In this document: in pieces, positions 1 to 64,000 of the stretch
Numbering within the stretch: position 1 is the first letter of the stretch
How the letters are laid out: the number at the start of each line of letters is the position of its first letter
DNA from: Rhizophlyctis rosea
Taxonomy: Eukaryota; Chytridiomycota; Chytridiomycetes; Rhizophlyctidales; Rhizophlyctidaceae
Assembly: GCA_027596075.1 (NCBI GenBank)
Contig: JADGJC010000082.1
Span: 62,001-126,000 of the forward strand
DNA length: 64,000 bases
Direction of reading: 5' to 3'
The notes under the pieces: model-generated
Database searches by the model: none
What the model was told of the DNA's origin: nothing
Seen by the model: the letters and a program-made list of their open reading frames with translations, nothing else
Position numbers and translations under genes: made by a program

Positions 1-2075
1 GTTGGGTTTCAATTCTGTATTCAGGGATCGAAGGCATTTGGACGCCAGATGTAGCTCACATCCGTTTCGGTTGATCAGGAATCTTTCGTCAGTGCATCGA
101 GCTTGGTCGGTAAGGAAGTCGGCGAAGGATTTGTGGATGACACGAATCTGTTTGTCGGTGACGTACAGGAGGGAGACGATTCGCTTCAGTATATCAGCGA
201 CGGTGTCTTCTTCGACCTGGAGGAGGTGACTAAGACTAGGCAAGTCGAGTGGAATCCGTAGCGTCACAATGGCCCCAACAATCAAGCGGAAGTTTTCGAA
301 CCATCCGTTTCGCTGTTCCCTCTCAATCCCATCGAATGCATTTCCCAGGGTCCGCAAATACATGGCATCCATTGCACGATCCGCCGTCCCAACTTTATCA
401 CCCGCCAACAGGTCGCCGATAACTTCGCTTCCATTCGCGGCACCTCGAAACTCCTCACATGCAAGATACAGCCACATAAAAAGTCCATGTGATCTATCTA
501 CTAGTGCACCGGCCCATTGTGCATTCCTCTCCTTTCCGCCACGACTAAACTTATGTGCAACGCGGTCTTCCGCAAATAACAAGAGATCGGCTCTGTTCCT
601 CGCCTCATCTAAATGTATTTCGTACGGCTCAAATTTCTCCAATTCTTGACGTATGTCGGCTACAGGACGACTGGTCACGAGCAACTTTATATTATTCGGG
701 AGCTTCATTTCTCCAAACGCGCGCAGGAACTGATTCCTCTCCACTGACTCCGAAAGCCCACATTCGTCCAGGGCGTCCAAGACTATGACTGTAAACCGAT
801 CCCGGGCTGCCGACCCCATCAATCCCACCTCCTTCAGGGAATTAACAATCAATTCCCGAAATGACCGAGACACGTTCGCAGTTGCTATGAACCCTGGTTC
901 CTCTTGCTCGAGTTCAAGGATATGTTTGGCAATGCATGAAAACTTTGTAGCAAGTTGATATGCAATGGAGTGAATAAGCTGGACAGGATTGTTGCGGTCC
1001 GCATGATCAGCCTTGCAGATGAAGTATGCTGCAAGATTCACCGCTTCCAATTCGCGTAACTCGTTGATAGCTGTTGCAGCGACCACGGATTTCCCGGCAC
1101 CGGCGAGTGCTGTCAACCAAAATACGGAGGAGGCGGTGCTGTCGGTGGCCCATTTTTTCAAATCATCTAACAACCACTCTCGTGTGCCGGGCAATCGCTT
1201 GTGTGAGATCTCATCAATATCATTCTTCATCTTTCCAATGGCAACCGGGTTGAGGAGAGAATGTAGCTGCTTCAGTCGTTCTTTTTCTTCGGCGGTGACG
1301 GGAGCTTTTTGGCGCGCGAGTTTTGGCTGCACAGGAGGGGAAGCAGGCGGGCTTGTGGGTGGTGTGATGGGCGCGATTGGATGGGACGCACCAATGGACG
1401 TTGCGGATTGTTGTTGTTCATGTCGTCGCAAAGCTTGTTTGATGTTCGTGACTAGCTCTGTCACTTTCTGGTCCCACTCAGCCAACCCCTGGGATAGATC
1501 GATATACACAGCTCCCCCCGTGATGATGTGCGTCCAAGTAAAGGGGCCACAATCCAAACGGACAGGCACAATGATTTGTTTTCGATCGGCAGCAGTGCGC
1601 AGCTCACGCTTGCAGTTGGCTGAATTCTTGACGATGTAAAGAAATATGTTAGTAAACAAAGGATTGATGGATGGACAATGCAGCTCACCTCGTAATGGAC
1701 CGAAAGGAAGGAACAGATAATCTTGCTGTTGCTAATACCATGATACATGCCATCATATAGATCTCCCAGCCGGGGCATTTGCTCCTCATCGAACCATATC
1801 TTGTAGCCCTTCTTTTCAAGCTCTTTCTTGCACTTCACCACTATGTCTTTGTCCGTCCAACTACAATGCACATACTGTGAGTGGTTTAAGGATAACCATA
1901 TATTAGATCGATTCAATTACCAGTAGCTAATCATAACATCAAACTCCTTCGGTTGTTGCGGGGTCGAAACTGTTTGACGGCCAGGACTACGCGCCCGAGA
2001 CGTCCCGCGAGAAGGGACGGGTAGCCTGCTGCCCACAACGGGACGGGCGGGGCCAGTGTTTTGGCCCGAAGACAT
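1..2075 (-). CDS. TIR-NACHT receptor-like protein (5' part; runs off left edge)
   Basis: I rebuilt this gene from three exons: 2075-1921, 1860-1689 and 1626 to beyond base 1. Introns are 60 and 62 nt, GT-AG, and the frame stays open to the edge, giving at least 651 residues. The ATG at 2075 opens a basic, Ser/Pro-rich leader. Residues about 45-170 form a TIR domain: EFDVMISYCWTDKD at its start, then a Y-x2-S-x2-C-x2-E motif whose Glu117 matches the catalytic glutamate of NADase TIRs. A Pro-rich linker follows. The NACHT-type NTPase then shows a Walker A (ALAGAGKS, near 282-289), a Walker B (VIVLDALDECG), a sensor LLVTSRP and the HKSFADFLTD segment seen in fungal STAND proteins. The C-terminal sensor repeats would lie outside the window. 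Known STAND proteins of this layout act in non-self recognition and regulated death; that role here is inferred from architecture only. Confidence 0.85.
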
Positions 2076-2962
2076 AGTCGTATATTGCTTGACGTATTGC
2101 TGGGCACTCGGCTGGAGCAGTTGCGTGCAATGTCAAGTTCGCTTGCGGGTATGAAGAAAGTTTGGATAAGACGTCGGAAGATGCCAGCCATCAGGATTGA
2201 GGTGGTCGCGGCACGCCTGGCTTTGGAAGGACGAGGAGGGTGGAGTTCGTGTCACCATCCTGTCAAGGGTTGCCTTGCAAGTTGGCGCGAGGGTCCTTGC
2301 TCTGGCTACAGAGTCTCACATGTACTGCATGTCCCAATTTTCCTTCAATATGTGGGGATGGTCAAAAGTTACACCTATCCAACTTTTCTGAAGATTGATG
2401 AGCAACAGCGGGTATGGAACAGTCATACTCATTTTTCTTACTGTTTCGGTCATTCTAGCCGAGACGATTTGCGCAGGCGTGTTTCGATGCAACATCATCC
2501 AGCACAGCACTTGATTGTCACTCCAGCCATTACTTCGCTACATTTAACGGCCGTTCACTGACAAGGCTTTTTGAAATAGGGTGTTATGGCCTAATTGGAG
2601 TGGTTGAAAACAAGTTCGGTAAAGTGGATGGAATTGAAGTATCGATGGCAGCGCTGAACCGCTTCGCAATAGCAAGCGATATCAATCATGCACAATGACG
2701 CGACATCATCTGCATGCGAGACCGCTCCCTCAGAACTATCAGAATTTAGGCAGCTGGGTACCATACCATTCCCTCATATATTCACCAGTGAGAAATGTAC
2801 AAGACATCGTCTATACAAACAGCACAATGACATTCTAGTCACAGACAGTGAACCGGAGGAAGTCCAGCTTCCTACGCTCTCAGAAGTCTGCCTATATCCC
2901 CCTGAATCTAAGATCCCCAAACCCAGACAAAAGCGCCAAAAATTTAGCACGCAACTCCCATG
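2076..2962. other. Intergenic, no gene recognised
   Basis: The open frames here lack convincing composition, conserved motifs or paired splice sites. The stretch should hold the promoter of the TIR-NACHT gene (leftward) and the 3' end of the secreted-protein gene. Confidence 0.5.
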
Positions 2963-3736
2963 TTACACGGTGAACTTGGTTTCGATGAAGTCATAGCCAG
3001 GATCGGAGGAATAGTCCAAGAAGTAAGCCTTGTTGGAGGTTGATAGATTGGCCAATGAAGTCGTCTGGTCGGCCTGAGTGTGTTTTCATGGATATTTTTG
3101 GAGAGGAAAATGCAAGTTTAGAGGGAAAAGCTGTTTGCAAATTGGGAACCAACGGAAGGCCGAAACCCCAACCCGAAGCGCCCGTTCATATTACATACCG
3201 CAGGAACTAGGTAAGACCCTCCACCAACACCGGTTTGCTGCCCCGTCATGAACCTCTGTCTGGCGATATACTGACTCAAATTACATGTGTGCAATTCCGC
3301 TCCTTGGCCATTTTCCACGAATGTCACGCAGTACTTTGCCGAGACGTTGTCAGAGTCTTCGTAACGGCGGATCTGGAAAACACTGATGCTTCCAGGTTCG
3401 TAGGCGTGGTAGAACTTTTGGCTGTATCCCGGGATGCCAGAGGCGCCGCAGGTTTTCCAGGTCAGGGTGGGGTCTGTGACGGCTTTACTGCCTATTGGAT
3501 GTGTTTTTGGTCATATTTAGGAAGTTATTTTGAGTATGATGTCAAGTAGCTCAGTTGGTTTTTCAATCGCCCTTGAAGAGGGAAAGAGCGAGGGAAGGGG
3601 ATGCATAACCTTTCACAGTACCTTGAGTCGTCAAACAGCGTCCTCCAATGACAACATTGGTGCCTGCACTGGGTCTTTGCGCTGCGGCACCAGTCGCCAA
3701 GATTGTTGCGGCGGTAATGAGAGAGGTGACTTTCAT
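2963..3736 (-). CDS. Small secreted protein of unknown function
   Basis: Three exons: an exon from ATG 3736, then 3491-3199, then 3073-2963 (stop TAA). The first donor is ambiguous: two phase-1 GT sites lie 9 nt apart, which changes the product by three residues. The product is about 172 aa. It starts with a clear signal peptide (MKVTSLITAATILATGAAA) and has a handful of cysteines and many aromatic residues, with no hydrophobic segment after the signal. The last exon encodes SSDPGYDFIETKFTV before the stop. I do not recognise the family. Start choice: the ATG at 3736 sits directly before the signal peptide, and a TATAAA lies about 105 nt upstream. It is probably extracellular or wall-associated. 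Confidence 0.7.
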
Positions 3737-4915
3737 TCTGAAAGAATGCGTATGAGGGGTTGTCCTTTGGTGAGACTTTATTGAAAAGGTGTGTGTGTCT
3801 GCTGGGGGTACATGCCGAAACAACGAACGATTGCCATCAATTTATAGGGAGTGCTATTCTCTGCATCTGGCGATCTCCCCGCGGTAAATGTTACTGCAGA
3901 TCAGAGCGCATTCAGTCAATCCGTACCTTCACGGAGGCGGAGGAGGATGCCCCCGTCCCTCCGATACTCGCCAAACTGTATGGCAGAACCATTTGGGGTC
4001 ATTCCATCAGCTGCGGCCATAGTGACCATTTCGGCGAGGCCGTAACATCCACCGCAAATCCCCACCCGCGGATCTCGCCAACCCGCGCTGTGGGCGAGTT
4101 TGGTGAGTGTTCACACAACCGCCAAGTTCTGCACTGGACGAGAACAGCCGTGCCACCAAGCCGCACGTCTCGCCAGGGGCGAGTAAGGGTCCTCGAGCCA
4201 CCTGTGACCATCCTAGCGGAAGGTGTGAAATCCACCACCCGAAAGAGTGAAAGCACGGAAAAGATTTTCTCTTCTTTCTGCATCCAGAAGGCTAGGTCAG
4301 TACTAAAAACGGGGTGCGGCCATTTAGAAAAACGGCAAAAAAAATGTGAGCATGAATACAGCCAATTTTGTCTTGGTAGCAGTGCCCGCCCATAGAGGTT
4401 ATGCCAGGTGATTTTCGTGACGCTTGATGGGGATGAAAGGTCAGCCAAAGCAACACGAGGGTCCTTTGCCGGGTTGGAAAATCTGACTCAGGAATCTCCA
4501 TCGAGATGGGGGATAGCGAGAGATGAATGGTTTTTTCAAAAGTAAGCTCTTGCAAACTTTGCAATCAGCCACATCCACTATTGTGGTGACCGCCATTATA
4601 TGTGGTCATCGTAAACAAACAAACGCGTTATGCGGAACTGCGGACTTTACAGATACAGATACAGATCATCGAGAAAATAACATATTTTGCATCAGTCGTA
4701 TTGAAGTCGTACGGCAATCTATCGTGCATATCGTACAATCAGTGCAAGCCATACTTACATACATTTATCTTCCGCGACGTGGGAGTTGGGTGCGACCGAG
4801 ATGACTGGACGGGATGTACAAGGAGTTGACTTGGTGAGCATGCTGTCAACTTCCATCCTCCGAATGAGTGACATCGAACCTCATTAACGTCTCCGATGAA
4901 GGTCCAAACAAACCT
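3737..4915. other. Intergenic, no gene recognised
   Basis: Apart from the TATA box at 3841-3846 I see nothing functional. A 211-codon open frame (3760-4395, +) has no ATG and no recognisable content. A short GATACA-type repeat lies near 4650. Confidence 0.5.
3841..3846 (-). promoter_or_regulatory. TATA box of the secreted-protein gene
   Basis: Minus-strand TATAAA lies 105 nt upstream of the ATG at 3736, a usual distance for a fungal core promoter. Confidence 0.45.
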
Positions 4916-7201
4916 TCAAAATTCCACCCGTCGTCGCTTGCTAAAGCGTTCTCGATCCAGATTAGCCTCCACCGCAAGAGATCCTCGCATGCCTTGATCG
5001 AGAGATACATAATTGCGTGGAGAAATAGGTTCAATGATTGAATTAAGCTTCGAAGTCGGTGTTGATGGGGTCAGTGACGTCGGGTAGAATGAGTTGAATT
5101 TGGGTGCTGGTGGGACAGAGGGTCGATTTGATTTGTCTAAGCAGTTGATGCGAAGAGTAATCCAGAATACCGAATACATCAACTTACAATGTGCAAACAA
5201 CTTCTTCGCACTAGCCTTCCCACCAATTCCCACTCCCATCCCACCACCAATCCCCACTCTCCTGCCCCGAACACCACCCGGTGTCTTCCGAACACTGTCC
5301 CGTACACTATCCCTCCTCCTCTCTTCTGCTCCCCTCTCCATGACCTCCTCACAAAAACTCGTACTGACCATGAACAACCGACTCTCCTTTTTCCAAAAGT
5401 CTTCCTCTGCCGCACTCTCACCACACATCCCACCCAACGCAGCTCCCTCCCGCTCCTCATTTGCCTTCTTTAATCGATCCACACTTCGGCCATAGTGAAG
5501 GCCGTGAGCGTGGATCAGGAGCTCGAAGAGGGCTACGGACCAGTCGGGGCGCTTGATGATTGATGAGGAGGATGTGGACGGTGGTGGGGTTGTGGATGTG
5601 GCTGTAAGAGCCGGACCAAAAATTGAGGCAAGGTTGCGGGCAGCTGCGGCGGGAGTTTTGGTGGATGTTGGGCGGGCAACGGTTGCGCAGAATGTGATTA
5701 GGTATTGTAGGAGGTGGCGGTTTGGGGTTGGGAGGAGGAGGAGTGCATTTCTAATGAAGTTCAAGGGGGTGAGAAAGTAGCGACATTGTGAGTACGGATG
5801 TGGTTGGGAATACTATAAACTGGTCCCCGTATTACCTGAGAAATTTGATTTGTGTGTCCGATGGCTCTTTGATATACGCACCGCTCAATATCGGTGCCTG
5901 TTCTTGGGCCTGATTGTTGGACAGGATTGCTGCAATGGCGACGAAAATTAGCATTGATGTCAGGACACCCCAAAATTCACAATAACTTACTTCTCCATAC
6001 ATCCAGGTTTTCCCTTCCCAGTAGCCCTTTCAGATCTCGAATATACTCCCCCATCAGCACCGCCAACTCAACGGAATCCCCCGGACTCAAAATCTCGTAA
6101 AAGTCGTCCACGGACAGATTTTTCACTAGCTCCCGCAGTTCGGCCAATCTATCAACATCCCCTTGCTTTGCAAATACTCCCGGCACGCCTTGGCCATAAT
6201 TCGCAATGTATTGCGCTACAATGTGGATGCGTTCAGGGATGCGTAGTTTCCCTACGTCGGCGTAGAGAAATGTGTCAAAGGTCGGTGGTCGGGTTGGGGT
6301 CGCTGTCCCGAATAGGAAAGGGTTGCTTCCCTGTCAATGTTGGACATATCAGTCGTAAGGGTCAAGGCTCATGCAACCAGCAATCATTTCTTGAGCTATT
6401 CTCATACCTCGCGAGAAAAGGCGCTGAGTTGAGCTGCCATAGGCAGCGCAGTTGGTGCAAACGCGTCAAAATCAGTATTCATAGCCGGGGAGGAGTTTGC
6501 CTCATAGGCAGCGGAATAGTTTTCAAAAGGAGTTCCTCTCCTCGGCGATGGACTCGGAGATTGAACCAACGAACCAAATGAGGGACTAGGATCACTGTCT
6601 CCGCTGTCTTTAGGAACTGCCGGATCCAGATATAGTGCTTGGCTCAGCCTCTCTGCGGAAATGATGCGGGCTATGGCTACTTCGCGTGGGGTCAGATCGT
6701 TGAAAGAACGCCATCGAGCAACAGGTTTGTCTGCACAGAAACGTATTTAGTATTTGTGTGTTCCAATCAACTCTTCGTGAGAAAGTAAGCAGTCAAGAAC
6801 GTACAGAAAACCAAGCGAAAGATGGAAGTTCGCTCATAGGAGGACAAACAAAACTGAAGAGAGAGCAGAACGAAGGGGAGAAAAGAGGGAAAAGACGTGC
6901 ATAACAAGCGGTTGGCTCAAATGAAGGGCCATGGCCACAATAGGTGGTGGAAGTAGGACTAACCTTCTTCATCTAAGTCCATATCATCTGGTCGTCCCGC
7001 CACCTTCTTCGCCCTCTCCGCCTGAATATCCTCTTCGACCACATAATCTCTGCATCGCTTCTTACTGGGTGTTTGCAAGCCTATGGGCGTCCCGGACATG
7101 GGACTGGATGGGGGGCATGGAAGTAGAGTAGCAATGTGTGGCAAGTATGGTGCGTATTGCTTTGACATGGGAATAGCCGAATGGAATTGAGATATTGGCA
7201 T
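4916..7201 (-). CDS. RhoGAP-domain protein lacking the arginine finger
   Basis: Six exons join in frame: 7201-6964, 6730-6408, 6330-5991, 5929-5836, 5750-5188 and 5136-4916, giving 592 aa from the ATG at 7201. An in-frame ATG at 7168 is an alternative start. The N-terminal 185 residues are polar and low in order. The RhoGAP-like domain spans about residues 210-330: the GVFAKQG segment, an FLRNALLLLPTPNRHLL stretch and a NLASIFGP motif, all typical of the fold. The family motif is GIFRxxG. Here the catalytic arginine position is Ala (about residue 241), so GTPase activation is unlikely and a binding or scaffold role more plausible. The tail is basic and Ser/Pro-rich. Which Rho-family GTPase it binds cannot be told. 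Confidence 0.75.
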
Positions 7202-8519
7202 CGAAGTGTGGAAGAGTGGGAAAGTGTATGAGTGAAAGAGGGAAGTGTGGGAAAATGTTTGGAGGATCCTTTGGAGAGGCGCAGATGTCAATGGGAGGTG
7301 TCAGTGTCAATGGAAGAGGATCAAAGGTGACCGATTGCGCGCTTGCAGGTGGAGACGGGTGGTGCGGTGGGTGGGGACAGTTCATCGTCCATGCATGTAA
7401 GGCGCGCAAACAACCTGTCAGCCCTCCACTTCTGTCACAATCATGGTGACGGGGCAGTCAGCTGGTGGGGCAGCCTGGTAGTGCAATCCAAGCGCGTCCA
7501 GCAGTCCCTTGATGATGTTGATATTAATTGCTACCTGACAAACAGAGGTCAACTGGCGGAGACCCCAGGGTCCATTTGACGCGTCTCATTCCATCAATTT
7601 AGCCATCATCAATTCATTGTATCTATGGCACAATCACGACCATGCACACGAGAGTTCCCACTACATACAATGAAGTAGAAGACTTTGCAAAAGAAGTACA
7701 TCCCTTTCGCAAGAGAAGCAGGATGTTGCAAGCGGCGTTGATGCCCTTGACGAATTACTGACGGCCCTGCAATATGATAGAGACAGGTACTTTTCAATCC
7801 GGAGCAAAGCCTTGTTTCTTAGCTAGTAGTAACCCATATGATAGAGTAGACAGATAGTCAATACAGGTGTGATGAGTGGACAGAAGGATGAAGGCTCATA
7901 TTTGTTTTTGGCGGTTTGTTTGAATATGAGGCGACTGTCGGTGCGGCGAATGCAGGTCGTATAATAGGTATCGTAGCAGACGCGGATTCCGATGGCACAG
8001 TCTTCAAACGCCCATTCTTCAGCTTCTCGTCATCAATTTCGCGCATTGCACGTCAACTCCGACAGTACATTCCTTGGTTTGGTTTGTAAGATCTGATCCG
8101 CCTGCTGGCGCTCACTGACTGGTCCCCTTCCCTTGTTGTTCACATCATAATGCTTTGAACGCATAATGCACCAGTCGTCAACTTGTAAAGTGCGTACATT
8201 CAGTATTGACAAGGACTTTGAATCACGGCTTGAGCATTTCAAGGGGATGTAAAGGATGGTTGACCGTTGATTGATAGCGGAGCTTAGCAGCTCTTAGCGG
8301 AACCAGTGAGAAAGATGAAGCAGTTGGCGGCACTGCTACGGTTATTGGTGACGGTGTGACTGTGGTTGAGTTCACCCTTTGCGCCACCACCAATATCCAA
8401 GCCACCCACCTCTTGTCCTTCATCGGGTTTCAGCAGCTCCTCGAGTCCTTGTGCAAGTCGCTGGGCAATCACCTTCGTGGGAAATTCGTAGCCCCCTACT
8501 TTCCTGTCTCCATACCGCA
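7202..8519. other. Intergenic, no gene recognised
   Basis: Only short open frames are present. One of 62 codons (8046-7858, -) begins with ATG and has a lysine-rich start, but shows no family signature and I cannot support it as a gene. Confidence 0.45.
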
Positions 8520-11500
8520 ATGTTCCGTCGCAAAAATACTGCTTTTGAGGATATAACAGACTTTTTGCACAACGCCACGGATGGTAACCATTTTTGGACT
8601 TTTCGGAATGTTGGGCGCAAGGCTTACCATTGTGCAAAAATAGCTCTAGATGTCGGAGAGTTGGTCCACCTTCCAGCGTTCACTCTCTGGGACGCCATGT
8701 CTGCAATAGAGGTGAGTGGAAACGCGGCGTGAAACCTTCAGCGTCGAAAACCTGTCTAATGGCGTCACCAGATCATGGATCCCAAGATGGACGCGGGGAT
8801 GGATTTACCTGCCGATGCACGAAAGGGCAAGATGCGGGTTGATGATATAGAAGGGAAACACTTTAGTGCCGGGGAGATTATTGGCATACTGGACGGACTA
8901 CTCAGTCGAGAGGTGGGGTTCGGCTTGTGCAACTTTACCTGCACGTTCAGTCTGACCATGGCCGCACCTCAGATGTCCTGGATAGCAGGCCACGTGCTAT
9001 GCCAAACCCTCTTTACCTGCGTATACCTACATCGAATTCCCGCCGTCACAAACAGCATCTTGAAATACTACCTCATGAGCGTCGCCCGAACCGCTTCGAT
9101 TATACGATCAGAGATCCTGAAAGCACAGATCTTCCTGGTATGGGATCACTTAACACGAAGAATGACAGTTGAACATCGTGATCATAATTTGCAGATTTAG
9201 GAGGAGGATTTTTGTGTAGATACGTACGGGTTCTCCTTATGCGAAGAGATTGGAGAAAATGAGATTGCCCGCCTGTTGCTGGACATAGAGGACATGCTGG
9301 TAGAATGTGCTCGTCAAGCGAAGGCAGGAGGTAAATCCGTAATGTCAAATGGTATTCAAGCAGTCTCTGATAGTCGGCGGGTTGCAGAAAAGATCACAGA
9401 TCTTGAGCTGGTAGTACCTGAAGGCCGAGAGTTGGAGTATTTGAACGCGATATCAGTACGGATACGATACAGGCGGGTAAGTAAACAAACATGTAAACAA
9501 ATCGCATCCAACACCCCCAAGCTCATCTTGGTACAGTCATTTTTCGGAACATTGACGCATTTAGCTCAACGGGATTACACACGCGCTAAGAAGAGTCTAG
9601 CCAATGCTGTGAGCCAGTTGAAGTTGATACAGGCCACTTTGACTCTGGCGGATGACGTTTCTGGTGAGTGTGGATCAATGTAAACCTGATTTTGAGCTGA
9701 TTTACTCATGGTTACCATTCCAGCTGCTTTTGATCCTTACATAAACCGAAAGAGCTTTACACAAACACCTCCCCGACCCATCGTCGACCTCACAACACAA
9801 GATGCATGTACAAATGCAATGGCGATGCTGGAGCACCTTCAAACGATATGTAATTCGCATATTAATACTGCATTGGGCAAAGTGCATGTGAGTTTCCATA
9901 CACCCAGCCCGATCATGTACATCGTGCTCATGATATAACAGCACGTTCTTTGCGCATTCGATCGACGAAAGCCGGGTCCGGATGTGCTTTCTCGATCAAT
10001 AATGCAGGTACAGTGTTTCGCGGTTGGGACGATGAGGAGTTGCATGGCTCATCATGATCCTTCCAGTCAATGGCGGTACATGAGGCGAAGTTGGCGGGCC
10101 GAGTGCCTTTGCAAGACGCCATCAAACAATCCCTTGTGGCGATTTGTGATCCGCCGTACTTCAACATGATGACTTCCAATGTAGTGGACTCTGTAACGAA
10201 GTTTTTGGAAATGGCTGTAACGGTAAGAAGCCAGTCATATACTCTTTTTAGGGTCTGTGACGAGGAATACTCATGTCTCACGCGTCACAGCCGGTCACTC
10301 ACATGCTGCAAAATTACGGATTCAACCGCGCACGCCAACGTCGAAAGCTCGTCAAACTGGCGAAAGAATGGGAACAGCTCCAAGTGGAGGTGCGTATTGG
10401 ACATCTGGCACCACAGTCATGAACCGTTATGCTGATCTCATTCGCACAAGGCAGAGATGTTGGACACGCAGTTGCAGCAAGATGATCGGGCGCAGAAGCG
10501 GTCACGGCATGCACAGGTGTGATAGCTTCCCATCCCGTATGGGGCATTTGCAATTTGAGAACTGATTCGTTTTGAATTTCAGGAACCATTCCATTTATCC
10601 TCCTGGGTCTACAACGAGAAGTTGAACTTGTTGATCACAATGCTGTCGTTAGGGTTCGAATTGGAGCTGTATAGTCCAGCTGAGCATTTGATGGTTTTTT
10701 GGTATGCATGGGTATTCCCGACATGTGAAATTCTGCAATTTCTCACTGTTTTGCAGGTATCTGAAGCATCTGTATGAAACGAAGCTGGAACATTTGATGC
10801 GAGTGGAGCAGGTTCGGCAGGAATCACTGTTGAGGATTGGAGCAGGTACGGTATGGACTGTGGCGACACTTCGTATCCAATTTAACTGAGAACGACACGC
10901 ATTATCTACAGGTTCCAAAAGCAAATCTCGACCAAATCTACCCACACCGGCCGAACAATGGGGAGGCGCCAACGCGGATCATAATGTGCTTTATGCTCAG
11001 CAGCTGATCTTCACGGCATTATTTCAGGTTTGTAGATTGCGGAGTGTCATCTGAGTGTGCAATGTAGTGACAGTCGTCCGACCTTTGATCAGATTGCGCT
11101 TGCACTCCGCAAACAGTCCTTGCTCAAGCGGCCACAAAATGACCTGTATAGCGAAAGAGTGCACTATGAGCGACGGTTTGGACTGTTTTTCCAGCTTGGA
11201 AGCCCGGTCGGGTTGCCGTATGAGATGTATGAGGAGACGATTGGGTTTGAGGAGGATACGGTTAGTGCAATAGTGCAGTTTGGTTGTGAACATCAGCATT
11301 TCTGATTACTTCTTTTTTGGTTCTTGTCTTGGGCGATGTGCAGGTGCCCGCACTTCTCAAAGCAGCCGAAGAACATTTGAAAGCGGCGAAACAGAAGTTG
11401 GAGCAGGTTTATCATGGGAGTGGGGTGGTGAACAAGGGGGCTGTAAATGGGGATGGGGATGTTGTGCAGGAAGATTATCGTAGTGTAAGTTTATTTTTCG

Positions 11501-11725
11501 TCTGACTAGAAATTTGCCAAGACGTGCCTCCGACACTTGATTGATGACACCTTTTCCCTGCAGGAGGTACAACTGCTCATGCGGACGTGTGTAGGTAATA
11601 CTGTCGCCATTAAGACTTCTGGGTTGGGTAATGTGAAGAAGGATGGGGAGGGTAAGGGGGACGTGTGGGCTTTCAAGTTATTGTATCATCCTTGTATACC
11701 AATATTGAGTAAAACTTCTGGGTGA
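8520..11725 (+). CDS. NAA35: NatC N-acetyltransferase auxiliary subunit (MAK10/NAA35)
   Basis: Seventeen exons join with consistent phase and give 728 aa: 8520-8583, 8644-8711, 8772-8912, 8973-9137, 9201-9476, 9537-9663, 9724-9887, 9942-10007, 10067-10222, 10291-10389, 10451-10516, 10583-10701, 10757-10845, 10912-11027, 11093-11260, 11344-11484 and 11564-11725. The hallmark N-terminal block is GELVH..FTLWDAMSAIE followed by MDPKMDAGM. The segment LCQTLFTCVYLH also matches the family. Near the C-terminus ERVHYERRF corresponds to the conserved RYEHRF motif. MAK10 is the large non-catalytic subunit of NatC, which with the catalytic NAA30 and NAA38 acetylates N-termini such as Met-Leu and Met-Ile on ribosomes. 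It is unusually intron-rich for this window. The ATG at 8520 starts just before the conserved domain. Confidence 0.92.
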
Positions 11726-12369
11726 GGGGTGGTGGGCATTTTTGGGGACTTTTTTGGAGCAGCTTCGGGTTGAATGTGGTTGTGGGTGGTTTGTGGTGTT
11801 TTGTGTGTGGAGGAAGAGGATCTTTGAAAAGCTCTTTGGCGGTCAATGGACCTGAGATTGTTTACAAACAGTCTAACCCAAGCAATCCGACCCCACATCA
11901 CAATCTATAAAAACCTTGCTCTTCATCACAGTTTGCAGAACCACAATTTCACAGTCTTTGATGTTGAAGCTTCAAGTTATGATTCAAACGCGTGCCACAG
12001 CAAAATAGCTTGGTGAGTTGCAAAGTTCGTGGCGCCTTGACTCGTTCTTGTGCTACCGGCAGAACAGGTGCCACTCCCACTTCTGCGACTCCTTGCCGCA
12101 TTTGTCACACAATTCCTCATTTTCAAAAGTCTCATTCCCTTTTGCCTGGAGGGGTGTGTGTTGACATGTGCACCCCTCACGAGGAAGGAAAAGAGTTGTC
12201 GCGGAGGCAATTACTGCGGAGGTGAAGATGAGGGGTCGTAACGGCTGGTCGCATAACAGCAAAGTGTGGAAACGAAACATAAAAAGGGCAGAGCGGTGGT
12301 GGGTCCTCATCGTTCATCCCGTCCATTCCATCTTGTAACGCTACTGGTCAAAATCAGTCCAGCAGAACT
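11726..12369. other. Intergenic; probable promoter of the AA9 gene
   Basis: No gene seen. An AT-rich ACATAAAAAGG near 12277 lies about 90 nt before the AA9 start and may serve as its TATA element. Confidence 0.4.
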
Positions 12370-13533
12370 ATGTTGACCCGTCTCCTATCCATCGTCGGCG
12401 CCCTCGCCGTCGCGCTCCCCAGCGCCTCAGCCCACTACACCATGGCTTACTTCAACGACCAAGACACCTGCCTCCGGCCCATAATCCAATACAGCAATGC
12501 CCCCGTCGATTACGCCAACATCGAATCGGACCAAATCATTTGCGGTCCCAACCCGTCCCAATCCCTGCTTTACGCCAAACCTCCCTGTGCGATCCGCGCG
12601 GGCGACCCGATGAAGTTCTACTGGGACAACAATGTCGGCCATCCTGGTCCCAGTACGGTGTACATTTCGCGCCAGACGGAGAACCCGCATCAGTGGTCGA
12701 AGATTTGGCAGGATATGGATGGGACTGGGGGCATTTTCCATAATTCGCGGATGGTGAATGGGCAGAACTTTACGGTTACGTTGCCGAAGGATTTGGCGGA
12801 TGGGAGGTGGGTTTTGAGGGTTGATCATGTTGGGTTGCATGTTGCTGGTGTCCCTGGTGGTGCTCAATTTTATATTCGTAAGTATTGAAGTGTATGGAGA
12901 CACGACTGGTGCTCGCTGCATTTGACTGATGATCTGCGATATGATTTAGGTTGCATTGACATCGAAATTTCTGGTGGTGGTGGAAAGTACCCTAGTCCCG
13001 TAACGACCCTTCCAGGCGCTTGGAAGCAAGACACACCCGGTGTGCTTTGGCAGCAATGGTAAGTTTCCATAGAGAATGTCGGACAATATAACACAACAAT
13101 GATCAACATCCGCAACTCATGCACATATCTTCATAGGACCGGCAACCCCAACCCCTACCCAGCTTTCGGACCGCCGGTCGCTTCGTATGTCTCCTCTCAA
13201 TCTGCTGTCACCACATGGAAGCTTGGAGATGGCAGTGGTGGTTCTGCTTCCACCACCCGCACTACCGCTGCTGCCACGACTACGACGACTGTTGCCACCA
13301 CCTCGACCACTAGTGTCCGTACCACTACCACCACTGTTCCTCGCACCACCACCACAAGCGTCCGCAGCACTACTACCACCACACGGCCAAGCACAACCAC
13401 TGCCGCCGGCGGCAACAACAACTGTGCGTCGAAATATGGTCAATGTGGCGGTCAGGGCTTCACCGGTCCTACTTGTTGCCAGGCTGGTTCCACGTGCCAG
13501 GTGTCCAACCCTTACTATTCTCAGTGCATCTAA
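12370..13533 (+). CDS. AA9-type lytic polysaccharide monooxygenase with CBM1
   Basis: Exons 12370-12877, 12950-13058 and 13137-13533 give 337 aa. A 21-residue signal peptide ending PSASA is followed by the mature N-terminal His (HYTMAYF), which with the His of GHPGPSTVY would form the copper histidine brace. The block [17 protein letters not shown] carries the family's HxxG and QxY features, the Tyr being the axial ligand. A threonine-rich linker of about 80 residues leads to a C-terminal CBM1 with [15 protein letters not shown] and the usual C-x(4-5)-C spacing, a cellulose-binding module. The enzyme should be secreted and cleave crystalline cellulose oxidatively. The start of the mature protein departs from the common HG[FYH]V pattern, so it is a divergent member. 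Both introns are in the catalytic domain. Confidence 0.88.
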
Positions 13534-14309
13534 TCACTGTTAAGCAATCAGACTAGTTGACGAGGGCTGTGCCTTCCAGAGGGGAGGGGGATCATGCAGA
13601 GGTCCGCTTATGAATAGTGATAGAACTGGCAATGCTCAAACAGAGATATGCATATTCGTCTCGATATTTCTATCAACGTCTCACATCCAATTGCGGATGG
13701 TTTCCTAGTGAAAGCGCCCTGAGCAAAATGAGACTTTTAGGTGATGTTTTTCTAAGACACAACTCGGATAGTCATACCCTAGCTGCGTCCAAAGCTTTTG
13801 AAGGATTCGACTTCGTTGATGATATTTTCTCGTTCATTAGTTTGCAGCCCAGTGGGTAGGGACACTGCGGATTAGCGGGCAAGTCGTTGAAGCGAAGGTC
13901 GTGCTCCCAAAAGCACACGGCTCCATGATAGCCCGGATACATGACCCCGCAGCTATTGCAAAAATGTATGTAGGGTAGGGCAGGCAGGCGAGCGCTTGTG
14001 ACTTCAGCATCACAATTCGCCTGTGAGCTGGGGAGTTGGATGCACGCAGGCGTGAGGGCTGAGCCGCTGGTCGTACAGCACGGAGACCTCCGGTCCCTGA
14101 TGAACCAACATCTTGGGCCTGTGACATGTCGACGTCATGGAAATTGACCAGGTTTGTGGGTATCATGCATCTCTGCAGCCCGTAACACCTCATGTGGAAA
14201 CACCAGACATAGTCTCATGAAGGAGTTCAAATCGTTCCTGAACGCAATCATCCTCATAAAAGAGGGGCCGAAATGACGATTGTCTTTCATCTCATTGCCA
14301 ATTTCCATA
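13534..14309. other. Intergenic, no gene recognised
   Basis: No supported coding exon. It contains the AA9 3' region and the upstream region of the membrane-protein gene. Confidence 0.5.
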
Positions 14310-15529
14310 ATGGCCGACTCATTGAGGCCAAGCAAAGACGAGCACCACGTCCTAGTTCCCGTCACATTGACTGATGAAATATCGGACAACACAAGCTCTT
14401 TTGCGGACTTCCACCCCACAAAGCGTTACAGCCCATCCGTCTTGTATCCCTTAACAACCATCATCGGCCTCACTTGCATAGCAGCAATCATCTACACGGG
14501 GTACAGTTTCAAGTTTGCGTATTATGTGCCGTACGATGACCCTAAGGCGCATGACGGTAAGTAAATAGCTCGGCAAATCAAGCGCCCTTCATGTAACTGA
14601 TCTGCCGTGCAGGAGCCGATGGGATTTTAGTAAACGGATGGGGTGTGATAGCAATGCCCTTGCTGATCGCAGCTTTCTTTGTCCTGTCCTTACCGTACTA
14701 TAATATCATGTTCAGGCGTCGGGGTAGACGTTTAGGAATTCGGGCCACAACTCCGCCTCGGTGGAGTCCTCCATCATTGCCCGGAAAAGAACCCCGATAC
14801 CCACGTTATCCCGATGACAAAGAATGTCACTGGATGCGCGTTGAGGATCCTAAAGAATTTGTGAAGCTTTTGAGGGAGAGGGTCGTGACGTATCAAATGG
14901 TTGGGTCGGTATATGAAGATGATGATGGACTTTGCGAGCGTTTCACTCACGTGGAGACCTTGTGCGTTCTGCGGTATGAGGATGTGACGGATGAGGAGGA
15001 ATATACTGAGATTGAGAGAGTGTTGACAGAGGGAAAGTTCGGTGGTAAGTTTGCTCTGATGCACCCCTGGCAAAACAGTCATTGCCTCTGTCTGACATGA
15101 TTTTTTTTTCTCTTCGTCATCTTTCCACATCAATCAAACCATACGCGCTATGGCAACACAGTTCTGAGACTTACAGTCAAGACTTCCTGCACCCTTGAAT
15201 CAGACGTAATTCGCCAACATTTCGATGATCGGACGACCGAATTCGTCACCACATACCTGGACATGAAGCCCGAACTCAAGAATGGTCATGTAAATGAATA
15301 TAAGACACACGTCGAAGGCATCGGTACGATACAAAACCTTTCGCCCATGAGTGTGTCTCGCGTCCAGGTGAACACACTCTTCCTTTACCGCGGCGACACT
15401 AGACCTTGGTGGACTGGGCCGGCTTGGTGGAATACCGCGGCTTTATTGTATTTGGGCGGATTTTGGGAAATATGGATTGGATCTGGGTATGGAGTGCGAG
15501 AGATAGTCTTGAAACGGGCGCTGTGGTAG
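14310..15529 (+). CDS. TMEM151-like multi-pass membrane protein
   Basis: Exons 14310-14556, 14613-15044 and 15162-15529 give 348 aa. The ATG at 14310 has A at -3 and G at +4. Two hydrophobic segments sit near the N-terminus (about residues 45-68 and 90-112). A soluble middle part follows, and a last hydrophobic stretch follows DTRPWWTGPAWW near the C-terminus. The order of parts, and the resemblance of that C-terminal segment and of the block beginning FGVLRLTVKTSCTLES to animal TMEM151 proteins, suggest the same family. I judged this from remembered family features, so it is tentative. TMEM151 function is not established; localisation to internal or plasma membrane is inferred. Confidence 0.55.
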
Positions 15530-16102
15530 CGCCCTCTGTTGTAGTAGCAACCTCCGTCGGATGTTGCCAATATCTAATCATTGATTCTGTCCTGACCTTT
15601 TCAAATGGCATGACCGTGTGGTAGTTCTCTGGTATCCATGTTATTTCTTCATTTAAAGGATGTTGACTCTCCCACGCTCAAAACGGTAATAAGCACACTT
15701 TGCATTCAATTGGCGTTGCGCGGAATGAGCACTGAGTGTCACCACCACATACTCGACTTGTACTGCTTTTCAGCTCTCGGTGCTCAATCGTTTGCAGCAG
15801 TTGGCATTCACCGTCCGTGGCCCTTCTTCATTGACCTTTAGCAAATAGCACCACTGCTGAAAGAAGAGGGCTACCTGGCTACGCCTGCCGGTATGATGAA
15901 GAGATCTCGTCCACGAGTTCCACGGCGCAAAAAGTGGGCAGAAGGCGGCAAGCGGTGAGCAATTGAGGGCTGGGGCTCGGTTGGGTGCCAGGTTGGGTGC
16001 CACACCCACGATTCCGCTGTAATTTGGTGGAACGTCTCCAGTGAATTCCACAGTGATTGTCTGGTCTCCTGCACGCCAAAAACTTCACACCATCACGACC
16101 TT
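15530..16102. other. Intergenic, no gene recognised
   Basis: No coding or RNA feature seen. It contains the promoter of the PHD-finger gene. Confidence 0.5.
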
Positions 16103-17929
16103 ATGGCTGAAAGCCTCACTCTTCGCAACTACCTGCGCAACCCAGAGCACATTGCGCGCTGGGGTGCAACACCAGAGTCTCCTGGGCCAGGTTCAGATGA
16201 TCGTGGCGTTCTCTATGGGAAAGATGACTCCGATAACATTCTCTACTGTTTCTGTAATGATGTAAAGTAGTTCGAACCTTCCTGACGAAACTGTTGCGCT
16301 GCTCACATGGGACTTGCTAGGTTGCGTATGGTGACATGATCGAGTGTGACGTGCCGGAATGCTTCTACAAGAAGTTCCACCTCGAGTGCTTTGGGGTGGC
16401 CAGTACACCGAAAGTTGGTCGGTATCTGCAGGGTGAAGGAGGTCGTAGATGAAGCTTATCAGCTTGTTGCAAACAATCATCGCCAAACGGCTTGTTGGTG
16501 TATTCGGCCTTGCCTTTTTCAACTTTAAACAATCTTTTTGGGTACACACAGGCTTCTGGGTTTGTCCTGAATGCGAATGTTTGTCCCCACCTCGCAAATA
16601 TCGGGACCCGTTTGCTAATGCCCGTTTGCAACAATCCCAAAAGCCGACTGTTGACCCACCCCTATGGAGCGATGGGGATCCTTCCTTTAACCCACCGTTC
16701 ACCCAACCCCCGGGAACTTCATACCACCGCGTGAACGACGATTTAGAATATCGGCAGACTCTTGCAATCTACCTTCTCAACATTTACAAGCAGTACCCAG
16801 AGTTCAACCCACTGGGCACCTGTGAAGATTCGTCATGTATGGCTATGTCCGCCTTACCTGACGGATATACATTATTTGAACAAAAGCATCCACATCGCAA
16901 ATCTTTGTTGAGTGATCGCCACCTCTTTGGCCACCCCAGGTATTTCATGGTTAGCTCCATCAAAATTGCATGTGGACTGCTGAACCCTTATCTCCCTTTT
17001 CCTTCGGACAGTGGACTTGCATTCCGGTCCCCACATGACTTTAATCCTCACCTGTTGTGGATGGTCACTGACCTTACCCACGACTACACCAAATGTACAT
17101 GCAACTTGTGTCCGGCATATGCTGTGAAGTTGGACAGCATATCTACCAGGCAACAACCTCAGCAACGCATGGCAGATATTTTGCAGTATGTTACACAGGT
17201 TGGGGAGACGGGTTTGGCCATCAACGAGGATATGAGAAATTTTCTTGAAAGTGGTGGAAGTGGCCGCGATGAAAATGGGAGACATCTACCCCTTCCACAG
17301 GGCAGATGCCCGGAGGTAGCAGCTCCAACAACCCAGATAGCGGTAATGGTGGCGAGATGGAACAGGTGGTGGCTACTTCTTCCAAAGCTGCAGGAAAGAA
17401 GAAGGGAATCGCAGACAAGGACGCCTGACAAGGTGCGCAGCTCAGATCTCCCGTTGTTTCTACTGTTCTAGTCTTTTGTGTTTATGTTTACAGGTTCCAT
17501 CATCAAGATCAGGTCCGGGCTCACCTCACGTTCCTCGCAAAAAGCTCCGAATTACCAACACGCCGCCCAGTCCACACCCCCTCTTGGAAGCCCCTGAGCA
17601 ACAATCAGCCCTAGCCCCTCTAAAACGTGAATCTTCGGAATCAAAGTCAATTCTCACCGACACCCGCACCCTCTCGAACACAGCTGTTGGTATATCTCTC
17701 AACGCGCAGCGATAACACGTTACTCGGAGCGATCCTTGTCCATCCTTATCAAACAATCTTAGATACCGTAACTCAAATAATGGACGAAATTGATGACGTG
17801 CCGGAAGATTTTGCCGTGCATAGAGACAACGGGTTGGTGTCTGTGCCTTTGAACAAGAAGCAGGGACACCTCCGGCTGGCGGATCACCTCAGAGAGGGCG
17901 ATGCGATTGTAATTATTGAGAAGGTGTGA
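16103..17929 (+). CDS. PHD-finger protein with possible ubiquitin-like C-terminus
   Basis: Exon 1 is 16103-16261, exon 2 16321-16417, and exon 3 starts at 16552. The first two junctions build a PHD zinc finger: YCFCND, then YGDMIECD, FHLECFG and FWVCPECE, as in ING-type histone H3 tail readers. A middle region with a GHPRYF segment and a C-x-C-x2-C cluster (CTCNLC) is not recognised. The last part, after an intron ending near 17750, reads ILVHPYQTILD and ends GDAIVIIEKV, which resembles a ubiquitin-like fold. The exact structure between about 17230 and 17500 is uncertain: two frames both look coding (GGEMEQVVATSSKAAGKK in one), and a short intron of roughly 35-50 nt is needed to join them. 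It is likely nuclear and chromatin-associated. Confidence 0.65.
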
Positions 17930-18097
17930 TGTAAGTTTTGAAATATAGACGGAAAGGAACACAATGTGTGCATACTGGAGAAGAGGAATCGAAGCAAATT
18001 GAAGCTTTTCAAAATCAGAAAAGTGCATCGCGTATTGCCACATGCCCCAAACCAAGCCTGCAGCCCCAACGGGTCATGTGAGTTCAGAGTTACTCAA

Positions 18098-18487
18098 TTA
18101 CTTATACGTCAATGTACATCTCGCGCCCCCACCCTCATCCCCCGCCCCACCTCCTTCGGGCACACACACAGTCCCCTTCGGACATTCCCAAATAGGTCCC
18201 CAATGATATCCTTTGGCGCCGACGTGGTGGTTCTGATCGACATGAATACAAACGCACAACAGATCGGTAAGTTACGTGTCACCCCGGCTCAAATATTTTG
18301 CAAGCCAAATGTGTTAGAAGGACCATACCTTCATGCATTTTCGATATGTTGATGGTGAGACACACTTTAGGGAATTGGATTGTGACGCGGTGCAGGATGT
18401 TGACGATGCTTGATGGATGAAGATGGAAAGGAGGGCGATCAGGACAAGAGGTAGGAATAGCGACAGCTCACGATGTGATGGCTGCAT
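18098..18487 (-). CDS. Small secreted CBM19-like chitin-binding protein
   Basis: Two exons, 18487-18329 and 18232-18098, join in phase 0 and give 97 aa. A signal peptide (hydrophobic core FLPLVLIALLSIFIH) is followed by a cysteine pattern C-x(9)-C-x(8)-C, then WGPIWECPKGTVC and a final C after a Gly-rich turn. The pattern YxxC...W..C..GT.C matches the CBM19 chitin-binding module of yeast chitinase. There is no catalytic domain, so this is a lone binding module. It could coat or protect the cell's own chitin, or be a secreted effector-like protein. The family assignment rests on the cysteine spacing and the CPKGTVC motif. Confidence 0.65.
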
Positions 18488-18746
18488 TGTGTTGAGTTTT
18501 TGTGTCCCGTGCAAGAAAGTTGAAGCTGACAGTAAGAAGCGGCAGAATCAAAGACAGCCTGCTGAAGTGTTGGCCCCGTGGCACGTAGCGAGTGCTATCG
18601 GTAATCATCATCAGCCATCACTTTGTTTGTTTACTTGCACGTTCATGCGACGTTAGCCCCACCCACCAACACACCACCATACACCCACACCATGATTACA
18701 CTCCCGAAATGAACATCATACATTTATATATACAATCACACACAAC

Positions 18747-21441
18747 TCATAACCTAACAAACCCCCTCCCCTCCTCACCCCTCAACGCCCCCACCAAATC
18801 CCCAAAATCAGCCTCCCAAGCCCTCAACCCAACCAAATGCTCATCAACCTGCACATCCATAATAACCGGCTTCCCATCCCGCGTAAACTCCACACTGACT
18901 TCGTACACGGCCGCCCAGTCCTTTCCTTCTGCTGATGTACTTGCTAGGAGGGCTGAAAATGCGTCTGAATGTAAAGGGATGATGAGTATAGTGGAGTGGT
19001 TTGCATGAGGGTGGGTAATGCCTAACCTTTGATTCTTGCCCGAGTTTCGGTCAGCACGGCTTCCCAGTTTTGACCAGGTAGAGATGCGGCAATGTTCTTG
19101 ACGAACGTCGCCGTGTCTGGGGATAGCTTGCCTGATGAATCGAAGCGGGGAATCTGATTGTGAAACGTCCTATGTCAAGCTCGGTCCATTTGTGACTTCG
19201 CACCAGCAAGCTTTTGAACTCACCATATAATGCACCTCCCCATTCTCCAACTTTTGCACATCATACTCATCCCGCGCCAATCGCGTGATGAAATTTTGAT
19301 ACTGCAACCCGATGGCTCAGTCGTCATGCCTTTGTGTCTTCCCATCATTACCCACAAATACCATAACCTACCAAATGTACATCGGACTGCCCCTTCGAAG
19401 CCTTGACCAACACCGAAAAGTCCAGTGCAAATTTGCGGTTTCCATATAACAAAGGATTGTCTATGCCTGTACAACCAACATAATGTCGTCAGCACCTGTT
19501 GAAACATGCTAATCAACTTCACCCATCCGGAACTTACACCGCTGCACAACACCAGGCACACTCAAGTCCCTATGCCGCAACACAAACGCGATATTCGAAG
19601 ATACAACGGGTGGGGATTCAGGATCTGGTGAGACGGTCCAAAAGAGGGGCTTTTCGGTAGACTGATGCTAAAAGAAACTAGATGAGTCACGACTTATCTC
19701 AGAGGGAATGTTTTGTGATTTAATCAAGCAGTAGAGAGTGCATACCTGGAGATAATGTCCACAAATCACCGCCAAATCATTCGTAATGCTGAAAGTTTCC
19801 GTAAACCAAGGTAGCTCTCCGCCATATGTCGATCTTTTGATCCTTTGCATGAGCAGATACATCACGAGCACAACACTGAGAGCGGTTACGTGATACCTGA
19901 TGGTTTTTGAAATTTCGACCGCGGAAAGATGGAGAGGGTCACGTTCCCAAACAATAGATGCGTCATCTTGGCCTACTAATGCGACATTCGGCACGTCTTT
20001 GAGCTGGCTGACCACATTAGGAGCTAGATTGCACGTAAGTTTGAATGGAGCGGCGGTATCGGTAGGGGACACGGAAGGTGATAGGGTGATGGGTTGAGCA
20101 GTTGGTGCAGCAAGAACAGTTTTCTAGAATTACTCGAGACATCAGTTCATTGAATTCTTTCAGATTCTCCTATGACCACTTTCGTACCTTATAAGCCTCC
20201 TTCAGCTCTTCGACATCCTTGCTGAAGAATGCATTCAGATATGCAGAACGATCTAATCCTGATACCCCAGCAGGGACATAATCCCGCTTTGCCAAATCGC
20301 CTTGTGCCATATCTGTTAGTGGCCACATGACCGACAAGGGTACTGATGTTTCGGGTGTTATGTAGATGAAGGGAAGGACTGCGACATTTGGTGTGTCATC
20401 ATGTATCACAGACGATCCTACTTCCTGAAACGAATTGTGAGATTTTGTAAGGATGTTATAGGAAGAGATGTCTCGAACGTACATCCATCAAGTCTGCAAA
20501 GAGAATAGTCAGCTAACAGCTCCGCAGATCCGTTAATGGCTGCCCCATCATCGAGCGCACTTACACCAAACCGTTGTTTTCCTGACCTGCCCATCAGAGC
20601 CCTGCCATGCCGCCTCATATGTTTGGCTATACTTCCACAACTCGGTCATAACCGTATTGAGCCGATCCCCCATGGTGAAATGATGGTGTTTATGCTCCTT
20701 ATCAGTTGTGATCTGCCCAGCGATGGCTTCCTGAATTGCTGACATTGTATGTGAACTACCATCATCTTCCAACGTCAATTTCTGAGGGCAACACGGTTCA
20801 ATGTCTTTCGGTCTTGATTCATATGCTGTCTTTAGCTACTTACGTACCGCAATAGCGTCCACCATCTGGTAATCCGCCGATTCCAATGCCTCCCATGCCG
20901 CTACTCGAGAACTTCCAGTTTGATCCATGATGATATCGACCGTATCCTGCCATTCTTCAGGCACTTCTCCTGACGTCTCGTCCTCTTCCTCCTCAGTGGG
21001 CAGGACAATCAATTCCTACCGTAAATTTGCGGGTGAGACATGGTATCTCATTGCTTAATGATTCCCAGTACACACCTCTAGACGCTTTAACAAAGCTGGG
21101 TGCTCCCTCAAGGTCCCTTTTGCCTGCGGCGGAGTGAACGTCCAAGCGTGATCTACTACAAAGATATTACTCAGCGCCTTCAGACCACCTTCATGCTGCA
21201 GCTGCAGCGCATAGCGCCGGTATGGCACAGGAGAGTCTGTCAAGGCAAAGTACGATCCCGCGTCAAAGATTTCATTTTTGAGCTTTTCATGGAGCGGTTG
21301 CCTATTTTCCGAATTTGAGAACTGGTTGCTTTGCGGAGGTTGTCTATGTGATATGCTTGTTTACCATAGTGCTTTTGGCACTGCTGCCAGCTGTGGCCCG
21401 TTATTCTTGATGAACGCTTTAAACTGTTGTTCTGAAGTCAT
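18747..21441 (-). CDS. TTLL12-like protein with inserted UBA domain
   Basis: The gene has many exons. The ATG at 21441 begins MTSEQQFKAFIKNNGPQLAA. The N-terminal block (NEIFDAG, NIFVVDHAWTF, PALLKRL) matches TTLL12, as do VMTELWKYSQTY, a VGSSVIHDDTPNVAVLPF block and MWPLTDM further on. Between the first two sits an acidic stretch and a UBA/NAC-type helix bundle at 20850-21000 (VDIIMDQTGSSRVAAWEALE), absent from TTLL12 as I know it. The TTL-type ATP-grasp region follows. Where TTLs have an ATP-binding lysine (ICKPW in TTLL12), this protein has LFWTVSP. Near the C-terminus VIMDVQVDEH replaces the E-V-N metal-binding motif. It therefore looks like a pseudo-ligase that may bind ubiquitin and tubulin or histones. 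The stop is TGA at 18749-18747. Confidence 0.75.
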
Positions 21442-21902
21442 TGGAGGTGCGAACTGGGTGTGAACTTTTGAATTTCGTGGGAATGCGTTAATGGGAAGAT
21501 GCTATTTTTGTATTACAATATTGTGGGAAACACGCTGGACCGTTGGGACAAAGAGTAGGCCTAATAATCACGTGATATTGTATGTGTTCACGTAAGCTTT
21601 AATCAGCACTCCAATCCATCAACCAAACTCAGAAAACCAATCCCACAATGCACATGGACCAGTCTCTACTTTCTCTTCAACTTCTTTCTCTTTTTCGTCT
21701 TGCTCTCCTTCTCTTTTAACACTCAAGCATCGGCTAGAACAGTCGCAAATCCCGAACACACCCCACAACAAGTGAGCAACGTCCTTTCCTGCTATTCTCG
21801 CCTACACACATCACTATCTGCTTCCGACAGGTCGTGAGGGACCGTCAACAGGTATGACTTCCATCTTCAGGCAACACGTCCGCATTATGCTAACCATAGG
21901 GA
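21442..21902. other. Intergenic, possible 5' leader of the next small ORF
   Basis: No gene recognised. Splice-like signals (GTGAGC near 21770, CCGACAG near 21830, GTATGA near 21852, CCATAG near 21898) could be leader introns of the small ORF at 21903. Confidence 0.3.
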
Positions 21903-22185
21903 ATGGGCGACTTCATCGTCGCCTGTTCCCATGTCCCTTCATCCTTTTCTCTTTTCGTCTACTTCCCCTTCACTCTCTCCAAACCCGCCACAGGTTCGAA
22001 CGGGTCCAAGTATGCACATGTGTTCTCCGTTCATTGCACAACACTCCTTGTGGGTGGGGGCAGGTGGTGCTGCTTATGCCGCCATTATGTCTTTAACGGG
22101 ACCCCGGGATGTGGACTATAATCTACTGCGCGTCGTGGGTGCGCCCACGCAGGCGGGTAGTAGTCGACGACATTCCGGCAGTTAG
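21903..22185 (+). CDS. Candidate small spliced ORF, unknown function
   Basis: ATG 21903 opens 21903-21993, which joins 22064-22185 across a GT-AG intron ending GGGGGCAG. The result is 70 aa, starting MGDFIVACSH and ending SSRRHSGS. One moderately hydrophobic segment lies near residues 15-28. No family is recognised. Its 3' 100 nt overlaps an open frame on the other strand, so one of the two may be spurious. Confidence 0.35.
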
Positions 22186-22480
22186 AAGGAGGTGTGCATC
22201 CATCGATTGTATAGTACCCGTCTACGAACTTCGAGCCGCGGTCCGCGTGGCGAATCAAAATTTCAAAGCTGCCAGAACCGAGTTGGTTCCTGGAACAGCA
22301 ACCGTTGCCAGTGGCAACATTGGTATCCAAAAGGATACCCCAGTTTTTTAATGTCGCTATACCAGTCACAAGCCTGGGGTCTTCCGTCTCGGAAGGAAGT
22401 GCAGAGTGGAAACTGATATGAAATCCTTGGTCATTGCAATTTAGTGCGCCATATCTGACAGTTTGGTTTTTGTTGTAAGA
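22085..22480 (-). CDS. Orphan exon with coding character, unknown protein
   Basis: A minus-strand frame of 131 codons starts right after an acceptor-like GTGGGTAG and ends TAA at 22085. It has no ATG, so it must be a terminal exon, a relic or chance. The composition is protein-like: cysteines, many Gly/Asn and regular aromatic residues (HADRGSKFVDGYYTIDGC, TPPSNCRNVVDYY), suggestive of a secreted beta-rich domain. No upstream exon with start codon and compatible phase was found in the 220 nt before NOG2's 3' end. A very short first exon near 22600 fails on phase. Confidence 0.35.
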   Translation of the reverse strand, partial: SYNKNQTVRYGALNCNDQGFHISFHSALPSETEDPRLVTGIATLKNWGILLDTNVATGNGCCSRNQLGSGSFEILIRHADRGSKFVDGYYTIDGCTPPSNCRNVVDYYPPAWAHPRRAVDYSPHPGVPLKT

Positions 22481-22702
22481 CTACCCACTTGAATAGATAT
22501 GCCGGTATTGATATTGACAGTTCAATCACACTATCGGCAACCATGTTCAAGCGATGACGGCATGAACTTCGCCGTCACAATAATCATATTCAACATTTAC
22601 AAAGAGCTACGAGAGGAAACTACCACTCTTCTCTACATATGAAAACGCCAATCTACTCATGCTATTTACAAAACATCACCCGCTTCACCATACCCCTCAC
22701 CT

Positions 22703-25491
22703 CTACCGCCTACCCCTCTTCCCCTGCAACTTCTTCGTCAACGTGTTCGGATCAACAGGCTTAACCTTATTTCTATTCTTATTCTTCACATTCGCAGTCT
22801 CATAGTAATGCGTCCCAACCTTGCCCTTATTCGTTGTCTTTCGTGCGGGTTTCTTCGCTTTAGTTGCGCTATCGTCCTCAGAGTCTTCGTCATCTGATGG
22901 TGGGGCGGGGCGTTTTGCGGGTGAGGATTTGGGTGCTGGAGGGGTGGAGAGTGATTGTGAACGACTGAACTTTTGTTAACGTCATTGGAGGAACAGGATT
23001 CGCGCCTTACCTTTTGCGGGTTTCGAAGGTTTAGATTCAGTTTTTTCTTCCACAGTGAAGACCGGCAAACCGCCTTTCCGGCGTCCGGCTTGAAGAGCGA
23101 GTTTTCTCCGCTTAGGAGGAGTGACAACTTCTTCCTCCTCTTCAGATGACTCCTCCTCTTCCTCGTCCTCCTCCGCACTCTCATTATCCTCCGCCTCTTC
23201 CTCCTCTGCACCTGCCTCCCCATCAACAGACTCCCACTCCCCTTCGCCCTCCACTTCCTCATCTCCCTCCTCATCCACATCCGGAATTTCCGCCGGCGGC
23301 GCCCGACCGGGAATAGACTCAACAACCTCATCCCCAACCACCTCTCCAAACACCTCATCCCAATCCGTCGCCTCAACCTTCCTCTTCTTCTTCTCATCCT
23401 TCTTCTTCTTCCCATCCTTCGCCTCCTCTTCCTTCTCCCGCTCCTCAACAGCAGCAACAACCTCCGGATCATCTATAACTTCCCCTTCCTTCGTCATATC
23501 ATCCGGCAAGAACTTCGCGGACACAAAGATCTTACTAAAAATCTGCTGGACCGTCGGTGCAACCACCTCCTCTTCCTCCTTCTCCGCACCACCTTCCGCC
23601 GGAACATACGTCTCCGAATCCGGCGGCATAGTATAAAACGGAATCTTCCCCCTGATCCAATCATTCAACACCATCTTCGCAATAGCCGTATTATCCGCCT
23701 CCCCACCCTTCAAAAGCTTCCCCGTCCTCTTCGCAACCTGCGCCAAGAAATCCTCCGCATCCTCCCACTCCTTTACCTCATACGTCCGTCCCAAATACTC
23801 TTTCCGAACCCTCTCCAAAACCGCCGGGATGTAATACTCTGGCTGACTCAAATTCTCCACCCTCACGACACCCTTCAACACGATATCCACAGGCTTGTCA
23901 TCCGGAGCGGGCGCAACAACACCGGGACAATCAATAAGATAAATCCGCTTCATCAACGTGATGTACTGCCACACCTTTGTTTCACCGGGGATGGGCGCGA
24001 CGTTGCAGACTTTGCGGGAGCGGAGGGTGTTGATGATGGAGGATTTGCCGACGTTCGGGTAGCCGATGAAGCCGACGGAGATTTGCTTTTTGTCTTTGTG
24101 AAGTTGAGAAAATTGACGGAGGAGTTGGATGAGGGAGCCTTTGCCGAAGGAGTTTGTGATGGAAGCGTGGAAGGCTAGTGTGGGGGCGTCTTTGGAGAGG
24201 TAGCGGACCCAGCGGGCCTGTATTCGTATTGGGGAAAAGATAGGTGAGTATCATGTGACACAGACACGAACTGATGAGACAAACGATGTTGACACGATGA
24301 AAATGTTCGTCCAAAATGTACTAAGACCAGCCGAACTGAAAAAATCGGGTACATCATGTGATCATCCCTGCGTCCGGTCTACTCTCACAGGACATTGCCC
24401 CAACCCTATCAGAGAACGCTCAAAACGAGATTCGCAAGTCGGGTGGGTCTTGCTCTTCCACGGTTGTAACGGGCAATTGCCAACTTTACGCGCAAGTCAA
24501 AAATGACACGGCGGCAAATGACCTGACTTAACTGTGGGACAGTGTTGTCGCCCTCCCTTCCACCTCACTCTACGCCAAAAAAAGCACGAATGTGATCAAA
24601 GTACTCACCGTAACCCACGTAGGGACCAAATCACACTTGTTAAGAACAAAGATAAGCTGCTTGTGCTTCGCCTCCTCCTTCAAGTATTTCTCCACAGGCT
24701 TGCACCGCGTACCAATGGGGTCACGGGCATCCAAAACGTGAATAACAACATCAGACGAGTCCAACACTTTGTACAATTCGTTCCAAATACGCTTCGACTG
24801 CCCAGCACCAAAAATTGGGTCGGAAGCTGCGTCTATGACGCCGGATGTGGAGACGTTGGCGAGGAGATTCGGGTCTTTCACTTCGTCGTACTTGTCGTGA
24901 GAATCCGTCACCTTCGTCGCCATTTCGTCCATCGATCCCATAGACAATCGTGGCCGTTTCCGTTGCGCCTTTGGACCAAAAGTGTTGGCGAACGTGTCTG
25001 TTTCGAGGATATGCATGCGGGAAATCTTCTTGGCGTCCTCGATCAAGCTCAAAGGCAAAGAACGCGGGTTCATTAGGACGGTGTACGGGTCATCTCTACG
25101 CTCGTTCATCGCTTTTTGAAAGCTGTTCAACTCGCGTTGGCCGACTGTGCGGGTGTTTTCTATTTGGAGCATAGTGGGTTAGCACCTTGATCATAAGATA
25201 GGAGGGCTACCTGACAAGGTATGACTTACCAAACCACTTCCGGTTAGCCTCAACCCTAGCTTGAGTCCCCGGCGCCAACCGATTCTGATACGCCGCCGCC
25301 TTGATAATCTTCCCGTCGGCATTCCGCACCGCCTTCCCGCCCTTCAGCATATTAACCTGTCGGACCTTCTTCGCATCACGGTAAAAGTTCGTTCCCTTGA
25401 CATGCGTGACGTTTCCCAAGCCGTTCTCCCCACCCTTGCCCTGTGCCCTAGCGGAAGCGACTCGGTTCTTCTCTTTCTTTTGTTTGCCCAT
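22703..25491 (-). CDS. NOG2: Nucleolar GTPase NOG2/GNL2
   Basis: The ATG at 25491 begins [20 protein letters not shown]. Domains in order: a basic N-terminus, the NGP1NT region with [17 protein letters not shown], then a circularly permuted GTPase. The G4 motif NKCD comes first, followed by G1 GYPNVGKSS and G3 DCPG. A long acidic and lysine-rich tail ends in [10 protein letters not shown] before the stop at 22703. NOG2 joins pre-60S particles in the nucleolus and nucleoplasm and licenses their export by occupying the site later taken by NMD3. A 391-nt intron (24608-24218) splits the GTPase between G4 and G1; most introns here are 50-130 nt. The tail is encoded by GA-rich DNA whose opposite strand has spurious Ser-rich frames. 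Confidence 0.95.
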
Positions 25492-26099
25492 TGTGATAGT
25501 GCTAATTGGGGTATATTGTGTGAAGCAACTTGTAAGGGGCAGAGAAGGTGTGTGCGCTTCTGTGGCGATGGTTTGATGCCTTTGCCACCCAAAAAAAATT
25601 CACCAGCCAATTGCAAGCCACAAGAACGCCATGCGCCACGGGTCTCCGGAACACTTGAGGGTATCGGTGGTGTTAGGTGCTAGTAGTATATGCAGAATGC
25701 AAGCTCAAGGGTAGTCTGGTAGTAGCAACATCAGGAAGCTTTACTCGCTCGTGCATTCTGATATTGACCATTTTCAGTGCTGAAGTGCATAGGAAACACT
25801 GATGTACTCAAAGCACACTGGGTACAGTCCATATGTGCTGTCTTGTTTAGTGGTCTCAAGCTGCCCATCCTGGTCAGGCAGACGCACACTTTCTTGACTG
25901 GGTGGAAGATAGATCACGTATATTCAAAAACCGGTAAAGACAACCCCCAAACCTTAGATACAAATTTCGCTACCCTACCATACATCTAAAGTGTCCCGCT
26001 CCTCCGCTACTCCCCTGCTCCGAAGAGAAATAAGGCAATGACCCGCCCTTATCTGCGCCCCGTCGTTCAATACACCAATGACAAAACAATGGCCTGCCC
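25492..26099. other. Intergenic, NOG2 promoter side
   Basis: No gene or RNA recognised. Confidence 0.5.
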
Positions 26100-27002
26100 T
26101 TAGTTGCTACGCCTCGCATTCGAGCGGCGGACAAGCTCCGAAAGAACGTTGCCACGACGTCTCAAAGAGAATTCGCTGTAGGTGTTGATCGCAAGTGTCA
26201 GCGTTTGACCGAATGAGTTGGCTTGGGCAGCAATGTCGGTCGTTTGGCCTTGCACGCGGTCAATAAGGCCAAAGGCCAGCGTCTGTTTTTGATCCAAGCG
26301 AGGACAATTAATGTTAACAATGGCGCAGCGAGTTTCCCTTTCTGCCTTCTGCAAAGGGGAAAACACACAAGGAAATGCAAAAATATGACATTACATCTTC
26401 AATATTTTCCCATTGTCTCAAAACAGCAGCCACTGGTGGACCAACGACGGGCACTTTGCCCAAAATTCCACCTTTACCGATGAGGATGTTCAAGAGCACT
26501 TGATGAACTCGAACGAACTACGGAAATATTGGGTCAACAACCATTACCGCCAATAAATGTGCTAATGACATTTTTACCTCTCGGTAAGCATCAGCAACTA
26601 ATTTGGCATCCGCAGCGGTCGTGATCGGAGCCGAACCTTGTTCTTGTGCAATTGCTGTACTGCCGATGTTGATAAGTTCCGTGTATCCCGCAATAATTGT
26701 CTAGACAAAACAACAGTGGAGACAACAGGAAGAATTGAACAATCAGTGGACGTAAATTGCAACTGATGTCATCATTTGACAAGCCACGAGAAGAGAAATA
26801 GGAGCTCACTTACGGGGAATGGTCCCTGTCCAATAACAATGAGGGGCGCGTTAATGATTGTGATGCTCTGGGCGGGTGCCTGCAAAGCTTGGGACTTTGA
26901 GGTAATTATTTTCCAGTTGTCGGCAATTTGCTGCGGTGTCAGGGCCGCGAAGGCGGCGGTGAGAAAGGTGAGAAGGAAGAGGGCGATTTTGAGCGCGTTC
27001 AT
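26100..27002 (-). CDS. Secreted HsbA-like cell-surface protein
   Basis: Four exons join in phase 0 (donors after PFP, YRE and ENIED) to give about 226 aa. The first 20 residues (MNALKIALFLLTFLTAAFAA) are a signal peptide. The rest is mostly helical, with TPQQIADNWKIITSKSQALQ, a repeated small-residue pattern and few cysteines. This resembles the HsbA/galactomannoprotein family of fungal surface proteins, but at the level of general pattern only. The C-terminus is Arg-rich (LRRRGNVLSELVRRSNARR), which is odd for that family and argues against a GPI anchor. Its role may be surface adhesion or recruitment of hydrolases, by analogy. Confidence 0.6.
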
Positions 27003-28551
27003 TTTGGAAGCCGGATGTATCGAAGAAGTAAACTTAGGCAGTTGAGCTCAGTGTTGAAGATTCTGAAGGGAACTCGACGAGCGACTCCTCGGCTTTTAAG
27101 TATTTTTCTTCGCCCTCCATCTCCCTCCAAATTTGCGGAAATTCTCTTCGAAAACACGCAATACGATCCCAAGGCGATACAAGTGTTCATTGTAAGGGCC
27201 TGTGTTCATTCATTGAAGGATTGCTGCCTTGTCCCGTGAAAGACCCAAACATGAAGCGTTCCAGGATGTTGGGGAGACGATGGAAAAGGGAAAGAAACAA
27301 AACACTGCAGGCCGTCCTTCATGATTGCAAGTCACATTTGACTCATTTGTTCATAATACCTGTATGACATCCCAGTCATCAATGACATGATCCTTCAATG
27401 GTGAGCACGTTCCTCACCCTTTCATTAAACCATGACACTGCAGGGACGAGAATGGCTTGTGACGGATGAGGCATTACAGCCATTACCAACACTTTCGACG
27501 TATTGAACCTGTTGTAATATCATCAAGGTGCAGGGGACCGCTAATGGTCGCCTTGTCGCATTCAGACCGACAGTGTAGCAGTGCAGGAGTGTTTGGCAGT
27601 GCATGCGCATACAGGTGCACAATATACTGGCACCATTGCATCAGAGCTATTGAGGGCTGGAGAGCTCCTTCGAACCAAAATTGGTAGTCTACTCAGTGCG
27701 GCCGTCCGTCAGTCGAATGAAGAAGTTGGAGGGAATTGAGGGATGAAAACACCAAAATCCTAGATGGGCATTAACAGAGATGTCCACCAGCGGGAAGCCA
27801 TGAGGACGTTAACACAAGCCCTCCAACTGACATACATATGCACGCCTCATGCTTCCTTCGCTTCTGTGCGCAGAAAGGCTTGACCACCTGCAGCCCTCCA
27901 TCTTCCATTTCGTTAGATCGCGTTCCCCGCCTGCAGTACTCATTGAGCAGGTACGCAGTCCGCCACCAACGATCCTAAACACAAGCCACACAGGCATGAA
28001 ATATGCGGAAGGCCGCGTTGCACCTATCAGGATACTTCCCGCATCGTCGGGGTCATGAACGGCGGAAATATGCAGGTCGTTTGGTTCGAGCTATGTGGAA
28101 GACGATTGGGAACGTCTTGTGAATCTTCTCGCAAAAGCGATATCGGCAGTCGCCGACCTACATGGTGCTCGATAATGTTACACTCTGTCACGGAGTTTCA
28201 TTATCCCAGAAAAGGGGGTGCATCTTCCTTCTGTTGTTGCCATTTCCCTCAACCATTCAACATCCTTCCTTCTAAGACCCTGGAGTGGCGCGGCAATCGT
28301 CTGATGAAGCTGACTGGTCGGTATGCCAAAAAGGCCTTCTGCTTCCCCAGTCTTGGACGAGGTGGAATGAGGCGTTTCACGAGCATCCGAACAGTCATGC
28401 CGGAAGTTTCCGCTAATCAGAACACAGGCTAGCTGCACTTAAACGAATGGAAGTTTCAGATCAAATCACAGAAACCCAATACTACATTCATCAGGAGCAC
28501 AGCCCCTTACGAGATCCACATATGAAACAAAAACAAAAACCCCCGAATTCT
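27003..28551. other. Long intergenic stretch, no gene recognised
   Basis: Short frames on both strands (for example 28055-28432 +, ATG start, 125 codons) show no family features or splice support. I see no tRNA, and no repeat above a few units. Confidence 0.45.
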
Positions 28552-29843
28552 CTACCACAACCGATTCATAACTTCCATCGATGCGGCACGGCCCAAGAAC
28601 CCAGCTGCGTTTGCCTGTTCGTGAGGGGATATGACATAAACGTTCAGCCATATGCATGACCTTCGAATTGCGCAGAAGGTTCCCAATCAAAGCATGAAAG
28701 CCAAAATGAACTTACAGGGAACGCTCGCAACAGTGCTGGTCCCAACCCCTTGAAAAGCGCTTGAGGCCCTTCAAGACGAATGATCTTCATTCCGCAATCC
28801 GCGAAGCCCTTGTAAGTTCCTGCTGGGGCCGCTTGGATGCGGGATTTGATCACGTCCGGCGGCTGTGGAGAAATGCAATGAGTATCCACTCCTAATGTTC
28901 AGAAACGAAACAAAAATACAACAGCAACAAGGCACACAGGAGAAAACTCACGATAGCAATAGACCACATAGCCACACCAGCCATACCACCCGCAAAAAGC
29001 GTCGGTCCAATATAAATCCCCTGCGCATCCTTCGGCACCAAAAGCCTATAAAACCACTCATACGCAACGAAATACGCCGCACTGCCCGGAATGTCTCTCG
29101 CCAACGTTGCAATCGTACCCCGGTACAAACTGCCCAATCCTCCCTCGCGCCACATTCCCCTCCCAGCATCAAACATGCCCTTGTACTTCACCCCACTCTT
29201 ATTTTGGTCCTGCGTTTGCATGACGACCTTGACGCGCTCCATGGGGGTTGTGACGATTGTTGTTGGGATTGCGGAGAAGCCGCCGGCGAAGGCGAATTCG
29301 GCCATGGAGAGGTCTTTGGTTTTGCGGTTTGGTGTGGCGTTGTAGACGAGTTGTTTGCCGAGGTCGTAGGACTGAGGTGTTGAAAATGATTAGATGATTA
29401 GCCAATCGAATCTTCCAGTGAATGCCCGCATCCTCATCATGGACGTCGTGCCAAAATCCTCAGCTTCCAAGCACAACTCACCCAAAAACTCAGCGCAAAC
29501 ATCGGCGTCACACCAACAAGCGGCGACGCCATCCCCCTATACAATCCCAAAAGCCCATCCTTCGCCACCGTCTGCTTAAAACAATCTACGAGGCCCTTAT
29601 ATTGGTTGCTTGTTTGAAGACGGACTTTCAGGGTGTCGAAGGGGTGCTATTTGATGATAGTGAGTGGGTTAGTGTTTGTTAGAACAGATTCCAAAGACAG
29701 ATAGAAGGAAAGTTATTGCAAGTCGACTTACGCCAGCAAGCACGGTAGCTACACCCGCTGCTCCACCCGACAGGAAGGACTTTGCTTGGTCCATCTTGGG
29801 AGGGGCGGCCTTGGGAAGGTCCTTTGATGCGTCTTTGGACATG
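28552..29843 (-). CDS. Mitochondrial carnitine/acylcarnitine carrier
   Basis: The ATG at 29843 begins [19 protein letters not shown]. Exons follow ending in [16 protein letters not shown] and stop TAG at 28552, about 300 aa. The three carrier repeats each show the PX[DE]XX[KR] signature: [22 protein letters not shown] and [10 protein letters not shown]. The blocks [27 protein letters not shown] and the GFLG-containing last helix match the carnitine/acylcarnitine group rather than ADP/ATP or phosphate carriers. It should sit in the inner mitochondrial membrane and exchange acylcarnitine for carnitine, feeding acetyl or acyl groups to the matrix. Confidence 0.85.
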
Positions 29844-30389
29844 TTTGTAATACCGGTTTACAGCGAAGGTGTCAGGGGAGAGTACGTATGTAGGGGTATG
29901 CGTATTGCGGCTGTAACTCGGGGTTGCTGAGACGGAGATGAAATGTCGATGAAGATGAGAGGAGGCGGACGCGGCAGGCCGGGGAAGGAACCGTGGTTTA
30001 TTCTTGGCTCGTGAATGTGGCGCAGCGCTTGGAAACTTTTCACGTTTTCACATGCCAGATTGGTACGCGAGGGTCCATCTACAGCCCATCTCCCTCCATT
30101 CATTCACAATGGCCGGGACCTATTTTTCGATCAGGTAAAAGGTAGATTTGTTTACTATTCGATAGCATCTTGTCGTCCCTTCATTTTTAACACTAGCATC
30201 CATATCGATCGTACAGATGTTGGCTGATTCCACCGGCAATTACCTCTTTAGGTCGTTAGCTGGACCATAATCGACTTCCAACTGATTTATTCATTCCCAC
30301 CACGGACAAGCCCACAAAAATCTACGTCCAACCACAAAAATTAAATTACCACAAACCATATTTACAACCCCAACTCCCCCATCAACTCC
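29844..30389. other. Intergenic, carrier promoter and KRE33 3' region
   Basis: No gene recognised. Confidence 0.5.
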
Positions 30390-33300
30390 TCACTTCCTCC
30401 CCTTCCCTTTCTTCTTCTCCTTCAACTTCCTAACCAACCCCTTCGGATCAACAACTCCCGTCCCATCCCCCCTAACCTTCCCCGCCATCTCCGCAGCAGT
30501 CCCAACCCCGCTCTCCAACTTCCTCTTCTTCGTACTCTCCGGATTCTTCACACTAACAACTCCACTCGAACTACTCGGCTTTACTCCTTCAAATGAATCC
30601 TCCGGTGCTGTGATCGCGTATCTGTGAAAACGCATTGTGCGTGAGTTGAATATTGGAAGAATTCCGTGGAATGGCCATAACGAAAAGGGTGGAACAAACT
30701 TACTGAGAAGGATTCAATCCATCAATCAACTCCCTCTGCTTCTCCCTAAACTTCTTCAACGCCTCCCCTCCTCCTTCCTCCAAATCATCCTCAAGACTAA
30801 CCCCCGCAGGATCCCACGCCTCCTCATCCTCCAAATCCCTCTTCACCCCACCCTTCTTCTTCCCCTCTCCTTCCGCCTCATCAACCTCCATAGCATCCAC
30901 GCCCCTTTTCTTCTTCCCACCCGCCTTCGCAGAAGGAATAGAAGCCTCGACCTCTTCCCGGACTCCACGCTCAACGACACCGGAAAGGTAGGAAGAACAT
31001 TTTCGTACGATTTTGGCGAAGAGGGCCATGATTTGTCCTGCTGGTAGACCCATCTCGGTTTCCAGCTCGTCAACCGTCTTTTTCTGTAAGCCGATGCCCA
31101 GCAAAATTGCCGCTTGGACCGCGGAGAGCTTGACGGGTTCCAGAGCTGTCGATTGGGCGGCATCTTCGGAAGGAATGGTTGGTGAGGTGGAGAGAAGACC
31201 TAGGAAGTACGATCTGGCCAGTGCAGGTGTAAGATCGACAACGACGTGGTAATCAATAAGATTTTGCGCGTAGGATTCGAAACGTTTCAGGTCGAACGGC
31301 GTGAAGTGGCGATAGACTTCCGTTTGAGTTACGATGGGTTTCGCCACTGTGCAATTTGAACAGAACAGCAAAAAATTAGTTGCGCTCCACGCGTCAAAGA
31401 AAAAATCATGAAAAGCAAAAAACGGAAAGACTCGGCACTAACCTCCCTCAGCCCCCCTCCCAGACCCCTCCCCAACAACCCCCTCCCCACTCCCCCTCCC
31501 CAAAGCAACAGCCTCCAATAAACTCAAACAAACAACCGCCCCAAACTTCCTAAACTGATACCCCAAAAGCTCCAAAAACCTCTTCCTAAAATCCCATGCA
31601 AACTCTCCAACCCACTTGCCCTCCTCCTCCCCTCCTCCCAAACTCTTAACCATAATGCACGTATGCTCCCCTGTAAGATCGTTCGGCGTCTGACGCAAAT
31701 AAAGCGGCACAAACCCGCTGCGTTTCCAGAATTTGTGGAGTTGGGGTGTTAGGCCGTATGAGACGCCGAGCCATTGGAGGTTTTCGCGGGGTGGGCGGTC
31801 GGCGAGGGAGAGGAGGAGGGGTGGCATGGTTGCGGGATCCCTGACGCGGATCTCATCCGTCTCCAAGGTAGTATCGACCAGCTCCCCATCAGTAACTCTC
31901 TTGACTTCCTCCTCCTCTGCCCCTCCTACCGTTTCATTGACACCCATGATCTCCCCCTTGAAATACTTCTCCAAAAGCTCGATACTCCGCTTCCCATACC
32001 CCATCCCCACATATTCCGGGCTCGTTGCGATTCTCACGACCCGTGCGCCGCTAAGCGTGGCGAAATCGTCATCTTGGAATTGTTGAGAGACGACCCAAGG
32101 GATCAAGTCACCGTTGGAGCGGACGCCACGAGAGAGGGAGGACAGAGCGGCACCTTTGGAGATGGAGCCTTCAAGACAGATTTGGAGGACGCAGAGGGGT
32201 TCTGGAAGTGTTGTTGTTGTTTGCGGGTCAAGGGGAGGGAGAAGAACGAAGAGATGGTGCGCGGGTGCGTCACTAGCATAGTTCCGCATCAGCATCATCC
32301 AACAACAATAAAACGTGTAGCAATCACAACGATCACAACACGAAAAGCAAAACTCACCTCATCAACTGCAAATCATTCGGACTATTCTTATAATGACTCG
32401 CAACATAAAGCCCCATCATCCTCTGCAAAAACGCCTCACTAACCGGATGATAACTAAACAACGTATCCCGATTCACATAAAACAGCTCGCACTGGCTCGG
32501 ATGCGGGCATCCCATCGTGAGACTCTTCATCGGTTTCGGGGTGCAACAATCTAAACAAAGGAGCTTATTCAACCAGGATTCCACGGGGTCGTTGGAGGAG
32601 TAACGGATGGGGACTGTGAGTGTGATTTCGCGGAGGGTGCGGGCGTTGGTGGGTGTGGAGGTGGTGGTGGTGGAGGTGGAGGGGGCGGATTTCTTTTCTT
32701 TGCCATCGCGGCCGACGACTACGCCGGTTGAGTCCGCGGTGGTGGTAGAGCCGGCAGCACCAACACTCCTTTCCCTCAGTTGCTGCAAAAGCTTCAACGA
32801 CAAACTTCGTCCCGTGCCTTCATAGCCGTTGATTGTACTCGCCATAAACACCAAATAAGGTCCCAACAAACTCTTCACAACCGGCAATGGAATCGCTGCC
32901 GCTTCGTCAATGACGACCAACTCCGCCTGCGCCAACACATGGTGGTCCGTAGGTTGGATCCACTGGATTGTTTGTCGGTGCTCACGGAAGATGTTCACTC
33001 TCACAACGGCTTTTTGAAAGGCGGGGTTGGTGCTCTGGATGATATCGTAGTCCAGATGTTCTTCGTACCCCAATGCATCGAATCCCTTGAACAGGAACTC
33101 GAAGAGGGTTTTCAAGTTTTCCGGTGATGGAGAGGTGATAAAGATGTTGCTGTAACCGTAGGCGACTGCGGCGGCGATGGCTATGCCTAGTGCGGCGGAT
33201 TTACCGCGACCGCGGGAGGCGGTGAGGGAGACGGTTGAGCGGAGGGTTTTTTCAGCGATTGATTCGACAAAGGTGAGGATTGCGCGGGCTTGGTCGAGGG

Positions 33301-34507
33301 TTTTTGCGGTTGCGACGAGAGAGCCAACGGGTTGGGTGTCTGCGAGAGATTCTTTGAGAGATTTGAGTTCTTGTTCTTCGGGCATGAGTGTTGTTTCCTA
33401 TTTGGTGCGAATGTCATAAGTTCATGCGGTTTGGCCATATGTTGCGCTGCCTGCCTACTCCAACTAATTTTGAAATGGCAATATGCCCTATGCATATTAC
33501 CATTCCTTTCGGCCCGCAACAGATATGACCCACCACCCATTTCCAACCCAATCAACCAAATCATCGCCCCAACCTGATCTGGCCCAAACAAACTGCCAAC
33601 GTGATCAACGCAGCATCACCTGTTCAACCCACTTGAACTTAATCCGACAAATCCAACATGACCTGTCCAACCTGGTCAAACCGAAGCATCTGCCCAAACT
33701 ATTTAATCCCCCACAACCAACCAACCCAAGCCCAAACCAAGCCAAATCGCAGACCCACCTCAGCCCTCGGTAGAGGCTTAACGCCCTTGCCTTTGCTCAG
33801 CGGCAAAACATTCAACTCATCATCCAAGACCAAACACGTCTCACAACTGCCCAACGACAAAATGAACCTCTCATTGAACCTCGCCACCGTCTCCTGATGC
33901 GACTCCGTACGATATCTCGAATGCACGTCCATGGTCATCGTGTACAGCTGTTTCAGCGAATTCATGGTACGAAGAAGGAGGACGACGATACCGCCTCCTT
34001 CCACAGTTTCGATGGTACGAGCGAGGAGGTTGGGTGTGAGGGCTTCAAAGTCCTGGAGGACGCACATTCCGTAGGTGTTTCCGAGGATTTTCTCGGTTTC
34101 TTTGTAGTAGGTGTAGCGGATGTTTGTGGACGAGACGAAGAGTTCGAAAGGGTCGTCTTCGTCTGCGTCGCGGATGCCGCGGGCGATTTGCCTTTTGATT
34201 TGGTTCATGCGTTTTTTACGGTGACTGCAGAGATTGTAACGTGAGTAAATCGACAGCACCATGTGGAGCGCATTTCAATTGCAACCCCAACGCACCTGCT
34301 GAATCCTAGCTCCTTCTTGTAACACCATAGCACTGACGGTCGTGCGGAGACTCGTGCTTTGGAGAGGAGAAAGTGGAGGGTGACTACCTGGTCACGTCCT
34401 CTGTCACCGACCAGGACGAAGAATGAGCGGTGGTGTGTTTGTACGCCATTTGCTATCAATGCAGGGATACGAGAGTCGAGCTTTTTGCGTTGCTGTGGTT
34501 GCACCAT
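30390..34507 (-). CDS. KRE33: RNA cytidine acetyltransferase (KRE33/NAT10)
   Basis: The ATG at 34507 begins MVQPQQRKKLDSRIP; the stop is at 30390. The order of domains matches NAT10. The N-terminal block holds GFSSHRKKRMNQIKRQI. The helicase-like ATPase has SRGRGKSAALG (Walker A) and VVIDEAAAIP (Walker B). The GNAT domain shows the acetyl-CoA motif VRIATSPEYVGMGYGKRS. The tail is acidic then Lys-rich and ends KLKEKKKGKGRK. The enzyme makes N4-acetylcytidine in 18S rRNA and in some tRNAs, and acts in the small-subunit processome in the nucleolus. A Ser/Thr-rich insert (encoded near 32620-32760) interrupts the ATPase domain. One intron is 361 nt (33758-33398). With NOG2 it makes two ribosome-assembly genes in this window. 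Confidence 0.95.
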
Positions 34508-34978
34508 GGTGGGCAACTGGCTACTTCAGTGGGTCAATATCGGCCTGTTATAAGTGAGTCAGTCAAGCAAGACCCAGTGCAGACTTTGGTACACACAGTA
34601 TACGGTACAGCACGTGCCAGCGAACCCAGGCAAACCCACCGATACACGACAGTGCTTCTTGATACTACTAGGCTGTACAAGGTAAGTGGACACCTGTTCT
34701 CCTTTTCCAACTTCTCTGGTTGTTATAGTTGCGGATGACCGACCTTGAGCAAGCTAAAAATAATAAGCACAACCCTCAAGACAGTGATGAGCACACCCAT
34801 CCCGAATTCAATAAAAAATAATGGCACAGATATGCTACGCCACATGCTGCGTAAGCCACACGCATTGTAAACATTTTCACTGCGTCTCCGTATTTTTGAC
34901 CACCAACATCTATCACCGTCACCATTGCACTGTCGCCTTCCTTCACCGATAACCACAGTATACCTCCATTTGTACATA
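34508..34978. other. Divergent promoter region KRE33 / JmjC gene
   Basis: The two genes diverge from this 471-nt stretch. No clear TATA box or other motif seen. Confidence 0.5.
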
Positions 34979-36721
34979 ATGGGAAAGAAGCGTACTAGGA
35001 CAGCCGGAAAGGCACGTGGAGGTGGAAAGGAGGGCTCGAGTCGTTCTTTGGGCATACCACCCTACAACCACTACTCAGGCTTCCACCCAACACCCGGCTG
35101 GACACCAGATCGCATAGACCCAACAAAAATATCCCCAAAAGACTTTTTCACAAAGTACATAGCAACTCGCACACCATGCATATTCACTTCACCACTACCA
35201 GACCGCGATTTCCTCCCCCACAAAAAGTGGACGATACCCTATCTAAAACGCGTCGCTGGAGCCGCCGTCGTCCAAGTAGAAAAGAAGACTGCAGCGGGAA
35301 CCTTTGGCTCAGGACAACAACGACTCACCATGCCTTTCGCCGACTTTCTTACAAAGCTTGAAAACGGGGAAACAAACCTCTACATGACAACTCAATACGA
35401 ATCAACTGGCAAACCCTCCCATTACCCCTCAACATCTCCACTCTTCACCCTCTCCGCACAAGACTTGACAACCCTCACCACCCTCCTCCAACCACCCCTA
35501 CACCACCTCCTGCCGACGCTTCCCCTCCGTCCCTCGCTCCTAACATCTCTCATACCCCAACAGCTCAATCTCTGGCTAGGCGCCTCACCCCCTTCGACAT
35601 CCCCGACCGGCACATCCTCAGGTCTCCACCACGACTTTCAAGACAACCTGTACATCCTCCTCCGCGGCCGCAAACGCTTCACCATCTTCTCCCCTCTTGA
35701 TGCGCATCACCTTTCGCTCGTCGGGGATGTCAAGAAGGTTCATGAGAATGGGTTAATTGTCTATGAGGCGGGTGTGAGGGGTGATGGGGCTTTTGAGGTC
35801 GATGTGGCGAGGTGGAGGGTGGAAGTTGCGCAGAAGAAGTTGAGGGACGCGGAGAGTGAGGGTGGGGATGTGGGGGAAGCGGAGAAAGAGGTTGAGAGGG
35901 TTTTGTTGAAGTTGATGAGGGTTCGTGGCGGTGGGGATGATGAGGATGTTGAAGACATGTTGGTGGACGATTTTGTACTTAGCGATGAGGATCTTGTTGA
36001 CGACTTTGACGATTTTGAAGGTGGTAATGGTCTAGTGGAACGCGCGATCGACGACGAAGAAGAGGAAGAGGAGTCAGAGGACGACGAAGCACCCCTCTTC
36101 CCTACGCCCTCCACCCAAAAACGCAAACTAAACCCCTCTGCCACCCTCCCATCCTCCAAAAAATCTCGACAAGACCCGCCAAAGCCCACACCCAAACCCG
36201 ACCCCCCTTCTTTTTCCCGCATTACCACCACCGCCCTCCACCCCCACCCCATAACACCCCACCCAACCTACCCAACCCTTCATCAAGCAACACCAACAAC
36301 CTTCACCCTCAACCCAAACGAAATGCTCTACCTCCCCGCATCCTGGTTCCACGAAGTCACGTCGTACTCGGACGAGAGTGCCAACGTCTCAGGAGAAGCG
36401 AACGTGCACATGAGTTTGAATTATTGGTGTGCACCGCCTACGAAGGGGCATTTTGAAGGGGCGTATGAGGATGGGTATTGGGAGGAGGTTTGGGAGGATG
36501 TTTTGAGGGTTGTCGAGAGGGTGAAGAGCTTGGGTGAAGGTGACGATGAGGATGGGGAGGGGAAGGGGGCCGGTGCTGAAAAGGTGATGGGTGGAGATGC
36601 GAAGGTGTCGGCCGGGCAGTGGGAGAAGGAGAAGAATGGAAGGAAGACAGCGAGGAATGGGGTGAAGGGACGTGTGGAACGGGCTGGAGAGCGGGGGCAG
36701 TGGATTGTGGGGTATAGATAG
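34979..36721 (+). CDS. JmjC/cupin-8 dioxygenase-like protein with acidic insert
   Basis: This is a single-exon gene of 580 aa starting MGKKRTRTAGKARGGGK, a basic nuclear-type leader. The cupin core shows LWLGAS, SGLHHDFQDNLYILLRGRKR and FTIFSP. His217 and Asp219 form the HxD of the iron site, and the distal His is His458 in LPASWFHEVTSY. The motif order resembles HSPBAP1-like JmjC proteins rather than histone demethylases with extra reader domains. Between HxD and the distal His lies an insert of about 200 residues, acidic then Pro-rich, which should loop out of the barrel. Iron and 2-oxoglutarate dependence is expected. The substrate is unknown; protein or tRNA hydroxylation is possible. It lacks introns, unlike nearly all neighbours. 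Confidence 0.8.
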   Translation: MGKKRTRTAGKARGGGKEGSSRSLGIPPYNHYSGFHPTPGWTPDRIDPTKISPKDFFTKYIATRTPCIFTSPLPDRDFLPHKKWTIPYLKRVAGAAVVQVEKKTAAGTFGSGQQRLTMPFADFLTKLENGETNLYMTTQYESTGKPSHYPSTSPLFTLSAQDLTTLTTLLQPPLHHLLPTLPLRPSLLTSLIPQQLNLWLGASPPSTSPTGTSSGLHHDFQDNLYILLRGRKRFTIFSPLDAHHLSLVGDVKKVHENGLIVYEAGVRGDGAFEVDVARWRVEVAQKKLRDAESEGGDVGEAEKEVERVLLKLMRVRGGGDDEDVEDMLVDDFVLSDEDLVDDFDDFEGGNGLVERAIDDEEEEEESEDDEAPLFPTPSTQKRKLNPSATLPSSKKSRQDPPKPTPKPDPPSFSRITTTALHPHPITPHPTYPTLHQATPTTFTLNPNEMLYLPASWFHEVTSYSDESANVSGEANVHMSLNYWCAPPTKGHFEGAYEDGYWEEVWEDVLRVVERVKSLGEGDDEDGEGKGAGAEKVMGGDAKVSAGQWEKEKNGRKTARNGVKGRVERAGERGQWIVGYR

Positions 36722-37052
36722 ACTACTTGTCTCGAGATGAATATGAGAAGATGCGGCATACGAAATGTGGGGTTTTGCTTGTGGAAAATGGGTGCACAGA
36801 TGAAGCTGGGAAATACTACGTAAATAAACAAATGCGCCAATCTCGAGTGCAACAGTGCACTTCTCATGCAGATCAAGTAGATCATCAGGAAACATCATTT
36901 TTTCTTCCCGTGCACCTCAATTTCTCCTTCTTCCTGCATCGCCGTCACTCTCATTTTCTGAGGTTCTTAACAACCCCTTCCACCTACCATGTCACCCCCA
37001 TCACCATCCCACCTACCTCCACCCTCCCCACCGACCTCGCAGACCTCAAACA
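36722..37052. other. Short spacer upstream of the RING gene
   Basis: The frame of the RING gene continues open upstream to near 36727. An earlier in-frame ATG lies near 36832, so part of this may be coding. Confidence 0.35.
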
Positions 37053-37860
37053 AATGGACGCAACCATGACAGCCCTGTCAAGTCAAATAATGGTTCTCAA
37101 ACAAAAACGCGCAGTCAAATTACGTACTGCCCGCCAACAACTCTTCACCGTCCTCTCTGACCGACAAGCCGCTAAGTACCTCGAAATGGGGCAAAAGTTC
37201 AGCATCGCGAAAGATATACGGGATAAAATCCTTGTTTTCAAAGACAAGTACCGGCCCGCAACATCAGTAATAACCTTTCCACCATCATCTTTCGGCGGCT
37301 TCGGCAACCCGGTCCCATCATTCAACTTCCCTTCCTCAAGACCAACACCCTCTCGTCCATCATCCTTGACCATTGACTCGTTCACCGCCTTCTACAACGA
37401 CTTGACTCCATTTTTGTACATCTTAAATGATCTGCGATTACAACTTGTTAAGAACCCCCACGCACCAAACCCCGAAACGCCCCACCTCTTCTCCCTCAAT
37501 CGCGCGGACCGGACTTGCGGGTGGACGGAGAGTGAAGTCAAGAAGGCGGTAGATTTGGTGGAGGGATTTATGTGGGAGGTTGGTCAACACTTGGTGGGTG
37601 AGGAGGCTACGGAGGTGGAGAAAGAAAAGACGGACGAGGTGGTGGAGAAAGAGGAGACGGACACACCTTGTAGGGCCACACATGCGGAATGCAAAAAGTG
37701 CAAAAGCAACCTGGTGGGGATTGAATGCATTGCTTTCAGCTGCGGGCACCTGATTTGCAGAAAATGCCATTGGCAGATGGTGTCGGTAGCTTCGTCAGGG
37801 CCCGCAAAATGTCCCAATTGTAAGGATGTGGTAGGGATTTTGGGTAAAATAAATCCTTGA
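37053..37860 (+). CDS. C-terminal RING-finger protein
   Basis: The ATG at 37053 (MDATMTALSSQIMVLKQK) is a conservative start; an earlier in-frame ATG near 36832 would add about 74 residues. The product is about 268 aa without introns. The N-terminus is a probable coiled coil or long helix with many Gln and Lys. The middle is Pro/Ser-rich. A charged Glu/Lys/Val stretch precedes a C-terminal RING: C-x2-C (CKKC), C, CGHLIC, C-x2-C at CRKC, then CPNC. RING proteins usually act as E3 ubiquitin ligases; no partner can be named. It runs into a short intergenic gap facing the convergent OYE gene. Confidence 0.7.
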
Positions 37861-38236
37861 TCTTACGACTCATGTATGGAAGTAATACTAGTGATGGGTT
37901 TGGCTATCGCTGCATCCATTGTAAACAGGGAGAGTTGCTTACGTGGAATATAAAATGCAAAAAAGAACATGGTGGACATGGAATGTATCACATCTGATTA
38001 TGAGCACCATGCCGCTTGCAGCTAGTGACTTTTGTTTTTGTCCACCAGTGCCTCGGTGTTCTTGAGTAATCAGCAAAATACCTTTTTCAGTGCTGTACTT
38101 TGTCATGCGTCAGTTGGAACTCCTGTCCAATGCATATTCAGGGTCCCTGTCTATTATACGTATATTGTGAAAGTGGTCACGGGACTGTACCCCTACATGG
38201 AATATGCATATCTACACACACAACCCCAACATGAAT
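37861..38236. other. Convergent 3' spacer
   Basis: The RING gene (+) and OYE gene (-) end here facing each other. No further feature seen. Confidence 0.5.
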
Positions 38237-39829
38237 CTAGTTCTCAGCCGGCCTAGGCTTTGCCCGTCCATACTGAACCGGATAACTAACATCAACCTTC
38301 AACTCATGCGCCGCCTCCTGCACAAACGTCGGCTGGCTCAAAAACTGTCTAGCAACAAGCACGACATCCCCCTTCCCACCCTTCAAAATCTCCTCCGCCT
38401 GTTTCCCACTCGTAATACCCCCAACAGGTCCAACCGCCAAACCAGGCACCTCCTTCTTGATCTGTTCCGCAAAGGGGACGTTCCAGCCGGGGACGTGGCC
38501 GGGCATTTGAGCGTTGGGGAGGTTACCGCCGGAGGAGACGTCGATCAGGTCGGCGCCTTCGGCTTTGAGAAGGGCGGCGAGACGGACGGTTTCGGAAATG
38601 TCCCAGCCTCCCGGGACCCATTCAGAGGCGGAGAGGCGGACGAAGATGGGTTTTTGGGCGGGCCATGCGGCGCGGACGGCGCGGGTTATTTGGAGGACGA
38701 GACGGACACGGTTTTCAAAGCTGCCGCCTGAATGTGCAAAGATATGTTTAGTATGATGTGCTCCAATGTTTGCGGGCCAAAATGGCTCGTTGCTCAACAC
38801 CTACCATACTCATCCGTCCGCTTGTTGGTCAAAGGACTCAAAAACTGATTCACCAAATACCCATGGGCCCCATGAATCTCCACCACATCAAAACCCGCCT
38901 CATCCGCCCTCCGCGCACTCTCAACAAAAGCTTTCACAATCTCCTCAATATCCTCCTTCGTCGCCTCCCTCGGGTGTCCACCCAACGGCCAATCCTGGTG
39001 CGCACTAGGACCAACAATATCCTCTGGCCACCCGCCTTCATGGACTGGCGCGACTTTAGTGTGTTCGCCGCCGGTGACGTGCGGGGAGTAGGATGAGGCC
39101 TTCCGGCCGGCGTGGCCGAGTTGGATGCCGATGCGGGCGCCGTGGGAGTGGGCGAAGGAGACTAGGGTGCGGTAGTAGGGCATTTGGTCGTCTTTCCAGA
39201 GGCCGAGGTCGTTGGGGGAGATGCGGCCGTTGGGGAGGACGCCCGTGGACTGTTTGAATGTGTAAGATGTGTTGTTAGCGCCGGCTGAACATTTCCTTGA
39301 TTCTCATGCATTGTGTCCATCCGCTGGTCAAAGCATTAAGGGAGATCTATTCCTGATTTTCCTACCCATCCCCTCCAGGGACCACGCATCGTGGGCTTCT
39401 GCGGCCCCACCCATCATCACCGAGCCCCGGCCCAAATCCTCAGATATTCCAGAGCCCACAAAAGCCACTTCCCCTTCTCAGCTTCAAGATCCCACCCACC
39501 TCTTCCTCCACCATGACTCCATCCCAAAGATCGGCCTGACAACATACCTCAACAATAATCAACCCAGCGCCCCAAATGGCATACTGTCCCAAATGCGCAA
39601 CATGCCAGTTATTGGGGTAGCCGTCATGAGCGGAGTACTGACACATGGGAGAAACGACGATGCGGTTCTTGAACGAAACATCCCTCAATTTGAATGGCGT
39701 GAAGAGCAAGGGAGTATCTTTGTCTTTGTTAGCGGTGGTTGGAAGAAGTTCACCTGTTGAGATGACGGGGATGTTGGCTGCATTGGGGGTTTTGGGCGAT
39801 GGTTCGAAGGGGAGGATCAATGTTGACAT
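38237..39829 (-). CDS. Class III Old Yellow Enzyme (NADH:flavin oxidoreductase)
   Basis: Exons 39829-39548, 39249-38805 and 38727-38237 give 405 aa from the ATG at 39829. The FMN TIM barrel begins LLFTPFKLRDVSFKNRIVVS, followed by PMCQYSA with the Cys typical of thermophilic-like (YqjM) class III enzymes. IQLGHAGRKAS and VVEIHGAHGYLVNQFLSP give the substrate-binding His and catalytic region. GPVGGITSGKQAEEIL and DVVLVARQFL bind the FMN phosphate. These enzymes reduce activated C=C bonds of enones with NAD(P)H. The natural substrate is unknown; detoxification of electrophiles is the usual suggestion. The first intron is about 298 nt. A TATA box sits 95 nt upstream of the start. Confidence 0.9.
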
Positions 39830-39923
39830 GGTGGTTCGTTTTTTGGTGTTTGCGGGAAGGTGATACGTGAACGGGGAGATGCGGTGGGATTTGATGGGGG
39901 GACGGGGCAGAGGATGTTGGGAT

Positions 39924-39932
39924 GTTTATATA
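39924..39932 (-). promoter_or_regulatory. TATA box of the OYE gene
   Basis: Minus-strand TATATAAAC, 95 nt before the ATG at 39829, a typical core promoter distance. Confidence 0.5.
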
Positions 39933-41526
39933 GGAGTCAACGCGTCATTCACAATAATAAATGAAGGGGTATTACAACACCCCTTTCTAATCTGGGATGT
40001 TCTACCCGACCCGATGGATGTGATTGGTCGACAGTTTCAAAATGAGATTGATTTTTAGCATGGAAGGGGTGGAAAGCGAGCCGGCCAGGGGGCCAGGAAT
40101 GACGCGATGATGGGAAGATGGGAACGGACCAGCGAGCCAGCGACGCGCCGAGACACATACATATCTATGGCTATTATTACAAACGTGCGGTGATTTGACG
40201 TGATACAAACCCACCGAAAAGGGGGGGACGCACGCGTTCGGGTGGCTTGTATGTCATCGTCGGCAGAGGTTTAGCCGCATTACACTTGGCTGCGGTAAGC
40301 AGTGCATGTAAGCCATTACGCACTCTACGTACTCAATTCTGTTGAGTGAATTGGTAAAGTGGGTAATGAAATCAATGTAGGAGATGTAGGGTTCTGTTAC
40401 GAGTTGAAGAACACACCCCCTGAGATGAGATTGCTCATCCAATTGGATGATAGCAGAAGAGCGGAACTTCGTGGGCCAGGATCGTGTCTATACACCCGGT
40501 GGCAAAGACGCGGATCGTGAACCATCACGGGTGTCACGGTGCAAACCACTTCGTCGCCTCTCTGAAACCGTGGCCAATGCACCCTGCTGATGGCAGACAG
40601 GCATCGATACAATACCATCGAGACAGATTGCACAGGCCATAACATACATTTTGACGGCTGCCAAAATCGTCTCTTTTCATTATCATACGATGTCCAAAAC
40701 TCGATGCGCTAAGATGGTCAGACATCTTGAGCGCAAGCAACACTTTCCATTGATAGTCGTGCACAGCTCACTAAATCTTATCATTGGAAAATATTTTTTT
40801 TTCAGCCGTGCTGCAGAATGAATGGTTTCGCAGACATGCAACGGGGATGGGGGGTGGGCAGCAGGATCATGGTGGTTGTGCCTGACGCGTGATCGCATCA
40901 CTGACAGATGATCGGGACTCACTTTCCCAACTCCCCATCTCGTTGGTCTCACACCCCTTCACATGAAGAGTGCAGCCCCCCAGCAATACACAAGTAAGAG
41001 TGTGTACTTGCGCATGTTCTAGAGCAACTAGCTGAACGGTTCTTTTGCGCCCGCGCGCCCCACATCAAGCTGGTGTCTGTAAATTGACATCATCGTGTGA
41101 TTGCCTCACTCACAGTGGCTCAGTGGGTATGAGGGTGGGCTTGTTGCTCCTCCCATATTCTTTGACGTGTTACCAGCCAAGTGACAATGCATCTCATCAC
41201 ATGCCACAACTCGCACATACTGCACAATGGAAAGTCCCTCATTTGTGGGGCTCCAGAGTCGTGTTGTTTCATTATCGGTGCGGCGGCTACCTCTAATCTC
41301 ATATCAATGCTCAGCAACATGTGAAAACTTGGATAACGCTACCACTCGCAAGACTGCACCAATCACATAACTGCATGTATCCACGATTCAAAACAACTGG
41401 CTCTCCGTTCATCTTGATGGCGTCAATGTCGCAAGTGCACTGCCATGTCGATTTTTTGACATTCGGTGCCTTTCGAAACTAGCAAACTCGCCGATTCGGC
41501 CTCAATTCCCCCCGTCCTTCCCGAAA

Positions 41527-41535
41527 GTATATAAA
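41527..41535 (+). promoter_or_regulatory. TATA-like element in the gene-poor region
   Basis: Plus-strand GTATATAAAC lies about 55-60 nt upstream of an ATG at 41589. It suggests transcription of the stretch that follows. Confidence 0.35.
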
Positions 41536-41588
41536 CAGCCCAAACCCCTCGATCCCCGGCTTTATGTTCTCATCATTTTCTTCATATA

Positions 41589-41768
41589 ATGACTATTCCC
41601 CCTTTCCTATCTTTCGAACATACCCTCCTCTCACACGAAATCATCAGCACCCCAACCCATCGACTTGAACCCACACCCAGCAAGCGCCTTCTAATCTTTC
41701 CACTCCTTTCCCTAGTCATCTCCTGTTCATGGTCCCGCCAGGGTATTGCCTTTGCAGCCCTCGGATAG
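41589..41768 (+). CDS. Candidate 59-codon ORF behind a TATA element
   Basis: ATG 41589 to TAG 41768, starting MTIPPFLSFEH and with a hydrophobic stretch LLIFPLLSLVISCSW. No family recognised. A donor-like CAG/GTGAGG near 41847 suggests a spliced transcript, so this ORF may only be part of it, or the RNA may be non-coding. Confidence 0.25.
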   Translation: MTIPPFLSFEHTLLSHEIISTPTHRLEPTPSKRLLIFPLLSLVISCSWSRQGIAFAALG

Positions 41769-42044
41769 AATCCAGACAACGCCCCACCAGGGGTTGATTG
41801 ACACACTCCCCAGGGAGATGATGACGTTTTTACGATTCAAATCAGGTGAGGCATCGTTTAGTGTTTTGCAATGAACTTGTTTCCATACATTCTGGGGTTG
41901 CATATCTCGTCGGCATCTTTCCTTATTTCCCTACTTCCCTTTCCCTGCCCCGCCCTTCCACTTTGATATTCGACACTCCACAGATTCGATAAATCCCTCT
42001 TCTCCTCTTCTCTCACGCTGCCGTCTTTGCTGTCAACTTGCGAC

Positions 42045-42116
42045 TTCACCTTTCCGTCAAATCGCGTCTCCACCTTCCCGTCAACTCGCATCTCCACCTT
42101 CCCGTCAATCAAATTT
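42045..42116. repeat. Three 24-nt tandem repeats
   Basis: Units begin TTCACCTTTCCGTCAA at 42045, TCCACCTTCCCGTCAA at 42069 and TCCACCTTCCCGTCAA at 42093. They diverge at the first copy and in the last third of each unit. Confidence 0.6.
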
Positions 42117-42881
42117 AACATTCCCACCCATTGGGACCCGCACTTCCATCGCCGTGAGTCTCCCAGCCCCTCATGCCAAGTTGATGGTGGTGGAGGAGTA
42201 AACGGCATCTTGCCCTGTATCTAGTTAGCTAGGATAGGGTAGTAGTATTCATCCGCGATAGTATTCATTCTATTTCCCCCACTGCTTCCGACTGGCGAAT
42301 CCACCTCACCAAAAAATGTTCGGTGAATCCCAGTCCCACCCCCCTGACTTACATAAATCCCCTTCCACTCCCTGGCGGAATTGTGGATGGGAGCTCTGAC
42401 GGCAACTGCAGTTCTGGATGGAACTCGCTCTCGGTACCGGTACGTGTTTTGTCTTTGTCTTTTTTCTTTTGGTATTTTCAACTTTCGGATGGGGATTGGG
42501 GTGGTGGTGAGTCGACTGCTGGATTGAGGTGAGTGTCCCAGTGGAAGCTTGACTTCTCGTTATGCGACGCAGCCGGTTTTACGTCGGCGGAATGTAGAAG
42601 CCATAGGATGTGGTAATAGATATGATGTAGTGTAGTTCATCTGTAGAGTAGAGTCTTGTAGATGGGTTACTATGAATCACCACCCACATCATGTAAATAG
42701 TCATAATGAATGCGAATGCCATCATGCATAATGCCATCAACGCACAATCTAATGGGTATCAACAAAGTAGTATACTGATGATTACAAAAATACAAATACA
42801 AACCCTCCGTACAAAGCCCTAAAAACTCCATTCGAATAACACCGCTTGCCCTCCGCCCGCAAAACCCCAACTCATCAAATC

Positions 42882-45800
42882 TCACTCCCTCATAAACTCC
42901 AACTCCAAAATCTCCTCAATCCCACACCGAATTCCCGGATCCTTCTCCAACATCCTCCCAACAGCCTCAACAGCCTCATCACCCACTCCCGAAAACTCCA
43001 CGGGATTCTTCCTCCTTAACCGCTCCATCCGCCCTCGAATATCCACCCCTAAAATCTCTTCATCATTCTTAAACGGGTCCATCTTAAACAACAGTACATA
43101 AAGTAACGTTCCAAGCGACCAGACTTCCTGCGTTTGGGGGAAGTATCCCTCCTGTGGGCATTTTTGGGTCGTGACGGAGGTGGGTGTGGAGGTTGAGGAA
43201 GGAGTTGAGGAGGATGTGGATGCGGTTAGGGATTCGGGGGAGGCAAATTTCTTTGTGCCGTAGAAGAGGGTTATGGGGTGCGTTGGGGTTTGAGTTGCGG
43301 AGCCGAAGTCGATTAGTTTTGTTTCGAGGGTTTGGGGGTTTATTAGGATGTTTTCGTCTGTATGCGGAGCGTTTCGTTAGTTGGACCATCCGTGGTGGCG
43401 AAGATGTGAAGCATGGGCAGACCAGCGGATTCCACATGGACACCACCCTTTTCGGCTTCGTAGTTTGGCCGCATCCCTCCCCCAATCAACGAAACAAAAC
43501 TCACGCCAATACTCACCTTTAATATCATTATGACAAAACCCCATCCTATGCAACCCAACCACCATCTCCACAACCCCCCTAAAAACCCTCCTCGCAACAT
43601 CTTCCCGAACCGGCCCATAAACCTCCACATAATCATACAAATCAATCCACTCCTGCCCCAAATACTCCATCGCAATAACATACTTCTTGCTCTCCGGGAA
43701 ATAAAAATGGTCAAAGTAGGTGGGTGTTATTGACGGCGCGATGGTGCGAGATGAGGATGAGGACGGGTGGGAGAGGAGTTGGAGGAGGTGGATTTCGAGG
43801 GGAATTCGGGAAGGGTGGGAGGGGGAAGGGTACCAGTGCCATATTGAGGAGGTGGAGATGAATTTTAGGATGCGGAGTTGGGAGGTGGGGATGTGGTGGG
43901 CTAGACGGACGGTGGAGTGGCCGCCGGAGCCGATGTGGATTTGGACCTGGGGTTTGTTGGGAGGTGTTAGTTGGCGGTTGCGACGAATATTCCCATTGCG
44001 CAAGGAAATTTGAACTCGTTTCATGCCAACATGACAACGTGGGCGAAGTTGATCTCACCTTATACTCCATCTCAAACCGAATCCTCTCCTCCTTCTCCTT
44101 CCTCGCCACATCAATCTCCACCACCTTCCCCTTCCCAACCCCCTTCCCACCCTTCCCCTTCCCAACCTCCCCACCCTCCTCCTTCATCACCCCCTCCTTC
44201 TTCCTCACCCCGCCGCTACTAGGCGCAACTTTCTTCTTCTCCCTACTTGGAATCAACCGCCGCAACAGCGGTGCCGTCACAGGTGTCGGGGCCGTCGCTG
44301 CCGGCGGGTGGACGTTCGATGACGGAGGGTGATGTGAGTATAGCTTTTTGAATATACCGTGGTGGAACCATTTATGTTTTTGAGTCGTCGTGTCCGTGGG
44401 TATGGGTGGAGTCATTGGGAGAGGTAGTGTGGGGTGGGAGGATTCGGCTATCGTCAAATCTGATGTCATCTCGTTTTTACCGTCATCCACTATAGAGGGT
44501 TTAATTACTTTCCCTCCCGTATGGACAGAAGATGCGTCTTCATCATTGTCCAGAGCTCCCACCGCCTCCCCTTCCGAGATCTCTCCCTCCTCCTCCTCCT
44601 CCTCCTCCTCTTCCTCTTCCTCCCTCTCCACGCCCTTCCACAACCCACCCGCCGCGACCAACCCCCGTCCCGCAGGCGTCACAACCTCCACCTCCCCCTC
44701 CCCTTCCTCCTCTTCATCCTCATTTACAGCTGAAAGACTAACAGACTGTCCCAATTTGCTCAGCGAAAGCTTCTTAGCAGGTTCCACTCCCGCCCCCCAG
44801 GCGCTCTGCGCAACACCTGTCCGTGGTAGTGTTGGAGGAATGCCGTACCTTCCTTCCCCACCTCGACTCTCATTCTCTACTATTTCTTCCTCCTCCTCGA
44901 CCTCCGGAATAGAAAGATTACTATTTCCCTGACTCATGCTCAACTTCATGTCAGACACGGGTCGCCATTTACGAAGCAGTCCTTCCTCGTTGTACTTTTG
45001 TGGGTCTGGTTGAGCTGTGCGGGGTTGGGTAATGAGGTTTTGTGGGAAGTTGGTTGGGAGGAGGAGGGATGGTTGGTCATCGTCTTCCTCATCGTCAATT
45101 GACGCGAAGCGATCGTCGCCTTGTTCTTCTTCAACAACGGCATCTTCTCTTTGTAATGTTGCTAATGCAGTCACGGCGGGACGGGTGTTGGCAACAGGTG
45201 AAGGACCCTCACTGGGAGCACGACTCCTCCTCCCTCTCGTTTCATCACCACCACCACCACCCAATTCCTTAACACCTACGGAAACAGCTCGCTCCCGCGG
45301 CGGACTAACGCTATGACTCCTCCTCCTTCTCCGTCCCGACTCGACAGCCGCCGAGCGTGATCTTCCACGCGTGTGATGATCCGCAGGTTTTGTCGGCATG
45401 TCTTCAGATGCGAGGAGGGCATCTTCTACGGCTGCTCGGCGCGCGTCGACGTCTGTTGAGGCTTCCCGGTGGTGAGACGTGTAAAGAGAAGCGGATGTGG
45501 TGTGTAGATGGTGGGTGAGAGTGTCTGTGGAGGGTGGGGTGGCGGAATCGTGGGCGTGCGGGGAAGGTGGTGGGGAGGCAATGATGGCGTCGATGGGGAT
45601 GTATGAATGTTGTTGTTGTTTCTGAGCAGATTTGGAATCCGGATGCGTGCCAACAGCTACTACAGGGTTCAAACTTTTCGCTGATGGTTTTGATTTCGAT
45701 TGACCCACTTTATCTGCAATCGAAATATCTGATGTTGACGACGTGATGATGGGTCCTACACTCTTCCCCGCCGCACCCGCCGTGACCGATACGCTCTTCC

Positions 45801-46080
45801 CTCCGCGCGTACTGGGCGTCCGACTCCTCGTCACAACCACCGTGAATTTCGGCTTCTCATCCACCTCCGCAATAGCATTATCCCGCGCCGAATCATCGGA
45901 AGGTGGTGGATGTACAATGACAGGAAGTTCAAGTGTGCTATCGGTGTTGACCCCACCGTCTTTCATCATCGGCATTGACCCGTACCCTTCGTCATCTCTA
46001 CTGGGTTCCGGTCCCGCTTTTTGTTGCGCGGGTCCCGCGGTGTTGGTTTGGTGAGAGGGAGCGGGTGCAATGAGGGTCAT
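42882..46080 (-). CDS. Serine/threonine protein kinase with long disordered N-terminus
   Basis: Exons 46080-44059, 43946-43517 and 43357-42882 give 975 aa. The first about 670 residues are low-complexity: Ser/Pro-rich, Arg/Ser blocks and a run of Glu encoded by a GGA repeat. The kinase domain then starts with IGSGGHSTVRLA (glycine loop) and ILKFI (VAIK lysine), and has AMEYLGQEW at the hinge. The catalytic loop is CHNDIKDEN, with HND where HRD is usual. LIDFGSA is the DFG motif, and FASPES replaces APE. WSLGTLLYVLLF and a C-lobe ending MLEKDPGIRC complete it. All catalytic residues are present, so it should be active. The overall layout recalls the fungal HAL4/HAL5/NPR1 transporter-regulating kinases, but I cannot assign it firmly. 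The two introns flank the N-lobe exon. Confidence 0.82.
44586..44632. repeat. TCC trinucleotide repeat (poly-Glu codons)
   Basis: An almost uninterrupted TCC/TTC run encodes a glutamate stretch of the kinase's N-terminus on the minus strand. Confidence 0.7.
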
Positions 46081-46972
46081 GGTTTATGTTCGTGTGTGAA
46101 TAGTTATGATGTGACTGTTTTCGCAAAGTGTGGAAACGGTTAGGGGAATAATCATCACAGGAAGGGAGAAATGTAGAATCCATGGGCAGTGCAAATCGTG
46201 AAGGAACGACGCGCAAGCTTTCCATCACCTGAACTTCAACTTGAACATACAAGCTGCCAAAACTTAGCAAAGCAAAGGAGGTGGGGTGACGAAAAACGTG
46301 CAAAAAATCCCCAGTCAAAGTACCGCTCTTCAACCTAACACGTCACAGTGTCTAAACTAAAAAGATCACCGGCCCATCAGCAGCAAGTTCCGCGCAAAGA
46401 AAATACCGGTCGCCAACGACCATCGATCTCCCTACAATTCGACTGTTAGCGAACAATAGTGGAGCCATACCGGCAATGAGATGGAGGAAGGGAAATCCGA
46501 TGGTTGATGAGCATTGATGAGCGTCGAGACACCCATCCCTTCGTTGTAAGGACCCTGAAACTGGGTCCGTGATTGGGGGTCGTATCAATAGTGTGCGGTG
46601 GCACACGAGGGGCCATGCTCGCTGCTCGGACCCATATGCTGATCTCAGCTCATGTTACCCAATCATGTTGGTCTTCTTGTTTCATGACGGAACGGGTTTT
46701 TCGTGTCATTGCAAGCGACATGTTTAAGCCATTATTACACTTTTGCAATCGTCAAAATTCATTTGATAAATTACACAAGTGATTGCTACAATTTAGCCCA
46801 CTTCACCGGAACTCCTCGGACAGCAACCACTCATACATAATCTAAAACACTTGCACAAAAAATCACATTTATTACAAAAAAGGACAACATATGCCGTATT
46901 TACATGCCAGTCTACACCCTCATCCGCACCGCGGACCATTCCGCCGGCGCACCAAATCCAAACGCCCACATT
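46081..46972. other. Intergenic, kinase promoter side
   Basis: No gene or RNA recognised. Confidence 0.5.
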
Positions 46973-48679
46973 TTACCCCGCTTTCGCAGCGAAATAAACC
47001 TGCCCCAAACACCTCAAAGCCTCCGCCCTCCTCCTCCTGACCTCCCTCGGCATCTTCTCCTCCCCCAAAACCTGATCACAAACCTCCCTCAAAACACTCT
47101 CTACCTCCAATTTACTTCCCCGCCACAACGCCTCCATCCCCTTCGTCGCAGCCTCAAACTCTAGCTTCTGACGCAGCTCCGCCTCCTCGGGCGTCATCTC
47201 GTCCTCCGTGTCCGAATGATGCGAGTCCGCAGCACCATTTGATGTGCGGGCCCCGCCGGGAGGTTTCTCATGTACGGGGCTTGCGCCGTTTCCTCCGCTC
47301 CCATTCACCACCTCCCCACCCTTTCCTTTACCCTTCTCCTCCTTCTTCTTATCTATTTCCTGCAACTTGGCAAAACTAGCCTGCAGATCCATAGCGGTTT
47401 TGAACGTCCCCACCGTTTCATTGATGATGTGCGCCTTCTCCCTCATCAACCCAGCCACCCTGGACCCAAAGCCCCAAGCGCGACGGAACATTGGTCCGTC
47501 CTCTGCCTCGAATCTGGCAAGGTATTGCGACGCTTTGAGCTCATACGTGAAACCGATGGCGTGGAGGAGCTCGATTCCGTATGATTCAGTTTTGAGCTGT
47601 TCGGCTTCAAGGGCGGCAACGGTGCGGAAGGATTCCAGTGCTTCAGCGGAGAGTTGTTCGATGGTTGTGCCGATGGGCTGTTCCAGAATAGGTGTGGTCG
47701 CGTTGGGATCTGGGAGGGGGAAGGCGTCGACGTAGAGGGAAAGCTTGTTGACTAATGTGGACACGAGTTTGCTAACGCGTTGAGTTCGCACAACAATTCG
47801 CTCTTCCAAATCGTTCCCGCCCTTTTCTTTTCCTTCAATTTTCTGCGTGTCGGAGTCCCCACCCGATAGAGCCTGAGCAAAATCCTTGGCAATCGAGATC
47901 TCCCCGATAATGTCAACGAACTTGTCCCCTCCAAATTGTTGTTTGAAAAATTCTTCTGGATCGACGAATGTGGCTTCCGCACCAGATGATTGTTTTCCAT
48001 GCATGTTGTAGAATGTGCGTCGTTGAGGATCTGACAGCACTATGATTGACAAAAGAGTGTAAGTGCTCCGCGACGAATGGATGACAATCGCAAAGGGGTT
48101 ACTGTACCTTGATATGCTTCTGAGATCTTCTTGAACTTCTCATCTGCTTCTGGATCATCCGGATTTTTGTCTGGATGACACTTCATAGCCTTCATGTAAT
48201 ATGCCTTTTTGATCTCTGCCGGAGTTGCGGTTGCAGCTACACAAAGTGTATCATAGTAATCCATGTCCAGCGGTTTCTCGTCTGCCTCCGACAGTAAGTA
48301 AACCAAACACCTTCGGTAGCAGCAAAACCGGGATTCTTACCACTACCCTTGGCCCCCCCGAACGCAAACCTCGACGTGGAAGACGGCTTTCTCTCCTTCT
48401 TCCCTTGCGCGGATCCGGGCCTTGCAGCGGAAGCCGAAGTGGCCGAATGTGGGACTTTGACAGTTTGGCGGCATGAGAAGCAGTCAAGTAGATAGGAATC
48501 TGGGGAGCTCCCAGATGGGAGTGTAAACTCTACAATTGTTTTGCACGAGGGACAGGCTGCCGTTGCGGAGGGTCCTGGAGGACGGGTTGGTATAGCAGAC
48601 TATGGTCGCGATAGAGAAACCATTGTGAGAAACACTGTTGACGGAAGTTGCGGGGAAGAGTGTCCAAGCTTACCGCCAT
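46973..48679 (-). CDS. J-domain/DnaJ-X protein with N-terminal zinc ribbon
   Basis: I place the start at ATG 48679, in a first coding exon of only two codons (Met-Ala) before a GTAAGC donor, with a good context (G at -3 and +4). The next exon gives SAIPTRPPG and a zinc ribbon: CPSC, then about 22 residues later CFSC. After a basic Ser-rich linker comes the J domain, [20 protein letters not shown] with HPD in CHPDKNPDD. The DnaJ-X region follows ([31 protein letters not shown]), and then helices to a C-terminus [19 protein letters not shown]. Djp1/Caj1-type proteins share the J plus DnaJ-X part and work in protein import, for example to peroxisomes. The added zinc ribbon is unusual next to the yeast proteins. 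The J domain should stimulate Hsp70. Confidence 0.8.
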
Positions 48680-49140
48680 TGCCGAGGACGATTATGGTAG
48701 CAAAAAAGACAAAAAAAGTGGCAAACGGAGCTGTCCAAGCGTACAACTGTTGTTCCTTCCGTGCGTCCCTCCTGTATTATGACAAATTGAGTATTGTACG
48801 TGAGCGAGACCGGGTATAAACAAATTGCAGATCAATGTCAAAGTTTATTTTGGGTGGCCAAGTTGAGGATCCAGCTGTCCAGCTCGAAAACCAGCAGGCC
48901 AAGCGGAACACTCCGACGTGTGGCTGGTGTACACGTCATGTGGCACTGTAAAAGCCACGGGTCCTGTCAAGATGGCAGAGGTGGTCAAGAGCAAACCAAA
49001 AAGTCATCCTGAGGATGGGCACCCAGTAAGAAGTAAGAATACATTAAAGTTATGTTGATCGTATGCCCCATATGTCGGTAAATACATTACAAAAAGGTGT
49101 GTGAAATAAATGACTACATGGCTATGCTACATGGTTGTGA
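48680..49140. other. Intergenic, no gene recognised
   Basis: No coding or RNA feature seen. Confidence 0.5.
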
Positions 49141-51164
49141 TTATGCTGGGTTGTTCCCCTGACTCTCCTTCCCCGCTTCAGACCCTCCTTCCTTGCCCCC
49201 TTCCTTCCCCAAATTCTCCTTCAATTTATGGTATGCATTCTTGAAGAACCCTCCGCCCGCCTTCCCCGTGTCCTCCCCTTTCTCCTTTGCCGCCGGATTG
49301 GTCCCTCCGCTCGATGTACTCCGTCCACTTGCACTCTCACTACTCCCCGCCGCACCCCCTGCCCCTCCTTTCTCCGCCTTCTTCGCCCCCGCATCCTCAA
49401 CCCCAAAAACTTTCTTTAACAACTCTTTCTGCTCCGCCGTCAACTTTGAAGGAACCTGCACTTTCAGCGTGACAATCTGATCCCCTTTATACCCCAATGC
49501 GTTCGGTGTCGCAACGCCCCGTCCCCGCAATATACGCTTCGCCTGAGGTTGTGTTCCCGCCTCCACCTTTAAATCGACGTCCCCATCTACGGTCGGGACC
49601 CGGACGCTGCCTCCCAGTAGTGCAACGTGGAGTGGCACGACCGTGTCTACTAAAATATTTGAACCACTTCTTTTGAAAAGGGGGTCGTCCGCAACCTGTA
49701 ATGTGTGGGCAATGCATCAGTTTCAAAAGATGTTATAGAAACGGAATAGGAACGGTGATAACCAAGCAGATGAACAGATGAACTAACCTCAAACTCAATT
49801 TGCAAATCTCCAGCCGGACCCGCGCCTTGCTCTGGTGCATCCCCTTTTCCTCTTACAGTCAGGACAATCCCATTGTCAACACCAGCAGGTATATCAATAG
49901 TCACATTCGTCGCTTCTTCTACGCGCCCAAGGCCCTCGCATGACCCGCACCGTGATGACTCAGGAATGTGTTGCCCGCTCCCCCCACAAGATGGACACGA
50001 CGTTGCGAATTGGAACCCTCCTTGTGTCATCCTGAGCTGTAGTTCGATGTAAGTACTTGGCGGCCATCCTACGCTAGGGCTGCGCATGCATGTCTCACCT
50101 GACCAGTCCCCCCACATTGCGCACACCGTTTTGGCTTTTGCCCCGGTTTCAGCCCCGAACCCGAACAAGGCTTACACCTATCCACCCGCTTCACCCTCAC
50201 AGTCTTCTTCGCCCCCTTCACAGCATCCATGAACGATATCCGCATCTTCATCTGCACATGTCGACCTCCAATCGGTCCACTCCTACCTCCCATCCCGCCC
50301 ATATTGCCGAAAAGCTCGTTGAAAATATCCGGCCCTCGTCGCGACTGTCCTCCGAATCCAAAACCCCCAAAACCTCCAAATGGATCGCCGCCAGGGAACC
50401 CACCCGGGAACCCGCCAAATCCTCCTGCCCCCGTAGGCCCCTCCCCACCCCCAAACGCCGAATGCCCGAACTGGTCATATTTGGCGCGTTTCTCATCGTC
50501 GGAAAGAATGTCGTATGCTTCTTGAATCTCTATGAACTTCTCTTTGGCGGTTGGGTCTTTGTTTGTGTCTGGATGATATTGTTTTGCAAGCTAGGCAGTA
50601 GACACGCTTTAGAGAGCATTCCACCAATCATTTAGACCGCTGCACTGACGATCATTACCTGATAGTACTTCTTTTTGACATCGCTGGTGCTGGCACTCTT
50701 GCTGACACCAAGCACCTCATACGCGTCACGCTTGGAAGCACTTGTCGGCCCTACACTCTTTCTGTCAGCTCCGCTTCCCTTGATTGAATGCACATGATCC
50801 CAACGATTAGATACCCACGTGTGGAATGAAATGATCTCTGTAGATTGGAAAGGACATTCGGGTTGAGTCCTTATATTTCACATATTGCAGGACATCCTTT
50901 GAGGGAACCCACCTTTGAACTATATGTTGAGCCAGACACTACACGCTCTGCAGATACAAACAGGTAAGTGCCAAGGCCACTGTTCACACTTCCAATCGAC
51001 TGGCCCATACCTTTAGCCCGCATACAACTACCGTTACGCACAGACGGGCTGCGACGCGCGTGGGAAGAGCATAACTGCTGACACTGAACGTGAGTCGGCG
51101 CTGCTGCGGAGACTTTTCGAACAGAAGTGCGCGCCGAGGTTGCCAAACGCGCCGGGACGCCCAT
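49141..51164 (-). CDS. MDJ1: Mitochondrial Hsp40 co-chaperone MDJ1
   Basis: The ATG at 51164 begins [20 protein letters not shown], an Arg/Ser-rich mitochondrial presequence. Next come a J domain ([23 protein letters not shown] in QYHPDTNKD) and a Gly/Phe-rich linker with GGFGGF repeats. Four zinc-finger repeats follow: [24 protein letters not shown] and CGSCEGLG. The substrate-binding domain includes [20 protein letters not shown] and LRGRGV. The C-terminus is rich in Gly/Lys/Glu. This is the full type I DnaJ layout, so it should work with mitochondrial Hsp70 in matrix folding. Several introns are present, one after CAQCGGTGQ. Confidence 0.92.
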
Positions 51165-51659
51165 GTTTGATATTATGTCTGCAAATCCGATACTGTTTGT
51201 GTGGTCACAAGTCCTAAGGAGACGAATGTATATATTGTGTGGGATCTAGCTTATGATGAAAACAGTGGAAAGTGATGGAAAATAGCTTCCACAAGTGTTT
51301 GGACCCGAAAACCACACGCGAAACGATCAGATCGCTTGAGCGATGACTCATGCTGCAATTGATAGATGGCTTGGCCCAGCTTGACGCCACAACCGTGGAC
51401 CTGGTTTACGTAATGAACGCGAGGGAGTTGTAAAAATAGCTTCCTCTTCTTCCTCTTCTTTCCCTTGCAGTTCCGTTACCCCCCATCTTCGCATGCCAGT
51501 AGATACTCAACTATACAGCAAATTTACTGTTACATGCGTTGACATGTACCAATACATGAACAACTCTGACTTATGCTTGTAGACGACTTTCACTGCCAAA
51601 AACCTGCTGCCCTGACACACAAACACCAAAAACCAAACCGCCCTTCCAACACGTTCCCC
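51165..51659. other. Spacer between MDJ1 promoter and methyltransferase 3' end
   Basis: No gene seen; both neighbours are on the minus strand. Confidence 0.5.
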
Positions 51660-54600
51660 TCAATCCACCACAATCACATCCGCCTTCTCCTTCCTCCTCT
51701 TTGCCTTCGCCTTCCTCTGCTCCGACTTGTGCGCCGCTTTGCGAAACTCGCAAGCAAAGGCTTCTCCAAACGTCATGGGGACTGCGTTGGCAATCTGCTG
51801 AAGCTGCGAGGCCGGCGAACCTTGCAATTTGATGGACTTGGCAACCGCTTCAAGAAATAATCGAAAGAATGGGACATCTGGAGCCGCGTTTTTTGTTTAA
51901 GCTATCAAACGACACATTCTCCCTAACTTACATTGCAAACGACGCAACTCCTCAATCGTACCCTGCCGAAAGTCCGGTCCTCCCCAAAGAGGAACTTGCA
52001 TCGGGTCACTGAGAATGGTAGGATGACCCTTACGGTCATTCAAACTCGGCGCACGCGCCAATCTCCCGTTGTATGGGCGCAATCTCTGAAACATGTAACC
52101 CATTAATTTCCATGACGCAGCACTGAATTTTGAAGCCACAAGCCGCACCTGGCCATTCTCATCACAACAACCAGCCTTGTCCTGCTCCTTGACGGACTCC
52201 CCAGGACGGAGATACTTTGCACGACTCCTTCATAGGATGAAATTAGAACAGGCTTACCACGGGAGTTGTATCGAGCACATGCCTCATCCTCTCTGTCATG
52301 ATTGGAAGTGGACAGTAATGATCCGGGTGCTTGTAATCCTACGTCGAAAGTGTGACGACCAGAACATGATGGAACAATACATACTCGGCATACCCTGTGA
52401 TGACCATCAACTCCAATTCGCGGCAAATCTCCGATAGCGTCACGCATCGTACGCTCATCACAAACCGCGTATGGTTGATTCACCAGTCCTTCAATTCTGC
52501 ACAAATACACTCAAAACATCAGAAAACCATCCCACAAGTTGCTATCCGCCACTCTAATAGTATGTCTCACCTGTCACTCTTCGCGTCCTCTCCAATGGTA
52601 AAGTTACTCAAGTTCGACACCAAGTGTGTCTGCCTGGGCTTGTTAGGCAACACCTCATCCCATCTCGCTCCACGAATGAACACCCTATTGCGGGTTTGCT
52701 GAGTTCCCATTTGAAGGGCACTGAGGACGTCGAGACCGATTTGGTATCCATGGCGTAAGAGGACGATCTGCGCGACGGCCATGAATTGCCGGCTCCAGGT
52801 GTCTTGAACCAAGCCTCTGTGATGAATGCGTTTAGTGCGGATCAAAATATTTGGCCAGGAAGTTAATGGACACAGCGTACGTGACGTTCTCAAGAAGAAA
52901 GTAAGGGGGCCTTCCGATGATGACCAAAGAGATGGCCACCAGGAACGAGGCCCGATCGTACGTGGAGCTTGGCGAATCGGGAGCGCGATTGGCGAGCGAA
53001 AAGCCTTGGCAATCAGGACAGACCAAAAGCACAAGCTGAAGCAGGCAATCAATCATTTACCATTTGCTCAAGCAATAAAATCAAATGTCCGAGCCGAAAA
53101 GTCCCACCTCGCTCATGCGGGAAGCTCCTCTTGCCAAGTCCCTCACTTGATCATTGACGTCCAAAATGACTTGGAAGTTTCCATCAAATCCGCAACGGCA
53201 CTTTCTCTTTCTGCTGAAAGTGCGGTCATGGTTGCAAGCGCTTGGAAGGTCGGTTCTGCAAAAATTTCATTAATAGGCATGCAGGGGAGAGAAGTCATCC
53301 GCGGTCGGCAAGTCCCAAAAACTCACTTGCAGTTCAAGATACTGCTGCTCAATGCGTCTTCATCGCATTCCATGATGCTGGGTAAAATAAGATCAGATCG
53401 CATTGATCCGGATGTTTTCGACTGCATGTTGCAAACCTGTTGATGCGAAAGCTCGCGTTCGCGAAGGACGATGCCACAATCCCGGCGCCCGCAAATGCGC
53501 TGGCCACCGACAGGTCGCTCTGACATGGGTACCGAGTTTCCATGGAAGGATATTTTTTCCTGTATGATGGGTCGTGGATCCTTGCGATGGAACCATCTTC
53601 GAATTGTTCGTGAGAGAGGAAAAGCTGAAGAGGAAAACATCAATGCGAAGCACCAGAAACATGTGGTAAAGCAAGACTCACTCGAGTCGCTGGTCCCACA
53701 CCAACATCGAAATCCCTCAACCAAACCGGCAAACCCTCCGCACAATACTCCATGTCGACTTCCCTTCCGCCACGATACATGAAAAACTCCTCCACACCGC
53801 ATCTGATGAACTCGGCATCCGGAATAGCCCGCTCGCGACAACCACATTGACAATCCGACCCGTCGATCTTCAAGTACGAACGAAGCGAAATGAACGCGTT
53901 CCCCTTGAGGTATTCGCCCTCCTTGATTTTCCTCCAGTCTGACTTCTTCACTTCAACCACATCGGAGATCCCACGACCTTCTTTTGGGCGCAGCTCCACA
54001 ACGCAGGTCTCCTCCCCGTCGGCATCGGAAGCATCTTTCTCTTCCCCTCCTTCCTCGCCATGCGGATCCCACGCCCGAAACTCGTTCAACGATTCGCCCC
54101 TTCGCCTGACGCTCGCCCTGACTTCCGTCACCTCCCTCCCGCGACAAAACACATGATCCCACCTGTCTCTCGGACACGTCACCCAACTGCGATGCACCTT
54201 GACCTTCCCAATCAGGGATTCAATAGGCACGATAGGGCACGTATTTCCTTTGTCCAAATCGCCGGCACGCTCGTCACTCATGAACAGCTCCGAAAGGTCA
54301 AGCAGGCGATATTGCAAGGTGTTTCGCGGGTCCGAGTTCAGGTTCTCCCGCTTGCCGGCGGCGATCTTCGGGTCATCCTGATGGAAGTTTGTATCAGTAA
54401 TACCACCAGCGGAATGTCTCACAAACGGCTCGGTACCTTCAGACCGAAGGGCTTCCATAGACTCGTGTCTGGTAGCAATAGATACCACCTAACATGCACA
54501 CTGATATCTCCCTTCTTGATTTCTTCCGGCTCGCCAACTTCATCGGCCTCGACATCATCATCGTCGTGATCCGAAAATCTCAGGTCCCCATTGGCCTTGT

Positions 54601-57312
54601 AGAAACCTTCGACGCGACCATACCAGATCCGCGATTTCCATTTGTAGGTAACGTCGCTAGCGTCGGGTTCGAATGCAACGTCATCGCCTCGACGGATCTT
54701 TTGGTATTTCCCATGGTCACGAATGATCACCTGAAAGGTTCACATCTTAGCAAATCGTCTCTTTCCGCCCAGCGTATCAACATATTCAGCATTTACCTCA
54801 TCACAAACATCATACTTTTGTGTAGATTCCACTTTCTTGCAGAGGACAAAGTCCCGGTGCTTCCCGGGACGAGGGATGTACCCTTCGATATCTTTGCGTT
54901 TCCGGCGGTGAGCGTTGAACGAGAAGCCATTTGGATCCGCGCTCGTCCCCACAATCTCGAAACGGAAGCCTGCGTAGGTATTCTTCACATCGTACGCCTT
55001 GGCGACGTCTCTATGGACGACCAATGCAGGAAAGTCGGACGGGTCTTTGTACTGAAATGAGTTGAAAGTAGTATCAACCAAACGATCAGCAAGATGCCTT
55101 GAGAAGCTGGCAGTGAAATGATTTCAAGCGGTACCTTGGGCTTCTTCAGCTTTTGTGGGCCTTCCAGTCTGCGAACCAGGTGGTGCAATATGGCACGGTC
55201 TACTTGAGAAAGCAGACCCGATCGCCAAGCAAGACGCTGCATAGCATACAATGATTTGATGCGTCATTTAGGAGTAATGATTCGATGATAACTACACAAC
55301 CGCAGAAACGGACCTGTTTCACCATACACTGTAACATCTCCCGTTCGGCCGACAGGAAAGTTGGCACCACTAAACATTGGGTCTCAGTGGGGAGAATGAA
55401 TCAAATACGGATCATGGTTCTCTGCTCACGCTGTGTGGTCAAACCCAAGTCTTCCATCACCAGATCCCAGTCGCGGCCAATCTCCGCTGCGCGCAATTTT
55501 GCGAATTGTCGAAACGCCTGCGGATTGACGTTTTTGACTGGATTTTCAGGGTTGTGCCGATTGTTCAGAATCAAATATCCGCTAGTGCATCAACATGAAG
55601 ATTCAGCGCATGAGTTCGAGGGAAAGATCGGGAGTAATTGAGCAGATTGCGAGACCTACATTGCGTAATCCAAAACTGTCAATTTGGCAAGATCATGCTT
55701 TCCTCTTGCGGCACGGTACTTCTCAGAGGGCTTGCGGAGGATAGCCCAGACCGGCTGCTGTCACATAGGGTTCTGCGATCAATGGGAATGTTTCAAACAC
55801 TGAACCGAAAGAACCTGCCTCTTTCATCGGCAACTTCGCACAGATCAGCGATCCCTGCCGCGATTCCAAATAGAACCATTCCATACCAATCATCTGCATA
55901 AATATCGTTGAGATACTTATACAAACCCATTTTACGCGATGACCATACCCGGTAGCGAATGCCATTTTTGAGAAGTCCTGTGATGCGAAACCGTTCGACG
56001 GCGTTCCTTCCACCCTTCCAAGTGCGGAACGGTTGAAGCGAGTAGTACGAAGTCGGATCGTGAAGATTCACAATTTCGTAATCATTTACTACGAATGAAT
56101 GGAGTGAAGAGCCGCATATGGTGTAGTCGCTGGCCAGTTTCTGCGCAGGGCGATGAGACTTGTTGTCCATCAAGACGAAGATCCGCATCTCATACCCCAA
56201 TTGTTTTGTCGCCGAGTTCCGGAAGCTCCATCGACTCTCGCTGGAGAAGCTTGTTTGAATTGCGCCCATATCAGCGTTTAATCTACCCTCTTACCTCCGG
56301 TGCGTATTCTGGATACCTCTGTATGATCCGTTAGGCCTCGTGCTTTCTAATCACCAACTAACCTACGACACTTACGCGCTCAGACCCATGAGTATTTTTG
56401 CGCTTGCGACCGCTGGTCCGCTCTTCATCTTCCTCGTCCGAGCGGATGTCTCCGCGAATGGCTCCCAGCTGAAGCTGCTCTTGCGCGCGCTCCGCCAATG
56501 CTCTTGTTTTCTACATAGCAGTAGTGGTCAACTTGCTACTATATTACGTCATTGGGTGACGCTCATGGAGCGACCCTACATCGAATGTGCCATCCGGGTT
56601 GTAATCAGCATAGTTATCGTACGCGTCTTCGATGTCCGATTCGGCCAACCAGTAGTCATCGCTGTCAGCTACTTCTGAGCTCTCTGTCTCGCTCGAAGCA
56701 GTGTCGTCATCGTCCTCGTCGTCATCATCATCATCATCGTCATCATCATCAATAGAGGACAATAAGGAGGTAGGTTGATCGCTGTCACTGTCGGAGATTT
56801 GGATGGGAGATGGACTGCCCATCCTCCAGTTTCAGCTACCTTGAGCAACAGCTGGGAACACTTGATGAGAAGCATGATGCTGCCTACCTCCTTTTCGCAG
56901 CGTTCTCCCTCCTCCAAGAGTCATCCTCCGTCCCTTCCTCCGAGTCGGACGTGTCGGTTGGACCTTCTTCAGTCGGCCTGTTGCGGCTGAGATTCTGTCT
57001 GGTGTACGACCTTGCCGAAGGACGCCACGAGGAGTCTACCATAACGCAATCGCTGTCGCTAGTGGTGGTAACAGTTCGCATCTGGCGCCGGGAGTTGACG
57101 AACACGTGGTCCGTGTCGCTCGTCGTGGTGAGCGATGTGTTCGAGCTGATACCGTTTGGTATGTGTAAACAATCTGTTTTGTGTGCTATCCATGCTGTCG
57201 CATCAACTCACGCCTTCTTGACCAGCCTCCTCCTCTTGTGATTGACAACTTCGTCCACCTCATCCGTCATGTCGATATGCTCCTTTGCAATCAATGATGG
57301 TTTCTTCCCCAT
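51660..57312 (-). CDS. DIM-2-like DNA (cytosine-5) methyltransferase
   Basis: The gene has many exons. The ATG at 57312 begins MGKKPSLIAKEHIDMTDEVD; the stop TGA is at 51660. The N-terminus is Ser/Asp-rich with a poly-Asp run. A globular part of unknown type (56270-55640) follows. Two BAH-like regions come next; the clearer one shows FEPDASDVTYKWKSRIWYG and VRWYLLLPDTSLW. The catalytic domain has motif I ASAFAGAGIVASSF. Its continuation is IMECDEDALSSSILNCK, which needs a 59-nt intron ending TTTTACCCAG. Motif IV is VCPDCQGFSLANR, then VI ENV, VIII QTRNRVFI, IX MRDAIGDLP and X QIANAVPMTFGEAFA. Fungal DIM-2 enzymes methylate cytosine at silenced repeats. The Cys of the PCQ motif is kept, but the residue before it is Asp rather than Pro. 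Confidence 0.85.
56690..56757. repeat. ATC/GTC trinucleotide repeat (poly-Asp codons)
   Basis: On the minus strand this encodes a long Asp run in the methyltransferase N-terminus. Such runs often vary in length between strains. Confidence 0.7.
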
Positions 57313-57979
57313 CTTTGTCACAGAATAACCAATTTACTGAACAGAAAGCTACGGAGATGTTTGCTGCAAACCAGGGAACATGAGAAGACCCTCCTACAAC
57401 TACCCTAAAGGAAAATAGAAGGAGAGCCTGCTCATTCTTCCCGCCAACATCTCAAGTCATAGGGTGGATCAGGAACCGGTGGCGCGTATGCAATTTTGTG
57501 AGACAAAATACTTCCCACGCTTTCCCCCCTTGACATAGTTGACATCGATTTGTTGAATGAGAATGCGTCTTTTGAATTGTTTTCTGCGCAATGTGATGAG
57601 ATATGACCCGCGCCATTACAGGCTGGGTATTAGTCCAGGGAAGTATACGGGCGGGTCCCACCAAATATTATCATGGTAAAATATCTATGTAAATGTATGG
57701 ACCAGCTTTTTACCAAGGTTGACAAGTTTGACGACCCTCGCGATTTCCTCGCTCGCTCAGCCACTCAATTTCATCCCGCCTCCGTGCCTCCGATAATCGG
57801 GGTCCAGAATGGGTGTCCAACTGAAACATTTGAATCAGGTGATGAAATGAGGAGAAGGGATCTCCAGACTCTCCCCGCACATGTGATGATACGCCACATC
57901 TGTCAACCTCCTGCGCTCACACCGCCCCACTCAAAAAGGCCTCTTTTCGACAACGTCATTCCAAGTCCCACACCCGTCA
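57313..57979. other. Divergent promoter, methyltransferase / RING-CH gene
   Basis: The two genes diverge from here. No clear core-promoter element found before the ATG at 57980; an AT-rich TATTTAAAAAT occurs at 58020, just inside that ORF. Confidence 0.4.
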
Positions 57980-59628
57980 ATGTCCCATGTCAATGAACAA
58001 GTTCCAAAAAGCAACAACATATTTAAAAATAGGACGGGCTTGTCCCAGGGAAGCACCATGTCTCATACCGGTTGTTCTAACAATAAAGCACCCTTATCAG
58101 TCATGGATTCAGCAAGCTCAGTGCACATGGAACCCTCCGCGCATACCACCTCCTCCCTTCCCGCACCCGCAACCGCACCTTCTCCTTCTCCTGCAGCAGA
58201 GTCCACTCCCAGCTCGTCAAACACCGTCGTGGACAAAGCTACCGTTGACACCCTCCTCCACCACTTTTCCTCCGAACCCGAGGGGGAACCGTCAGATGAG
58301 GTGACTCTCACAAGGAGTCAACTGACCGGCATGCTCCAAACAATTCTCGCACGTCAAAGCGTTGTTACGGAACCAGAGGCTGAGCAAACGTGTGCGGAAC
58401 AAGGAGATAGTGACACGGCGTATTTGTCGGACGTCAGTGAGAGGAGGAGTAGGCAGTCGAGCTTCAGCAGGTTACGCTCGTCAGTGCGAAGTTCAACACC
58501 TGACGAAGGGTGGTTATCAGATGGGTCGAGTCGGTGTTCATGTGTACATCACGGCTATCGCCGTCGGCGGGGAACACGTTCTCGCTCCAGGTCGTCCAGT
58601 TGCAGCTCGCCTCGTTCTTCCAGAGGGCGGCGACCCTCGGCTCTCGTCCCGTCATTATTGCCTCTGACTCCTATCACCCGCACCTCCACACCCTCACTCC
58701 CCGACACCACCAACGCTCCTCGCGCACCAATATGCCGTATCTGTTTATCCTCGGAAAACGCAGCAACTCTACTGTCTCCTTGTTCATGCTCAGGGTCTTC
58801 CCAGTACATCCACAGAGATTGCCTGGACCAATGGCGAAAAATGTCGACGAATCCCTTGAGCAAGCTGCAGTGCGATGTGTGCAAGGATTACTATCGTTTC
58901 CGCAGGAAGCGTGGATGGATTGAGGGATGGGTCACGCTTTGTAAGTAGAAGTAGCCTGGTCAACTCAGTCTGTTTCAAGAAATGTCAGATCACGTAAGGC
59001 TCAACATTGCGTTCATCAATATACAGCATCGGCGCAAGTAATTTGCTACATGGGCTACGTTCAATACTATCTGGCCGTCACATATGTCCTCGCCTACTTC
59101 CTCCGCATTCTCTTCTCCATGCTCAACCTCTCAAACGCAATCCTTCCTACCTCACTCCCCCATTATGCTGCACAACTCCTACCAACACCCCGATATACAC
59201 CTTTTAGCGCAGCAAACCCTTTCGCAACATTCTCATTGAACGCCGACCCCTATCTAACATCACCAGCCTCGCCATCACCCACAACCTTCATCTCCATCAT
59301 GCGCTCCATCATTCCGACAATCATACGCGACCTCCCGCACTACCGCGTCAAATCCCTTGAAGCCGTTCCCGGCCTGGTCCTTCTCGGCGCATTCCATAAC
59401 TTGCGGTACCCGACGCTGCTGTATGCGCTGCATGTAGGCGGCATCCTCTTCCATAGTCAAAGTCCGATGAGTACAATGTCTGCCTTGGTGGATATTATGT
59501 GTATCGCGATGATGGCTTGGGGTGTGACGGAGTTGATAGTGAGAACGAGGGGAAAGGTGAGGACCATGGCGCCGAAGCTGATGGTTCTTTTGGTTGATGT
59601 TAATGATGAGGATGCGGTCATTGGTTGA
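57980..59628 (+). CDS. RING-CH (MARCH-type) membrane E3 ubiquitin ligase
   Basis: Exons 57980-58940 and 59027-59628 give 520 aa; the junction is phase 1 and GT-AG. The first about 250 residues are Ser-rich and charged. The RING-CH has CRICLSSEN, then CSCSGSSQYIHRDCL, WR and CDVCK, the C4HC3 order of MARCH and Doa10 proteins. The second exon is hydrophobic, with several probable membrane segments (first near VQYYLAVTYVLAYFLRIL). It should be an E3 in an internal membrane that ubiquitinates membrane proteins. An ATG at 58058 (MSHTGCSNNK) is an alternative start. Confidence 0.82.
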
Positions 59629-59861
59629 TGCACTCGGTGGGAAGCTATGCAGTTTTTTGTTGATTTGCGAGGAGTTTAGTGCATACCATACATGGAAAGG
59701 ATTCGCTAGAAGTGCAGCGGCTGTTTATGTTTTTGTACAAGTTTCGTATTGTGTATCATCATACGTAGTTTAATAGTGTACATTCACCATCCACCAATAT
59801 CTGTGCGCAACGTTCGATTCAATGGTGGAAACTATTACGTATATAGTTTTGGATATGATAA

Positions 59862-59931
59862 GCCCCCCGGCTGGATTTGAACCAGCGCCTACTGTCCCCA
59901 CCAACCGGTGGATCCAGTGCTCTACGGGGGG
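59862..59931 (-). pseudogene. tRNA-like element with intact T-arm, abnormal D/anticodon arms
   Basis: On the minus strand CCCCCCG pairs with CGGGGGG as a 7-bp acceptor stem. U8-A9-like TA follows. Near the 3' end GCTGG-TTCAAAT-CCAGC is a perfect T-arm containing the B-box GGTTCAAATCC. The 36 nt between contain no regular 4-bp D-stem and no 5-bp anticodon stem with a 7-nt loop, so it is probably a decayed tRNA or a tRNA-derived fragment rather than a working tRNA. Confidence 0.4.
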
Positions 59932-60587
59932 CGAAGTGTTTGACCCCCTATGAGCGCAATCCTGGCACCCTCTACCCCACTCCATATCCCAGGCCACTGC
60001 CGTCCCCTTTCTCACGAAGATGAGGGGAGCTGATGGCACACCACCCGACCAACCAATCGAGTGATGCTTGTGGCGGGGATACTTCATAGGGCGACGTTGG
60101 GCAGAGACCAATCCCCTCGGGAACCACCGAATCCGCCTGGATCGGGATGTGCGCTCGGAGCCTCGAAAATCTGTCTATTCGACTCGACTGGTGGGAGTAA
60201 CTGACACAAGAGACATTCCGCAGAATTGCAGCACACCCTTACTCTCGAAGGAGATGAGGGAATGCGCATACCTGTGAAGCTCCATCTGAATAATGACTAT
60301 TCGTGCACCGGCTTCACCTAGGCACGGCAATGTGAGTTACTACTGCCCAGACCAGAGCGGATCGATGGCCTTTCCTAATATTGACATGGCGAGTGTCGTG
60401 GGGAAGATTATTATCCGGAACTCTCGGTTCATCACATCGGCCCTATGTTGCTCCATTGTATCCCGAGCACTAAACATAGGCTCTCACAAGATACGGCATG
60501 CCGGCACCCCAGTGCGTCACCGATGCACAGTACAGCCAAATTGACGAACGCGAGCAAGGAGAGTGAGAAGCAATGGAAGAAATCGGC

Positions 60588-60608
60588 TGATGGATGGATG
60601 GATGGGTG
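60588..60608. repeat. GGAT microsatellite
   Basis: About four to five GGAT units in the intergenic region upstream of PRP2. Confidence 0.5.
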
Positions 60609-60933
60609 GAACTGAAAGAAGACGAGGCTATGCCTAACGATGACGCAGGGTGGGTAATGATGGAGATAAGAATGGTGGAGGAGAAAGAAGAGCGAGGTCC
60701 TGGCTGGCCGCTCGCCCTTAAACGCCCCTTTTGAGTGGCACAGCTAGTGGCGGACGCCACTCTTCAAGCCTCAAGCCACATAAACTGCGCAACATGTGGC
60801 TCGTCCCCTCCACACCTCTTCCATCACTGCTAAACCCCATCTCGACCTTGAAAGACTTTCAAAGATAGCCTACCGTACATCCATATATAATATATCTCAA
60901 GTGTAGACCACTCCCTCTGTGTGGATAGCGTCA

Positions 60934-64000
<3,067 letters not shown>

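Follow-up and report, generated by a model that had tools for sequence, protein, structure and literature searches.

A TIR-NACHT-WD40 NOD-like receptor locus of the chytrid Rhizophlyctis rosea, with a frame break that probably marks a disabled copy

In the accessible text of an early survey (PMC2939053), no TIR domain of family PF01582 is reported for the 49 fungal species scanned, and the large fungal NLR survey (Dyrka 2014) found no NLRs in chytrids, as described in the accessible portions of PMC4986451. TIR NLRs are stated for Chytridiomycota by Daskalov, Dyrka and Saupe (2020), as cited in the accessible parts of PMC9815663 and PMC10197012; the latter takes from this chapter a fungal group of TIR NLRs that it describes as small. 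The accessible text of PMC9815663 does not mention the genus Rhizophlyctis, and no paper on the R. rosea family was found in the literature on fungal TIR and NLR proteins, subscription papers lying mostly outside the scope of that search. In the HNWD receptors of Podospora (HET-E, HET-D and HET-R), the HET effector domain carries a conserved glutamate and is presented as remotely related to the TIR (accessible parts of PMC4986451, PMC9815663 and PMC9153377). In the red alga Chondrus crispus, 23 of 58 NB-WD40 proteins carry a TIR, according to the accessible text of PMC7145615.

The window analysed here is a stretch of 64,000 nucleotides of R. rosea DNA (contig C616, positions 62001-126000), and the contig was read further leftwards too, in the coordinates of locus L009. 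On the minus strand, from window position 2075 to 1, lies a spliced gene encoding a TIR domain and a NACHT-type STAND NTPase. We place the locus in a family of TIR-NACHT-WD40 NOD-like receptors that most likely work as TIR-NLRs, and read this copy as one that was probably disabled recently; to this reading as a whole we give a probability of about 0.68.

Exon structure and domains of the window gene

The features of the gene are collected in the table. In the spliced protein, Pfam TIR_2 matches residues 47-168 at 8.8e-23 (81.5 bits against a cut-off of 28) and NPHP3_N reaches 108.4 bits against a cut-off of 24.8, so that the TIR joined to a NACHT in a fungal gene, which the first-pass annotation had claimed, is borne out. 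The Pfam TIR model also matches the N-terminal part of the window protein above its cut-off (2.7e-5, 24.5 bits against 21.3). The same model (PF01582) gave no match across the genome when this was scanned exon by exon, perhaps because introns split the domain. In an NCBIfam scan all matches were far under cut-off, and with PADLOC the public gene model of the locus, P0001, matched PDC-S66 (1.1e-10, residues 34-120), with ThsB and Avs1b weaker.

Table. Positions of the features of the TIR-NACHT gene (window positions unless marked L009)
Feature	Position	Strand	Remarks
Exon 1	1921..2075	-	ATG at 2075; N-terminus and first TIR strand (FDVMISY)
Intron 1	1861..1920	-	60 nt, GT-AG
Exon 2	1689..1860	-	middle part of TIR domain
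Intron 2	1627..1688	-	62 nt, GT-AG
Exon 3 (part)	1..1626	-	TIR end, Pro-rich linker, NACHT NTPase, helical arm
Intron 3	L009 7700-7636		65 nt, GT-AG; exon 4 after
TIR domain	1450..1937	-	residues 47-168; span takes in both introns
E117 codon	1603..1605	-	catalytic-position glutamate of YENSANCKRE
NACHT/NPHP3_N NTPase core	667..1188	-	residues 256-429; NPHP3_N 5.7e-31
P-loop core GAGKS	1087..1101	-	residues 285-289

The first two introns had been predicted from the DNA alone and stand: the reading frame stays open across both, and their donor places are common to paralogues. The exon-2 donor GT is found at the same place in eight of the nine TIR-NACHT loci, window gene counted, the ninth (L047) giving no match to the motif used. 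The exon-1 donor is common to L036, L039 and L052 and, judged by translation, to L035; in L038 this place lacks a GT, and for L034, L037 and L047 the search motif found nothing. Exon 3 continues past the window edge to window position -299 (L009 7701), and the conceptual spliced product up to the first stop is a TIR-NACHT protein of 800 aa. The leftward neighbour gene (L009 2864-4882, plus strand) is presumably DEAD-box RNA helicase-like, from motifs read by eye.

As had been noted, the motif Y-x2-S-x2-C-x2-E is kept in the window TIR, as YENSANCKRE. The cysteine and the glutamate of C-x2-E were unvaried in 10 of 10 aligned TIRs, a hand-picked set of nine from R. rosea and one from Borealophlyctis that includes a non-NACHT protein (L033) and omits divergent TIRs such as that of L047. 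At E<=1, a TIR profile matched 38 solved sequences, of which a few do not bear the name of a TIR. The best match was Cat1 (7.5e-9), RPS4 and Roq1 were found at 2.6e-4 and 1.5e-3, SARM1 was weak (0.28), and Toll-like receptor TIRs were also among the matches. E117 aligns with a glutamate in both plant proteins, at position 86 in the Roq1 chain and at position 81 in the RPS4 chain; E86 of Roq1 is catalytic. In the AlphaFold model of P0001 (pLDDT 82.1, pTM 0.69, low confidence at the N-terminus), the TIR block has a pLDDT of 74-95 and strands alternating with helices in an order that fits a TIR, and E117 lies in the helix (112-123) that follows strand three (97-104). With the whole model, TM-scores reach no more than 0.32 to Apaf-1 and 0.18 to RPP1, which is low, so that the fold matches domain by domain. 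Foldseek matches of the model include RPP1 and Avs3. The 50 VIA-align fold matches listed for the whole P0001 query, mostly propellers, contain no TIR chain, which is no evidence against a TIR fold. By profile and glutamate the domain is a true TIR domain, with putative NAD+ cleavage.

The Pfam NACHT model matches at 6.2e-5 and 23.3 bits, under its cut-off of 26.7. The clean Walker A and B of the first-pass annotation hold in part: GAGKS and a Walker B (VIVLDALDE) are present, but alanine stands where the classical Walker A has its first glycine. G285, G287 and K288 are the invariant columns of a 20-row alignment. With respect to the tripartite STAND build of NLRs, the gene has a central NTPase with P-loop and Walker B and, in TIR_2, an N-terminal effector or signalling domain.

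The WD40 part and the frame break

The sensor region had been expected outside the window, and it was found there. Leftward extension of the contig revealed a WD40 frame of 662 codons (L009 7562-5574) directly downstream of the NACHT part, and the locus is thus TIR-NACHT-WD40 in build. The best 25 of the 29 Pfam families matching this frame are all WD40 propeller models. A blade-end pattern occurs at 15 sites; one of them is just 8 residues away from its neighbour, and without it 14 blades remain, spaced 38-47 residues apart, as in about two seven-bladed propellers. Tandem Repeats Finder, which arrays under ~70% alike escape, reported only one 8-base unit in the WD40 part of the window gene; L034 and the L039 WD40 part likewise gave no units of repeat size.

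From the NACHT arm to the WD40 part the gene does not stay in one reading frame: the break lies at window positions -514 to -438 (contig C616 61,486-61,562). The NACHT-arm frame ends in a stop at L009 7488-7486, and the WD40 part is in a different frame that is open only from L009 7562; the C-terminal repeats, which are joined in the full-length paralogue P0002, are therefore downstream but out of frame here. The two flanking frames extend for 684 and 662 codons and are otherwise undamaged, so that the lesion must be young if it is not an artefact. Seven of eight paralogous loci are unbroken at this place (L034, L036, L037, L038, L039, L047 and L052), and the eighth, L035 on contig C301, has a break of its own about a dozen residues further on, which could reflect either decay in the family or error-prone assembly. 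The public model P0001, of 906 aa, skips the break stretch and lacks most of the propeller; by our own comparison with the DNA, it omits 376 nt with GT-AG bounds. Alternative introns were enumerated as joins from GT or GC to AG, of 35-400 nt as the sole intron or 15-400 nt after intron 3. All 87 joins delete part of the conserved junction stretch, and the ones with the smallest such loss fall far below the 60-65 nt of the introns in the window gene.

The broken frame lowers the standing of the window copy as a working receptor, and the copy is either disabled, a sensorless TIR-NACHT of 800 aa, rescued by splicing, or the product of an assembly error. Most likely it is a recently disabled member of a birth-and-death family, unless one of the last two applies. 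An error of assembly or sequencing, which would make the gene a normal full-length TIR-NACHT-WD40 receptor, is a tenable though not a probable explanation: the long open frames on both sides, the 14 blade motifs that are still recognisable and the 634 contigs of the genome assembly would fit it, but the break is there in the sequence, P0001 leaves out DNA instead of reading through, and the similar break of L035 makes decay in the family plausible. Ordinary-length GT-AG joins that restore an open frame do occur among the 87, and P0001 is a model of this kind; all of them nevertheless cut a stretch that is kept in seven of eight paralogous loci, and the loss of most of the propeller from P0001 also argues against splicing round the break, so that a functional receptor made in this way, its linker changed or its propeller cut short, is improbable. 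By analogy with plant TIR-NB proteins, the sensorless product might be expressed as a helper, decoy or regulator. It would contain a complete TIR and NACHT, and truncated TIR-NBARC proteins are common in plants (accessible text of PMC9153377), but the frame break is the sole hint of such a role, which we regard as very improbable. We give little credence, too, to a plant-like immune arm of NAD-cleaving TIR-NLRs, made up of several paralogues in this flagellated fungus, in which gain and loss of WD40 parts would be normal and the window copy would be kept as a sensorless helper or decoy.

Paralogues and relatives

The genome contains at least 23 TIR_2 matches, 20 of them above cut-off and the window gene among them, and at least nine NACHT matches, all above cut-off, among which the window gene is not found. 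Twenty of the 22 other TIR_2 loci were examined with their flanks and eight of these match both the NACHT and the WD40 parts of the window gene, so that, with the latter included, R. rosea has no fewer than nine loci of TIR-STAND-WD40 build. P0002 is a full-length member with TIR_2 (75.4 bits), NPHP3_N (107.1) and WD40 (284) all above cut-offs, and its WD40 region matched HEAT-ARM_XIII in PADLOC (1.4e-21). The first-pass proposal of an undescribed system is not supported, in view of the TIR NLRs stated for Chytridiomycota and the TIR-NB-WD40 proteins of a red alga, as given in the accessible parts of the sources cited above. The R. rosea gene is a further example of an architecture already known in kind.

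Other TIR_2 loci differ from this build. Of all TIR_2 matches within one exon in this genome, the strongest falls in a single-exon frame of 713 codons on contig C57 (L033 6257-8395, minus strand), with the domain in mid-frame (315-423) and the motif YENSPNCKREL; a Pfam scan at E<=5 found neither NACHT nor any other match above cut-off in it, and it is a different TIR architecture. On contig C9, L047 (1817-6424, plus strand) has a divergent TIR_2 before NACHT and WD40, and the C-x2-E motif was not found in the exon read. Short or divergent TIR_2 sequences of another subgroup (YLDKYCLIPGQKWEDGF and similar) occur at L040, L043, L046, L050 and L051; at L050 and L051, frames that bear a P-loop, judged by eye, follow the TIR_2.

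Likeness to other proteins is above chance: among 7999 candidates scored, 61 proteins matched at E<=0.001, the best beyond the gene's own model at 1.9e-237. A 517-aa model of Borealophlyctis nickersoniae has TIR_2 and NPHP3_N, is 56% identical to P0001 and has no WD40 part; the TIR-NACHT pairing is thus common to two families of Rhizophlyctidales. From the 61 proteins and nine loci we built a midpoint-rooted tree of 56 rows with 200 bootstrap trees. Left out were four loci that are the genes P0001-P0004 and ten proteins in which the matched NACHT stretch was missing or no longer than 220 residues. A 99/94 branch divides the rows: to one side fall the ten chytrid TIR rows and six others (P0006, P0045, P0055, P0056 and, from metagenomes, the TIR-NACHT rows P0041 and P0047), to the other, with unnamed rows, the nine Dikarya rows, which were taken from named species only. 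The chytrid TIR label changes three times on the tree and once in 0 of 200 bootstrap trees, so the tree does not show a single origin. The R. rosea protein P0006, a NACHT-TPR protein in which no TIR was matched, nests among TIR-NACHT rows, which suggests domain exchange.

Searches with the TIR part alone, which need shared exact words and similar length and so do not imply absence elsewhere, gave two matches among 226 candidates for residues 1-180 of P0002, both from R. rosea, and two among 254 at E<=1 for residues 40-185 of P0001, namely P0001 and P0002. Among 19 prokaryotic stretches matched by two peptide patterns, the TIR profile found four loci of 26-31% identity, all in metagenome-assembled genomes of Clostridia. 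No close bacterial source came to light there; a recent gain from bacteria is conceivable but not favoured.

Proposed working and comparison with known systems

The intact members have the domains, their order and the conserved motifs. Judging from these sequences, they most likely work by sensor-triggered oligomerisation that switches on NAD+ cleavage by the TIR. The double WD40 propeller would hold the protein off and would sense a ligand or a changed host protein, upon which the NACHT ATPase would swap its nucleotide and oligomerise. The clustered N-terminal TIRs may then build composite active sites that cleave NAD+ through E117, with NAD+ depletion or cyclic ADP-ribose-type signals as the outcome. 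In the end, a virus, a bacterium or a hyperparasite might be held in check by regulated cell death or by an arrest of growth.

That the TIR is instead an adaptor without enzymatic activity, bringing in further proteins of TIR or HET type, is rather unlikely. Toll-like receptor TIRs, which are adaptors, do match the window TIR, the 22 other TIR_2 matches in the genome are possible partners, and some TIRs with a glutamate at the position equivalent to E117 are scaffolds only. The catalytic-position glutamate is nevertheless invariant in the ten chosen TIRs, and the best solved match, Cat1, is an NAD-cleaving TIR. With nine or more TIR-STAND-WD40 loci in a chytrid, and a full public model for one of them or more, NAD+ cleavage and killing by a fungal TIR become testable. 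It also offers a bona fide fungal TIR for comparison with the HET domain, the activity of which is described as still open in the accessible part of PMC10197012. Finally, the R. rosea family allows a test of whether early fungi already had TIR-NLR logic or whether it arose independently.

The window locus shares with HNWD the order of effector, NACHT and WD40. Unlike HNWD, it has a bona fide TIR_2 and no HET match at E<=0.001, and its WD40 repeats are unlike at the DNA level, whereas those of HNWD are strongly alike. HNWD receptors are from an ascomycete and the window gene is from a chytrid, its NACHT lying apart from the named Dikarya rows in the tree. With the plant TNLs (RPP1, Roq1 and RPS4) it shares a TIR, a STAND ATPase and the aligned glutamate; in contrast to these, the sensor is WD40 instead of LRR and the NTPase is NPHP3_N/NACHT instead of NB-ARC, neither NB-ARC nor LRR being present among the five families of the TIR-NACHT part or the best 25 of the 29 of the WD40 part. 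Likeness to the bacterial Avs and Cat1 proteins consists of the fold match to Avs3, the best solved sequence match of the TIR to Cat1 and a weak match to Avs1b over residues 560-624, but the window gene is eukaryotic and bears introns. The TIR-NB-WD40 proteins of Chondrus crispus are, by their description, alike in domains and belong to another lineage. The TIR NLRs of Chytridiomycota (Daskalov et al. 2020), as far as the accessible accounts of them go, have in common with the window gene an N-terminal TIR on a fungal NLR.
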